Shown here: positions 1 through 64,000 of the stretch, in pieces
Position numbering within the stretch: position 1 is the first letter of the stretch
Layout of the letters: each line of letters begins with the position of its first letter
Assembly: GCA_013180625.2 (NCBI GenBank)
Contig: SNVD02003460.1
Span: 114,777-178,776, forward strand
Length of the DNA: 64,000 nucleotides
Origin: Boswellia sacra
Taxonomy: Eukaryota; Streptophyta; Magnoliopsida; Sapindales; Burseraceae
Direction of reading: 5' to 3'
Notes under the pieces: generated by a model
What the model was told of the DNA's origin: nothing
Database searches by the model: none
The model's input: only the letters and a program-made list of their open reading frames with translations
Position numbers and translations under genes: made by a program

Positions 1-204
1 ATTTTAATTAATTTATTAAAATAAATTAATAAATTTATTAATAAGAATTAATATATTAAAATAAATATAAGTAAAAAATAAATTAATAAATTTATGGTTT
101 TTCTATTAATTTATTATTCTACTCACCATAAACAAAAATAAATTAATAAAGTACAGTAAAAAGCTCTATTCTTTAAGTATATTTTTGTTCCTTTAGTGTT
201 AAAA

Positions 205-300
205 AAGTTGTTTGGCCCAGTGGTTAGAAGTCTTTGTGATAGTTTGGAGTCTTGGGTTCGAGTCCTTTCATTGCATTTGTTTCAACTAATATTTTTTCTT
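205..300 (+). repeat. tRNA-derived SINE head with pol III promoter boxes
   Basis: An A box (TGGCCCAGTGG, 213-223) and a B box (GGTTCGAGTCC, 255-265) lie 31 bp apart, the arrangement of an internal RNA polymerase III promoter. The sequence around them does not fold as a complete tRNA with a paired acceptor stem, so a tRNA-derived SINE head fits better than a tRNA gene. The 3' boundary and any tail are unclear. Confidence 0.55.
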
Positions 301-499
301 AGATGGAATCTATAGTTAGGGGGATTTAGGTAATTGCAATGGTTTTGGATGGAATAGTAATGTCATTTAACAGCAAAAGTGACGGAAGGGTGGTTTGTGA
401 TGAATTTCGAAAAAGTCAAAGGTACTGCATGATGAAAATTGGTAAACAGTGTTTTTGAATGAAATTAAGCCAAAACCTAGGGGTGTCTGTGTGAATAAC

Positions 500-860
500 C
501 CTTTTACTAAAATACCCCAAAATGTTAATTTGAAAGCTAATAGAATTTGTTGGCTGGACCTGGATGAAGCTTAAACATAAACGTTAGAGACCGCGCTAAC
601 ATATTTACATAAGAGGCTTTCCACATGATAATTAGCTAAACTTCAGGGGTGGTTTATGATATTATCCTATATGAAATTATATCATTTTACTAAAATACCC
701 TAAAACGTTAATTTGAAAGCTAACGGAATCTGTTGGTTGTACCTAGATGAAGCTTAAACGTAAACGTTAAGGACCGCACTGATATATTTACATAAGAGGC
801 TTTCTGCATGATAATTAGCTAAACTTCAGGGGTGATTTATGATATTATCCCAATATAAAA
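500..860. repeat. Two-copy tandem duplication, about 182-bp unit
   Basis: The segment starting near 502 (TTTTACTAAAATACCCCAAA) is repeated from about 684 with scattered substitutions. Both copies end in a shared motif, CTTCAGGGGTGGTTTATGAT or a close variant, before an AT-rich stretch. No coding potential is seen. It may be the edge of a small DNA transposon, but no clear inverted termini were found. Confidence 0.7.
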
Positions 861-1048
861 TAGTATTTTTACTATAATATTAAATCCTTTTAGGGCTTAA
901 CATCTAAAGATAATATTTTACTTTTTCTCAAAGATAATTTTATAACATGATTATTAATTGATTATATATTAGTAAATAAAATCATTTATTTAAAAAATGT
1001 TATCTATTAGCAAATTTATGAATGATAAATTTGGTATTTGATCAACTC

Positions 1049-1055
<7 letters not shown>

Positions 1056-1102
<47 letters not shown>
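1056..1102. repeat. (TA)n microsatellite
   Basis: An uninterrupted run of TA dinucleotides, about 23 units. Confidence 0.95.
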
Positions 1103-1104
<2 letters not shown>

Positions 1105-1207
1105 AAACTAATTATATAATCTTCACTGATCACCTACTTTTCAAACAATACGAAAACAATAAAAAAAAAATACATTCAACCAAAAGCTCTTGAAAAGATT
1201 TACAAAG

Positions 1208-1209
<2 letters not shown>

Positions 1210-1241
<32 letters not shown>
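1210..1241. repeat. (GA)n microsatellite
   Basis: An uninterrupted GA run of about 16 units. Confidence 0.95.
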
Positions 1242-1242
<1 letters not shown>

Positions 1243-1245
<3 letters not shown>

Positions 1246-2270
1246 AAGAATGAGATTGATCAATTTAAGCTACGGCTATGCCAAACGAGGAGGAGCTTAG
1301 ATTGCTCTTGAAGGCAAAATTTTTTAAAGATTACATTACATCTCTGATGAGACACAAAGGTGAGAGACATATGAAAGTAGACAGAAAGCTAAAACTGGGT
1401 TTGAGAGAGAATTGAACGAAGAGAGAATGACTAAAAAATGGTGTTTGACTTTGAACAATGAACTAAGAGAGCACTAATTAATATGACAGAGAATGAGAAA
1501 AAAGTAGGAGTTTATATATATATATAAATGAAAATTAAGCAGATTGTAGCCATTGAATATAACGGAGGTCTACCAGACAAGGTTTGCAGAAAAAAAAAAA
1601 GATATCCAGTGCACTTGGGGGCACGCACGTGCGTGTGTCAGTTTGTACGTGCGCACTCAGGCGCACGTGTGTGTAGACTTTATGACTCAAATTTTGATAA
1701 AAATGTTATACTAAACTTAAATATTTTCTTAATTTTTTTAAATTAATCATAAATTGGGTTGTTTGACTAACAAATCTATAGCATACAATTTTCAAGTGAA
1801 CTAAGGTCCAATAACAAGTATGTAGATGGTTCTATAAAGAGAGAGATATGTTTTCAAAATAGGGCAAAAATTATGAAAACAAATCAATTTTTAAAGAAAA
1901 CAAAATGAATTATACAAGATTTTGGAAAACGAGAAATGTGAGAGTTACATAAGATTTTGACCTAATTATTTTGAAAAGGTATTATATTACGTAATATTTG
2001 GTATAGTAATAATTCGAAGAAAAGATTCCTATATAGTTGTGTATAAATATTTTTAGATAGCATAAAAGATTTGCATTAATGCTAATAAATCATATATAGT
2101 TGTGATGATTTCCAAGAAAATCATATGTTTATAATGAGTTACAAAGATATGTATGTGTCTAAGAGGAAACGAAAATAAAAGTGGTCTAGAGTAATTGAAT
2201 GTTGTGCATCAACATGATTATTACCCAAAAGAAAAATCTATATATGCACTATATAATTCATATAGCTAGT
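1243..2270. other. AT-rich stretch without recognised gene
   Basis: Only short ORFs occur. One at 1528-1746 runs through a GTGC/GCAC-rich patch (about 1610-1675) and resembles no protein I know. I see nothing supportable here. Confidence 0.6.
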
Positions 2271-2274
2271 ACGA

Positions 2275-3590
2275 TTTAAGATTTGCTATGTAAAATCCAT
2301 AAGCATACGAAATCGAACAAGTAATAAATGATGAGTGAGTTATCGTTCCCACGAAAATTGGTTATTAACTACTAAAATTAATCTAACTACGATTTTATTT
2401 GAATAATTGATGTGAATATCAAATTTAAAGAAATTGACTAACCAACTTACTTATTTTGAGTACCAAATAAAGAAATAATTAATCTTTTAAAAAAAATTTA
2501 GAAAAAATCAATGGTATTGAATTCTAGGGTATCAGGTTTCACCTAAATTGTATACTCTGTTATTCAATTAAATTCAATTGATGTTTTATTAACCTTATTG
2601 CCAACAAATTTCTCTAAGGTAATTGTTATTATTTTTCAAGCAATAACAATATATAACTATAGTGAGAATCGCATTCCTACTTCATCTAATCAACCTATAA
2701 TTATCCTTTAAGCACAAGAAATCATATAGAGTTACACAAGCCATAATTATATTTCTTTCTCATGTGAGTTATCATAAATCATTCAAGTACTAATATAAAC
2801 TAACTTTTCAGTCTAATTTATACCCCAATTCATGCAATAGTTGGTAAGACATCACAAGCATTAAAACACATGAATAACTTACTCAACAAGAAATTGAATA
2901 AACATCAAAATATTGAATTGAAATAATAGAGTATCAAACTTGGCTACATCCTAACCTACGATAAAGGAATTTAGTTCGTAATATAAAGAGAAATAACACA
3001 TATAACATTCATAGAGACAAAAGAGAAGAAAAACTTTGAAAACTTGAAGATTCTCCTTAAAATTATGCCTCCAATGGTTGTAGATTGTTTTCTTACCTCA
3101 TTAAGACTTCTAGGGACGCCTTTGATAATCCCTTAAAACCCTCAAATATGCTTATTTATATTCTATACAGGAAAAAAGTCAAATCCGAGCTAAAACAGGA
3201 ATCCTGAAAATTTCTAAAATCGGGCCCGCGCAAGGGCCCCAACTCTCTGGTCATAAAACATTCTTTTTTTGGCTCTTGCGCTACGGTGCTAGTTGCCTTG
3301 CACGGGAGTGCCAAGTTACTAGTTGCAAAGTATAAAATTCTCTTGCTATTGCGCCAATGCGCCACCTTTTCTTGCGCAAAAGCGCCACATCTCTAACTTG
3401 AAGCTTCGAATTTTTTCCTCCTTTGACTCTATTTTCTTCTAAAATTGATGTGCTTTATTAAAAATTTATCTTCTTTCTTTCAAAAGAATCTGCATTTAAC
3501 TAAAATAGCACATTATTTTCTCCTTATTTCACCTAAAAGCTAATCAAAAATTAAATTTTAGGATTAGTAAATTAGTGAATAAAATTCACT
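2275..3590 (-). repeat. Degenerate Athila-like LTR, minus orientation
   Basis: The left edge (2300-2360) contains a block, AAGTAATAAATGATGAGTGA followed by a TATCGTTCCCACGA motif. It is the reverse complement of the 3' end of the Athila-like LTRs at 41573-42986, 54955-56363 and 60050-61446. The rest is strongly diverged. Limits are approximate and no target duplication is recognisable. Confidence 0.5.
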
Positions 3591-4440
3591 AGCAAATATC
3601 GCCAAACTTAATATTTTGCTAGTACTCAAGCAAAACCAAAACAATCAATAACATAAAACAAATATCGTCAAGTCAAAAATTGCCCATGTCAAATCAAACT
3701 TCTGCTTTATCACTGTAATGAATCTCAAAAATTGGATCATTGATAACTCAAAAGAAATTACAAACTCGCAAAACCATCTAAGATCCTCCTCAACATCGGT
3801 TAACTCTATTTTCATTTCCTCATATGTGTTTGTGCGGAGTCAATCTCACATTGTTGAATGCAATTCAAATGAGATTATTCAACTAAATAAGTAAAACAAA
3901 CATTTATCATATAAAAAACAGAGACTCCATAAGCTCACTAGTCAAGTTACTCTCCAATAATTTAGATCAATTCAACATCAAAGATCAAATAGGACTTTTC
4001 AAAGCTTGTAATGTCTGACTAGGTCAATAAGGGTATGGAAAGAAAGTCAATTTTTTGGGTTTAATTTACTCATAAGGCATCTAAAATCTCCCAAAAACTT
4101 CATACTTATCCACCCTTACAAAATCATGTTCGCAATACAATTCCTATCAAGCTTCAATTGAGTTTCATCTCCCCTTCTATTGTTGAACATCTACTAAATA
4201 CTGCAAAAGCACACAACACCTTCATCTTGTCAACTCGGGTGACTGCTGACTATTCTCTCTCTCTCTCTCTCTCTTTTTCTTTTCTGGACAATGCAATGTT
4301 GATTCCATTAAGCTTTCTTTTTAGTTCTGTAACAAACTTTCAGCTAGTAACTCTTAAGCCAATTGGCCTTAGGTACTGGATGTTAAGACATCCTTAAGAG
4401 CTTACTTGCTTAAACTAAAAATGCTACAAAATCAACCTCA
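3591..4440 (-). repeat. Internal remnant of a Gypsy element next to the decayed LTR
   Basis: Positions 4340-4400 contain the TTGGCCTTAG...GTTAAGACA...GAGCTTA motif that also occurs twice at 34860-35075, inside the LOG-carrying retrotransposon. The orientation relative to the neighbouring LTR is the same as there. A short CT microsatellite lies at 4254-4273. No intact ORF is present. Confidence 0.45.
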
Positions 4441-4474
4441 TCCATTTTCTTTTATTAGTATAGAGAGAATACTA

Positions 4475-4972
4475 CTAATTATTGAATTCATTGAAGGGTT
4501 CAATATTACCCATAGCCGCTGCCTCAAACAACAACGTAAGAGGATTCATGGCTGGGATGCTCTCGTTGTTCTGACTCCTGCCGTTTTGGACTGGTGCTGC
4601 CTCATACGTATTAGGGTTTGCGATGGCGTGCGACTGATGCCCACCGTTGGTGACTAAAGCTGGTGCATTCACATTAGGGCCTGCGCTGGCGTGTGACTGA
4701 TCCCTTCCTTTGGTTACTGAAGCTGGCTCATTCAGATTAAGGCCTGTGGTGGCGTACGACTGATCCTCGCCATTGCTGACTGAGGCTAATTCATTCAGAT
4801 TAGGATTTTGATCCCCGCTCTTGTTGACCGGAGATGGCTCATTCACATTAGGCTCTGCGGTGGCTTGCGACTTATCTACCCCTTTGGTGATTGCAGTTGG
4901 CTCATTCAGTTTGGGCTTTAACGTTGCATGTGATTGACCCAACGGTTGATGGCTGATGCTGGCTCGTCATTA
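4475..4972 (-). pseudogene. Ankyrin-repeat (ACD6/ITN1-like) protein, 5' coding fragment
   Basis: The minus frame encodes about six imperfect units of 22-23 residues built on NEPASVTKG-DQSHATAGPN. These lead into LFEAAAMGNIEPF, which resembles the residues just before the first ankyrin repeat in plant ACD6/ITN1-type membrane proteins. The frame then stops, before any ankyrin repeat. No in-frame ATG starts it: an upstream TGA is followed directly by the repeat frame. It is therefore a broken 5' piece. It lies just outside the left end of the large MULE. The family call rests on one short motif; the repeat array is seen directly. Confidence 0.55.
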
Positions 4973-5053
4973 CTAACTGGAGATTCCATTCACTTTGGTT
5001 TCTGTTTCAGTGGGTTATAGGTTTAGAAGACACCGTCTATGTTTAGTTATAAG

Positions 5054-5145
5054 GGGATATTTTTTATTTGACCCCTTTCGGGCTCATGTAACTAAATATA
5101 ACCCCTTTCCCAAATTTAACTATTTTTGACCCCTTTTATAAGAGA
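5054..5145 (+). repeat. MULE left terminal inverted repeat
   Basis: Imperfect inverted partner of 30395-30479, roughly 70% identical by eye. It is preceded by the 9-bp AGTTATAAG flank. Confidence 0.65.
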
Positions 5146-5489
5146 AAAGACTAGAATACCCTTACTACTTCTTCTTCTACTTCTTCCACCAACAAGCCTA
5201 CACTTATGAAACAAATAATGAAGGTTTTCACGTTTGAACATCTCAATTCCATCTCAATTCCATCAACAAGTAGTACTTTTTCAAAGTACTTCTAGAGATT
5301 GAATAGGCACAGCTACAACCACTGCAGAGTCTGGTGTTGCTCCGGTTCTTGTTCAATAACCACTGTATGTTGAGATTTATTATTTAGACTTGTTTTCTCC
5401 CCTGTTTTTATTTGATATCTATCAAAGTGGACCATGTTGAAGGAAAATAAGGCTTGAAACTGTGGTTTGTTGTTGTAAAAACGTGTTGC

Positions 5490-5760
5490 ATGACTCATTT
5501 CTCCAAAGGGTCATGCTGCACAACTCTTTTCTCTAAAGGGTCATGCTGCACGACTCTTTTCTCCAAAGGGACGTGCTGCACTACTCCTTTATCCAAAGGG
5601 TCGAGCTCCACGACTCTTTTCTCCAAAGAGACGTGCTGCACAACTCCTTTCTCCAAAGGTTTGAGCTGCACGACTCTTTTCTCCAAAGGGTCGTGGTATA
5701 CAATGCTTTTGTTGAAATAGTCGTGATACATAATACTTGTCTCCAAACAGTCGTGCAATA
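5490..5760. repeat. 30-bp minisatellite
   Basis: About nine tandem copies of a unit built on CTCTTTTCTCCAAAGGGTCG plus TGCTGCACGA. The 30-bp period is a multiple of three, so long frames stay open on both strands and encode degenerate decapeptides. These frames are by-products of the repeat and not genes. The array lies just upstream of the MuDR exon. Confidence 0.9.
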
Positions 5761-5819
5761 GAGTGAAATCTGTTTGAGCTAATTGTATTGTTTTGTATTG
5801 GTATTGCAGGCTTCAGTAA

Positions 5820-6385
5820 ATGGATAATGTTCATTTTCCTATTACGTATAATGGTGAATGGGTGTCGAGTGGCAGAGATTTTTTTGTCAATGGTCGTAGA
5901 AGTAAAGGTGTGACTTTGCCTATGTCAACAACCTATAAAGAGTTAGTTCGTAAAGTTTCTAAAGTCACTAATAAATCTTTAGTGGAAAACACATTTTCAT
6001 TGCAATATATGTTAAGGGCAGATATTCCACTTCCTCCATCAATAGTAGAAAGTGATGATGATTTGAAATATTTCTTAGAAGAAAACCTCAATATGGACCC
6101 TTCAAATAGGATCCCCTTGTGCGCAATCGTTGAACCCCGTTCACAGAAATTGATATTAAAAATGGTATAGGTTTGAGGGAGGGTAGTAACCAACTTCTTA
6201 CCAGTGTTCCCTCAACATACCTAGAAGAACATTGTCATGCAATTCCATCCATTATTAATAAAGATGATGTGCTGGAAGAACCATTAGTTAATACTCATCT
6301 TGATCCACGTCACATGGATGATTTACAGAATTTCTATGTTATTGCACGACCCAGTCGTGCAACAGAACAGATTTTGTTTTGAAAT
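5820..6385 (+). pseudogene. MuDR-type transposase N-terminal exon remnant
   Basis: The ORF 5820-6170 (116 aa) begins MDNVHFPITYNGEW and contains a middle segment, LPMSTTYKELVRKVS, followed by LQYML and a YFLEENL block ending in PLCAIVE. This is the layout of the N-terminal domain that precedes the MuDR zinc-finger and MULE catalytic domains in plant MULE transposases. Immediately after its stop another frame (6173-6382) carries a plausible continuation, so a frameshift or unspliced junction separates them. The catalytic DDE domain and SWIM zinc finger are absent. Transposition from this copy is not possible. The family is recognised from the overall pattern. Confidence 0.65.
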
Positions 6386-6720
6386 CTGCTTCGTTGCAAT
6401 AGAGTAGAATCTGATTGCACGACTAGGTCGTGCAACAGAACAGATTCTGTTTTAAAATCTGCTTCGTTGCACGACCCAGTCGTGCTGATAGCACGACTGG
6501 GTTGTGCAATAGAGTAGAATCTGTCTTATTGCATGACCCGATCATGCAACAAAACAGATTATGTTTTAAAATTTGGTTTGTTGCACGACCGGGTCGTGCA
6601 TTAGTCTAATGGGTTCATTGCATGACCCCGTCATCCTGATTGCAGTAGAGTGAATTCTGGGCAATGTGCACGACTCGATTACAACGAAAAGTTAGCACAA
6701 CCAGGTCGTGCACAAGATGA
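6340..6720. repeat. Array of GCACGACC/GGTCGTGC palindromes
   Basis: The motif GCACGAC(C/T)(G/C/A)GGTCGTGC and its half-sites recur about a dozen times, interleaved with AACAGA-TTTTGTTTTAAAATCTG spacers. The symmetric copies can form short hairpins. It behaves like the subterminal binding-site arrays of DNA transposons. Confidence 0.75.
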
Positions 6721-7621
6721 AAGTGGCATCTTTGCACCACCACGAGCGAAGTAGCATTTTTGCACCATAACAATGTGTTTACAATATATACATGTACACC
6801 TTTAAACCGTGGATGAAATCAGTTTATAATTACCAAAGTGCTTTAATTATTCAAAAAGTGATACATGGATACAAAGACAATAATATCACCAAAGGTATGA
6901 TTCTGCAATTACTTAGTCCCTTGAATCAAATACATATATCCGAAAGAGTATTACAAAGTTTGAGAAGAATGTCATGGTTTCTAAAATGCGGAATTTCAAC
7001 ATGGTTTTGCAACTCATTTCCACGATCTCATGTCAAACATATCTGCCGCCAACTTCTTCCTATACTTTCGATAGAAGTTTGGATGACGTGTAACTTCTAT
7101 GGACTCACTAGTAATCAAACAACATAAGAAAAACTCAACAATCTCCACTGCACGAGAAAAGAACATAATGGTTAGTTGCAACTTCAAGAGAGGATATTAC
7201 GATAAAAGAAACAAGTTTAATGATAAATTGGAGTGACACCTTACCTGTTATTGGGGAACACCTTGGAATCGAACGACCGGCCATGGATCTGCACCACCAC
7301 CGTTCTTCCCATCAACGGCCTATAGCAATAAAGGAATCATATGTGCATATGGCGACCTTTGACTTTAAAATTCATCATCCCTATATAGATTGTGGTCCAA
7401 GTCATATACATCGATCTTGCTTTCTTTCACGTTAACTACCAACACCCAATGAATTTGCCCAACATTTATTGGAATGAAAACCTAAGGCAGTACTTTGGAA
7501 TAGACATTGAATAGAAAGTACTTATCCTGGATATTTCCATCATTGAGGAGCTTAAGACTTCTATATATCTCATTAGATTATTTAAGTAGGGAGACAGAGA
7601 AAATGAGAGAGAACCAGAAAC
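6721..7621. other. MULE interior, no recognised gene
   Basis: Contains short ORFs (6792-7127 plus, 7220-7435 plus) that match nothing I recognise. I looked here on the minus strand for the next RsmD-like exon and found none. Confidence 0.5.
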
Positions 7622-7760
7622 CTACAAATTGCATTGATCGTTCTATGAAATTCTCAACACGAACTGTATGTATAGAAGAAACATCAAGAAACCCACTCCA
7701 CTCAAAGTTTGGTTTTAAAACATTGGAAACAATCCAAGGGTCCATCTCAACAAAATGCAC
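7622..7760 (-). pseudogene. RsmD-like rRNA (guanine-N2) methyltransferase, downstream exon
   Basis: The minus frame reads VHFVEMDPWIVSNVL, then an NFEWSGF and IHTVRVENF segment, ending at QFVG. This is the part of plant RsmD-type methyltransferases that follows SAM-binding motif I; the acidic residue of VEMDPW is expected to contact SAM. A splice acceptor (TTCGTAG) precedes 7760 and a GT donor follows 7622. The exon is 139 nt and starts in phase 0. That matches the phase-0 end of the exon at 28959-29063, which carries the preceding protein segment. The two lie 21.2 kb apart on the same strand in the correct order. The following exons are missing, so this is a broken copy. Confidence 0.75.
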
Positions 7761-7979
7761 CTACGAATTTACAAATACAAGAAAAAGGTACCTCAACGAA
7801 AGATATAAAAGTAAACAGAAAGCCGGACACAACATCTCAAAACTTATATTCTATCATTCCAAACATAAAAAGCTGCGTCGCATCAGTAAAAACAGAAAAA
7901 CTAACTAGACGAGACGAGGTTGATTTCAATGATTTGGTAAAGAGCCCAGCCTCGTCGGCCTTGTGGATTCTTTCTCTTT

Positions 7980-9087
7980 CTTAACACGACGACGATCTGA
8001 TTCTCACTCAATTATCAGCCCAGGTACTGGTTTGATACGACTCTTAATTTTTTTTAATTCAGACTCAACCTTATGTACCACAACATTGTGTTTTCATTGA
8101 TGTGCATATGCATGTATATATTATATAAACCTCGTTGGTTTTAATATTATGGGCATTGTGTAGAGTTCTCTTTATAATCTGTATTAATAGTCTTTATATA
8201 TCCTAAATTTTGACTTCTTTAGGTGAGTTCTGGCCGTGATCAGGGCATGGTTGTTTTGATTTTTCCCTAAAGAATATAACTTTCGATGTGGGTATTTTGG
8301 AGTTTGAAGTTGACATAAGGTTTCTAGCTATCTGTGAAGATTTGATCCATATTTGGGTTCAAAAAGTATGGCAAAGAAAGTTGGGAAATGGGTTTTAGGT
8401 TTGATATATATATTTGCAGTTGCAACTATCTGGATTGCTGCTAGTTTTGTGGTTCAGTCCGTTGTAGATGGCGGTGTTTCGCCGTTTCTCATCTCATACA
8501 TTTGCAATTTGTTGTTTGTTGTTTACATTCCTATTGTTGAGATAGGGCGATATTTGGTGGATACTTATGGAAGTTTATTGTTCTGGAGAAATAAAAAGAG
8601 TAGCCCTTTACATAAATTGGGAGACTCGGAGCAGGCCATTCTTCTTGAAGAGAGTGATGTAGGAGTAAAAGTAGAAAGCTCATATACGTCTGGGCTTTTG
8701 GAAGAGGAAGAAATTAGTCAGCAAGGGAGAGGCATTGGTTTCTGTTCAGAACTTGTTTCACTTGAAAGAGCCTTGCCCATTTTTTCAGTTGGGGAAGGTG
8801 CTGATAGAGGAGTGGATGAAAAAGGGCGATGGACACGCAATAGAGTGGCAAAGGTCAACCTGTTGATATGCCCATCTTGGTTTTTGGCACAGCTGACTTT
8901 TAATCTCTCATTGAAGCATACCACAGTGACGGTAAGCATTTATTGGGTGAAGCTTATTAGTGTTCTTCTTTGCATGATGGGAACTATAATTGTCAGCTTG
9001 GGTGACTCAGAAACCAATACAGTCTCTAGCATTTGTTTTATAACTTGTGCTGTGGCTATCTTTTTCACTTTTTATTTTTATTCTTAG
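7980..9087 (+). pseudogene. SLC35F-type (EamA/DMT) transporter, 5' gene fragment with internal deletion
   Basis: An untranslated first exon probably ends at about 8022 (CCCAG/GTACTGG). The coding frame starts at ATG 8368 (MAKKVGKWVLGLIYIFAVATIW). Early hydrophobic segments (about residues 7-30 and 40-60) are followed by a hydrophilic acidic loop. A membrane pair follows (LLICPSWFLAQLTFNLSLKHTTVT and WVKLISVLLCMMGTIIVSLGD). This resembles plant relatives of solute carrier 35 F5 and of yeast YML018C, membrane proteins of the drug/metabolite transporter superfamily. After TTVT a GT-donor sequence runs straight into a later exon, so the intron and the exon encoding an intervening helix pair are deleted. 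The frame stops at 9087. Only the 5' part of the gene is present. The transport substrate is unknown. Confidence 0.7.
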
Positions 9088-9354
9088 GTGGAGAAAAAGA
9101 TAGCCACATCACATTTTGATGCATTTATTCTGAAATTTGATTCTCAGAATTTTGTCTGCATATTCGTAAGCTTATTTTGCAGCACCTTTTTATGGTTGTC
9201 TTATTTTGGGTTTCATTTTTCTGAAATGAGGAGGCAGGGAAGAGGTCTTATGGGGCTGTTTACAAGGTAAGAGATATCAAAACTTCAGAGCTTGTTGCTA
9301 ATAACTCTACACTAATTTAGAAACCTTGCTGCTAGTCAAGGTGTTCTGCAGTGA

Positions 9355-9499
9355 ATGCCAAAGCGAAGAGGTAGAAAACCTGTTAAGAAAGTAGTCTCAT
9401 CTCCACCATCGCCGTCGCCGCTGCAGCACAATTCGGATGTCGAAGAGCCAAAAGAGCCAAAAATTGATGACAAAGAAGTTGAACTGTTACAAGAAGAAG
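9355..9499 (+). other. Exon-like ORF starting MPKRRGRKPVKK, unassigned
   Basis: Forty-eight codons start at an ATG with a basic AT-hook-like RRGRKP, then a Ser/Pro-rich and an acidic stretch. They end at a possible donor (GAAGAAG/GTATAA). I do not recognise the gene. Its composition and spliced look suggest another captured 5' exon. Confidence 0.35.
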
Positions 9500-9689
9500 G
9501 TATAATTCTTAGCTTTATCTGATGGATTGTTTGTTCATGAGCAAATTTCAGTACTTCACTAAGCTTTTTAAAATTAAAATAATTGAGATTTATTGGTTTC
9601 GAAAATCGTTGGTGAATTTCTGTAAAATTAAAAGAAATCTCCACTGGCTGTACAATCCGCAATGAACTGAGAGGATAGCCAAGGCAATG

Positions 9690-10560
9690 CTTCAAAGACA
9701 CCCTCGCATGTTCGTCGTCTTCTCCGTGTTGAGGTACAGGTGCTCCTTCAAATCTTCTTATCTAATATGCATTTAAGTTTCTAGATTTTTCATAATCCAA
9801 AAAATAGCCGTTAATTTCAATGAAAGGAAGCTAGGTTTTCTTGATCTTAAAAGCTCCGCTTAATGTAGAAGCTTCGTTTGTTTAAAGGCGGTTACAACTT
9901 AATAGAAGTTACATGAGCAAGTCTTACTTTTGAAGCTGCTATTTTGGTCTGGTCTTGATAAGGATGGAAAATATATACGAATTTTCTTTGGAAATTGTGT
10001 TATTATTTATGTTCAGTTACATCTGAAATTCTTGCCAATTAAGGTATCTTTTTGTATCCTCATTGCATCTTGACTTTGGTTTGATTGCTTGATTCATTGT
10101 GCTGTCCTATTAAAGGTGAGAAAGTGGTTATGATTCAAGTAATGAGGAGAGGGAGAAGATTAGACTCTTCTGGGAAATTGAAATAACTGCATTGCTTTAC
10201 CAAAAAATGTTTTATGTGCCTATTCAGTTGATTGCTTATTCTCGCTGGTTTTGTTTTGAGTCTTGGGGTGGTTTTATTTTGTATGTTTTATAGAAGTTGG
10301 TTGAGTTTGGTTTAATTTATTTGTTTTGTATCATGAGGAAGAAAAGCAGATTTGTTAGAATCTAGTGATTCTTTTGGTAGATAATTGAGTTGATGGGATC
10401 CGGAAGCTCAAGGGATAGGAGTTTGAGGCAGAATTCGTTGTTTCGGTCGTCTTCATCTTCATGGGATTCCCAACATGGATATTCGCAGCCATACTATGCT
10501 CAACAAACTCAAAATTATCAGCCTCAGCAAACATATCCATCGCATCTTGTAGATATAAAT
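9690..10560 (+). pseudogene. RGLG-type RING E3 ubiquitin ligase, 5' gene fragment
   Basis: A likely 5' UTR exon ends at 9739 (GGTACAG/GTGCTC). An intron follows, and the coding exon opens after an acceptor (GGTAG, about 10380) at ATG 10393. The protein starts MGSGSSRD, with a Ser-rich SLFRSSSSSWDS and a Gln/Tyr-rich YYAQQTQNYQPQQTY segment. This is the characteristic N-terminus of plant RGLG proteins (copine/vWA plus RING), including a Gly-2 myristoylation signal. Homology ends near 10545, before the vWA domain, and the frame becomes unrelated. A short exon-like piece follows at 10639-10698 (SKASKDKCEPGYPW) that I cannot assign. Only the 5' end of the gene is present. Confidence 0.65.
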
Positions 10561-11229
10561 GCCTTGATTTATCCTGTGAAAAATTTCATCCATTTTCTTT
10601 TCTGGTGTTCTATCACTGCTACTTTATTTCTTTTGCAGCTACTTCGAAGGCATCGAAGGATAAATGTGAACCAGGGTATCCTTGGTTATACTTGACATCT
10701 GAGACTTGAATCCTGAATACTGATCACCATCAACCTTGCCCTAATTGTAGAAAGTGTATATTTCATCTCTAAACTTGAGTCAAATATGGTAGTTTGTATG
10801 ATTTAAGTTAGTACAGCCTAAGATAATCTAGTTGTAGATTGGAATTTATCAATATCAAATTCTACTTTTCTGATTTCATGCACAATGAGTGTCATTGCTT
10901 GTCCAAGTTTATGTTTGTGAAGTCCGCTAGAACAGATTAAGTCATATTGTATAATATATTCCAATGCATTCAGCAACATGTAGTTAACCAATAATGGATT
11001 GCTTTCTGGCGTCATCTGTTTTTTTTTTCTTTTTTTCTTTAATCCTATTAAGTCATTTCTCCTCCTTTGTTGTGATAACTCACTATCTAGTCTTCAGAGG
11101 TTTGCAGAATTTGAAAACAAATATGTAATGCTTTTAAGTTTTGAAATGACATGGTTGATCTCAATAAAGTTTAAGGTTCCTGATATTGTAGTATGGATTC
11201 TGACAACTGTTTGTGATCTATGCTTTCAG

Positions 11230-11362
11230 TTATGCTCTGCCACCAAGAAAGGCTGAAGCTGTGGCCCAGAAGACTTTACTTATTTGGTGCTCACTTGCTT
11301 CCAGATTGGGTTTGTGGGCACTAAAAGCTGAATTGGAAGATCTGTGCTTTGTTGTTCTTCAG
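11230..11362 (+). pseudogene. RSH1-type RelA/SpoT homologue, single internal exon
   Basis: An acceptor (CTTTCAG) and a donor (CAG/GTATGC) bound a 133-nt exon encoding YALPPRKAEAVAQKTLL, then IWCSLASRLGLWALKAELEDLCF. This matches the end of the HD hydrolase region of plant chloroplast RelA/SpoT homologue 1, which takes part in (p)ppGpp metabolism. No neighbouring exon is found on either side. The intron downstream was later hit by the solo LTR at 11529. It is an orphan exon with no function expected on its own. Confidence 0.75.
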
Positions 11363-11528
11363 GTATGCTCATAATTATTTTAGGCTTCAAGTGCATTTTG
11401 AATTATGGAACTTGAATGTTTTGCTAGATTACAAACCTGAGATACGAAATTTAAAATTGGTGGCCATTGGCTTCATGACCTCTTCGATTTGAATTGGAAA
11501 TGGTTAATGGAATATTTTGATAGACCAG

Positions 11529-12086
11529 TGTTATTCACGAGCGGAAGCGATAACCAACAGAACAACCCAAAATGCACAACCACAACTATGCCAGATAATT
11601 GAATATAATAGTAACTAAAGAGGCAACCAATCAACCACAATACAGAAATAGAAAACACACCAGGATTTAACGAGGTTCGGTATTAGTACCTACGTCCTCG
11701 GGCGCCGCTGAAGAAACCTTCCACTATCTTCAAAGAGAATTACAAACTTTTGGGCCACAATACAAATACCACAACTATTGGGCCAAACTGTAATTATCCA
11801 AATAATTAGGCCAAACTGTAATTATCCAAACAATTGGGTAACAAATACCCAAAATCAAAGGGGAAAAAAACAAATATTACAAACTTTAAGGTCCTTACTG
11901 AAAGGCCCTTAAACTATGAGGTCTTATATGTGAGACCTTACAACTTTAGGGGGGTGAAAGATATTTCAATTTGGGACACATAATAATTTCCCATATGGCT
12001 TATTTTATAAGAGCCATATGAAACCCACACTTCACAAGTTACCGATGTGGGATCCTAAAAATTGCATATGAGCCAAATAATTAACA
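11529..12086. mobile_element. Solo LTR, Copia-type termini, TSD ACCAG
   Basis: A 558-bp unit begins TGTTATTCACG and ends AATTAACA. It is flanked by a perfect 5-bp duplication ACCAG (11524-11528 and 12087-12091). No primer-binding site or coding region adjoins it, so it is a solo LTR left by LTR-LTR recombination. Strand is not assigned. Confidence 0.9.
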
Positions 12087-12317
12087 ACCAGGACAGCAAA
12101 TCTAAGTTGGTGCCCAAAATCCCAAATTTTGTACCAAGACCAGATGCACAAGGGCCCTTTGCTTTGGCATGTTTCAAATGTCTTTTGATAAGTTTGTTGT
12201 CATCTTGCAAAATCAGAAATTTTCTTTAAAGTATGCAGTGCCCATTTTTTCGACAAACATATGATTACATCACAATTTGGGATTGTTCTAAAGAAATATT
12301 CAGTAGTGTTTTCTGAT

Positions 12318-13019
12318 ATCAGGTTTCTTTTAAATTGTTATTACAACTATTTTTATTTATAAATTTAACTTGGCATAAGATTGTGTTTAAAATAACTAAT
12401 TTGTTAATATTTTCTTGTGTAGGTCTTGTTAGTGTTTATTAAAATCTTCAACATGATGAAAGTGTTAAAGAGAAGAAGACATTTTGATTTCTAATGGTTG
12501 TTTCATTTGTGGTACTTCAAGTACTCAAATCATTTAGTACTTGTTATTTTATTATTGTTCATGTAGGCTACTTTTTTTTAATTCCAATGCTTGTTACTTG
12601 TTGTATAGACACAAGAACTTGAACTTTTACTATTGTAATGATAATTATTTCAATTTAAATATGCAATTTGATGTTATATATAATTGTGAACTTGAATGTA
12701 ATCATTTCTATTATGATGAATATAATTATAAAATATTACAAGCATCACAAATTACCCAAATAATTATAAAATATGCATTTATTTTAAAAATATATATTAT
12801 ATCTACGGCAACGTGCATTGCACGTTGCCAAAAAATTATTACCTTAGATATTGCAACGTGCATTGCACGTTGCCAATTCAGATACAGCAACGTGCAATGC
12901 ACGTTGCGGAAAGTCATGGACTTTTCGCAACATGCAGATCAGGAACATGGGCCTGCACGTTGCGAAAAGCCTTTGGCAACGTGCAATGCACGTTGCCGTA
13001 GACCCTTTTTCTACTAGTG
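12318..13019. mobile_element. Truncated CACTA terminus with GCAACGTGC palindromes
   Basis: The segment ends TTTTTCTACTAGTG at 13019, the reverse complement of a CACTAGTAGAAAAA terminus. It is the inverted counterpart of 46658-47440, the end of the CACTA element in the pararetrovirus. Subterminal copies of GCAACGTGCATTGCACGTTGC-type palindromes lie at 12807-13000. The opposite terminus is not found, so this is a truncated copy. The ORFs across 12541-13069 are artefacts of the palindrome array. Confidence 0.8.
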
Positions 13020-13336
13020 AATTGAGACTAGGCATGGTATTAGTTAATGATTTACACCATATAATCTAATTTAATGTGTTTTTAATAAGTAATACTATAA
13101 ATCTCAATATTATTAATTAAATCAATTGTCAAAAATAGTTAATATGTACTTTTCTTACACTTAGATTAATTACCAATTAAATCATTTACCTAAAATAGTT
13201 AATATAAAATGGAAACATTGTAAAGTTTATTAATTATTTTTTCCTTGCTAATTATTAATTAAATCAAATGCCTATGATAGTTATGGAACAAGTTAGTACA
13301 AAATTAGAACATTAGATTAATTAATTCTATTAATGG

Positions 13337-15426
13337 TAGGCTTGGAACCGGGGCGGGGCGGGTACGGGGCAGCAGGTATGCAGCCCTGCCCTACTCAAAA
13401 CTTTTTTGCCCCGCCCCGCCCAGCCCCATTGCCCCTTTCCGGGGCGGGGCGGGGCGGGGCAAAAAAATTTTGAGCGGATCCCGCCCCGCCCCACCCCTAT
13501 TTAAATTATTACATAACGCCCCTATAATCTTTATATTTTTACGATTTCATCCCCTGCAACATTTACATCTTTGCAAATAACTCCCTTATCAATTTCTCAT
13601 CATATCATTTATAACTATGATCATTTTTTAACAATCATAAAAGCAATAAATCTTTAAACTAAAATTAAAATGGTTGTATATTAACATTTGATTTTATTAG
13701 TAATAATGTTACATACTCTATTAAAAATATGTTAAAAGTGTATTGTTGCTTGTAAATTAGTTAATTGATAAATTTTAAAATAGTTGATAATACAATTAAA
13801 TAATTTTTCAATGGCATGTTGATTTAATTTCAATCTAATAATAGTAATAATATGATTGGTATATACTAATTAATTAATATTATAAATATTTATGAAACAT
13901 TAATAATTTAATTAATTAATTAAAATTAATATAAATCATATATTTAAAGTTATAAGATTATTTTTATCATATTTCTATTTACATATTTAGAAAATAATAT
14001 ATTGATTATATTAAGCATATACATTTTTAAAATAATCTTGTTAATATTGCAATAATTTAATTAGTACTTAGTAATCTATATGAAGATTGTATATGTTATA
14101 CAAATTTAATTACTATATACAAATATTTAATTACTATTTGATTTTATTAGTAATAATGTTATATACTTTATTAGAAATAATGTTAAAAGTGTATTATTCT
14201 TGTAAACTAGTTAATTAACATTTTTTTCAAATAATTGATAATACAATTAAATAATTTTTTAATAGTATGTTGATTTAATTTTAATAAAATAATATTAATA
14301 ATATGATTGGTATATACTAATTAATTAACATTATATATATTTATGAAACATTAATAATTTAATTAATTAATTTAAATTACCAATTTACGATAAATCATAT
14401 ATTTAAGGTTATAAGATTACTTTTATCATATTTCTATTTACATATTTAGAAAGTAATATATTGATTATATTAAAGATATACATTTTTAAAATAATCTTGC
14501 TAATATTGTAATAATTTAATTAATACTTAGTAATCTATATCAAGATTGTATATATTATACAAATTTAATTACTATAAAATATAAATATTTAATTACCATT
14601 AATTGTCATTTGATTATATTAGTAATAATGCTACACACTTTACTAAAAATAATGTTCAAAGTGTATTATTACTTGTAAACTAGTTAGTTGAAAATTTTTC
14701 AAATAGTTGATAATACAACTAAATAATTTTTTAATAGCATGTTGATTTAGTTTCAATCTAATAATAGTAATAATATGATTGACATATATCAATTAATTAA
14801 CATTATATATTTATAAAACATTCATAATTTAGTTAATTAATTTAAATTATAATAAATCATAAATTTAAGGTTTTAAGATTATTTTTACAATATTTCTATT
14901 TACATATTTAGAAAATAATATATTGATTATATTAAACATATATATTTTAAAAATAATCTTGTTAATATTGTAATAATTTAATTAGTACTTAATAATCTAT
15001 ATTAAGATTGTATATATTATACAAATTTAATTATTATAAAATACAAATATTTTATTTTGTCATTATAACATGACTAAATTGATGTTAATATATTAAAAGA
15101 TGTTAATTATAAATTAAAATGTAATTTTTATTAAATTATTTGCATTTTTGTAAAACTATTAAGAATTTATATATATAAAAAATTTAACAAATATAACTTA
15201 AGAAATTACATCACAATCCTAAAATTTTAAAATTTTATAAACACACCCCTAAAACTTGCGGGGCGGGGCGGGTCTACGGGTCCAAGCGTTGGATCCGGGG
15301 TCGGACCCGCCCCAGCCGGGGCAAAAATATTTTGCTCCAGACCCGCCCCTATGAAGCTCAAGACCCGCCCCATTAGACCGGGTATGACCGGGGCCCCGGA
15401 CCCAATGGGGCAAATGCCCAAGCCTA
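13337..15426. mobile_element. Non-autonomous hAT element (2,090 bp) with GC-rich ends
   Basis: Both termini read TAGGCTTGG inward (13337 forward, 15426 reverse) and are followed by very GC-rich blocks built on GGGGCGGGGC. The flanks ATTAATGG (13329-13336) and ATTAATAG (15427-15434) form an 8-bp target duplication with one mismatch, diagnostic of hAT. The interior is over 80% AT and has no transposase frame; ORFs such as 15227-15421 lie in the GC-rich end. Confidence 0.85.
13688..15055. repeat. Three tandem units of about 460 bp inside the hAT element
   Basis: Units starting TTTGATT(T/A)TATTAGTAATAATG begin at about 13687, 14138 and 14609. They repeat the same order of AT-rich blocks, including AAAGTGTATTATT and TGATAATACAA. 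They are diverged from each other, so the amplification is not recent. Confidence 0.85.
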
Positions 15427-15849
15427 ATTAATAGTAATGTGCTTAGTAGATTGTGTCTATTAATTAATCAATAATGTATAATGCTTAGTAATTATAGGGT
15501 TGTTAATAAACCAAATCTTTTTTGATCTAAGATCATGTTACATTAAACTAATTACAGGCCAATCACATTACATATAATTGCATGAAGTGAAATTGGGTTA
15601 TGGAAAGTTTATTATTATTATTTTTATTATAAAACTTAATAGCTAAGATAATATCGTACATATATACTGTAATTTCATTATTTATTATTAAGTTAAAATA
15701 ATCTAATTTAGTGATTCAATTTGATTAATTTTTATTTAGAATTGAATACTAATGAACTAAAATTAGGTATAGAAGTTCTTTATTTTGAAATGAATCACCA
15801 ATCGATTAAACAAATTTGCTTATAAATTTTATTAATCAATTAGAATTGC

Positions 15850-15877
15850 TTAAACTAAGATAATTACATAAACTAAC

Positions 15878-15915
<38 letters not shown>

Positions 15916-15945
15916 CATAAACTAACATTATATATATATGGTCAA
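15850..15945. repeat. (TA)n microsatellite with duplicated flank
   Basis: AATTACATAAACTAACATTA followed by a TA run occurs twice in succession. Confidence 0.9.
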
Positions 15946-16449
15946 ATAAGATATAATATTTGTTAAAATTTTTATAAGTTTTGCAGTTTACAAGTATGTG
16001 TATCATAAAAATAGGTGTCAAAATATATTGTAATAGAATTATTAAACCAATCACTTGACATTCTTTAACTAAATAAAGACTAATTTATGATTTTCTACTT
16101 TTGTAATGATAATGAGTTAATTATTCAACTCTTTTAAAGTGTAAAAATATTTATAAGATTATTTTGTTTAATTTAATTTAATTTAAGTTTACTAAGATAA
16201 ATTAAATTATAACATACAAATAATTAAATAATCTTAACTTAATATAAAGTTAACTAATGGCTAATATACAAATTTATTTAACTAAAAATATAGAATGAAC
16301 CCAAAATTTTGGATAAGCGGCAGTAAAGGCGCCTAAGCCCCCCAAAACTTTTGAAACAGGACAAATTTTCATATGCCCAACACTTGGTTTTTCATGCCTA
16401 ATCTGATTGGTCCTGAAGTTAAAAGGCTTAACTAAAATTAAGAAGTTAA

Positions 16450-16959
16450 TAGCATAGCACCTCCGTCTCCTTCCTCTCCTCCGTTGCCCACCGATAGCCT
16501 CTCGACTCCTCTCTCTTTCTGTTAATCTGCCTGTCTCGACTCCTCTCTCTTTCTGTTGTGGTGCCTGTTTTGCCTCCTCTCTCTCTACGGCCCTCCACGC
16601 TTACCTGCCTGGTTTGCCTCCTCTCTCTCCCGCATTGACCACCGCCATTCTCTCTCTTTACCCTCCGGCCTGCACACTCAACGACAGTCTGCCTCTCTCA
16701 CCTCCTCCCTCTCCTGCACTACCAGCCCTTCACACTTGTCTGCTTGTCTCACCTGCTCTCTCTCCTGCATTGCCCACGCCAGGCTCGCCATACCTTCGAC
16801 GTTCCATGATCGTATCTCCTATCCATTCCACTGCAAGTTAAATTGAGGTCGGATTCTGGGGTTCAGAGAACTGTATCTTTGGTGGCTGGTGATAACAGAG
16901 GCAAGCAAAGACTACAAGCTGAACTTAAATGCCTCGAGCAAGAAGCTAGATTCTTGGAG
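16450..16959 (+). pseudogene. Heterotrimeric G-protein gamma subunit (AGG1/2-type), 5' exon
   Basis: A pyrimidine-rich leader (16455-16830) is followed by a 117-nt coding stretch (16843-16959). It includes SDSGVQRTVSLVAGDNRGK and LQAELKCLEQEARFLE and ends at a GTTAGT donor. This is the first coding exon of plant type-A G-gamma subunits, which pair with G-beta at the plasma membrane through this coiled-coil helix. The codon where the start Met is expected is TTG (16843) and an in-frame TGA lies upstream, so the start is probably lost. The G-gamma core and C-terminal CaaX exons do not follow. It is another 5'-end fragment. Confidence 0.75.
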
Positions 16960-18485
16960 GTTAGTTTATTCTTTAATGTTTCTTGGTTAATTGATTGTGT
17001 TTGCGCCTGAATGAGAAATGATAATATTAATGTGGATTATGGTATCGACAACCTTGTGCATTGTTCATGAGGGAAGGGCAAAATAGAATCTTTTTTTTGT
17101 TTTTGAATATCAAAGTTGGAGTTGCAAGTTGTGGGCTCGTAGATGTTGGTAGAATAAATGTGCAAATTTGTCTAGTATTTCATTTCTTTTTGAGAAATGG
17201 CTACTCTGATGAATTTGTTGGAAGGTTAGAGTTGAATATGGAATTCGATGGAGTTTTATCAATAATTTATTATCTCTTGTGTTTATTAGCTAAGTTTGTT
17301 CTTATTTGATTGATCAGTTGGTTCTGTTTTTGATTTCATGTTGTTGCCTGAGAATATGGGAATTTCATGTAAACCCCATTATGTTGTGTTGTGTTGTGTG
17401 ACTCAGTGGCATTTGATTGTTGATGCTTAGAGAGTTTAATGATTTGTTTAATAAGGTTGTTTTTTTTTTCCAGAAATGAATTTGATTGCTTAGCTTATTT
17501 GTAACTTATCGTTTGAATTTTATGTAGATAACATCTGGTTAGTTTTATTGGAAGGGGACTGTGGAAGAGAGGGAGAAGAAATATAAAAATGAAAATAAAA
17601 AAATTGATTATATTAATTTTTTGTAAAAATATATTTTTAATATCTTTTTTATTCGATTGCTGCAAAGATGACAATCAACTCGCACTATTTATCGGTTTCA
17701 AGCGGCAAACTGATTGAGGTCTTTCATGTTGCTGTTGAAATTTAAGAGTCTTAAAAGAATCTCAAAGTTTATTATGTCTATCGCCCCACCTCTTCCAATT
17801 ACTAGAAAGTATAGGTTGCATATTCCAAAAGCATCAAGATTTTAAAGAGTGAATTATTGCTAGAATTAACACAACTTTATGATTAATGGTTCATAAAAAC
17901 AAATATAAGTAAATCTTTATCATATAATTTCTAAATTCACGTCGCATCTCGAGATCAAAGACTAAGCTAAGCTTAAATTAGAAAATCCGAAATCATTCAA
18001 AAACTGTGATTTCTCATAGAATTCATGTAATGTCACATTATCCGTTCAAATATTTTTCTTCCATCTTGCTGCATTGTCGTGTTGCTCATTGAGGTACATA
18101 TCCCTGACTATGCATTCCAATAAACTAGTAGAGAAGTGTTACGATAGCTCTTTACAGATGACAAAGTAAATAAAGAGTAGGTTGTCCAAGCAAGCCGTAT
18201 CATTAATCAATTGATCACTTGATTGATAGAATGGAAAAAAACTATAGGTGCGATGATTTGGAAGATTGGAAAACCTGGCGGCTGAGGCAAATATAGACTT
18301 TACTCCAGTATTCATAATCTCTTCTATTCTCCACAATTTGGGAGGATTGGAAAAGAAAAGTTTGGAAATGCCTGCCCTTCGCATACCTACCTCCTCATTT
18401 TCCTTACTCTACCAAGTAGATAACAAGTGCCCTCTAAGCTCCACTTTTCATCTCCAACTTTTGCCTCCTTTATAAATGCCCATGT
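16960..18485. other. Intron-like and unassigned sequence
   Basis: 16960-17540 looks like the first intron of the G-gamma fragment (T-rich, no frames). From about 17550 the sequence changes character. Short frames exist around 18040-18475 on both strands, but none is recognisable. Confidence 0.4.
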
Positions 18486-19195
18486 CTATTGATTCTTCTT
18501 TAGCTTAGAAGCAGCAGAAGATACTTTAGGATCTTGATTAGAAAAAATTCTAATAATAAAAAGACATGTCTCTACTAGCATGCCCAAAACCAATCCAAGA
18601 ATTCCTCCAGCAGCACTCTGAAAATTAGGATTAAAAGACCATTGGTTTCAGCAAAACTTAGAAAACAAAGATGAAATAGTTTGAAGCAATTAGATATTAA
18701 AGGAGAACAGTTTAACGATCCATAGGGACAAAAAAACATAAAATATGTTTAAGATGGTCTTCCAAAGGTACCATCACAGGACTGTGGCTAAACAGGGCTC
18801 TGAATGCTACATATCCAACTAAATAGCCAGTAAACATTATAAGCACAACATGTAAACCTGCAGTTGTAAAATTTAATCCAATCAGATAACTAAATCAAGA
18901 TCTGATGCTTAGTGAAGAAAACTTCTTATAATGAGATGTCAATATATCATACTGACCAACTAACTTGTGAACTGCAAGCCAGTAATTATTTACAAAGTAA
19001 GGTCATGGCGAGATACTGTCCAAATCAGTAGCCACCAGTATTAAACTTCATAAACAGTGGCATACAATAATACAGTATGCACCAAATTAATGTAGGTTTA
19101 CATCAAAGTAATGTAAGTGTTAAAAACATTTATAAGGGAATATATATTAAAAACGAAGTGGCTTATGACTTACCTGGTATGGAAGTCACATCAAG
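18486..19195 (-). pseudogene. ER factor for V-ATPase assembly (Vma12/TMEM199-type), last three exon pieces
   Basis: Minus-strand exons are 19195-19174 (partial, DVTSIPG, donor GTAAGTC), 18857-18772 (LHVVLIMFTGYLVGYVAFRALF) and 18617-18486 (SAAGGILGLVLGMLVETCLF, ending KKNQ at a TAG). Acceptors (CTGCAG, TTTTCAG) and donors (GTAAGTC, GTACC) are intact and the phases join in frame. The product has two membrane helices typical of plant relatives of Vma12/TMEM199, which assist V-ATPase V0 assembly in the ER. Upstream exons are missing: homology stops abruptly at about 19195, where LTR-like sequence begins. It is the 3' portion of a gene, in contrast to its neighbours. Confidence 0.65.
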
Positions 19196-19689
19196 TGTAT
19201 GTCAAATGCTTAGTTAATTAACTTGCTTAGGGAGTTGAGTTAATTTGTTAACTTGGGTTAAGCTTTAACCAAGTCTATTTTTACGTAAGAGAGCTGGGAA
19301 AGTAACTTAACTTCTTAAGCAAGCTAATTAACAAAGCTTCCTGCTATATCTAGTTTCTCACACACACTCTCACTTACACAGCAGCAGGCACAAAAGACAG
19401 TAAATTAAGTAGAGATCCAGAAGAGAGTCAATAAGAAGAAGAAATGCAGCAAAAAAATTATATAATTCTGCAAAATAGCAGACTATTCGAGAGGTCTGCC
19501 AGCCCTTCCGTAGAGAAACTCTGTAATTTTTCACACCATCCGAATGCCCCCTTCTCCCCTTCCCCTCCCTTTCTTCTCTAACTAACTACGCACTTTTCCC
19601 AAGACTTGGATAACTAACTCCCACAGCCCATTCATCAACACAGCAAAACAGAAAATAAAACATAAGCAGAAAAATATAACCCCACTAAA

Positions 19690-20815
19690 AATCCCTTCCA
19701 ACAGTAGTCTCTTTCTTCTTCCTCATCTGCAAAAGCTTAACCTTGCTTACAATGACTTCAATCACTCTCAGATTTCCTCTAGTTTTAATCGTTTCCCTGG
19801 TTTGACACTCCTTAACCTCTCTTCCTCTGGTTTTCAGGGCCAACTTCCGGTTGAAATTTCTCATTTGTCTGAATTAGTTTCACTTGACCTCTCTCATAAT
19901 TTAGTGAGCCTTAAAACCCCTTTTTTGGAAGCGCTGGTTCAAAATTTGACCAAGTTAGAAGTGCTGTCTCTAGATGATGTTGATATGTCTACCATTGCAC
20001 CGGGTTCCTTGTAAAATTTATCTTCTTGTTTGACATCATTGAGTCTCACTTCTTGTGGATTGCATGGAAATTTTCCAGGTAGTATCTTTCGCCAGCCAAA
20101 TCTAGCGTTTCTCAGTTTAGAGTCAAACTTCAATTTAACAGGGTTTTTTCCAAAGGATAATTGGAGCAGCCCTCTTACACATTTGGACGTCGGCCGCACA
20201 AGTTTTTGTGGAGAATTACCTAATTCAATTAGCAATTTAATGTCCCTAAGGTACTTGGATCTTTTTTAATGCAATTTTGTCAGGGAAATTCCTGCATCCT
20301 TGGGCAGCCTTACGCAATTTTTTTTTTTGGAACTATCATCTAACAATTTTAGTGGCCACATCCCATCATCTCTTTCAAATCTGAAGAATCTCAAAGTTTT
20401 ACATCTTTCACGCAACAAATTCATTGGTGAAATTCTGGATATTTTTGTCAACCTAACTCAACTTTATTTTTTTTCCTTCCAAAGTAATCAACCAGCTGGT
20501 CCAATCCCATCTCAAGCAAGTGAGCTTCAAGATTTAGCTCATTTTAATTTATATGATAACTTTCTTAGTGGGTCTGTACCCACTTGGCTATTGACTCTAC
20601 CACGATTGGAATGTATAGACCTTGGTTACAACCAACTAACTGGCCATATTGTCGAATTTCAAAGTAATTTCCTGCATTCCATTTATTTTGATCGTAATAT
20701 ATTAGATAATTATAATTTTGTTCTTTTTTATTTTCCTGGAGTGGAGAACCTTCTGATGATCTCCTTAGCTTTTAATCTCTCATTACTTTCATGGAGTGTT
20801 ATTACAAATTAATCA
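19690..20815 (+). pseudogene. Leucine-rich-repeat receptor-like protein (RLP/Cf-type), fragment
   Basis: The plus frame holds consecutive plant-type extracellular LRRs (LxxLxxLxLSxNxFSGxIPxS). Examples are HLQKLNLAYNDFNHS, LTSLSLTSCGLHGNFPGSIF and FLELSSNNFSGHIPSSLSNL. About 13 repeats correspond to the N-terminal and middle LRRs of disease-resistance-type receptor-like proteins, which sit on the cell surface and pair with SOBIR1-type kinases. In-frame stops (TAA after GSL at about 20012 and after YLDLF at about 20267) and a terminal frame decay near 20740-20812 make it a pseudogene. Signal peptide, transmembrane helix and C-terminus are absent. Confidence 0.85.
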
Positions 20816-21774
20816 GTTGCTCCTGCCTGGACTCTGCTCGTCTTTCTTCCAATTCACACTCTCACTGAAATATTTTTTTACATCCTTTATGGTTTTTTTA
20901 TGGTAGGAAGAGAAGGTTTTCTTGTTCAAGTTGCTCCAAACAGGAGTTACCAACTGCATTCAGGATCTTTGTCTGGACAAATGCTGTAGAGCAAGCAAAT
21001 TTTCATAAAGCAGCTCCACTTGTTACTCTCCAGTCTACTCTGTCAGGTATCTCCACTCTAACTTTTAGTTTCTTTTTAGTTCTTTTAAATGGGTTTTATG
21101 TTAGTTAATTTGGAGTTCAATACTAGTATTGATGATGAAACGTAGTGCAGATAAAAAAGTACATTATGGTGTGAAGTTGAGAAAATTTCAGGTGTAGTGA
21201 GAGGCAAGTCAGCCACTTTTAATATCTCAACTTTTACTGGTAATTATAAATTTTTTGGACTTCAATTTCCTTAATTTTGTCCATTTAATATCTCAGCAAT
21301 GTTTGGCTCTTTTTCTACTAAGTTATAGCTATTTTATGCATTGTGGCACTTTGCTAAATGAAGCTTTTATCTAAAAAATGATATTAATCCAGGGAGCTAG
21401 CTATTATCTCCAAGGAAGCAGGGAGTGCCATAATTTATCTTGTTTGAGATTCCCTTATATCATGGTTGCATAGTTGATCGTCAGGTATGCCTCTTTAGAC
21501 TGCATATTGGTTTCAGTCAATTATTGTAGTATAACTTTGATTTTACCCTCAGTGTAGCATTATATAATGCTTATATTCAATGATTTTAACTTGGTATTGG
21601 GATTGAGAAGATGAATTCAATATCAAAACTGAATTCCTTTATCCGAAAAATATTGTTGCATGCTGATTTGTGTTGCCATATGACATGAATGCTATTAAGT
21701 ATAATATTCGATATATAATTTGTATACAATGTTGTGATTTAATAAAATTATTAATAATGGTTTGTGTGATATAG
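20816..21774. other. Intergenic or intron-like, no recognised gene
   Basis: T-rich sequence without a recognisable frame. It separates the LRR pseudogene from the CACTA transposase exon. I searched it for a CACTA 5' terminus and did not find one. Confidence 0.5.
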
Positions 21775-21778
21775 TTAA

Positions 21779-22527
21779 TGGAGTTACATGAGCAAGGATC
21801 TACAATAGTGAATGAGTTTTTATATGCATTGGCATGCGGACCTGATCGAAGAGTGAACTATTACTCTGAATGTGATGTTAATGGGGTGTGATATTGTACT
21901 CAAGAAAGAGATGAGAGACTTACAACGCAAAATAGTGGGATATCTGTACCTGGTGAACATGATGGAGGAGAGATTGATTTTTTCGGATCTTTATTGAATA
22001 TCATGGTATTAGATTATGTAAAAGACAATCAGGTTGTTTTATTTCATTGCAAATGGTATGATACTGATCCTAAAAAGAAAAGGATTCGCCAAAGTTATCA
22101 TCTTTCATCTGTTAATGTTTCTCACAGTTGGTATGATGAAGATCCTTATATATTTGCAACTCAAGCACAACAAGTCATATTCATTGATGACCCAAATCTT
22201 GGGGAAGGATGGAAAGTGGTGGAGAAACTAGGACGTAGGGGTGTATGGGATATTCAGGAGAAGGATAAGATAAGTGAAGTCCATATTGAGGTTTGTGATG
22301 AATTAGCAGATTCTGTGTTCACATTTGAACAAGAAGAGTTGGATGTTAGCCTATACAATAGGCATGATGTAAATCCAGAAGAGGTTAATGTTCCCATTAC
22401 AAAAAAAAGTGCAAGTAGACGAGAAAATGATTTACATGACTTTATATGCGATGCAACATATGAGGAAGATGATAGTGACAATGAAGAAGACAATGAAGAA
22501 ATGCTACAAGATACTGAATCTGAATAA
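21779..22527 (+). pseudogene. CACTA TNP2-type transposase, C-terminal portion (DUF4216 region)
   Basis: The frame reads MELHEQGS, CGPDRRVNYYSEC and QERDERLTTQNSGISVPGEH, then LDYVKDNQVVLFHCKWYDT and DPYIFATQAQQVIFIDDP. These are hallmarks of the DUF4216 region of plant En/Spm TNP2 transposases. An acidic tail (EEDDSDNEEDNEE) ends at TAA 22527. One in-frame TGA lies at about 21889. The zinc-finger, core RNase-H-like domain and all 5' exons are missing. An acceptor (GATATAG) precedes the exon. Confidence 0.85.
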
Positions 22528-22656
22528 AATTAACGACAGTAATGTGAATTTTTAGTTTTGTCAAAATATTATTGTTCATGTTATTAACTATATATTAATT
22601 TATCTCTTCATTCTTTGTGTTTATGTTAGTAAACATGCATATGTTGTGTTTTGTAG

Positions 22657-25600
22657 ATGGCTCCAGGTGGACGGAAGAGAACAAAAAATGTTAACAGTGC
22701 AAAGAGTAGCATTCCAGAAAGTAACAATGCAAGGAGTAGTATTCCACAGAGCAACAATGCAAGAAGTAGAATTCTAGAGAGTAGCAATGCAAGGAGTGAC
22801 ATTCCAGAGATTAACATTGCTAACACAGAGGAGAATAGTGAAAGGCCAAGACAAGTCCATAGTGAAATAGGTAAAATGGTTTCTTAATTAACATATCATG
22901 TACAAACTTTTTTTTTCATGTTGAAAAATGTTAGTTCTTTGATCTAGCTGACGATTTTCTATTTTATAGATGACTCACAACCTTCACAACGTAAGGTTCG
23001 TGGACCTACTCGAGGCCTACGTTCTGATTACATTGTGAGCTCGCAGGGTAAGATAGTGTTGGCCATTTCTGTAGAACTGGTAAAGCAACAGGAGATTTTG
23101 CAGAAAGTCTTTCGAGTGAATGTGGGGTTATTGTTCGAAACCATGCTTCACAAGAGCACGAGTCATGGAGTAAGATGCCTTGGAAACCTGATAGAGGGAA
23201 TTTGTTCAATATGCTTTTGGTATGTTTAGTATATAAAGTTTTAAACATTTAGCTTATTTATGATTGTTGAATTATAAATTTTTGGCTGACATATATTATG
23301 TTTTACTGTAAAATATAGAAAAAGTTTGATTTGGATTTTAGTCAAGATCATGTTGTTCGTTGCATCAATGACATTATGGGTGGGCGATATAGAGATTTTC
23401 GTTATCATTTGAAGAAAGAATATGAGAAACTTGGGGCAAATGATGCAGCTCGTCAATATCCTCCACCTAATATTAAGCAACGGGAGTGGGATTATTTATG
23501 TACTTTATGGTCTCAAGAGAAATACCAGGTATTCAGTTAATCTGTTTATACATTTTTATTATATTTTTGCTTTATTAATTGTTATCAATCATAGGACTTT
23601 CTAACTTGTAACACATGAAAGTGTAGCATCTATGAAATATAAGCTGTGTTATTGTTATTATTATTAGAAGTTTTTATTTTTGAAAAATTTATGTCATATG
23701 AATCTTTAGATATTTTTTGATGTTTAAAAAGAATTACTTCTTAGCTTTTTTTTTCAAGGTCCATGAGTATCGAATAAAAGCTAAGTTGCTAGAAACTACC
23801 ACATTTAGATAGTTTGCACCATTCTTATCTTGAAGATAAAAATAACAAAAAAAACCTAGCTACAGTATCTAATATATATATATATATATTCCTTAAACTA
23901 TTTCTATATTTTTGTTATATTTTTGCCTTTCTTAATTGTTATCAATCATAGGAATCTAATTAGCAACACATGAAAGTGCAGCATCTGTGAAACTGAAGAT
24001 GTGTTATTGATATTGTTATTATATTTTTTATTTCCTATAAATTTACTTCATCTCAATCTTTAGGTATTCTTTGATAGTGAAAAAGAATATACTTAAGATG
24101 TGCTAATCTGGTTTATTCACTTGTTGAAATATGCTAGTTAAATATATTTTGATAGTAAAATATGCTAATCTGGTTTCGTCCAAAGGTTATTCAAATTCTT
24201 TAATTAATTGATGGCTCATATCTGATGTGCTTTTACAAATTAGGAGAGATGTCGAAAAAATTCACAAAATAGAAAGAAACTGAAATTTACTCATCGTGGA
24301 GGGACAAAATCTTTTGTGGCTCATCGTTTAGAGAGCTCTAAGGTGAAGGTTTTCAGAGTTTTCTCTTTTTCTACTTAATGTAATTTAATAAAAAATTCAT
24401 AGAAATAATTTGATTAATTATGGAGTGATTGTTTTGGACAACAAGGAGGTGAGACACAAAGTTTCTCCGCTTCCTTCCAAGCCACTCATTACAGCACTAA
24501 AAAGGGATGGGTTAACTCTACAGCACAAGAGAAGCATGTAAGTTTTTATTTTTATGTACTAAGTTACTGTTTTGCTTTTCTTAGTCATCAAAACTTTTAA
24601 GTTATGATGCCTTGATTGTTTGCTATGGCTTAGAAAAGCACCTTCAATGATTTGGATGTTGTATCACGAAAAATGTGACTCTAGTTTAAGATGTAAAAAT
24701 AAGAAAAGGAGAATTAAGTTCTATTTTATTCAGCTTGATGGTAAATATTTAAGGCATGGTTAGAATGAAGGGAAAAAAATTCAGTATCACTGCAGTTTAC
24801 ATCATTTGCATATTGACATGCTTTTTATGTATGTAGTTGCTAGATGTCTCTTCTTTCTAAGCTTTATAGCTTGACTTTCCAATTTAAGAGGGCCTAGCCT
24901 AAAATTATAATTTAAAATTTTAGCTATTGATTTAGCTTCATCAATTAGTGTAAGTTAACATTCTTAGGATATAGATCATATGGAAAAACAAAATTATCAA
25001 CGAACTTAAAGATGTGAATTTAGGAGATGTTTAATTTATAAGCCAAAAACATTTAGTTAATGTTGTACTAAAAATATACTTGTGTTGGTCCAGTCTATTT
25101 AAGAAAACAACTTCAAAAGATGTTTTTTGTTTCATAGTTCTTGGTAGTATTATAAGAATGATATCAACAAAATATATATAATTTATGGAGTTGGTATTTA
25201 AATTTCTTTACTATGATTTAGTTAACAATTAGATGAATATTATGATCATGAATAAGGAATGAGTATCGAATGAAAATGAAGTTTATTGAAAGCATCAAAT
25301 GCTATCTTCAATTCCTCTTTTAAGCGGGATGCTGTTGCTTCAATATGAACTGAATTTTTCAATTTTTCCTCTTCCTCTCCATAGTCTTTAGGATCAAAAT
25401 CAGGTGCTAAGCCTCCTTGAAATTTCAGGTCTGTTACATATTCTGTTGTGTTTTGATTATACTTAGAGAAGTCTATACATGAGCTTTCCATATTGCTTTC
25501 TGAAGTAACACTTTCAGTTGAATAATCTGAATCTAATGTAGAACAGTCAGCACTCCATCCATACACTTGGACCAAATCTTCATCCTTGGTAGGGCAGATA

Positions 25601-27265
25601 GAATTTGAATCTTTATTAATGCAATCTTCAATGATACTCAATCTATAATCTATTTTAGCAAGTTCATATTTTATCTGCTGCAGAATTGGAGTTTTATTTT
25701 TTAACTTCAGAGACTCGTGCTCTTTGAATGGTTGTAGTTCACTCGTACAAAACAGAAAACTCTTGCTTTTTTCTTTTAAGTCAAGTAATCTACTCCTTAT
25801 CTCATGAATTTCTTTTACCAAATCCTGAACCATCTTTCTATATGATACCAAAGCTTCAAAAATATCACTTTGGAGAGCTGCTTTATGAATCTCTGCATCA
25901 CCATAACATGCATTAATAGGATTTTCAGACTCCAACACTGCTAACCTTGCCAACTCAACTTGACCCTGAACACCTTCAGCTGCTGGAGCATTTACATTAT
26001 CTTCCATCTCAAAAATCTTATAGTTTTGCATTTGGGTGGCCAAATTTGATATTGGATTTGGAACATCTGTATTAGAGAGCCATTTTGCAACCACAAAAGT
26101 AGTTTCAGCACGTTTATCTGTTTCAATGATCTGAACCTTAGATTCGAGTTTCCTCTCCAGCACCTTTACCTTATTGATTTTTTCATTCACCAACATGCTT
26201 AACTGAGTTGGCTCCTCTTTTCTTATTTCATTATTTTGTGGTTGACAATCATTTAAAGCAATTGTCGCTCCCTTCAAAGAGGTTAACTTCTCCTCTATTT
26301 CCATTACCATCTTCTGCGCATCTTCTAAGCTTTTCTGTAGAAATAGAATTTTATGTTCCTTCTCCATGCAAACTCTGGCAGCCTTCTCAATATTTTCACT
26401 AATCCCAACATTAAATTGAGGGAATAAATAGACAAACTTTCTATCTGCCCAATCTAGAATAAAATATAAAGAAGTTGGTCAGTTCCAAGGTTGCCTTTTC
26501 CACTCCACACGAAGTGCCCTTATTTCCTCCTCTTTAGCTGCTATAGTGTTTCTTAGACTTGCATTTTGTTAAGTCATGCAACATAATCTTTCATCAAGTT
26601 CTATTGGAAGGGCAGCAACCTCTTCCTGTAAATGAAGAATTGTTTTAGTTGTCTCCATCTCAACCTGTTCACAAACTAAATCAACTTGGTGCTGGTGAGA
26701 TAATTGTGATGCCTGATCCTCATCATATTGATAATTGTCAGTTATTCTTAGGATATAAGAGTAACTCAATAAATTAATAAATAAATAAATAAATGTACTA
26801 AGTTTTATTTTTAATTCCTTTAAGTTAAGTTCTTTTCTTTTGTATTAACTTTGTATTATTATTTTTTCTAATTTATAGGCATCGTTATGTGAGCTAGAGG
26901 CATCCAATGCTCGTGGAGAAACAGATTTAACTGAGATAGAGATATCTCAAAGGGTGTTTGGGAAAAAATCTGGCTATGCTAAAGGATTAGCAATGCGAAT
27001 ACAAACTTCTCGTGCTCCATATGTTTCAATACATACTGATGAATTGAAGAAGCAGATAGCTGATCAAAAGACTCACTTTGAAGGTAAGATGGAGGAACAA
27101 AAGGCTCATTTTCAAGTTCAGATAGAGGAACAAAAGTCCCATTTTGAAGATATTGTATCTTCACAGCAGAAAACCATCGAAGATTTGAATACTAAGTTTC
27201 GAGAATTTGAGAAAATGATGCATCGTTATGTGGGTGACATCTCTGGTGGTTCACCTTCACAGTAG
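22657..27265 (+). pseudogene. CACTA second protein (TNPA/Transposase_24-type), spliced
   Basis: Exon 1 is 22657-22870, beginning MAPGGRKRTKN with SNNARSSIP repeats. Exon 2 is 22970-23220 and carries RKVRGPTRGLRSDYIV. Exon 3 is about 23319-23529 (FDLDFSQDHVVRCINDIM, WDYLCTLWSQEKYQ). Exon 4 is about 24244-24351 (ERCRKNSQNRKKLKFTHRGG), and exon 5 about 24447-24540. The last exon, about 26880-27265, carries SQRVFGKKSGYAKGLAMRI and a coiled coil of Q-THFEGKMEEQKAHFQ-type repeats. The exon 1/2 junction splices in frame (GAAATAG + AT). Such proteins bind subterminal repeats and assist the transposase. A one-base frameshift in exon 2 near 23055 breaks it. The intron before the last exon contains the kinesin fragment in reverse. 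Confidence 0.8.
25246..26769 (-). pseudogene. KIN-12-type kinesin coiled-coil tail, captured fragment
   Basis: The minus strand has an intact 373-codon frame (26367-25246) starting MEKEHKILFLQKSLEDAQKM. It continues with heptad-rich KLTSLKGATIALND and acidic segments and ends IPYS. Upstream on the same strand (26769-26569) is SHQHQVDLVCEQVEMETTKT, leading to ILHLQEEVAALPIELDERL. The pattern matches the coiled-coil tail of plant KIN-12 (phragmoplast-associated) kinesins. The motor domain is absent. Stops and frameshifts near 26450-26570 separate the two parts. It lies antisense in the last intron of the CACTA second gene. Family assignment is from recognition of the coiled-coil segment; a different coiled-coil protein is possible. 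Confidence 0.6.
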
Positions 27266-27595
27266 CCAACACCTTCAGCTGGTCTTCATCTTCATCCTAG
27301 TTAGCATATATATTTTTGTGTGCATATTGCTGCATATATTATCATTTGGATGGCAACATGGTCTTCATATTAGTCACCATCTTCATACTAGTTAGCATAT
27401 ATATTTTTGTCTATATTGTCACTTTGTGAATGGTTTATAAGCTTTATCTAGTGGCTTATACATGTATATATAAGCTTTTTGGACTAACTTCCTTTTTAGT
27501 ACATTTTGAATCATGTGGTGCTATGGTTTAATGTGCTTGACACTGGTTAAGTAGGTATTATGAAAATTACATTACAGGTAAAGGTAATATAAAAG

Positions 27596-28813
27596 GTAAA
27601 AGCCAAAAAAAAAAAGGTTTTGCGACGAAATTTTGTAGGAGAATCATACATTTTAAATCTTTCAGCGACAAATAAATCGTCGCAAGGTGCTACACGCAAA
27701 AATTCAAGCACCATTCAGTGAGGCAAACTTCGTAGCTAAAACACCTTTCTGCAACGACATTTTGTCTCAATAGATTTACATTATAGTTTCCAAAGAGAGC
27801 AGAATTATGGGAAAATATTAATAAAAATATCAATTCCATATCAGGGAGGAAAGCATTGTGTGGGGAACATCCTTCTGCGACGAACAATTTTCGCAATAGT
27901 TTTAGATTCATGTCTGTAGCGACAAATTAATTGTCGCAGAATGTACTACAAATGATTTTGTGACGAAATGATTTGTAGATGAAAACATAATCAGGTACGG
28001 AAATCATCGTAGCTGAAAATCTCTTCTACTACGAAATATTGTCGCAAAATAATATACAAAATCAGGAAAGAACATTTTAGCGAGGAAAATAATTGTAGCT
28101 GAAAATTTCTTCTGCTACGAAATATTGTCGCAAAATGATATTCAAATTCAGACAACAACATTTTAGCGAGGAAAGACATTGTAGCTGAAAAAGTATTCTG
28201 CTACGAAATATTGTCGCAAAATGATATTCGAAATAGGAAACAACATTTTAGCAAGGAAAATCATTGTAGCTGAAAATCTCTTCTGCTACGAAATATTGTC
28301 GCAACATGATATTCAATTCAGGAAAAGGCATTTTAGCGAGGAAAGCTATTGTAGCTAAAAATCGCCTTCGGCTACGAAATATTGTCGCAAAATTATATTG
28401 AAAATCAGGAAAGAACATTTTAGCGAGGAAAATCGTTGTAGCTGAAAATGTCTTCTGCTACGAAATATTGTTGCAAAATGATATTCAAATTGAGGTAACA
28501 ACATTTTAGCAAGGAAAATCATTGTAGCTGAAAATCTATTCTCCTACGAAATATTGTCGCAAAATGATATTCAAAATCAGGAAACAACATTTTGGCGAGG
28601 AAATACGTTGTAGCTGAAATATGTTTGTGCGACAAAATATCGTCGCAAAAAAGTTTTCATCAACAAAAATTATTTTCTCACTTGGTTTTTCTGCGACGCG
28701 CCTTCTGCTTCGATGGTGCGATGAAATTTATTTCGTCGGTAAAATTTTTGCGACGAGTTTTGGGCCTTTTGAGACAAAATATTTCGTCGCTGAAGGTGAT
28801 TTTTCATGTAGTG
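27596..28813. repeat. CACTA subterminal array, about 80-bp units
   Basis: From about 27960 to 28630 roughly eight units repeat the blocks CATTTTAGCGAGGAAA, ATTGTAGCTGAAAAT and CTTCTGCTACGAAATATTGT, followed by CGCAAAATGATATTC. Shorter variants on GCGACGAAATTTTGT / TTCGTCGC flank them on both sides, partly in inverted orientation. The ORFs across it are repeat artefacts. These are the presumed binding sites of the element's second protein. Confidence 0.85.
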
Positions 28814-28958
28814 TTGGTATCATATAAGAAAGCAAGTTCAACTTTTTGTGAGCTCATACATCATTTTATTGGCATGCCAAATTTAAAAGGAAATGCCAAA
28901 AGTAGCTATAGCCATATTTTATTTAATCATTATACATGCCTTAAGTTAGTAGGGGTAC

Positions 28959-29273
28959 CTCAGAACATCCTCGATTGAAAGCTTCAATAGCAACAGATCC
29001 AGTACCACTGTACAAGTCTAACCAACGACCAGGCCTTAAAGACGCAGGATAGCCAGTGGCAACCTAAAAAGCTAGAGTAAATTTCTCTTACCCAATACAA
29101 TAGCCTAAAAAGCTCAAACTTTCAATTTCTAACCAGCAATTATCATTAGATGGTGCTAAAGGTGATACCTGCAAAATATCAAATGCTGCACCTTTAACAA
29201 CTTCCATCATTGGTAGCACGTCCATGCCCTTTGGAGACAATAACTTCTTTCTTTTAGCCTTTCCTCCAAGCAC
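28959..29273 (-). pseudogene. RsmD-like rRNA (guanine-N2) methyltransferase, two upstream exons
   Basis: Two minus-strand exons of exactly 105 nt each are separated by a 105-nt intron. Exon 29273-29169 encodes VLGGKAKRKKLLSPKGMDV and PMMEVVKGAAFDILQ. Exon 29063-28959 encodes VATGYPASLRPGRWLDLYSG then TGSVAIEAFNRGCSE. The second contains SAM-binding motif I (LDLYSGTG). Acceptors end TTTTAG and TTTTTAG; donors are GTATCA and GTACCC. RsmD-type enzymes methylate a guanine of small-subunit rRNA; plant copies are organellar. The next exon in sequence is found at 7760-7622. The N-terminal exon(s) and the C-terminus are not found. It lies between the CACTA terminus and the right end of the MULE. Confidence 0.8.
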
Positions 29274-30394
29274 CTAAAATGGCCCATATGTTGATTTGTA
29301 CAAAGTTTAGTCATCCCAGAGCATTTTTCATGTTTCCCATGGAAGCTGAACCACCAATCAAACGTTTTCCATATATAGTGATATATAACTTAAAAATTGT
29401 CATTTCTCAATATGCCAAACACTTTAATCAACACAAACAATATTATGGTTTAATAACTCCACATAACATTAAAAAACATTAAAAAAAAGCACCAAACATA
29501 ATCATCTGCCAAGGGCAAACCACGATTACTAAAAATCAAAATCAAGTTCAGAAAGTGAACAATAAGAACATATTACATTGATTTCATCCATAAACTTCCT
29601 CAAAACATGCCATTAGCTCCACCCATAGGTAAGCCAAAATAAATAATCATTATAATTGGATTTATTAGTATATAACAACTTAAACTGTCAAAATAAAGAA
29701 AGAAAAACTAGTGTCCAGTACCATTATCGTTCATATTTTCACTTAATAGACTAAAAGAGACAGAAAATAAAGCAAATGCATAAATGAAGCAACCTATGTG
29801 TGATCCGTGACTTCTGAGGTTCTTCATCCATGACAAGCTTTGAGCCTCTTCTTGTCCTTCGCATTTCCTTCCTTCTTCTTGTTTGCAAACCCAATTGAAA
29901 GCACAACACATGTAAACAGCCTTATTGAGTGAAACTAAGCAGCATAATGAAAGCATAATGAAAATAGAAAAACTATGGTTTGAGCTTACTGTAAGAGAAA
30001 ACAAACATGGGAAGTCGTTTCTAGTAAATGGGTTTGGAGGGAGTGGCGTTATAGGGTAGAAGATTGGTGGATTTAGATTTGAGGCTTAATGGAGATAGAA
30101 TTGGAGATGTTGAGATTGACATAGCTGCTCTGCTTTCCAATCTGAGTTGGGTTCAATTGAAGTTAGCACGTGACCAAGATGCTATCACAACAATGGAGCA
30201 ACGCTAGCACAGCAGCGGAGCACTGAGAGCACAGCGATGGCATTAGGTGAGCGCAACATCGAAGCCAGCGAGCATAGCTACCGATTGATGGAGGTGAGTC
30301 CTGTGTCGTGTTATTTGCACGAACAGGGGTGTATGTGTTTATGTTATGTTGTCTTTTTTTCAATTGATAAGGTTATTTATGTATTTTTAATCCT
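29274..30394. other. MULE right arm, no recognised gene
   Basis: Contains minus frames (30004-29708, 30363-30163) without recognisable homology. A segment near 29800-29890 looks basic and exon-like, but its splice phase does not fit the RsmD-like exon. Confidence 0.4.
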
Positions 30395-30479
30395 AAAACA
30401 GGTCAATAATAGTTAAATTGAAAAAGGGGTTATTTATAGAAAATGGGTTGGAGAGGGGGTCATTTGATGAAAATTGGGC
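30395..30479 (-). repeat. MULE right terminal inverted repeat
   Basis: Reverse-complement partner of 5054-5145. It is followed by AATTATAAG (30480-30488), the 9-bp flank. Confidence 0.65.
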
Positions 30480-30488
30480 AATTATAAG

Positions 30489-32925
30489 TTTAGATTTCGC
30501 ACACTTTGTACACACACATATGTATAAGCACGCTCAAAAGACTTGAATGTTCATCATAGTCATTTTAGAAAAATAGGTCACCTAAAATCATTTCTGCACG
30601 CATGACATTGACACTTCACATTAGAAGGAAACAGGATCTAAAACAGAATATCCATGCATAGGTATGAGTTTAAGTGGGGAGGAAAGGCATATTATTTATT
30701 TATTTATTTTTAAGAAAATATTTATTGTCATTCCTGGCTCCGCTCGCTGGCTGCGTGACTGATTTATTTTTTTTTTAATTAAGAAGGAATCCTAATTTAT
30801 TAATTTCAAATTAGGCTTTATGACTCACTAATCAGCTCAGCGTATGACTAGAAAGCTAGTACGAGATGATTCAATACAACATGAAAAGGTTTAGTTTAAG
30901 TTGATTTTAATTTGTAAAAGGCAGTTTTAAAAAATAAAAAATGTTATTGCTGTTTGATAGAGACTAGTTCACATCTGAAACAGATCCGCAAGTGGTGAGG
31001 AGAAGACAATACCTAAACTTGATACCTTTTTTTTTTTTTAATTATTATTCAACCGGTTGACCAACGTTCCCAGATGCAATACAGGTCTCATACTTTGATG
31101 AATTGAGTACAATGTAAAAGGAGGTGGGATAATTGTGACTGAAAGAATTTTTGTAGGGAGAGTTGAGGGCTTTACTTTGTAAATATGAGATTTAAATTGC
31201 AAAGCCATAAAAATAACCAGATACATTTATAAAATGTTTTGATTTAATTCACTCCAGATCTCGAAATCCAATATAATCCAATATTTAATGGATTGATTTG
31301 AATTCTGATTTTATTCTGAAAAAAATAATAATCCAATCCCATCCATCAAATATTAGTTAATTAAACTTTTAATTGTAAATTAATGTTAATTTGTTGGAAA
31401 ATTGAAGTTCATTCAGCTTTAATAATAGTTTAATTAAGTTAAAGATTTGATGAATTTTTTTAGTAGAAAATTAAAAAAATAATTAGGGTTTTTTTTATAT
31501 ATTTAATGACATTAAAAAAAAGATTTGGAAGAAAATGGACTGGTTCTTGTTTTTTAATATAAGCCCCAAAAGCCCAAAGTAGAGATCCGTTGGATCGTCT
31601 TCTCTCGAGCTATCGCAATGGAACTGCAGGCAGCGCCATATGTGATCCATAATGTCATTGCTTGCGCGGTTTAGTTCACAGTTCTCGTTTACTCTCTCGC
31701 TCTCTCTTGGTTTTGCTTTTTCTTTGAAGTTGAATATGTATTCAATATTTCATACTAGCATTATGACTTGTGCCTGTTTTGGTGATTTGGTGTTACTAAT
31801 TTTTATTTATTGTCTAATGTGGTAAAAGAGCGGCAGAATGGCTAGACATGACAGATGTTTGTCCATTTTTTTATTTATTTTTCAAGTATTTGTTATAACA
31901 AATATGATAGCCATAGCATTCTCACTTTCGGCTGTATTTGTCCATTTTATTATTTCATTTGTAATTATATACTTACACAGTCAAATTTAAAAAAGATCAA
32001 ATTGTCAAAACTACATAATCACTTTCGAAATATATTTGTCAAATACTTTTGATGAGGTGTTGGCTTAGCTAAAAATTTACCAGACAACAACCCAAATGAG
32101 CCATTGTTTATGGCTAACTTAGGGTTGTCGTAGCTGAAAATGTAATGGTGTTTGTTGTACTACAAAAATAAATTAACTTATAAAATGAGTTACAAGATAT
32201 TTGGCAAACTAAATTTTAAAAGTTGTTATTTTCAATAGCCATCACCTGTATGCATGCAACATTGCGTTTTAAATGAGGAAAAAAAGTTCCTTCTTGTTAA
32301 GTACTAGTGGCTTGTTTGGATCATTTGGTGCAAGCAATGTCACCGACAAACACTGACAGCTGGCATTCAACAATACAAATAATAAATTAATTTCTTTTCT
32401 ATTTTTTTGAAATAAATTTTGTTAAATTATAAATATCATCAAATAAATGTTTTATAAATATTATTATTATAACATTTGTTCGTGATAATGTCACGGAAAT
32501 CTCTGCCAGCTTCTTGTTTTCTCCATGCCAACGAGCACTGACACAGGCCGAGCCTGTAACAAATGGAAAGCCCATTTAGTCAGAGTTGTTTTACTTTAAT
32601 TTCCTTTCCGATAGCTGTTTCTACTTTTTCCGACTGCCATAGCTTGCCATTAATTACGTACCATGGTTGGGGTAATCACTTAATTCATATAAATACCTGC
32701 TATTTATGGTTACTGATTTTTTCTTCCTGACTAAATTAAAATCAGTACTCTAATTTGACGCTACATATTTGATTCATTTTATTATGAACTGGTTGTAATG
32801 GTAAGGTAAACCTCATATTCTACTGGGTATAATTTGTTTACAACACCAGCTACTAATTTGTATTATACATCTACAATTTATGATGTTATATATTCATTCT
32901 ATCAAGAAATGATTGGAGCGGTAAT
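30489..32925. other. AT-rich intergenic sequence
   Basis: No gene is recognised. There are poly-T/A runs and TTTA repeats (about 30690-30710). A short ATG frame at 31618 (MELQAAPYVIHNVIACAV) follows a CT-rich, leader-like stretch, but nothing supports it further. Confidence 0.5.
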
Positions 32926-32930
32926 ATATC

Positions 32931-34457
32931 TGACACATCCGAAAAAGGATTGTCTCCCAAGTATAGGAGTGTCGAAGTAATAAACCCGGTGAGACCGAGG
33001 TCGATCCACGAGGAAGGGGATTTTAGCGTTACAAGTTATAAGATAAGCAAATATGATATGAATAATTCAAGAAAATTACAAGATAATATCAATAAATATG
33101 TAAGATGGTAGGCGGTATTACCGACCATTCAAATATAAAACAAAAAGCAAGAGGAGGTAAAACCATCCATGGAAATAGGTGGTATAACCAACCATAGTAA
33201 ATTAAAGAACAATTTCATAAGGTGGTAGAACCTACCATAGTAAATAAAATAAAAAGTTCATAAACAATAGAATAATTAAAATACAAAAGGAATTAACACA
33301 ATAACAATGAAGGCTAAGGTTAGGGGATCCGCCCTTGATATTTCAAATAAGGATAATTAACCCATTTTAGTTATATGAATTATATTTGTTTCATTACCAA
33401 TATTTATACCACTTCTTGTAAATGGGTTCAAGCATCCAATGTGCCAATCACCATATGTCTACAACAAATCAAGGTTCCTAACTAGATTCGTGTCGGTAAG
33501 GAAGAACCATACATCATCTAGAAAGGATCCAAGCATTTGATGTGCCAAGGATTGTCGACAATGGATCAAGACCTCCACTTTACGAGTGGTGTCAAGATTG
33601 ATTAAGAAATTAAATATAAATCATATTGAATAAACATTATAAGATTAAGATTATTAAGCACATATTAAGGGTTAGAGAATCCTTATTCTCATATCAAGGG
33701 TTTCACCCTTTCACCTTAGCAAAAGAGAAATTAGAAGAACATTATAATAGAAAGAAAATAAAATGCAAGAAAAAGGAAATTCATTAATAACATAAACACA
33801 CAAAACACAATACAAGATCCTAGCCAAAGCCAAAATGTTCCAGCCAAGGCCAAGATGCCCCAATGGGTCACAAGGTACCCCTATTTATAGATACATCCAG
33901 GGGCAAATTTGTCAAATTACAAGGGCACAATTGTCAAATATTAGTTGTAAATATCTTTGACAATTGGGATCATTAGGCACCGACTTTGACCATCAATTTT
34001 GACATCGAAAGTTATGAATTTTAATCACATGTCTTCATGAAAGTTATAGATATTTCTCTCAGCTTTCTAGAACATATTGATTTGCACAATTTGGATACGT
34101 ATTTTGAGAGATACGGTCCAAATACTGAGGCCTGGTCAGACTGGGCCGAGACTGTAGATGGGTTCATTTCAAGCCCAATTTTGGTCCACTAAGAGCCCGA
34201 ATTTGATGATGCTTGTGAAATGCAATCTTGTAGACAATTGAATCAGCTTTCCAAAACATTAAGAATTGCACCATTCTGATCTATAAATAGAGAGTTATGC
34301 CCATTTTACCGAACCTATAACAAAACCAAAATTAAGAGAAATTAATTCCAAAGATGCAAATGCTACAAATATGCTTAAGTTGAGGAATTTAATGACACTA
34401 TTAATGCAATATGATGAACTAAACTCTTATTAAACATGCATATTTAAGTGTTCATCA
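32931..34457 (-). repeat. 3' LTR of the LOG-carrying retrotransposon
   Basis: 1,527 bp, about 97% identical by eye to 39591-41115. The polypurine tract adjoins it at 34458-34468 (CACCCCCCAAC, purine-rich on the minus strand). Confidence 0.93.
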
Positions 34458-34839
34458 CACCCCCCAACTAGCTTATTGCTAGTCCCTAGCAATTAAAGCG
34501 TTATTATTTAGAAGTGATTTATAGAATTTTACATCCAAGGTGGTCATTATTGCACTCTCCTTGATTTTATCCAAATAAACAAACTCTCAACCAATTTTTT
34601 TTTTAATTTTTTATGACTCATGTACCCTTCAGTCAAGATATCAATAAACCTTCTTTTTGTGCTCAGTCAACACATGACTATGGGGCTTATTAGAAAGAAG
34701 CCATATCGGTTCTAATATTTGTTAAGGCTAACAACTTTAGGTAGGGGACATTCATTTATTTTATATATATATGTGTTGTTGTTGTTGTTTTTATTTTTTA
34801 TTTTTTTTTGAAAGAATGCATCTTTAACCCATGTAGCGA

Positions 34840-35075
34840 GCCTTAGGCTAATGGCTCCCAGACCAGTTGGCCTTAGGGCATTAGGTGTTAAGACACCCCT
34901 TCGAGCTTAACGACTCGGGTTGCCGATGCTTTATTTTTGCTTAGAAAACTTGTGGATAGTGCAATGTTCAATCCCATTAAGCTTTCTCCTTAATCCATGT
35001 AGCGAGCTTTGGGCCAATAGCTCCCAAACCAGTTGGTCTTAGGGTATTAGGTGTTAAGGCACCCCTCGGGCTTAA
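34840..35075. repeat. Two-copy tandem repeat in the 3' untranslated region
   Basis: Two copies (about 34835-34912 and 34990-35075) of CATGTAGCGAGC(C/T)TT-GG...CCAGTTGG(C/T)CTTAGGG, followed by TTAGGTGTTAAG. A decayed third relative is at 4340-4400. Confidence 0.8.
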
Positions 35076-35814
35076 TTGCTCGAATTAAGGAGGCTACGAG
35101 ACCAAACTTTATCCACAATTGCTATTTTTTCTCTTTTTTTTCTTTTTTTTTTTTTTTTTTTAACTTTCCCCTTCCTTTGTGTTGTTATCCTAAACAAAAC
35201 AAAAGAACTCAAATATTACAACATTTCATTTTGCCACCCACAATCATGCATCAAGGTATGTGTGTGTGTGTGAAGAAAGGCTCATGAATACTTGCTTAAT
35301 GAGTACATAAGCACACAATTTTTTTTTTTTTAAATGATAAGGTTGTGAGAGTTCATAGATTTGAATAATTCAAAGTGAAATGAATAAGACTTCCTTGTTA
35401 TAAAATTCAAAAATCAAGTCTAAATAATATCAAGTTAGCTAAAATGAGTTCATAAGATCAAAATAAAATGACAAATTGGTTAGAATGGGTTTCAAGAGTT
35501 CAAACTGGCCCTCCATACTCTGCCATTCCTGACCCAGAATGCGTCTCAAGAGGATTTGAACTCCTTACACCGCACTCTGAATCTAATTACTAACTCCTTT
35601 TTTTTTTTTGCAAGAAAAAATAAAATTTCAAGACACACTTATGTCTACTATCCTTCCCCCCCAACCAAAAATGAAACATTGTCCTCAATGTTTAAATGTA
35701 GAGAGATAAAGTATAGGAGACATTACCTGAAGCTTCTGTTATTCAAGAGAGATGACCTGAAAGACTCATAAAATAACATGCTAAAAATAAAATAAAATAA
35801 AAGACAAAAAAAAA

Positions 35815-36483
35815 TTACAAACGGAGATTCAGATCCAATTTGCACTTTTTGTTTTGCCCTCCTGCCCAATTAATTTGAGTACTAGCTGGGTCAGGTTCAT
35901 ACTCAACTTCTTGTAATTTGTCAAGTAACTCACCAGCAGAAGTGGCAGAAACAAGGATCTTTCTCGCCCAATGTGGGATAAAATTTTGTTCTACAGCTGC
36001 ATCAACAAAACTTATTAAAGGATCAAAGAAATTGTTAACATTCAACAAACCTATGGGTTTTTGATGGAGGTTCAGTTGGGCCCAAGAGGCAATTTGAAAA
36101 ATTTCTTCAAAAGTACCAAAGCCACCTGGTAAAGCAATAAAGGCATCTGAATTGATGAGCATATGTGCCATGCGTTCATGCATAGAGGAGACTTGCATCT
36201 CTGTCCCAACCGTTTTTCCAACGATGCTTTCTATAGCCAATGCTTTAGGAATAATTCCTAAAACTTGACTACCTCCTACATGTGCAGCTGTTGACACGCA
36301 ACCCATTAACCCGAGGCTACCTCCCCCATAAACCACATTAATCTTTCTTTCAGCTAGTAGCCTATCAAGATAATTTGCTACTTGTACAAACTCCTCACTT
36401 TTGCCTGGTCGAGATCCACAGAATACACATATCCTTTGGATTTGACGTTTTGAAGTTCCCTCAATGTCTATGCAACTCTCTAA
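35815..36483 (-). CDS. LOG-type cytokinin riboside 5'-monophosphate phosphoribohydrolase, retrotransposon-borne
   Basis: An uninterrupted frame of about 222 codons, close to the normal LOG length. It opens with QRICVFCGSRPGK, then VVYGGGSLGLMG (nucleotide-binding Gly-rich loop), SSMHERMAHM, and the signature ALPGGFGTFEEIF (PGGxGTxxE). It ends CKLDLNLRL. LOG enzymes release free-base cytokinins from their riboside 5'-monophosphates in one step in the cytosol. There is no intron, whereas plant LOG genes normally have several, so capture through spliced RNA is inferred. No in-frame ATG precedes the conserved N-terminus; a stop (TAG) lies just before about 36484. It therefore needs an alternative start or upstream fusion, or has lost its start. 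It has the same orientation as gag, between the Cys-rich ORF and the 3' LTR. Confidence 0.85.
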   Translation of the reverse strand, partial: LESCIDIEGTSKRQIQRICVFCGSRPGKSEEFVQVANYLDRLLAERKINVVYGGGSLGLMGCVSTAAHVGGSQVLGIIPKALAIESIVGKTVGTEMQVSSMHERMAHMLINSDAFIALPGGFGTFEEIFQIASWAQLNLHQKPIGLLNVNNFFDPLISFVDAAVEQNFIPHWARKILVSATSAGELLDKLQEVEYEPDPASTQINWAGGQNKKCKLDLNLRL

Positions 36484-36772
36484 CTATGTGTGAAGAGGAG
36501 AACAAGTGATGCGGCATTTATGGAGTGCAAAAAGATATGCTAATGATGACATCTAAATGGGTAGCTCGGTTGCTTGTTGAAAAATTTGACACGAATGCAT
36601 AAAAGTTCAAAAAGATGATGAAATAAGACACTATAAGTCAAACAAATTCAAAAATGACAACTAATAGGCATTAAAGTTCAAAAATGACCGCACGCATGCA
36701 TATGTACAGGTAGTTGTGACTGTGGCTCACATCTTCCTCTGGTTTTACGTCCAGAAACGGCTTAAACACCTT

Positions 36773-37321
36773 CTATGAGTTGGGGATATGCTTCCCATCC
36801 AGTTTTCTTATAAACTGGCAAACAGGGTCGTTTTGAGTCAGATTCCCAAGACTATAGCGTTCCAGCTCATCTCGGAATTGTGTCCACAATTTAAAAATTT
36901 CACGTTGCACAAGTCCACAAGAATGCGTCTCAAGAGTCATTCGGATATCATCCAAAGACTCCTTACTCAGTCCATTCTTGATGAACTGTATTTTATCCTC
37001 TCGATTATTAGACAAATATCCTAAGGAGCGGCAACGCTGGTTACAAGTCCATCTTGCACATTTGGGACAAACTTGTAACCTTTTCGCTCTTCGCTTTTTG
37101 GCGTAAGAGCTTTTTTCCATACCTGGCAAGTGAGAAAAAAGATTATCTGAAAATTCATGAGAAAATCGAACCTTGGCTTCAATTAATCATCTTAAATCAG
37201 CAGGAATACCCTTGTGCATCAACATCCTTAGTCTTTCTACGCGAGCTTTGTAAATTTTAAGCAAATCATTTTGAGGAAGAGAGGGAAAATGTTTGTGCAA
37301 TTTTGAGAGAATGGTATCCAT
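36773..37321 (-). pseudogene. Conserved Cys-rich ORF of LOG-carrying retrotransposons (183 codons)
   Basis: Starts MDTILSKLHKHFPSLPQNDL at 37321. After a UGA at codon 45 the same frame continues with LIEAKVRFSHEF, a basic SSYAKKRRAKRLQ, and a CPKCARWTCNQRC cluster (CX2CX4CX3C, probably metal-binding). The C-terminal region ends VCQFIRKLDGKHIPNS. The same protein, in the same place relative to LOG, is encoded at 58772-59326 in another element. Its conservation across two diverged elements argues that it was translated. I do not recognise the family. A nuclear or RNA-binding accessory role is conceivable from the basic stretch and Cys cluster, but that is a guess. Confidence 0.75.
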
Positions 37322-37375
37322 GTGAACAAAATGAGAGAGAAGAAAAGAAAATGGATGCAAGGTGAGCAACAGTTT

Positions 37376-39355
37376 TTAGGGAACTAAAAAACCGACTTTA
37401 AAAGTCACGGAGTACCGTATCCGCCACTTGACCGGAAAACAAAATGCAAACACACAAATAAAATAAAAGCACATAAAATAAATTAAGAACAAACTAGAAA
37501 TGATAGCAAAAATCAAGAATAAAAAAGAAAATATATCACAGATGGATGAAATTTGAACAATCGTAAAAAAAAGCCAAAAGAGGAATCTCTTCAAAAGTAA
37601 TTTACCACGGTCAAAAATATACCATTGAGATGGTACCTTTCTTTTTCCTTTATTTGTGAGAATGGAAGAGATTACCACTAGTTGTATTTGTTTGTCCTTG
37701 AGGCATGCATTCTTGAGTGTGAATGTTTCTTCCTGCCTTTGTTCAAAACATGGCTCCCAACTCTTAATCTCCTTCACCTGTATAAAATCAAGTAATGAGA
37801 ATTCTTTAGAAGCAATGGGCACTAGTTGCATGTTTGCTTCAAATGAACTAGTTAACCCAATTTCTGAAGGACTTGAAAAATTCTCATTTTGGATATAGTC
37901 TTCCACGTTAGTTTTAATCTTATTAGCTTCCTCACATTCATCATGTTTGAAAAATTCATTATTGTCAAAATTTTGGTTGAGTTCCTTTACATGATGGCAT
38001 GAGGGCATAAGTGAGGATTCGATCTCTTCCTTGTTAGGTGTAGGTTTATTAACCTCTTCTTTACCCTTTGAGATTGATTCATCATCTTTCTCATAAGGGT
38101 TAGGAATATGTTCTTTATCAACCTTACCATCGTGAAGAGTACTTACCGAATCTCCGTCTAGATGTTGGCCACTTGGATTACTCATATGTGGATTGATGGA
38201 GTTTGGCTCTAGTTGAGATGGAAACTCACCTTTCTCATGAGTACTAAGTGCAAATGCAAGGTTTTCAAGAACATCATTCAAGTTCGCCATAGTCTGAGCA
38301 GTTTGACTATTAAAAGCCTCTTGCTTTGCAATGAATGAATTCAATGTTTCTTCAAGATCCTCATAAGATGCATGATCATGAGATTTTTGAAAATTTTGAT
38401 ATGATTGAAAGGAAGGTTGGTAAGATTGTGCATTATTATCATTCCTCCAATCATAATTCAAGTGATTTTTCCATCCAAAATTTTGTGAGTACGGATTAGG
38501 ATTTGACCTTTGGAAAGTGTTTAAAACATTGGTTTGGTCATGGAGACTTTTCCTAAAGGTAGGCACAATTGGGCAATCATCCGTAGGATGATCACTAGAA
38601 TTACAAGTTTGACAGACAATTTTTTGCATAGACCACATTTCTAAGTCCTCGACTTTCCTAGCTAGGGATGTAAATTTAACATGTAAATCATGATTCTCCC
38701 TAAAGTTATATATGCCTCTACTAGATGTTCTTGGTACCTCATAGGTGCCAACATTGTTCCAATTTTGGACATTTTTCGCTAGTAAGTCCAGGAAATCCAT
38801 GGCTTCATCAGGGTCTTTATTTTCAAATTGTCCATTACACATTAATTCTACCATTTGCCTAGCTTGATGTGTAAGACCTTCATAGAAAATTAGAACTAGT
38901 TCCCATGTTTCCAAACCATGATGAGGACAAGTATTAAGCAATGCTTTATACCTATCCCAACATTGGTAAAAGGTCTCTCCTTGTTTTTGAGTGAAATTGA
39001 TGATTTGCACTTTGGGAGAATTTGTTCTATAGGGAGGAAAGAATTTTTTAAGAAATTGTTGTTGCATTTCATCTCATGAGCTAATAGATCCTGACCTAAG
39101 ATTTTGTAGCCATGTTTTAGCTTTATCTTTTAAAGAAAAAGGAAAAAGCTTTAATCTAAAGATGTTTATGCTACAATTTAGGTCACAATAGATAGTGCAA
39201 AAATCTTTAAATTCTCTCAAATGCAAAAATGGGTTTTCAACATCTAGGCCATGAAAGTGGGGTAAGAATTGAATGAAATCCGATTCATGGTTGAAATATT
39301 TTGCATCATGAGGGAAGACTATGCATGATTGTGCATGAGTTCTTATGTAATCCAT
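37376..39355 (-). pseudogene. Gag of the Athila/Tat-like retrotransposon
   Basis: The first frame (39355-39074) carries the retrotransposon-gag core (FIQFLPHFHGLDVENP, FPFSLKDKAKTWLQNL). A single UGA at the expected Trp of a SWDEM-type motif splits it from the next frame (39067-37376), which starts MQQQFLKKFFPPYRTN and continues TFYQCWDRYKALLNTCPHHG. A zinc knuckle CQTCNSSDHPTDDC (CX2CX4HX4C) follows near 38600. The C-terminal part is low-complexity and acidic, and from about 37580 it runs into a hydrophobic, apparently non-gag tail. No DxGA protease follows. Gag would form the virus-like particle. Apart from the one nonsense codon it is well preserved. Confidence 0.88.
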
Positions 39356-39566
39356 TAATGTCCTTTGTTGGGTATGAGCATGTTTTCCAAAGAAGATCAG
39401 TGGCTACAAACAATTCTACCAACTAATGTAAAGAGAAAGAAAAGATGAGCACATGAAAGAAAAATAAAAATAGAAATGAGGAGAGAAAAGAGAAACACAT
39501 ACAAGAAAAATAAAAATAGAAATGAGAAAAGAGAATACTTACAATTTTGCACACCAATTTTTAACT

Positions 39567-39584
39567 TCCCCGACAACGGCGCCA
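39567..39584 (-). promoter_or_regulatory. Primer-binding site, tRNA-Asp
   Basis: The minus strand reads TGGCGCCGTTGTCGGGGA, complementary to the 3' end of tRNA-Asp with one mismatch. It lies 6 bp inside the 5' LTR. The same primer is used by elements X and Y and by Athila/Tat elements in general. Confidence 0.85.
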
Positions 39585-39590
39585 AAAACT

Positions 39591-41115
39591 TGACACATCC
39601 GAAAAAGGATTGTCTCCCAAGTATAGGAGTGTCAAAGTAATAAACCCGGTGAGACCGAGGTCGATCCACGAGGAAGGGGATTTTAGCGTTACAAGTTATA
39701 AGATAAGCAAATATGATATGAATAATTCAAGAAAATTACAAGATAATATCAATAAATATGTAAGATGGTAGGCGGTATTACCGACCATTCAAATATAAAA
39801 CAAAAAGCAAGAGGAGGTAAAACTATCCATGGAAATAGGTGGTATAACCAACCATAGTAAATTAAAGAACAATTTCATAAGGTGGTAGAAATTACCATAG
39901 TAAATAAAATAAAAAGTTCATAAACAATAGAATAATTAAAATACAAGAGGAATTAACACAATAACAGTGAAGGCTAAGGTTAGGGGATCCGCCCTTGATA
40001 TTTCGAATAAGGATAATTAGCCCATTTTAGTTATATGAATTATATTTGTTTCATTACCAACATCTATACCACTTATTGTAAATGAGTTTAAGCATCCAAT
40101 GTGCCAATCATCATATGTCTACAACAAATCAAGGTCCTAACTAGATTCGTGCCGGTAAGGAAGAACTATACATCATCTAGAAAGGATCCAAGCATTTGAT
40201 GTGCCAAGGATTGTCGACAATGGATCAAGACCTCCACTTTACGAGTGGTGTCAAGATTGATTAAGAAATTAAATATAAATCATATTGAATACACATCATA
40301 AGATTAAGATTATTAAGCACATATTAAGGGTTAGAGAATCCTTATTCTCATATCAAGGGTTTCACCCTTTCACCTTAGCAAAGAGAAATTAGAAGAACAT
40401 TATAATAGAAAGAAAATAAAATGTAAGAAAAAGAAAATTCATTAACAACATAAACACACCAAACACAATACAAGATCCTAGCCAAAGCCAAAATGTTCCA
40501 GCCAAGGCCAAGATGCCCTAATGGGTCACAAGGCACCACTATTTATAGATACATCCAGGGGCAAACTTGTCAAATTACAAGGGCATAATTGTCAAATATT
40601 AGTTGTAAATATCTTTGACAATTGGGATCATTAGGCACCGACTTTGACTATCAATTTTGACATCGAAATGTTGTGAATTTTAATCACATGTCTCATGAAA
40701 GTTGTAGATATTTCTCTCAGCTTTCTAGAACATATTGATTTGCACAATTTGGATATGTATTTTGAGAGATACGGTCCAAATACTGAGGCCTGGTCAGACT
40801 GGGCCGAGACTGTAGATGGGTTCACTTCAAGCCCAATTTTGGTCCACTAAGAGCCCAAATTTGATTATGCTTGTGAAATACAATCTTGTAGACAATTGAA
40901 TCATCTTTCCAAAACATTAAGATTTGCACCATTCTGATCTATAAATAGGAAGTTATACCCATTTTACCGAACCTACAACAAAACCAAAATTAAGAGAAAT
41001 TAATTCCAAAGATGCAAATGCTACAAATATGCTTAAGTTGAGGAATTTAATGACACTATTAATGCAATATGATGAATTAAACTCTTATTAAACATGCATA
41101 TTTAAGTGTTCATCA
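39591..41115 (-). repeat. 5' LTR of the LOG-carrying retrotransposon
   Basis: 1,525 bp; the promoter for the minus-strand transcript should lie here. Followed by the TSD ATATC. Confidence 0.93.
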
Positions 41116-41120
41116 ATATC

Positions 41121-41572
41121 ATTGATTTCGGAATAAATGGAGTATAAAATTTCTTCGTTTTGAAAGAAAATATATGTAAATATTACGAAATTAAGTCAAG
41201 CCAAGATGCCACAAGTTCCCAGTACAAAATACATTTCCGTTAAACATGAAACATGCAATTCTTATTCTGCGAATAGCTATAAATTTTGTCGTATTTGACA
41301 TCGTTGCATGTGATGCACACTGATCCATAAACATAATTTACATGTGATGGTTGAAACTTTTAAGTCACTTTCAATATTATCAATTTCTAAAACTTAACAA
41401 TATGGCCATGCATTAAAGATCAAATGTACCTAGCTGTTAATGGATCCACTGTTCCTCCGTCATTGAATGCGTCACGAGTCAGCTTAAATATCAATTTTAT
41501 TTATATTTTATACAACATTAAGTTACGTAGTATTTGAAATATATAGTTAGTTACATATCCATTAAAGATTAA
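41121..41572. other. Old flanking DNA of the insertion
   Basis: No gene. 41300-41370 resembles 54490-54550, as described under findings. Confidence 0.5.
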
Positions 41573-42986
41573 TGATAGGTGTTTATTTATGTATTACTTT
41601 CATATCAATTCGTCTATGTTTCTTTGCTATATTCCTTAGTATTTTTATGTTTTTGTGTGGTTTTGGATGTTTGTAGGAGTTTTGGAGCAACTTGCACAAA
41701 AATGGAGTAAAACCCTTCATTTTCACCTCTGCTAGTCAACCATCTTCTCGGATTTAATTATATTGATATATAATGAACCCGATGACATGTTGTATACCGT
41801 TGGAAAGCTCTCGAAGTTTATTTTCTAGAGAAATTTACGGTTCATGAATTCATTCAATGTACCAACAGTTATAATCAAAACAGTGTGAGAAGTGTAGAAA
41901 TATAATTTCACAAATCTCTATAGCATGTATAATACGGGGCACTGTAGCAGGTTACTGTAGCAGAGTATATAAACACATTTTAGGGTTTTGTTTTGATAAC
42001 TTGAAGAGGGGAGAATGTGTGGGAGGCTTCAGCTCTGGATTTCTCTCATCTCCTGGAGTTCTTGAAGGAGAAAGAAGGCTTGGAAAGAGGAAGAACTACA
42101 ATCTTAAGAGATTTTCATCAAATTTGCTAAGTTTTCCCTTTCCCCTTCATTTTCTGGAATGTCTCCATATTGTAGTGTATTTGTATTGTGTCTGAATATG
42201 TGTAACTAAATCTGAATTGGTTGAGGGTGATTTCAAAGCCCTTGATATGGTTCTTATGAGTTTATTGTGCAAGATATTGTTATCCAATTCTCTAATTGAA
42301 GTTGCTTGTATTCTCCCATATTTAATGCTTATGATTGCTTGCTGATTGTATTTGGGTGGCCAACTAAATATAATTTGGATGTCGTCTATTGCTAGACTAG
42401 AAATCTTGATCCGTAATTGTCTTGAATTTCTAATCATTAGTAGCAAAATTGTGATCAGAGATTGCAAATGGAGAATATAACCTACGTTAAATAATCCGAG
42501 CTTGTGTGTTTATTGCTTAGATCAACCTATCTGTCTTATCGTAATGCATCCATTGAATTAAATTTAGAGAGCTTGTTCTAGGTTGTTTAATGGATAGAGA
42601 TTAAATAAAGAGCCTGTTTTGTTTAACAACAAAGTATGGAAAGATTGGGATAACAGAGCTTGTTGTTATCTACGGTTGATAATTTCAATGGTGTAATTGG
42701 ATGACAATTCTATGATTTATTCACAAATCCATATCTTGTGGTAGAGAATGATCCCTTAGCCAAATTTCTGTCATTGATTAATTCTCACTTCAATTAAGTT
42801 TGCATTGTGTTATTCTTTATTTGCATTAATATTTCATCTAGTTAATCAATCAACAAAACTCCCCATTTATTCTGTTTTCGCTTTCGAATAACAAATTTAA
42901 TTAGAATCAATCCTCGTGGGAACGATATCTTACTCATCACTTTATTACTTGTGCGACTAGTATACTTGCTAGTTTCGAACGCATCA
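41573..42986 (+). mobile_element. Solo LTR of the X/Y Athila-like family, TSD ATTAA
   Basis: 1,414 bp beginning TGATAGGTG and ending CGAACGCATCA, flanked by perfect ATTAA copies (41568-41572, 42987-42991). It is closely related to the LTRs at 54955 and 60050. The frames 42001-42195 and 42147-42467 inside it are not genes. Confidence 0.93.
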
Positions 42987-42991
42987 ATTAA

Positions 42992-43611
42992 TCTGTTTGT
43001 TCAATGTAAAGTTGATTGTAAAATAGAAAATATTGTACGTTAAAATAAATTATCAATAAGAAAACCTCTATTCGATAAAAAGATTAGAATTTTCTTTTGA
43101 TCTGACCATCATGTTAAAAAGATATAAATATATAATCGGTGGTTAATATATAATAAATAAGATAATAGAGTAAATATAATAGATCTCAATCATTCAAAGT
43201 TAATAAAATTTATATAATACAAGATCTACAAAAATTAAGGTGAAGCTAAATCCTAATTCTCGATAAAATTGACGATAATAAAAGAAAATGGGCGACTGTA
43301 TTTTAGATATTTGACATATCATGCTGACACGTGGGGAATTGTTAACTCGATCACCATGAACCAACGCTGGTTTTAGATAGAATAGCAATAAATTACAATA
43401 AATGTAAATTATATTTTCAACGGACCCCATCACACCATCGGCATCCGACACATCAAATTATATTTTCATTTCCACAGTACAAGTATATCATCAAGCGACT
43501 TAGATGCTTCACTTCACTTCGACAAAACACCACAAATTCAAATCGTAAATATTAATTACCTAGCAGGTTTATCATAAGAAGAAATTCCATCTCCGTTGCA
43601 CTATTCATAGG
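42992..43611. other. AT-rich spacer
   Basis: No gene recognised between the solo LTR and the pararetrovirus remnant. Confidence 0.5.
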
Positions 43612-44349
43612 TCTATGATGGTGGCTTAAGATTTTTATAACCATATTGTTCACAGAAAGATCCCACAGTTTTGCTAAAACTTTCGATTTTTCTTTTTTCT
43701 TTTTGTTTTTCACATATTGCTAAGCCTTCTTTTTTAATAAAAGCAAACAATTGACCATATGTTATATTATCCTAGGGAATTGAATCTACTCCTATTATCT
43801 CTATTAATTTATTGATTATTTTTTCAGAAAAGAATTTCGGTAATCTTGCAATAAATCTCTCTTTCCAGAAAGAAGCATTGCAGAGTTATCTCTTAAATAT
43901 ATTTGTTAAAAATGCATCCTTTTACCATCTGAAATCTCCTAAGGTTGGACATCTAAGATTTGTTAGAATTATTTTTGAACTAGCTAATTCCTCTTTAGGA
44001 TTTTCTATGAAATGCATTGAATTTGTATATATTAATATTTCTACAGCATTTTGAGTTTCTTGAATAGTTACAAACCCATCTTTGTCCTCTACTTGAGTTT
44101 TTTCTACATGATTAATTCTAAAATGATATCTATAATTATAATTTCTCTAAATTCTTCCTCTTCCGCAAAGCATCCAGTAATATATTTCTAGATCATAAAT
44201 ATGGTCTTGAAGCCGATCATTTGTATCATTAAATCTAATCTATCTCTACGTGATATTCTATACCAACTATTTTTAAGAAGATTTTTTATGTTTCTATATT
44301 CAATTCTATGTCTTCTAAGATGTTCTCTTAATTCTCTCTTTTCTGTCAT
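43612..44349 (-). pseudogene. Caulimovirid coat-protein-like region, redundant copy
   Basis: A frame opens at ATG 44349 just downstream of the primer site and is soon broken by stops. The copy at 52605-53310 is the same region. Homology continues to the left edge at about 43612, where the integrant ends. Recognised from its position and its basic, Lys/Arg-rich content. No intact product is possible. Confidence 0.5.
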
Positions 44350-44374
44350 TTATCTAGAGTTTTATTATCCTTAT

Positions 44375-44387
44375 GGCTCTAATACCA
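44375..44387 (-). promoter_or_regulatory. Primer-binding site, initiator tRNA-Met
   Basis: The minus strand reads TGGTATTAGAGCC, a one-mismatch version of the TGGTATCAGAGCC complementary to initiator tRNA-Met that primes caulimovirid reverse transcription. The other repeat copy has lost this segment (about 53320). Confidence 0.75.
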
Positions 44388-45060
44388 AATTCGGGAAACA
44401 TGATCGATAAATGTAGGAAGTAAAGTAAAACAATATATATATGGAGTACCAAATTGGGGAAACAGGATCGATAAAAGTTAGAAATAAAGTAAAACAATAT
44501 ATACATGGAGTATTGAAAGCAATAATTTAATAAAACATAAAAGTAAAATGAGTCATTTAAATAACAAATTTAAAATATTGAAAGTAAGAGATGAATAAAA
44601 CTTACTTTTTATTTGAAAACTTTTAGTTGAAAATTACAAGAGAACTTCGTAAGGCAAGGTCTCACACTTTTAGCCGATGCCTTTGATTTGATTACAAAAG
44701 ACTTTATATAGACTTGATAAACGGACTTCAAAACATTTTAAGTCTATGATAAATATTACTAACTTTAAACTTTTTTTTACTAAGATTAATATATGTAAAA
44801 TACAATGATGATTACTTTTGGCAATAATATTTGCTTTTTACTATTCTTGATAGGCTTGAGTAAACGTGGAAGCTTGCTTGCTATATTTTTCCACTGACCT
44901 TCTAGAAAGTGAATTGGATATGGGCTGGACTTTCTTGACTTTATAGATCATAAGGATCTTGAGAAAGTGGCCCACCAAACGGATCTTCATCTAGATTTTC
45001 TAGAGTACTCTCTAATGAGCTGTCTGAAATCTGTTGAATAAGTGTCATCAATTGCTTGAG

Positions 45061-46036
45061 CTATTTACTTTTTGACTTCCTCTTGGAACTTTTTGATGAT
45101 GTTGACTTGTCTTGGGCTTGGACTTCTGTCTTTAGTGGAGTATTGGGCTTGATTGATCTTTCTTTGGGTTTGGCTTGAGTTTGCATGGGCTTTTTACCGG
45201 ATTTGATCCATTGTTGAATATTTTGAATTGAGCATCTTGAAATATCATACTTGTCCCACCACTTAATTCGAAATTCTCTAACTAGTGACAAATAGCAATT
45301 TGAATAATAAGGCTCAATAGTATATGACCAGGATAAAATCCATAGAATTTAAAAATCTATATGGAAACTAATTTGTTGGACAAAAGGTTGGTATGGGGTA
45401 TCAACATGTTTTTTGTAATAAGGAAAGGATAGTTGATTAAGCTGTTCTAGATAAATTATTGGGTTAAGTCCTAAATAATACTACCATTCTAAGAACCAGG
45501 ATGGATAAAACTTTTGACACCTAGTATGAAAATGATAAACCACGAATGATCAAATGTTCTAAGGTGAAACATATTGAACAAAGCTTTCTGAGAATCTACA
45601 TAATTTTAACCATTTGGTTCATAAGGAATTGAAAAGAAACATTGGTTCAGATAGATTAGGTACCAAATTCTTTAGGGGTTTTTACTTTCTTTATTTTACA
45701 AGTTGAGTAAGAAATTTGGTCAAGATTTTTGGAATCTTTATGATGAACTATTTCTATGCTATCAGTATCTATTAGAATCAGCTCATAAAATTGACGATTT
45801 TTTAGTGGGTTATCTGTAATATATTGACAATTTGAAAGAAATAATCTTTGGGTAAGGGATTTTAATTCGACTAAGGAAACTAGCTTAGTATATTGAGTAA
45901 CTTGGAGATGTTGACGCTGACTCTTGGTTATATAATTAGACTTTTGGGTAGACAAACCTATCTGGGTAGACGACCCAGTTGCTAATTGAGTAGTTGGTTG
46001 GGTAGATGACCCTGTTACAGCTTGACAAAATGACAA
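45061..46036 (-). pseudogene. Pararetroviral ORF region of uncertain function
   Basis: Two minus frames, 46036-45656 (126 aa, with a Thr/Ser/Gln-rich start and a YELILIDTDS segment) and 45291-45061 (starting with REFRIKWWDKYD and ending in a Lys/Ser-rich tail). Similar segments accompany pararetrovirus-derived polyproteins in plant genomes. Stops separate them. A movement-protein or capsid-associated role cannot be decided from what is here. Confidence 0.5.
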
Positions 46037-46189
46037 AGGAGGATATTCAGCTAAAACTTAATAAGTATTTGCGATGGAAACTTTTCCCACACCTGCAACT
46101 TGAATAGATTGATTAGTTTTTGCCATGACGTAATCACTAGCCTTCATAATCTTTTTATTTGACATTTTGACTATCCTCAACAAATGTTT

Positions 46190-46654
46190 CACTCTCTGAT
46201 CTTGTCCTGCAAAAATTCTCTTGTTAAGAAATCTAGGATAGAATTATTTTCTCCTTTAATAAATTCAATTTCAAAATCAAATACGGATAAAATTGCTTGT
46301 CATCTTGTAAAAATTTGTTTAGAAACTAAATTTTTAACATCGTTTTATAAAACTTCTTTTGCAAATTTGCAATCAATACGGAGTAAAAATGTTTTTTTTA
46401 ATAAATCATCTTGAAATTTTGTAATACATAAAACAATTGATAAAATTTCCTTTTAATAGCTGAATAATTCTTTTGTGGTCTGAGCCATAATCCTGAAGAT
46501 ACCTAACTAAGTCTTCTTTATTTGACTCTGGTAATTTTTTTCTTAAGAATACCTCCATATCCTATTTCAAAGGCATCTGTTTCTACAATCATAAAGGCAT
46601 CAAAATGTGGAATTCCTAGGCAAGGAAGTGTTTTGACTTTTTGTTTTAAGATCT
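46190..46654 (-). pseudogene. Caulimovirid RNase H remnant
   Basis: The minus frame just outside the CACTA left end continues the polymerase reading interrupted at 50357. It includes an ETDA-type catalytic motif and several later blocks of the RNase H fold. Multiple stops follow from about 46515 downwards. Confidence 0.7.
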
Positions 46655-46677
46655 TGACACTAGTAGAAAAATAGCCT

Positions 46678-46975
46678 ACGGCAACGTGCAGGCGCATGTT
46701 GCTGTTCTGCCTGTTGTGAAAAGTCCAGGACATTTCGCAACGTGCAATGCACGTTGTCGTAGGCCGTTTTGCATGTTGCTATTTGAGATTTCGCAACGTG
46801 CATCGCACGTTGTTAAATACCCAAAAATTATAAACTTTTAGCAACGTGCAATGCACGTTGCTGTATCTCAAATAGCAACGTGCATTGCACGTTGCTATAT
46901 CTGAATTCGCAACGTACAATGCACGTTGCTGTATACCGTTAATGGCAACGTGCATTGCACGTTGCCGTAGGTATA
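46678..46975. repeat. CACTA subterminal palindromes
   Basis: About nine copies or half-copies of GCAACGTGCATTGCACGTTGC, 20-21 bp and self-complementary. The same motif occurs at 50168-50325 and 12807-13000. Confidence 0.9.
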
Positions 46976-47536
46976 ATATATATATAAAAAATAAATGCAT
47001 ATATATTTTTATAAATTTTTGGATAATTTGTGATACTTGTAATATTTTATAACTATATACTTCATAATAGGAATGATTACATTCAAGTTAACAATTATAT
47101 ATAATATCAAATTGCATATTTAAATTGAAATGAATATCATTACAATAGTAAAAGTTTAAATACTTGTATCTATACAACAAGTAAGAAGCATTGGAATTGA
47201 AAATAAGTAATGTACATGAACAATAAGAAAATAACAAGTACTAGATGATTTGAGTGTTTAAAGTACCACAAATGAAACAACCATTAGAAATCAAAGTGTC
47301 TTCTCCTCCTTAACACTTTCATCATCTTGAAGATTTTAGTAAACACCAACAAGGCCTACACAAGAAAATATTAACAAATTAGTTATTTTAAACACAATCT
47401 TATGCCAAGTTAAATTTATTAAAAAAAATAGTTGTCATAACAATCTTAAAAAATTTTGGCAGAGTTCCATCTATTTATTAGCATTTTCCAAAAGTACATA
47501 ACATATCAAAAACACTTCTAATACCAAAACATTCTT

Positions 47537-48010
47537 CTAGAACAACAATATAAGACCCATATAAGCAAATTTCTTACTATATGGTAGCCATTCAGAGCAT
47601 GTGTTTTGACAACAAATTGGACAAGCAAATTTTCCTTTGGTAGACCATCCAGACATACTGGCATATGTTGGAAAATCATTGATTGTCCACATCAAAATAG
47701 CTTTCAAGTTGACCATCCAGACAGTTTGTAAGCTCTTCCTTGCTTGTTTCACTATCATTATGTGAAATATTTCCTTCTTCAAAACCTATATGATCCCTAT
47801 ACATCCTAAAGGTATCCATCATTTCAATATCTTCATTTTGCATTGATGTACTATAACTCTCTCCATGAATGACCTATATAGTATAAGTAGGATCCATTCC
47901 TTTGATAACTAAGTGCTCATACACTATGTTAAAGTGATGGCGTTGTACATTCTTACATTGTTTGCAAGGGCACACTATAATGTCCGAGTTTCTTGAATTT
48001 TCACGAGCCT
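47537..48010 (-). pseudogene. CACTA TNP2-type transposase fragments
   Basis: 48010-47860 holds the transposase-associated N-terminal segment (ARENSRNSDIIVCPCKQCKN, then a YEHLVIKGMDPTY-type stretch). 47782-47537 holds a piece of the core (LKAILMWTINDFPTYASMSG, KGKFACPICCQN). The stretch between these domains in intact TNP2 proteins, and the C-terminus, are missing. A non-autonomous derivative. Confidence 0.8.
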
Positions 48011-49159
48011 TGTTAACATAATTTAGTGCACCCTTCCTATACTCCTCCGAACATCTACAAGTAATATGACATAATACCTTAAACTTAGTTTATGGTATTT
48101 TAATGAACTAACTAAATCTAATGAATTCTTGGCCTCACCAAACTTTGTTTTAGCCTCACCAAACTTTATTTTGTGAAAGAAGCCAAATTTCAAATACTTG
48201 AACAATAAATTTCAATGTATTAAACAATTACAATTTTATGAAAGAAGCAAATAGATAGAAATTTCAATTACTTGCAAAGTAAACACAATAAATTTATTAT
48301 CTAACTCCCAATTTTAAAGAAGAAAACAAACAAAGAGAGAAAACTCTGATCAAACAAAAATTGAACAATAAAGGAAAAGTGAAAGATTATAAAAATTACC
48401 TACAAATAGCTCAGAAATCTACAGAAGAGCGAGCTGAGAGCACAAGAACTGCAACAACATGACAAGTGATTCAAATCGAAAGAAATTAAAAGATTAAATG
48501 AAAAATCAACTTGAAGAAATCAGATAGGAACTAGTTAAATTGGGTTCAAGTTAATGAACCCGGCCTGTTATAGATTCTAGTTATAACAAATTAATTCCAT
48601 GGAATAATAAATGAATAATAAAGCTATTTAGAAAGAATGAGCAAAAATGAACATGGAATACTAAATTATAAAGTAATTCCGAACATGACAAGCCTAAGCC
48701 TAATCATTTGGTCGCTTCTACCTAACAAAATTCATTCTTTATTGAACTTTCAACAAAGCTTTCAACTGCTTACTTTTCCCCGTTTCAATAAAAAGCCAAT
48801 TTGAAAACTACCATTTTTGCAACTACAAGTAAAAAGATGTGTGGCGGTGCTATTATTTCCAATTTCATTGATCTAAAGTGTGGCCGAAAATTGACCTCTG
48901 CTCCTACCTTGACAGCATTTCAGAGAACCTCAAAAGCCATACTAAGAACATGCCTCAAAAGCCTAGCCAACCCAAAAGAAAAAAGTGAGCAACGAGAAGA
49001 GTGAAACTAAGAAGTGTTAAGACTCAGCCAACTCGCTAAGAACGTGTACAGAGGAACAAGGTAGGGGCATGGGGCAAGTCGGTAGCTGAGATCAGAGACC
49101 CTCACAAGGGTTATAGACCCTTGCGGTGATAAAGCCACGCTCAACTTTGCCCAACCACC

Positions 49160-49890
49160 AACCCCAGCTCCAGTAATCCCGAATCCAAACCAAGAAAATA
49201 TAAGAAAATAACGTAAAAAACTACACGTACCTACATGTAGATCCAGCTGGGATGTCTTTAGGAAATGATTCCAGAGCAGCAGCAGAACCCAAAACAGCCT
49301 ATCCCTCTCTTGGTTTAACTTGAATAAGCCCCGTGCTCCTCCAAGGAGGTAGCCACAAGCTTGACAGAGAAGGTGAAGAGGAGGCAAGCGTGAGAGAGAA
49401 GGTCCAAAGAGGGACCTACAAGGTGAACGTGAGAGGCTAGCCATTAGCTGGCCATCCAGCAGCGAGGCCAGTTGCAGCTCTGAGTGCAGATCACGATCTG
49501 TTGATCTGTGGATGCTGGACGATGTCGTTGTGCCTCATCATCATCAACTCCATTAAGGAATGAAAATGAAAACAAATAAACGAAGAAGAAACGAACAAGA
49601 ATTCTTAGTGTCCAGTAATCCCGAATCCAAACCAAGAAAATATAAGAAAATAACGTAAAAAACTAGACGTACCTGCACGTAGATCCAGCTGGGGTGTCTT
49701 TAGGAAATGATTCCACAGCAGCAGCAGAATCCAAAATAGGCTATCCCTCTCTCGGTTTAACTTGACTAAGTCCCGTGCTGCTCCAAGGAGGGAGCTACAA
49801 GCTTGACAGAGAAGGTGAAGAGGAGGCAAGCGTGACAGAGAAGGTCCAAGGAGGGAGCTACAAGGTGAACGTGAGAGGCTAGCCACTAGC
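49160..49890. repeat. Direct duplication (about 290 bp at a 450-bp period) in the CACTA leader
   Basis: 49167-49457 and 49612-49900 share a block beginning CCAGTAATCCCGAATCCAAA and ending GTGAGAGGCTAGCCA. The minus ORFs 49444-49007 and 49886-49605 encode near-identical peptides because of it. The duplicated block lies 5' of the transposase remnants and may be a promoter or first exon. Confidence 0.85.
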
Positions 49891-50356
49891 TGGATAGATG
49901 AGTTTGGAACACGAGGAAGGTCGACGTTGTAACGGTATAGAGGGGAGCCACGATTTTAGGGTTCAATTTGAGTTGAATTAGATTGATTTGTGGCGAGTTA
50001 ATTGAGTTTGTGGCTAAATTGCATACCGCTACAAGACCAAAACGTCATCGTTTTCATTTCTCTTTTTAAATAGATTGACTAATTTTTTATTAGTTTTCTG
50101 GTATTGTCTATATATTTATTTAACAATAAAATTATATTAATAATTTAACTTATTCTTAAGTTTAGGTTTTTGCAACGTGCAAGACATGCACGTTGCAGAA
50201 GCCTAGTTTTCGCAACGTGCATCATGTGCACGTTGTTAAAACTATGTTTTCGCAACGTGCATTTGTTGCACGTTGCCAAAAGATAGATTTCGCAACGTGC
50301 ACAACGTGCACGTTGCGAATTGCCTGTTGCCTTAGGTGATTTTTCTTCTAGTGTGA

Positions 50357-51164
50357 TTATCTTAGTATGTTCTTCTTTCCAGGGCAAAGGATTCTTTTGA
50401 AGTCTTTGATATAAAGGTTTGTATAATTTTCTAAGATTTGGAAAGAAATCTGAGACATAATTTAAAGATCCTAAAAATCTTTGTAATTGATTTTTATCTT
50501 TAATTTCATCTAGAAATTTATCAGCAAATTCTATTGCTCTTTGAACAAGTTTTATCGTTCGTTGATATATGTCATATCCTAAAAATCTTATTTTTGTTTG
50601 AAATAATTTCATTTTTGAGGCATAAATTACTAAACCATTTTTCTTGACTACATAAAAGAATGCTTTTAAATGTTTAAAATGTTGTTATATTGCTTCAAAA
50701 AAAATTAATATATCATCTATATATATGATAATAAATTTTGTATAAGGATTGAATATATCATTCATAATATACTGAAATTCAGATGGAGCATTCTTTAATC
50801 TAAATGGCATTGCATTCCATTCATAACGCCCAAATGGAACTGTAAAAGCTATTTTAGATCTGTTTTGTTTTGTAATTTGAACTTCTCAGAAACCACTTTT
50901 TATATCAAATTTTGAAAATAATATTGCATTATAAAGTCTTTTAAGTAAATCTCGTTTATTGGAAATAGGATATCTAATGCATTGTAATACTTTGTTTAGA
51001 GGTTTGTAATTGATTACTAGTCTTGGAACTCCTCTTTCTAATTCGAGTTTTTTATTAACATAAAATGCTGCATAACTCCAAGGTGATTTAGATTCTCTTA
51101 TTAATTTTTTTTTTAATAAATCTTGTATTTCTTCTTGACAATATTGTAATAATTCTTGATTCAT
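50357..51164 (-). pseudogene. Caulimovirid reverse transcriptase remnant
   Basis: The minus frame 51164-50886 contains the N-terminal RT blocks (including an SPWSYAAFYV stretch and VPRLVINYKPLN). After a stop the frame reaches the catalytic YIDD (50712-50723) and then the thumb/connection segment (FLGYDIY, FLGSLNYV). It is truncated at 50357 by the CACTA insertion. Two or more in-frame stops inactivate it. Confidence 0.88.
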
Positions 51165-51499
51165 TTGAATTGGTCTAGCTTTTGCTGGTTCATTAAATTC
51201 TTTAATATATGGTAAAGTAACTATATGTTTTTTTCTATCCCAAAATTGATTAGGTACATCTGAACATACTTCTTGTCTAAATTTATTTTCAATTCTATAT
51301 CATCCTTAATATTAGGGTTTTCTAATTGTTCCTCAATTCTTTTATGTTTAATTTCTTTTTAGAGATAATTAGTATGATGTTGTTTATTGATTATTAAATT
51401 AATTTGTTTAGTAATTGTATTTTGTTGTAGTGAATGAATTTCTCTAGTGTCTATTTGTGATAAAAATTTAAAACTTATTTTTGTTCCTATAATTTCAGT

Positions 51500-52530
51500 A
51501 TGAATTCCTTGACTATCAACTTTAAATGGATATATTTATATTAAAAATGGACTACCTAAAATGATATTTTGACTGAGATTTTTTTCTAATATAAATGTTG
51601 TTTTAAAACAATATCCTTGATTACATATTTGGACTTTTGATAATTTATACTTGACTTCTAAATTTATTCCATTTGCACCTCTTAGTCTTTCAGACGTTTT
51701 TTCATAATATTTTGTTGGAGTAAGACATTCTCTAATACAATTTTAGCCTGCTCTCGAATCAGCTAAAGCAATTGTTTCTACTTGTATATAATTATCCATA
51801 TGTAATAATATTCTATGTACCATTTTTGGTAATTAATTTTGTCTACAATTTGTACATAGTCTTCTTCTATTCGTGAACTAGAAGCTGTATTTTGATCTTT
51901 ATTTTTAGATTCAACTATTGTTAATCTAGTTTGAGTCTAGAGTTATTCTAATTGTTGATTTTGAATTTCTTTTATTTGTTCTTTTAAATTCTTAATTTCT
52001 TATTGTAATTCTCCTGCAGTAACTTATTTAAATAGAGTTTGTGATGGATATTTATCCCATATTTTTTTAAACAAAATGTTTATGGTGTCTTAATGCTACT
52101 TTCTTGTTCCAATATTTCTTTTAATCTTATTAAATATTCTCTTTTTATATTATGATCTTTAATTTTATCACTTATATCAAATAAAAATTGTTTATCAGTA
52201 ATTTTAGTAATTACATTAATTTGCTTACAGTTACATAATCCTTCTGTATAACTTAAAGATTTACTACTTTTTGAAGTATTATCAGTATCTTACATATCTA
52301 AAATATCATTATCTTCATCATCACTAATGCTAAATTCTTGAATAGATTGTTCATTAAATAATAATTTGTTCATTTTATCTCTTAATTCATCTTGATCATT
52401 TAAAAGTTCACTGACTTTATTCTTTTTTTTTACATTGTTTTGATGTATGACCAGTTTGTCTATAATTCCAACTTACTAATTGTTTTTTACACTTTGAATA
52501 ATTCTTCTTAGGTTTATGTTTTTTCTTATT
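51500..52530 (-). pseudogene. Caulimovirid protease and nucleocapsid zinc-knuckle remnants
   Basis: Near 51770 the minus frame shows ADSRAG where a D(S/T)GA aspartic-protease motif is expected, followed by a stop. Near 52440-52500 is a zinc-knuckle relic: the His and last Cys remain (GHTSKQC) but the CX2C pair is replaced by SWNY. Lys-rich flanks and an acidic Ser/Asp cluster (about 52300) fit the end of a caulimovirid coat protein. Confidence 0.6.
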
Positions 52531-52604
52531 CTTTTTATAGCATTGATTATCAAATTGATTTTTATAAATTTTTTTTTACTTATTTTTCTTATATTTCTTT
52601 GAAT

Positions 52605-54114
52605 ATGATGGTGGCTTAAGATTTTCATAACCATATTGTTCACAGAACGATCTCATAGTTTTGCTAAAACTTTCTATTTTTCTTTTTCCTTTTTGTTCTT
52701 GACATATTGCTAAGCCTTCTTTTTTAATAAAAGCAAACAATTGACCATATATTATATTATCCCGAGGAATTGAATTTCCTCATGTTATCTCTGTTAATTT
52801 ATTGATTATTTTTTCAGAAAAGAATTTCGGTAATCCTGCAATAAATCTCTTTCCAGAAAGAAGCATTGCAGTCTCGCCTCTTAAATATATTTGTTAAAAA
52901 TACATATTCATACCATCTGAAATCTCATAAGGTTGGACATCTAAGATTTGTTAGAATTATTTTTGAACTAGCTAATTCCTCTTTAGGATCTCCTATGAAA
53001 TGCATTGAATGTGTATATATCAATATTTCTACAGCATTTTGAGTTTCTTAAATAGTTACAAACCCATCTTCGTCTTCTACTTAAGTTTTTTCTACATGAT
53101 TAATTCTAAAATGATATCTATAATTAGAATTTCTCTAAATTCTTCCTCTTTCGCAAAGCGTCCAGTAATATATTTCTAGATCATAAATATGGTCTTGAAG
53201 CCAATCCGTTTGTGTCATTAAGTCTAATCTATCTCTACGTGATATTCTATACCAATTACTTTGAAGAAGATTTTTTATGTTTCTATTTTCAATTCTATCT
53301 CTTCTAAGATGTTCGCTTAATCTACAATATATATATATAGAGTACCAAATTGGGGAAACATGATCGATAAAAGTAAGAAATAAAGTAAAACAATATATAT
53401 ATATACACGGAGTATTGAAAGCAACAATTTAATAAAACATAAAAGTAAAATGAGTAATTTAAATAACAAATTTTAAATATTAAAAGTAAGAGATGAATAA
53501 AACTTACTTTTTATTTGAAAACTTTTAGTTGAAAATTACAAGAGAACTTCGTAAGGCAAGGTCTCACACTTTTAGCCGATGCCTTTGATTTGATTACAAA
53601 AGACTTTATATAGACTTTATAAGCGGATTTCAAAACATTTTAAGTCCATGACAACTATTACTAACTTTAAACTTTTTTGACTGAGATCAATACATTTAAA
53701 ATACAATGATGATTATTTTTTACAATAATATTTGCTTTTTCCTTTTCTTGATAGGCTTGAGCAAACGTGGAAGCTTGCTTGCTATATTTTTCCACCGACC
53801 TTATAGAAAGTGAATTGGATATGAGCTGGACTTTCTTGACTTTATAGATCATAAGGATCTTGAAAAAGTGGCCCACCAAATGGATCTTCATCTGGATCTT
53901 CTAGAGTACTGTCTGATGAGTTGTCTGAAATCTATTAAATAAGTGTCATCAATTACTTAATTAAGCTATTTACTTTTTGACTTCTTCTTGGAACTTTTTG
54001 ATGATGTTGGCTTGTCTTGGGCTTCGACTTCTATCTTTAGTGGAGTATTGGGCTTGATTGATCTTTCTTTAAGTTTGGCTTGAGTTTGCATGGGCTTTTT
54101 ACCGGATTTGATCT
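52605..54114 (-). repeat. Terminal redundancy of the pararetrovirus integrant
   Basis: Direct repeat of 43612-45200 with the same order of coat-protein-like, leader and WWDKY-upstream segments. It lacks the primer-site segment present in the other copy. Confidence 0.85.
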
Positions 54115-54954
54115 ATATTAAAGTTAATTAGCTTTAAAACGTATAACCAAGCAGGAAAATATTGTACTTAATAAATAAGTGATGACAAATAAGTTATTAT
54201 TTCCTAAGCTGAAGAAAACTCAAAACATGGAACAAATGGAAAGCTATGCTGACTTCTTGTATATAAAACGGCCATTATTTCCTAAGCTTAAATATTATGA
54301 CCGCTATAACTCATCATCAGTTAAATGCTAGTTATGGTAATCTCTTCTTAGAAATGCATACTTTTGGTGGTCATTAATTTTTTTTATTAAATTCAAATCA
54401 GCACTGTAATTTAATATTATTTTCTTTATTGAGTTGGAAGTTAAACTTCTCATATCCTACAAGGTATTTGAATGATTGAATCATAAGATGCACACAAGTC
54501 TATAAACTTAATTTCCGTGAGTGGTTGAAACTTCTTAGTCACTTTAATTGAGTCCTACTGCAGCAGCTCCGTGGGCCGTGAGATCATAGGGTTATTTTAA
54601 TTATCTAATCCAATGGTTTTCCTTAACTTGACAAATATTTAAAAGTTTTACTTACAACCTGATGTCCCGGTAGCTTGCATCCTTTATGTGAGATTTCTAA
54701 CCTTACCCTCTACCATTTATGGTTTCTATTTTCCTTGATATGGTGTAAACTTTTTTTGGCACAGAGCTTATGGGTTACAAAGGCCATGTCGATCCTTGAA
54801 ATTAGGGCAATGATGCAGTAGCCTATTACAATCAATCTCTATGGTCGTGCTTAGAAATCCCCTATCTTTGTGTACAGACTCTTGATTTATCCGATTTGGT
54901 TGTTTACAATAGCCGTTCGATATCTTAAGGTTGGTTATGACGCAGAAAGTGTTT
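54115..54954. other. Spacer between pararetrovirus and retrotransposon X
   Basis: No gene. 54370-54550 is a diverged copy of sequence that flanks the LOG retrotransposon on both sides (32710-32840 and 41300-41370). Confidence 0.5.
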
Positions 54955-56363
54955 TGATAAGTGTCTATTTATATATCATTTTCATATCAATTCGTCCATG
55001 TTTCTTTGCTATATTCCGTGGTATTTTTATGTTTTTGTGTGTTTTGATGTTTGTAGGAGTTTTGGAGCAACTTGCACAAAAATGGAGTAAAACCCTTCAT
55101 TTTCACCTCTGCTAGTCAGTGATCTTCTCGGATTTAATTGTATTGATATACAATGAACCCGACGACATATTATATACCGTTGGAAAGCTCTCGAAGTCTA
55201 TTTTTTTGGAGAAATTTACGGTTTATAAATCCATTCAGTGTACCAAAAGTTCTAATCAAAACAGTATGAGATGTATAGAAATATAATTCCACAAGCCACT
55301 GTAGCATGTATAATACGGGGCACTGTAGCAAGTCACTGTAGCAGAGTATTTAAACACATGTTAGGGTTTTATTTTCATAACTTGAAGAGGGGAGAACGTG
55401 GTGGAGGCTGCAGCTCTGGAATTCTTTCATCTCTTGGAGTTCTTGTAGAAGAAAGGAAGCTTGGAAAGAGGAAGAACTACAATCCAAAGAGAATTACATC
55501 AAATTTGCTAAGATTTTACCTTCCCTTTCATTTTCTGGAATGTCTCCATGTTGTATTGTATTTACCACGTTCTAAAACATGTGTAACTGAATATGAATTG
55601 GTTGAGGGTGATTTCAAAGCCCCTGATATGGTTTTTGTAAGTTGATTGTGTAAGGAATTGTTATCCAATTCTCTATTTGAAGTTGCTTGTATTCTCCCAT
55701 ATTTAATGCTTATGATTGCTTGCTGATTGTATTTGAGTGGCCAACTGAATATAATCTGGTTGTGATTTATTGCTAGACTAGAAATCTTGATCCGTAATTG
55801 TCTTGAATTTCTAATCATTAGTAGCAAACTTGTGATCAGAGATTACAATTGGAGAATATAACCTAAGTTAAATAATCCGAGCTTGTGTGTTTATTGCTTA
55901 GATCAACCTAGCTTTCTTATCATAATGCATCCATTGAATTAAACTCAGAGAGCTTATTCTAGGTTGTTTAATGGATAGAGATTAAATAAAGAGCTTGTTT
56001 TATTTAACAACAAAGTAAGGAAAGATTGGGGTAATAGATCTTGTTATTATCTACGGTTGATAACTTCAATGCTGTAATTGGATGACAATTCTACGATTAA
56101 TTCGCAAATCCATATCTTGTGTAGAGAAGGATCCCTTAACCAGCTTTCTCTCATTGATTTTTCATTCGAATTAACTTTCTGTTTTGTTATTCTTCGTTTG
56201 CAATATTATTTCACTTAGTTAATCAATCAACAAAACCCCCCATTTACTCTGTTTTTGCTTTCAAATAACAAATTTAATTAGAATCAATCCTCGTGGGAAC
56301 GATATCTTACTTATCACTTTATTACTTGTGCGACTAGTATACTTGCTAATTTCGAACGCATCA
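54955..56363 (+). repeat. 5' LTR of element X
   Basis: 1,409 bp from TGATAAGTGTC to CGAACGCATCA, homologous to the LTRs at 41573 and 60050. Confidence 0.9.
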
Positions 56364-56369
56364 AGTTTT

Positions 56370-56387
56370 TGGCGCCGTTGCCGGGGA
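56370..56387 (+). promoter_or_regulatory. Primer-binding site of X, tRNA-Asp
   Basis: TGGCGCCGTTGCCGGGGA, fully complementary to the 3' end of tRNA-Asp, 6 bp after the LTR. Confidence 0.9.
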
Positions 56388-56475
56388 TTGATTTTCTAAT
56401 CGATTTGTTATTTTGTTTTCATTGTTCATTCATATTTTCTTTGTTTTTCTTTTCTGATTGTTTGTGTTTAGATAA

Positions 56476-58406
56476 CATGGTAGTAAACTTCTATCAATTC
56501 AGTAGCGGATTTGAGCCACAAGTACCATGGAGAGTAAATGAGGTAAGCACTCCGAACATTGAACAACAACTTTCTGAGCTAACCTCTCTTGTGGAAAACA
56601 TGGCTGTAGGAGATATGCAAAAATCTTATGAATGTGGGGTATATTCTACGATGGAGCATCCAATCGACATGTATCCAACTTTACAAGAAGAATATATGGA
56701 ACAAGCAACCTAGAGTGCAGCAACCTTTTCAAATGCAACCACCACCAATGCCACATCCAGCACCGCAACCAGCTTCACAAAAATCAGGTATGTCTCTCCA
56801 GGACATTGTTAATGCACTTGCCATTAACACAATGCAATTCCAGCAGGAAACTGGGGCAAGTATCCAAAACCTGGCAAATCAAATGGGAAAATTGGCTACT
56901 AGCATGAGCAAATTTGAGGGCCAAGACTCAGAAAAATTATCTTCTCAAACGGTGATCAATCCAAGAGAGACTGCTAGTGCAATAACTTCACGAAATGGAG
57001 AGCAATTAGATGTCTTGCCAAGGAAATCACAAACTGATGAAGGAGATGACACCACTTCCATCATGAACAAAACATTGACTTCTCAGGTAAATCCGATAAC
57101 TCCCATTCCTTCATATGTTACTCCTCCACTTTTTCCTAGTAGATTTGCAAAATCGAAGAAGGAGGAACAAGAACAGAAAATCTTGGAAACTTCTCCAAAA
57201 ATTGAGGTAAATATACCACTTCTAGATGCTATCGAGCAAGTACCTTGTTATACAAAATGTCTCAAGGAGTTATGCACCAGCAAGAGGAAGTTAAAAGGAA
57301 ATGAGAAAGTAAGTGTGGGGGAAAATGTTTCAGCTGTTTTACAAGGAAAAATTCCTCCGAAATACAAAGATTCAGGTACGTTCACCATTACATGCACCAT
57401 TGGTAAAACTAAGTTTGAAAGAGCTACATTCGATTTAGAAGCATTTATTAACATCATGCCATATTCTATTTATGCTTATTTAAATCTTGGACCTTTTGTG
57501 GAAACTGGTATTACCATTCAACTTACTGATCGTTCTAATGCATATCCCAAGGGAGTTGTGGAAGATGTGCTTGTGCAGGTGAATCAATTGGTTTTCCCAG
57601 CAGACTTCTATGTTCTTGAAATGGAGGATGAGACATCTCCTAATCCAACACCAATTCTTTTGGGGAGACCATTCTTGAAAACTGCTCGAACTAAGATTGA
57701 TGTTCATGATGGCACTCTCACCATGGAATTCGATGGCGAGGTGATTCGTTTCAATATTTTTGAGGCAATGAGGTACTCTAATGACTTACATTCTGTTTTT
57801 GCAGTTGATGTTATTGATTATTTGCCACAACAATGTTTTGAGTTAACTCGCAAGAATGGAGTGGATGTTGCTATTAGTGAACACATAAGGATAGAAAGTT
57901 TCAAAGAACCAAGAAAGCTGATACAAGTGTCTAAAGAAGTGGAGGAAGCTGTGACAAGCTTGGATGAGACTATAGCTATCACCACAAATAGGTATGATGT
58001 TTCGTACATTGAATTGCCTTTATCTAATGAGAAACTTCTTCCTTCTGTGATGAAAGCCAATACCTTGGAGCTTAAGTCACTTCCAGATCATTTGAATTAT
58101 GGATTCTTGGGTGAGAATGATACTTTGCGAGTTACAATAGAAATGGGCCTTGCACGAATACAAGAAGAGAAACTCATCCGAATACTTACAGATCACAAAA
58201 TAGCTATTGAGTGGACAATTGTTGACATCCAAGGCCCATCCATATGCATGGACCGTATCTTATTAGAAGAGGGATCCAAGCCCATTGAAGAGGGATCCAA
58301 GCCCATTGGATCCTCCCATGATGGAACCAACGTCAGGCTGAGGACGTTAAACCAAGCGCTTATTGGGAGGCAACCCAATGTTTTTGAAAAAAAAAAAGAA
58401 AAATAA
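56476..58406 (+). pseudogene. Gag C-terminus, protease and polymerase start of element X
   Basis: Compared with Y, the N-terminal half of gag is deleted; the frame begins at the QQFSS-equivalent (NFYQFSSGFEPQ). The zinc knuckle has degraded to CGVYSTMEHPIDMY, losing two Cys. After a frame change near 56710 a 592-codon frame runs through a Pro/Gln-rich linker (PQPASQKSGMSLQDIV) and a protease. There the catalytic site reads DLEAFINIMP where Y has DLGASINVMP, so it is inactive. A retained segment (LIRILTDHKIAIEWTIVDIQ, SICMDRILLE) marks the start of RT. Then comes an 18-bp tandem repeat and the post-integrase motif RTLNQALIGRQPNVF. Confidence 0.85.
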
Positions 58407-58771
58407 AATGAGGTAATAATGATCGATTTTTGTGTCTCGAGGAGATTCCTTTCATAGGCCATCAAATTGATCAGGTTTTATCTCTCTTTGCCATCTGTCT
58501 CATTTGTTTTTATATTTTTTACTTGTTTTTACTTTTGTTTGCTATTGTGTTGTTATCTCTTTTATGTGTCTTTAGTTTCGTTTTTGCTCTTTTCTTTTCC
58601 TTTCTTTTGTTTAATTTGATTACTCTGTGCTTTGAGCTCATTTGTGCAGCAGCTTGTGAAAACATCCAAACGGAAGCTGAAGCATTGCCCGCCAAGGTTT
58701 GAAACGTGCATATCTTGGAGAAGAACAAACTCAATCGCATTATCGGTAATATCTCTCTTTTCTCCTCTTCA

Positions 58772-59326
58772 ATGGATGCCGATATCTTTCTGTCGAACCT
58801 TCGTAAATATTTCCCTTCACTTCCTCAAAATGTTGTGTTTAAAATTTATAAAGTACGGATGACTAGACTTTGGGCATTGATGCTCCTAAATGTGCCTGCT
58901 GATATCTGATGGCTTATCGAAGCCAAGGTGAGATTGTCCGGTGAGCCGGACATTAATCTCGCAAAATACATGCCTGGTCTAGGAAAGAGCTACTACGCCA
59001 AGAGGCGAAGAGCGAAAAGGTTACAAGTATGTTATAAATGTGCTAGATGGAATTGTAACCAGACTTGTCGTTCATTAGGTTTTGCGTCCAGGAATAGAGA
59101 AGATAAACTTTCATTTATTAAGAATGGTTTGAGTAATGAGTCGCTGGATAATGTTTTGTTAACTCTCGAGTCACATTCTTGTGGACTTGTTCAGCGTGAA
59201 TTGCTTAATCTATGGACACAATTTCGTGATGAATTGCAGTGTTATAGTCTAGGGAATCTGACTAAAAACGACCCTGTTTGCCAGTTTATAAGAAAACTGG
59301 ATGGGAAGCAAATCCCCGACTCATAG
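58772..59326 (+). pseudogene. Conserved Cys-rich ORF, element X copy (185 codons)
   Basis: Starts MDADIFLSNLRKYFPSLPQN; a UGA follows PADI at codon 46. The same frame continues WLIEAKVRLSGEP, then YYAKRRRAKRLQVCYKCARW with CNQTC (same CX2CX4CX3C spacing), and ends VCQFIRKLDGKQIPDS. About 65-70% of residues match the copy at 37321-36773 by eye, and homology continues about 60 bp past the stop. The UGA sits one codon before the corresponding UGA in the other copy. Function unknown. Confidence 0.75.
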
Positions 59327-59551
59327 AAGGCGTTTCAGCCGTTACTGGACGTAAAACCAGAGGAAGATGTGAGCCACAATCACAACTACTTGTATATTTG
59401 AATGTGTGTTGTTGTTGTAGAATTTTTTTTCTTGTTTCATTTGATCTGATTATCAATGTTGTTTTTGTGTTGTTGTTGTTTGTTGATTTTGTTTGTTTTA
59501 ATTTCAAGTTTTCTTTTTGACAAACCAGATGACTACCCCATGATATAAGCA

Positions 59552-59810
59552 CACGTGGAAGACAAGTGTGGAGGTTTTGTCAACCTCCGCCGAAAGTATA
59601 TCTTTACTTTTCATGCTTCACGTGGGAGACAAGTGTGGCGGTTTTTTTTCAAACCCCACCGAAAGTTTATCTCCATTTTTCATGCACACGTGGGCGACAA
59701 GTGTGGAGGTTTTGTCAAACCCCACCGAAAGCATATCTATTTTTTCAAATCTCGGGGCGATAAATCTGCATCGAGCACCCCCCACCGACATTATGTCCCC
59801 ATGTGTCAAA
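59552..59810. repeat. Minisatellite, about 69-bp unit
   Basis: Three to four copies of CACGTGG-AGACAAGTGTGG plus AGGTTTTGTCAAACCCCACC and GAAAGTATATCT. Frames through it encode repetitive peptides and are not genes. Confidence 0.85.
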
Positions 59811-59946
59811 TTTGAGAGTTTTACGTGTGTATATATCCATGCTGCATATTTTGAAATGTCATTTCATACCCTGTCTTGCACTTGAATCGCATAATCTAAC
59901 GTGCAAATCACTGTCTTAACACAATTTAGGAGCACCCTTGTAGCAA

Positions 59947-60049
59947 ATGGAGAAAAACAATTCGGCGCTTCCAATATATGCGTATTTTGTGGATCGCAAT
60001 TGGGTAAAGTGGAGAGCTTTAACAACAGCAGCTCTTGATCTTGGTAGAG
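59947..60049 (+). pseudogene. LOG cytokinin-activating enzyme, N-terminal remnant in element X
   Basis: An ATG at 59947 starts MEKNNSALP. After a 2-bp AT insertion the frame continues ICVFCGSQLGKVESF, and after another shift TTAALDLGRV. These are the first conserved segments of LOG proteins (compare ICVFCGSRPGK at 36430). The sequence ends exactly at the LTR of element Y (60050). The Gly-rich loop and PGGxGTxxE signature would lie beyond Y, outside the window. Unlike the copy at 35815-36483, this one keeps a start codon. Confidence 0.75.
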
Positions 60050-61446
60050 TGATAGGTGTCTATTTATATATCATTTTCATATCAATTCGTCCATGTTTCT
60101 TTGCTATATTCCTTGGTATTTTTATGTTTTTGTGTGGTTTTTGATGTTTGTAGGAGTTTTGGAGGAACTTACACAAAATTGGAGTAAACCCCTTCATTTT
60201 CACCTCTGCTAGTCAACCAATTTCTTGGAGTTGATTGTATCGATATACAATTAACCGGATAACATGCTATATACCATTGAAAAGCTCTCGAAGTTTATTT
60301 TCTGGAGAAATTTACGGTTCACGAATTTATGTAGTGTACCGAAAGTTGTGATAAAAATGGTATGAGAAGTGTATATTTGTAATTCCATATATCACTGTAG
60401 CAAGTTACTGTAGCAGAGTATTTAAACACATTTTAGGGTTTTATTTTCATAACTTGAAGAGGGGAAAACGTGGGAGGAGGCTGCATTTCTGGATTTCTCT
60501 CATCCCTTGGAGTTCTTGAAGGAGAAAGAAGATTTGAAAGAGGAGGAACTACAATTCCAAGAAGATTCATCTACAAAGAAGATTTTCAAAGAATTTGCTA
60601 AGTTCTTTCTTTCTTTTTAAATTCTGGAATTTCTCTGTATTGTATTTGTTATTCTGATTGAATATGTGTAACTAAATATGAATTGGTTGAGGATGATTTC
60701 AAAGCCCTTGATATGGATTTTGTGAGTTGATTGTGTAAGAAATTGTTATCCACTTCTCTAATTGAAGTTGCTTGTATTTTCCCATATCTAATGCTTATGA
60801 TTGCTTACTGATTGTATTTGGAATGGCCAACTGAATATAATCTGTTGTTGTCTATTACTAGATTAGAAATCTTGATCCGAAATTGTCATGAATTTCCAAT
60901 CATTAGTAGCAAAATTGTGATCAGAGATTGCAATTGGAAAATCCAACCTAGGTTAAATAATCCGAACTTGTGTGATTATTGCTTAGATCAACCTATCTTT
61001 CTCATCGTAATGCTTATATTGAATTAAACTTAGAGAGCTTGTTCTAGGTTGTTTAATGGATAGAGATTAATAAAGAGCTTGTTTTATTTAACAACAAAGT
61101 AAGGAAAGATTGGGATAACAGCGCTTGTTGTTATCTACGGTTGATAACTTCAATGCTGTAATTGGATTACAATTCTATGTTAATTCACAAATTCATATCT
61201 TGTGGTAGAGAAAGAACCCTTAACCAAGTGTCTCTCAGTGATCTTTCATTCAAATTAACTTCTGTTTTGTTATTCTTAATTTGCATTCTTATTTCATTTA
61301 GTTAATCACTCAACAAAACCCCCACATTTAGTTAATTGTTGCTGGAAATAACAAATTCAATTAGAATCAATCCTCGTGGGAACGATAGCTTACTGATCAC
61401 TTTATTACTTGTGCGACTAGTATACTTGCTAGTTTCGAACGCATCA
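60050..61446 (+). repeat. 5' LTR of element Y
   Basis: 1,397 bp from TGATAGGTGTC to CGAACGCATCA. Confidence 0.9.
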
Positions 61447-61452
61447 AGTTTT

Positions 61453-61470
61453 TGGCGCCGTTGCCGGGGA
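61453..61470 (+). promoter_or_regulatory. Primer-binding site of Y, tRNA-Asp
   Basis: TGGCGCCGTTGCCGGGGA, identical to the site of X. Confidence 0.9.
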
Positions 61471-61552
61471 TTGATTTTCTAATCAATTTGTTATTCTGTT
61501 TTTACTACTGATTCTTGATTGTTATTTCCTGATTGTTTGGGTTTAGGCTTTT

Positions 61553-63439
61553 ATGTCCGAGGGAGAAGCAGATCAGCGACTTAAGAGAATTAAGGAGTTT
61601 CTCCAATCCTCGAATTTAAGACTAAATCGTTCAATTTCAACTCCACCTCCAGAATTTGACCTTGCACGACATACTTCCCTCCCATCTTCTTGCAGTTCAA
61701 TCAAATCTGAATCGGAAGCCATGGCAATGGAAAACGATCAGACTCTTAAGGAGTTAGCGGCTCCAATTATTGATCAACAACCGCTATGCATAAGCACCAA
61801 TTCTGAGATAGATTTTGAACTTAAATCTAGACTTATTCATCTCTTACCTACATTTCATGGTTTTGCAGGAGAGGATCCGAACAAACACCTCAAAGAATTT
61901 CATGTGGTATGCTCCAGTATGAAGCCAACCGGCATTTCTGAAGAGCAAATTAAATTGAGAGCTTTCCCATTCTCATTAGCAGATTCTGCAAAAGATTGGC
62001 TATACTACCTACCACCAGGTACCATTACCACTTGGAATTAGATGAGTAAACTCTTTTTGGAGAAATACTTTCCAGCCTCGAAAGTTACAAATATTAGAAA
62101 AGATATTAGTGGCATTCAACAACACAATGGAGAATCACTTCATGAATATTGGGAGAGATTTAAGAGGTTATGTGCTAGCTGTCCAAACCACCAAATTGGT
62201 GATGGACTCCTAATTCAATATTTCTCTGAGGGTCTCCTACCCATGGAAAGGAGTATCATTGATGCTGCTAGTGGTGGAGCACTAGTTAATAAAACACCGA
62301 ACGTGGCAAGACGTTTGATTAGTGACATGGCAGCGAACTCCCAACAATTCAGCAGTCATTTTGAGCCACAACTACCAAAAAGAGTAAATGAGGTAAGTAC
62401 TTCAAACATTGAACAACAACTTTGTGAACTTACCTCTCTTGTAAAAAAAGTGGCTGTAGGACATATGCAGCATCTTTATGCATGTGGAGTATGTTCTGCC
62501 ATGGACCATCCAACCGACATGTGTCCAACTTTGCAAGAAGGAGATACAGAACAAGCCAATGCCATGGGTGGATTTCCAGGACAACCAAGGCAAAGGTATG
62601 AACCTTTCTCCAATACTTACAATGCTGGAAGGAGAGATCACCCTAATTTAAGATATGGGAATCATCAGCCAATTGCCCCAAAGGCCATACCAAATCGACC
62701 ACCAGGTTTCAATCAACCAAGGGTGCAGCAACCATTTCAAGCACAACCCCCACCAATACCACAACCAGCACCACAACCAGCTCCACAAAATTCAGGTATG
62801 TCTCTCCAGGATATTGTTAAAGCACTTGCCACAAACACAATGCAATTTCAGCAGGAAACTAGTGCAAGTATCCAAAACCTGGAAAATCAAATGGGACAAT
62901 TGGCCACTAACATGAGCAAATTTGAGAGTCAAAGCTCAGGAAAATTACCTTCTCAGCCGGTGATCAATCCAAGAGAGAATGCTAGTGCTGTAACTTTGAG
63001 AAGTGGGAAACAATTAGAGATTCCACCAAAGAAATCACAAACTGATGAAGTGGATGACACCACTTCCACCATGAATAAAACATCATCTTCTAAGGTAAAT
63101 CCGAAAACCCATATTCCTTCATATGTTACTCCTCCACCTTTTCCTAGCAGATTTGCAAAATCAAAGAAGAAGGAACAGAGAACAAGAAATCCTGGAAACT
63201 TTTCGCAAGATCGAGGTAAACATACCACTTCTAAAAAAACTTCTGGATGCTATCAAGCAAGTGCCTCCTTATGCAAAATTTCTCAAAGAGTTATGCACCA
63301 ACAAGAGGAAGTTGAAAGGAAATTAGAAGGTAAGTGTGGGGGAAAATGTTTCAGCTGTATTGCAAAGAAAAATTCCTCCGAAATGCAAAGATCCAGGTAC
63401 GTTCACCATTCCATGCACCATTGGCAATACAAATTTTGA
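61553..63439 (+). pseudogene. Gag of element Y
   Basis: Starts MSEGEADQRLKRIKEFLQ. The retrotransposon-gag core follows: LLPTFHGFAGEDPNKHLKEF, FPFSLADSAKDWLYYLPPG, then LFLEKYFPASK and HEYWERFKRLCASCPNHQ. A UAG at 62039-62041 replaces what is probably a Glu codon. The zinc knuckle CGVCSAMDHPTDMC (CX2CX4HX4C) is intact near 62490. A Pro/Gln-rich linker leads towards the protease. Frame changes near 63180 and 63326 break the gag-pol frame. With the nonsense codon this makes the copy defective, although it is much better preserved than X. Confidence 0.9.
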
Positions 63440-63764
63440 AAGAGCTATGTTAGATTTAGGAGCATCAATTAATGTCATGCCCTATTCTATTTATGCTTCC
63501 TTGAACCTTGGACCCCTTGCGGAAACTGGTATTGTAATTCAACTTGCTGATCGTTCTAATGCATATCCCAAGGGAGTTGTGGAAGATATGCTTGTGCAGG
63601 TGAATCAATTGGTTTTTCCAGCAGACTTCTATGTTCTGGAAATGGAGGATGAGACATCTCCCAATCCAACACAGATTCTTTTGGGGAGGCCATTCTTGAA
63701 AACTGCCCGAACGAAGATTGATGTTCATGATGGCACTCTCACCATGGAGTTTGATGCGAGGTGA
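63336..63764 (+). pseudogene. Retropepsin-type aspartic protease of element Y
   Basis: The frame carries the catalytic motif LDLGASINVMP, then SNAYPKGVVEDMLVQVNQLV, FPADFYVLEMEDE and ILLGRPFLKTARTKIDVHDG, the pattern of Athila/Tat gag-pol proteases. A one-base loss near 63756 (GATGCGAGG versus GATGGCGAGG in X) ends the frame at GAR. The remaining sequence to 64000 continues the region between protease and RT. Confidence 0.88.
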
Positions 63765-64000
63765 TTCGTTTCAATATTTTTAAGGCAATGAGGTACCTTA
63801 GTGACTTGCATTCTGTTTTTGCAGTTGATGTTATTGATTCTTTGGCACAACAACTTTTTGAGTTAACTCGCAAGGATGCATTGGAAGTAGCCATTAGTGA
63901 GCACATTGGGGCAGAAAATTCCAGAGAATCGAGGAAGTTTATACATGTGTCTAAAGAAGTGGAGGAAGCTGTGGCAATCTTGGATGAGACTATAACTATC

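Follow-up and report, generated by a model that had tools for sequence, protein, structure and literature searches.

The 64,000-nucleotide stretch of Boswellia sacra DNA analysed here (contig SNVD02003460.1; henceforth the window) holds, at positions 32931-41115 on the minus strand, an LTR retrotransposon with a LONELY GUY (LOG) gene as its cargo. Judged by their sequences, LOGs of this element type constitute one fully supported clade, separate from six ordinary LOGs, and the capture of the gene is old rather than private to this host, since that single clade spans rosids and asterids. With slightly better than even confidence, we read the window element as a degenerate, non-autonomous member of a Ty3/gypsy-type family; that family would have acquired a plant LOG a single time, in the distant past, and retained it as an accessory gene acting on host cytokinin, and perhaps on transcription.

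The element and its reading frames

The first-pass annotation had described a perfect target-site duplication, two LTRs, a primer site and a polypurine tract enclosing the LOG frame, all features of an LTR retrotransposon, and each was found again on re-examination. Its estimate of about 3% LTR divergence agrees with the blastn identity of 96.99% (K2P 0.028, from 1524 sites with 34 transitions and 8 transversions), and the LTR termini are TG...CA. The features are as follows.

32926..32930, no strand: target-site duplication ATATC, left copy
32931..34457, minus strand: 3' LTR, 1527 bp (blastn)
34458..34465, minus strand: G-rich tract GGGGGGTG, directly inside the 3' LTR, likely the polypurine tract
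35815..36483, minus strand: uninterrupted LOG frame of 222 codons followed by a stop, no start Met
35818..35850, minus strand: C-terminal KKCKLDLNLRL, residues 212-222, basic patch plus LxLxL, EAR-like (hand-derived coordinates)
36103..36129, minus strand: PGGFGTFEE, LOG active-site motif, residues 119-127 (hand-derived coordinates)
36773..37321, minus strand: additional 3' ORF of 182 codons, related to Viral_NABP/Carla_C4 and interrupted by a single in-frame stop
37376..39355, minus strand: gag-type reading frame, interrupted by a single in-frame stop (ORFs 39355-39074 and 39067-37376)
39567..39584, minus strand: primer-site-like stretch TGGCGCCGTTGTCGGGGA, directly inside the 5' LTR, presumably of tRNA-Asp type
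39591..41115, minus strand: 5' LTR, 1525 bp (blastn)
41116..41120, no strand: target-site duplication ATATC, right copy

The larger gag piece (39067-37376) matched Retrotrans_gag PF03732 with an E value of 7.7e-9 and the smaller (39355-39074) with 0.0086. In line with the earlier reading, pol was not found: a Pfam scan of four element ORF translations (LOG, the NABP piece and the two gag pieces) returned no pol families, and a crude scan for reverse transcriptase motifs across 32931-41115 gave nothing convincing. Because gag carries an in-frame stop and pol was not found, the element does not have the intact gag and pol of an autonomous LTR retrotransposon. The element is a candidate member of the Athila/Tat (OTA) lineage named in the first-pass annotation, a lineage defined by RT/RH/INT phylogeny and typified by extra ORFs and its primer site; extra ORFs in sense at the 3' side are present here. 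The Athila ORF-1 domain, which is present in 16% of Athila elements according to an excerpt of PMC6317226, was likewise not found by Pfam in these four translations.

The two extra ORFs sit 3' in the sense orientation, LOG sharing the orientation of gag; the NABP-like one (37321-36773) had been overlooked in the first-pass annotation. The 222 codons of LOG are indeed open, as had been claimed, and the frame matched both Lysine_decarbox PF03641 (4.9e-38, Pfam) and Arabidopsis At2g37210 (6.1e-61) far beyond chance. The structural model predicts a LOG fold with the conserved Arg ahead of the motif, the meaning of PGGxGTxxE being taken from an excerpt of PMC7891180. The first in-frame Met is residue 60, and at the position aligned to the start Met of the relatives (36465) the window copy has Ile; reading from the sequence, the full LOG protein is probably not made by this copy. 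As for the earlier suggestion that the cargo frame had stayed open through recent activity, this copy does not illustrate a gene maintained in working order, since the LOG start is missing and gag and the NABP-like ORF contain stops. Separately, an AG ahead of LOG, scored as a splice site by a crude measure only, shares ranks 4-8 of 292.

The LOG clade and its NABP-like neighbour

We constructed two trees from 72 and 36 of 194 LOG proteins, respectively, each with two Arabidopsis chains added. Element-type LOGs (68 of 74 rows) separated from the six ordinary LOG rows with an SH-aLRT of 100 in the first tree, and did so again (32 of 38 rows) with support of 100/100 in the second; the ordinary rows had been assigned first by name and appearance and were then borne out by the first tree. 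The clade has a long stem and represents five eudicot orders, among them both rosids and asterids. Of the proposal that a host LOG had been captured by an LTR element, the sense LOG within an LTR retrotransposon stands, while a recent, private host event is rejected, the members forming one clade with rosids and asterids in it. In AU tests, whose groups were named after a tree had been viewed, a single clade of the Malvaceae rows (Reevesia, Diplodiscus) was not rejected (p 0.15); one of the Lamiales rows was (p 0.021), a result of little weight with Primulina on a long branch.

LOGs of this clade abound in other plants. Among the 120 matches listed per search, Reevesia accounted for at least 49 different clade genes, which by manual count represent 199 member sequences. 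The matches listed also included a Pterospermum-led cluster of 327 members and Xanthoceras-led clusters of 39 and 35, although such counts may pool sources, and the contig column is 1 for most of the clusters. Some members carry the record names LOGL10 (Populus) or LOG-like, and the location of LOG inside a retrotransposon was seen directly for the window copy alone, the evidence for its relatives being indirect.

The NABP-like ORF belongs to a recognisable group as well. At E 0.01, all 41 of its relatives matched Viral_NABP PF05515 and 40 of the 41 matched Carla_C4 PF01623; at the Pfam curated cut-offs, PF05515 was reached by 7 of 9 NABP-like proteins and PF01623 by 8 of 9. The 118-aa piece of the LOG-bearing element fell just under both cut-offs, and a second NABP copy in the window passed both. 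Four Cys are invariant among the relatives within the Pfam-matched part. The second copy lies in a related element without LOG, so LOG is not needed by every such element; the NABP pair within the window gave dN/dS values of 0.16 (NG86), 0.20 (YN00) and 0.24 (LWL85). A PDB search with the NABP profile gave no match at E 1, the predicted NABP structure (pTM 0.30) is too weak for use, and tblastn scans of IMG/VR with the NABP alignment and with LOG found no relative of either.

LOG and NABP are also found together elsewhere. In Xanthoceras, ACOSQ2_032186 and ACOSQ2_032187 are a LOG and an NABP with consecutive tags and the same contig size. LOG and NABP records had two contig sizes above 4 kb in common, against 0.02 expected (P 1.5e-4). 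Across five linked pairs, the correlation between LOG and NABP distances was weak, with an r of 0.45 that 11 of 120 permutations matched or exceeded.

Conservation of the LOG core and tail

Conservation was counted in 155 of the 194 LOG proteins, the window copy included, once four ordinary LOGs, five fused or aberrant rows and 30 rows shorter than 205 or longer than 235 aa had been set aside. Catalytic-site residues are conserved in 95-99% of these near-full-length rows: R104 in 148, P119 in 147, G121 in 154, and E126 and E127 in 151 of the 155. In a test on 71 of the 155 rows, 42 of 216 columns had one residue in at least 97% of rows, whereas 100 uniform-rate simulations gave a mean of 4.5 and a maximum of 9. 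As judged from these alignments, the catalytic core is probably under constraint, visible only across the family and in proteins that gene finders called intact.

The C-terminus, with its basic patch and LxLxL, is conserved too. [LM]xLx[LF] ends 131 of the 155 rows, and the three tail leucines are kept in 138/140, 133/139 and 136/138, with variable residues between them. The length cut favours the tail, because truncated rows were removed, and the first LOG query itself bore it; with no rows left out, [LM]xLxL lay within the last 14 residues of 132 of the 194 proteins. The tail was absent from all four ordinary LOGs whose ends were examined, and the Xanthoceras/Acer branch of the clade has no LxLxL end. 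An excerpt of PMC6479872 gives the EAR motif as an LxLxL or DLNxxP peptide, and the window LOG, ending LDLNLRL, contains such a peptide.

What the captured gene may do

In the account we favour, a plant LOG was captured once and held in the sense 3' position of the element. The LOG of intact copies, putatively active, would free cytokinin from ribotides in the element-expressing cell; free cytokinin would favour proliferating states like those of meristems, through which new insertions might enter the germ line. More tentatively, the tail may recruit TOPLESS-type corepressors in the manner of EAR motifs and so give the LOG protein a role in transcription as well. The NABP-like product may bind nucleic acid. 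Standing against this account are the window copy itself, with its lost LOG start and its stops in gag and NABP, the NABP-bearing relative in the window that has no LOG, and the Xanthoceras/Acer branch that has no LxLxL end. A bolder version, which we think unlikely yet worth stating, is that, since roughly the time when rosids and asterids diverged, a eudicot-wide retrotransposon lineage has preserved a gene for manipulating its host: a cytokinin-activating enzyme with a C-terminal EAR-like repression tag, encoded next to a protein shared with plant RNA viruses. The element would then reprogram the hormone state and transcription of the cell in which it transposes, much like a pathogen effector.

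Alternatively, the LOG domain could be mainly a scaffold for the tail, making the protein a nuclear repressor in which cytokinin release has little weight. The tail's alternating leucines are conserved as strongly as the active site, and LOG proteins can be nuclear besides cytosolic (PMC7891180, in excerpt); a scaffold, however, does not need the active-site residues that nearly all of the 155 rows retain, and the Xanthoceras/Acer branch keeps the enzyme without the LxLxL end, which makes this idea doubtful. We consider it improbable that LOG travels as a neutral passenger, in other words a host transcript picked up through template switching and propagated although the element has no use for it: the window copy is broken, its relative lacks LOG, and gene capture by LTR elements is often transient (PMC11963269, in excerpt), but a single long-stemmed clade in five orders and site conservation well above the uniform-rate null argue against it.

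The annotation of relatives as host genes, such as LOGL10 in Populus, would suit an ordinary host LOG lineage from which the window element made an isolated capture, its relatives lying outside elements. This we hold to be very improbable given the numbers of Reevesia genes and the large clusters among the matches listed, the adjoining LOG and NABP genes in Xanthoceras, the common contig sizes, and the YgdH domain in the consensus sequences of LTR elements from Citrus and Populus (PMC9289625, in excerpt). A local assembly chimera, or a nested host gene outside the element, is a scarcely credible explanation of the LOG stretch, and nothing was observed in its favour: LOG is flanked by gag/NABP on one side and the 3' LTR on the other, reads in sense without interruption, a perfect duplication surrounds the element, and the LOG-NABP pairing recurs elsewhere. 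The chimera was rejected on this duplication and on the presence of the family elsewhere.

A LOG in a retrotransposon is not itself new. LOG-type (YgdH) domains in LTR retrotransposons of Citrus sinensis, C. clementina and P. trichocarpa (the last without filter) are already in print in PMC9289625, which in excerpt cites Steinbauerova et al. 2011. These elements are likewise of Gypsy type and encode a LOG-type domain, but that excerpt mentions no tail, NABP partner or single origin; nor did we find a report in the literature of the single origin, breadth, tail or NABP partner of element LOGs. With the plant phosphoribohydrolases At2g37210 and At5g11950, the window LOG shares the predicted fold, PGGxGTxxE and the Arg ahead of it, and it differs from them in its place within an element, its own long-stemmed clade and its basic, LxLxL-bearing C-terminus. 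The relatives of the neighbouring ORF match both flexivirus NABP families (PF05515, PF01623), but this ORF, of about 180 aa, is encoded by a retrotransposon next to gag and LOG. Excerpts of PMC11963269, PMC6317226 and PMC9289625 describe further accessory ORFs in plant Ty3/gypsy elements, namely the antisense TRP28 of Retand, the plant mobile domain of Ogre and an orchid AlkB demethylase; the window family similarly has an additional gene outside gag-pol, but its accessory domains differ, and its LOG, unlike the TRP28 ORFs, is in sense.

Since clade members are recorded as LOGL10 or LOG-like, surveys of the LOG family may count transposon genes as the host's. The NABP-like ORF connects the NABPs of plant RNA viruses with retrotransposons, which prompts one to ask which of the two acquired the gene from the other. 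If the element LOGs are active, transposons would bear a gene able to alter the hormone that governs plant meristems, and there would be a testable reason for an element to keep a host enzyme.

Anatomy and age of the LOG-bearing element

An LTR retrotransposon enclosing a LONELY GUY (LOG) frame had been reported in the window by the first-pass annotation, an observation borne out by its target-site duplication (TSD), its paired LTRs and a match of the frame to PF03641 (E 4.9e-38). The features concerned are the following, NABP denoting a likeness to viral nucleic-acid-binding proteins:

32931-41115, minus strand: LOG-bearing LTR retrotransposon with two LTRs and a TSD
37321-36773, minus strand: NABP-like ORF of 182 codons with one in-frame stop, related to Viral_NABP and Carla_C4
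58772-59326, plus strand: second NABP-like ORF, with one in-frame stop, in a LOG-less element (82% DNA identity to the first over 443 columns)
50145-50612, minus strand: ORF noted as a side observation, with a possible likeness to a caulimovirid-type RT/RNase H fragment

The TSD, ATATC, flanks the element on the left and right, and the LTRs (1527 and 1525 bp) share 96.99% identity. Their K2P distance of 0.028 corresponds to ~1.1-2.2 million years if each site is assumed to change at 1.3e-8 or 6.5e-9 per year. In the sense direction, the 5' LTR is followed by a primer-site-like stretch, gag (with one in-frame stop), the NABP-like ORF, LOG, a G-rich tract and the 3' LTR. The primer-site-like stretch, TGGCGCCGTTGTCGGGGA, is one that we take to be of the tRNA-Asp type. 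Neither Pfam, applied to four ORF translations, nor a crude scan for RT motifs showed a pol.

The 3' untranslated part of the element contains a duplicated 80-bp unit (34821-34900 and 34987-35066, 88% alike), and 34950-35080 is 73% alike to 4282-4410. A related LTR-type repeat family without LOG occupies 41573-42987, 54955-56419 and 60050-61502 (copies 85-90% alike); past the last of these lies a primer-site-like stretch one base different from that of the LOG element.

The LOG frame and its relatives

Judged by its sequence, the uninterrupted frame of 222 codons is real, far beyond chance. Among solved proteins it comes closest to Arabidopsis At2g37210 (E 6.1e-61), and an AlphaFold2 model built on a 46-row alignment (mean pLDDT 85.3, pTM 0.81; residues 1-10, 211-213 and 219-222 of low confidence) was aligned to that protein by Foldseek with a TM-score of 0.96 by target length and 0.75 by query length (rmsd 1.0). 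The frame has a PGGFGTFEE motif and the preceding Arg; proteins with PGGxGTxxE are described, in the portion of PMC7891180 consulted, as phosphoribohydrolases in activity, not decarboxylases. A full LOG protein is probably not made from this copy, because the first in-frame Met is residue 60 and an Ile stands where the relatives' start Met aligns.

Searching with the window LOG returned 7625 proteins out of 7996 scored candidates, and relatives were taken from the best 120 of the 7625; a second search, with a Xanthoceras query, gave at least 120 matches. Conservation was counted over 155 near-full-length rows out of 194. Active-site residues were conserved: R104 in 148/155, P119 in 147/155, G121 in 154/155, G123 and T124 in 152/155 each, and E126 and E127 in 151/155 each. 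Gene finders prefer open frames, but this bias does not preserve individual residues. Among the 216 columns of a 71-row subset, 42 showed the same residue in 97% or more of the rows; 100 equal-rate simulations on the fitted tree gave 4.5 such columns on average and never more than 9.

In a first tree of 72 collected proteins and two Arabidopsis LOGs, 68 of the 74 rows formed one clade (SH-aLRT 100) whose stem measured 0.82 changes per site; a careful 38-row tree likewise placed 32 rows in one clade (support 100/100), with six ordinary LOG rows, those outside the clade, available for comparison. Among the matches listed, clade members included sequences from Reevesia, Diplodiscus, Pterospermum, Xanthoceras, Acer, Melia, Populus, Parasponia, Rehmannia, Paulownia and Primulina, and the five species checked fell into five orders (Malvales, Sapindales, Malpighiales, Rosales and Lamiales). 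This spread may reflect vertical descent or transfer between species. Clade members carry host-gene names in public records, e.g., LOGL10 in Populus.

Reevesia contributed at least 49 different LOG gene tags among the best 120 (199 member sequences by hand count). Among the matches listed, a cluster led by Pterospermum held 327 member sequences and, in the second search, two led by Xanthoceras held 39 and 35; such counts may mix sources, and most of these clusters have 1 in the contig column; the Xanthoceras records bear several tag prefixes and therefore may pool assemblies. These copy numbers are consistent with mobile elements, and the earlier interpretation, a host LOG captured and mobilised by a retrotransposon, is supported in part.

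The YgdH domain, which PMC9289625 ties to LONELY GUY, is described there in LTR-element consensuses of Citrus sinensis, of C. clementina and, when no filter is applied, of P. trichocarpa, reportedly in agreement with Steinbauerova et al. 2011. LOG in elements goes unmentioned in the accessible parts of PMC6317226 and PMC11963269 and, by term search of the text available, in PMC7264820 (zero occurrences) and PMC13317346.

The C-terminal tail and the linked NABP-like ORF

The window LOG ends in KKCKLDLNLRL. A C-terminal [LM]xLx[LF] was present in 131/155 rows, and a slightly different pattern requiring an upstream basic patch in 123/155. The tail leucines are conserved (138/140, 133/139 and 136/138 rows) and the intervening residues variable. 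The tail is absent from the four ordinary LOGs whose ends were inspected (P0261, P0262, P0265 and P0267), and the Xanthoceras/Acer branch ends directly past the basic patch. EAR repression motifs are given as LxLxL and DLNxxP, and DLELRL as the minimal SUPERMAN motif, in the part of PMC6479872 consulted; we infer that the tail may bind TOPLESS. Arabidopsis LOG proteins have been observed in nucleus and cytosol (PMC7891180, same portion). The tail hints at a possible second, nuclear role of the element LOG.

The NABP search returned 400 proteins out of 405 candidates, the best 120 including sequences from Rhamnella, Parasponia, Xanthoceras, Populus, Orobanche and Acer. At E 0.01, PF05515 matched 41/41 relatives and PF01623 40/41; curated cut-offs were passed by 7/9 and 8/9 of nine proteins, respectively; the window element's own 118-aa piece fell slightly below both. 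Between the two window copies, dN/dS was 0.16 (NG86), 0.20 (YN00) or 0.24 (LWL85), with 23/11/39 differences at codon positions 1/2/3. The NABP structure model was too weak for use. Judged from listings, with most subscription papers outside their scope, no publication on the LOG tail or on NABP in retrotransposons was found.

In Xanthoceras, a LOG (ACOSQ2_032186, P0255) and an NABP (ACOSQ2_032187, P0178) bear consecutive tags and lie on equal-sized contigs. Among contigs >4 kb (19 sizes in the LOG lists, 15 in the NABP list), the matches listed had two sizes in common, 8723 and 4511, against 0.02 expected (P 1.5e-4, jitter null); size 2128 was likewise common to both, short sizes coinciding more easily by chance. 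LOG and NABP distances correlated no more than weakly over five linked pairs (r 0.45), 11/120 permutations being as high.

A proposed role for LOG in the family

The element leader contains GTAAGT, and a pyrimidine tract and AG stand directly before LOG (crude score); these candidate sites could give a spliced LOG mRNA. An active element LOG would increase free cytokinin in the expressing cells and could drive them towards division, by which new insertions would reach meristem and germ-line cells more readily. Most likely, the family retains LOG because an active enzyme would raise free cytokinin, the resulting division helping new insertions.
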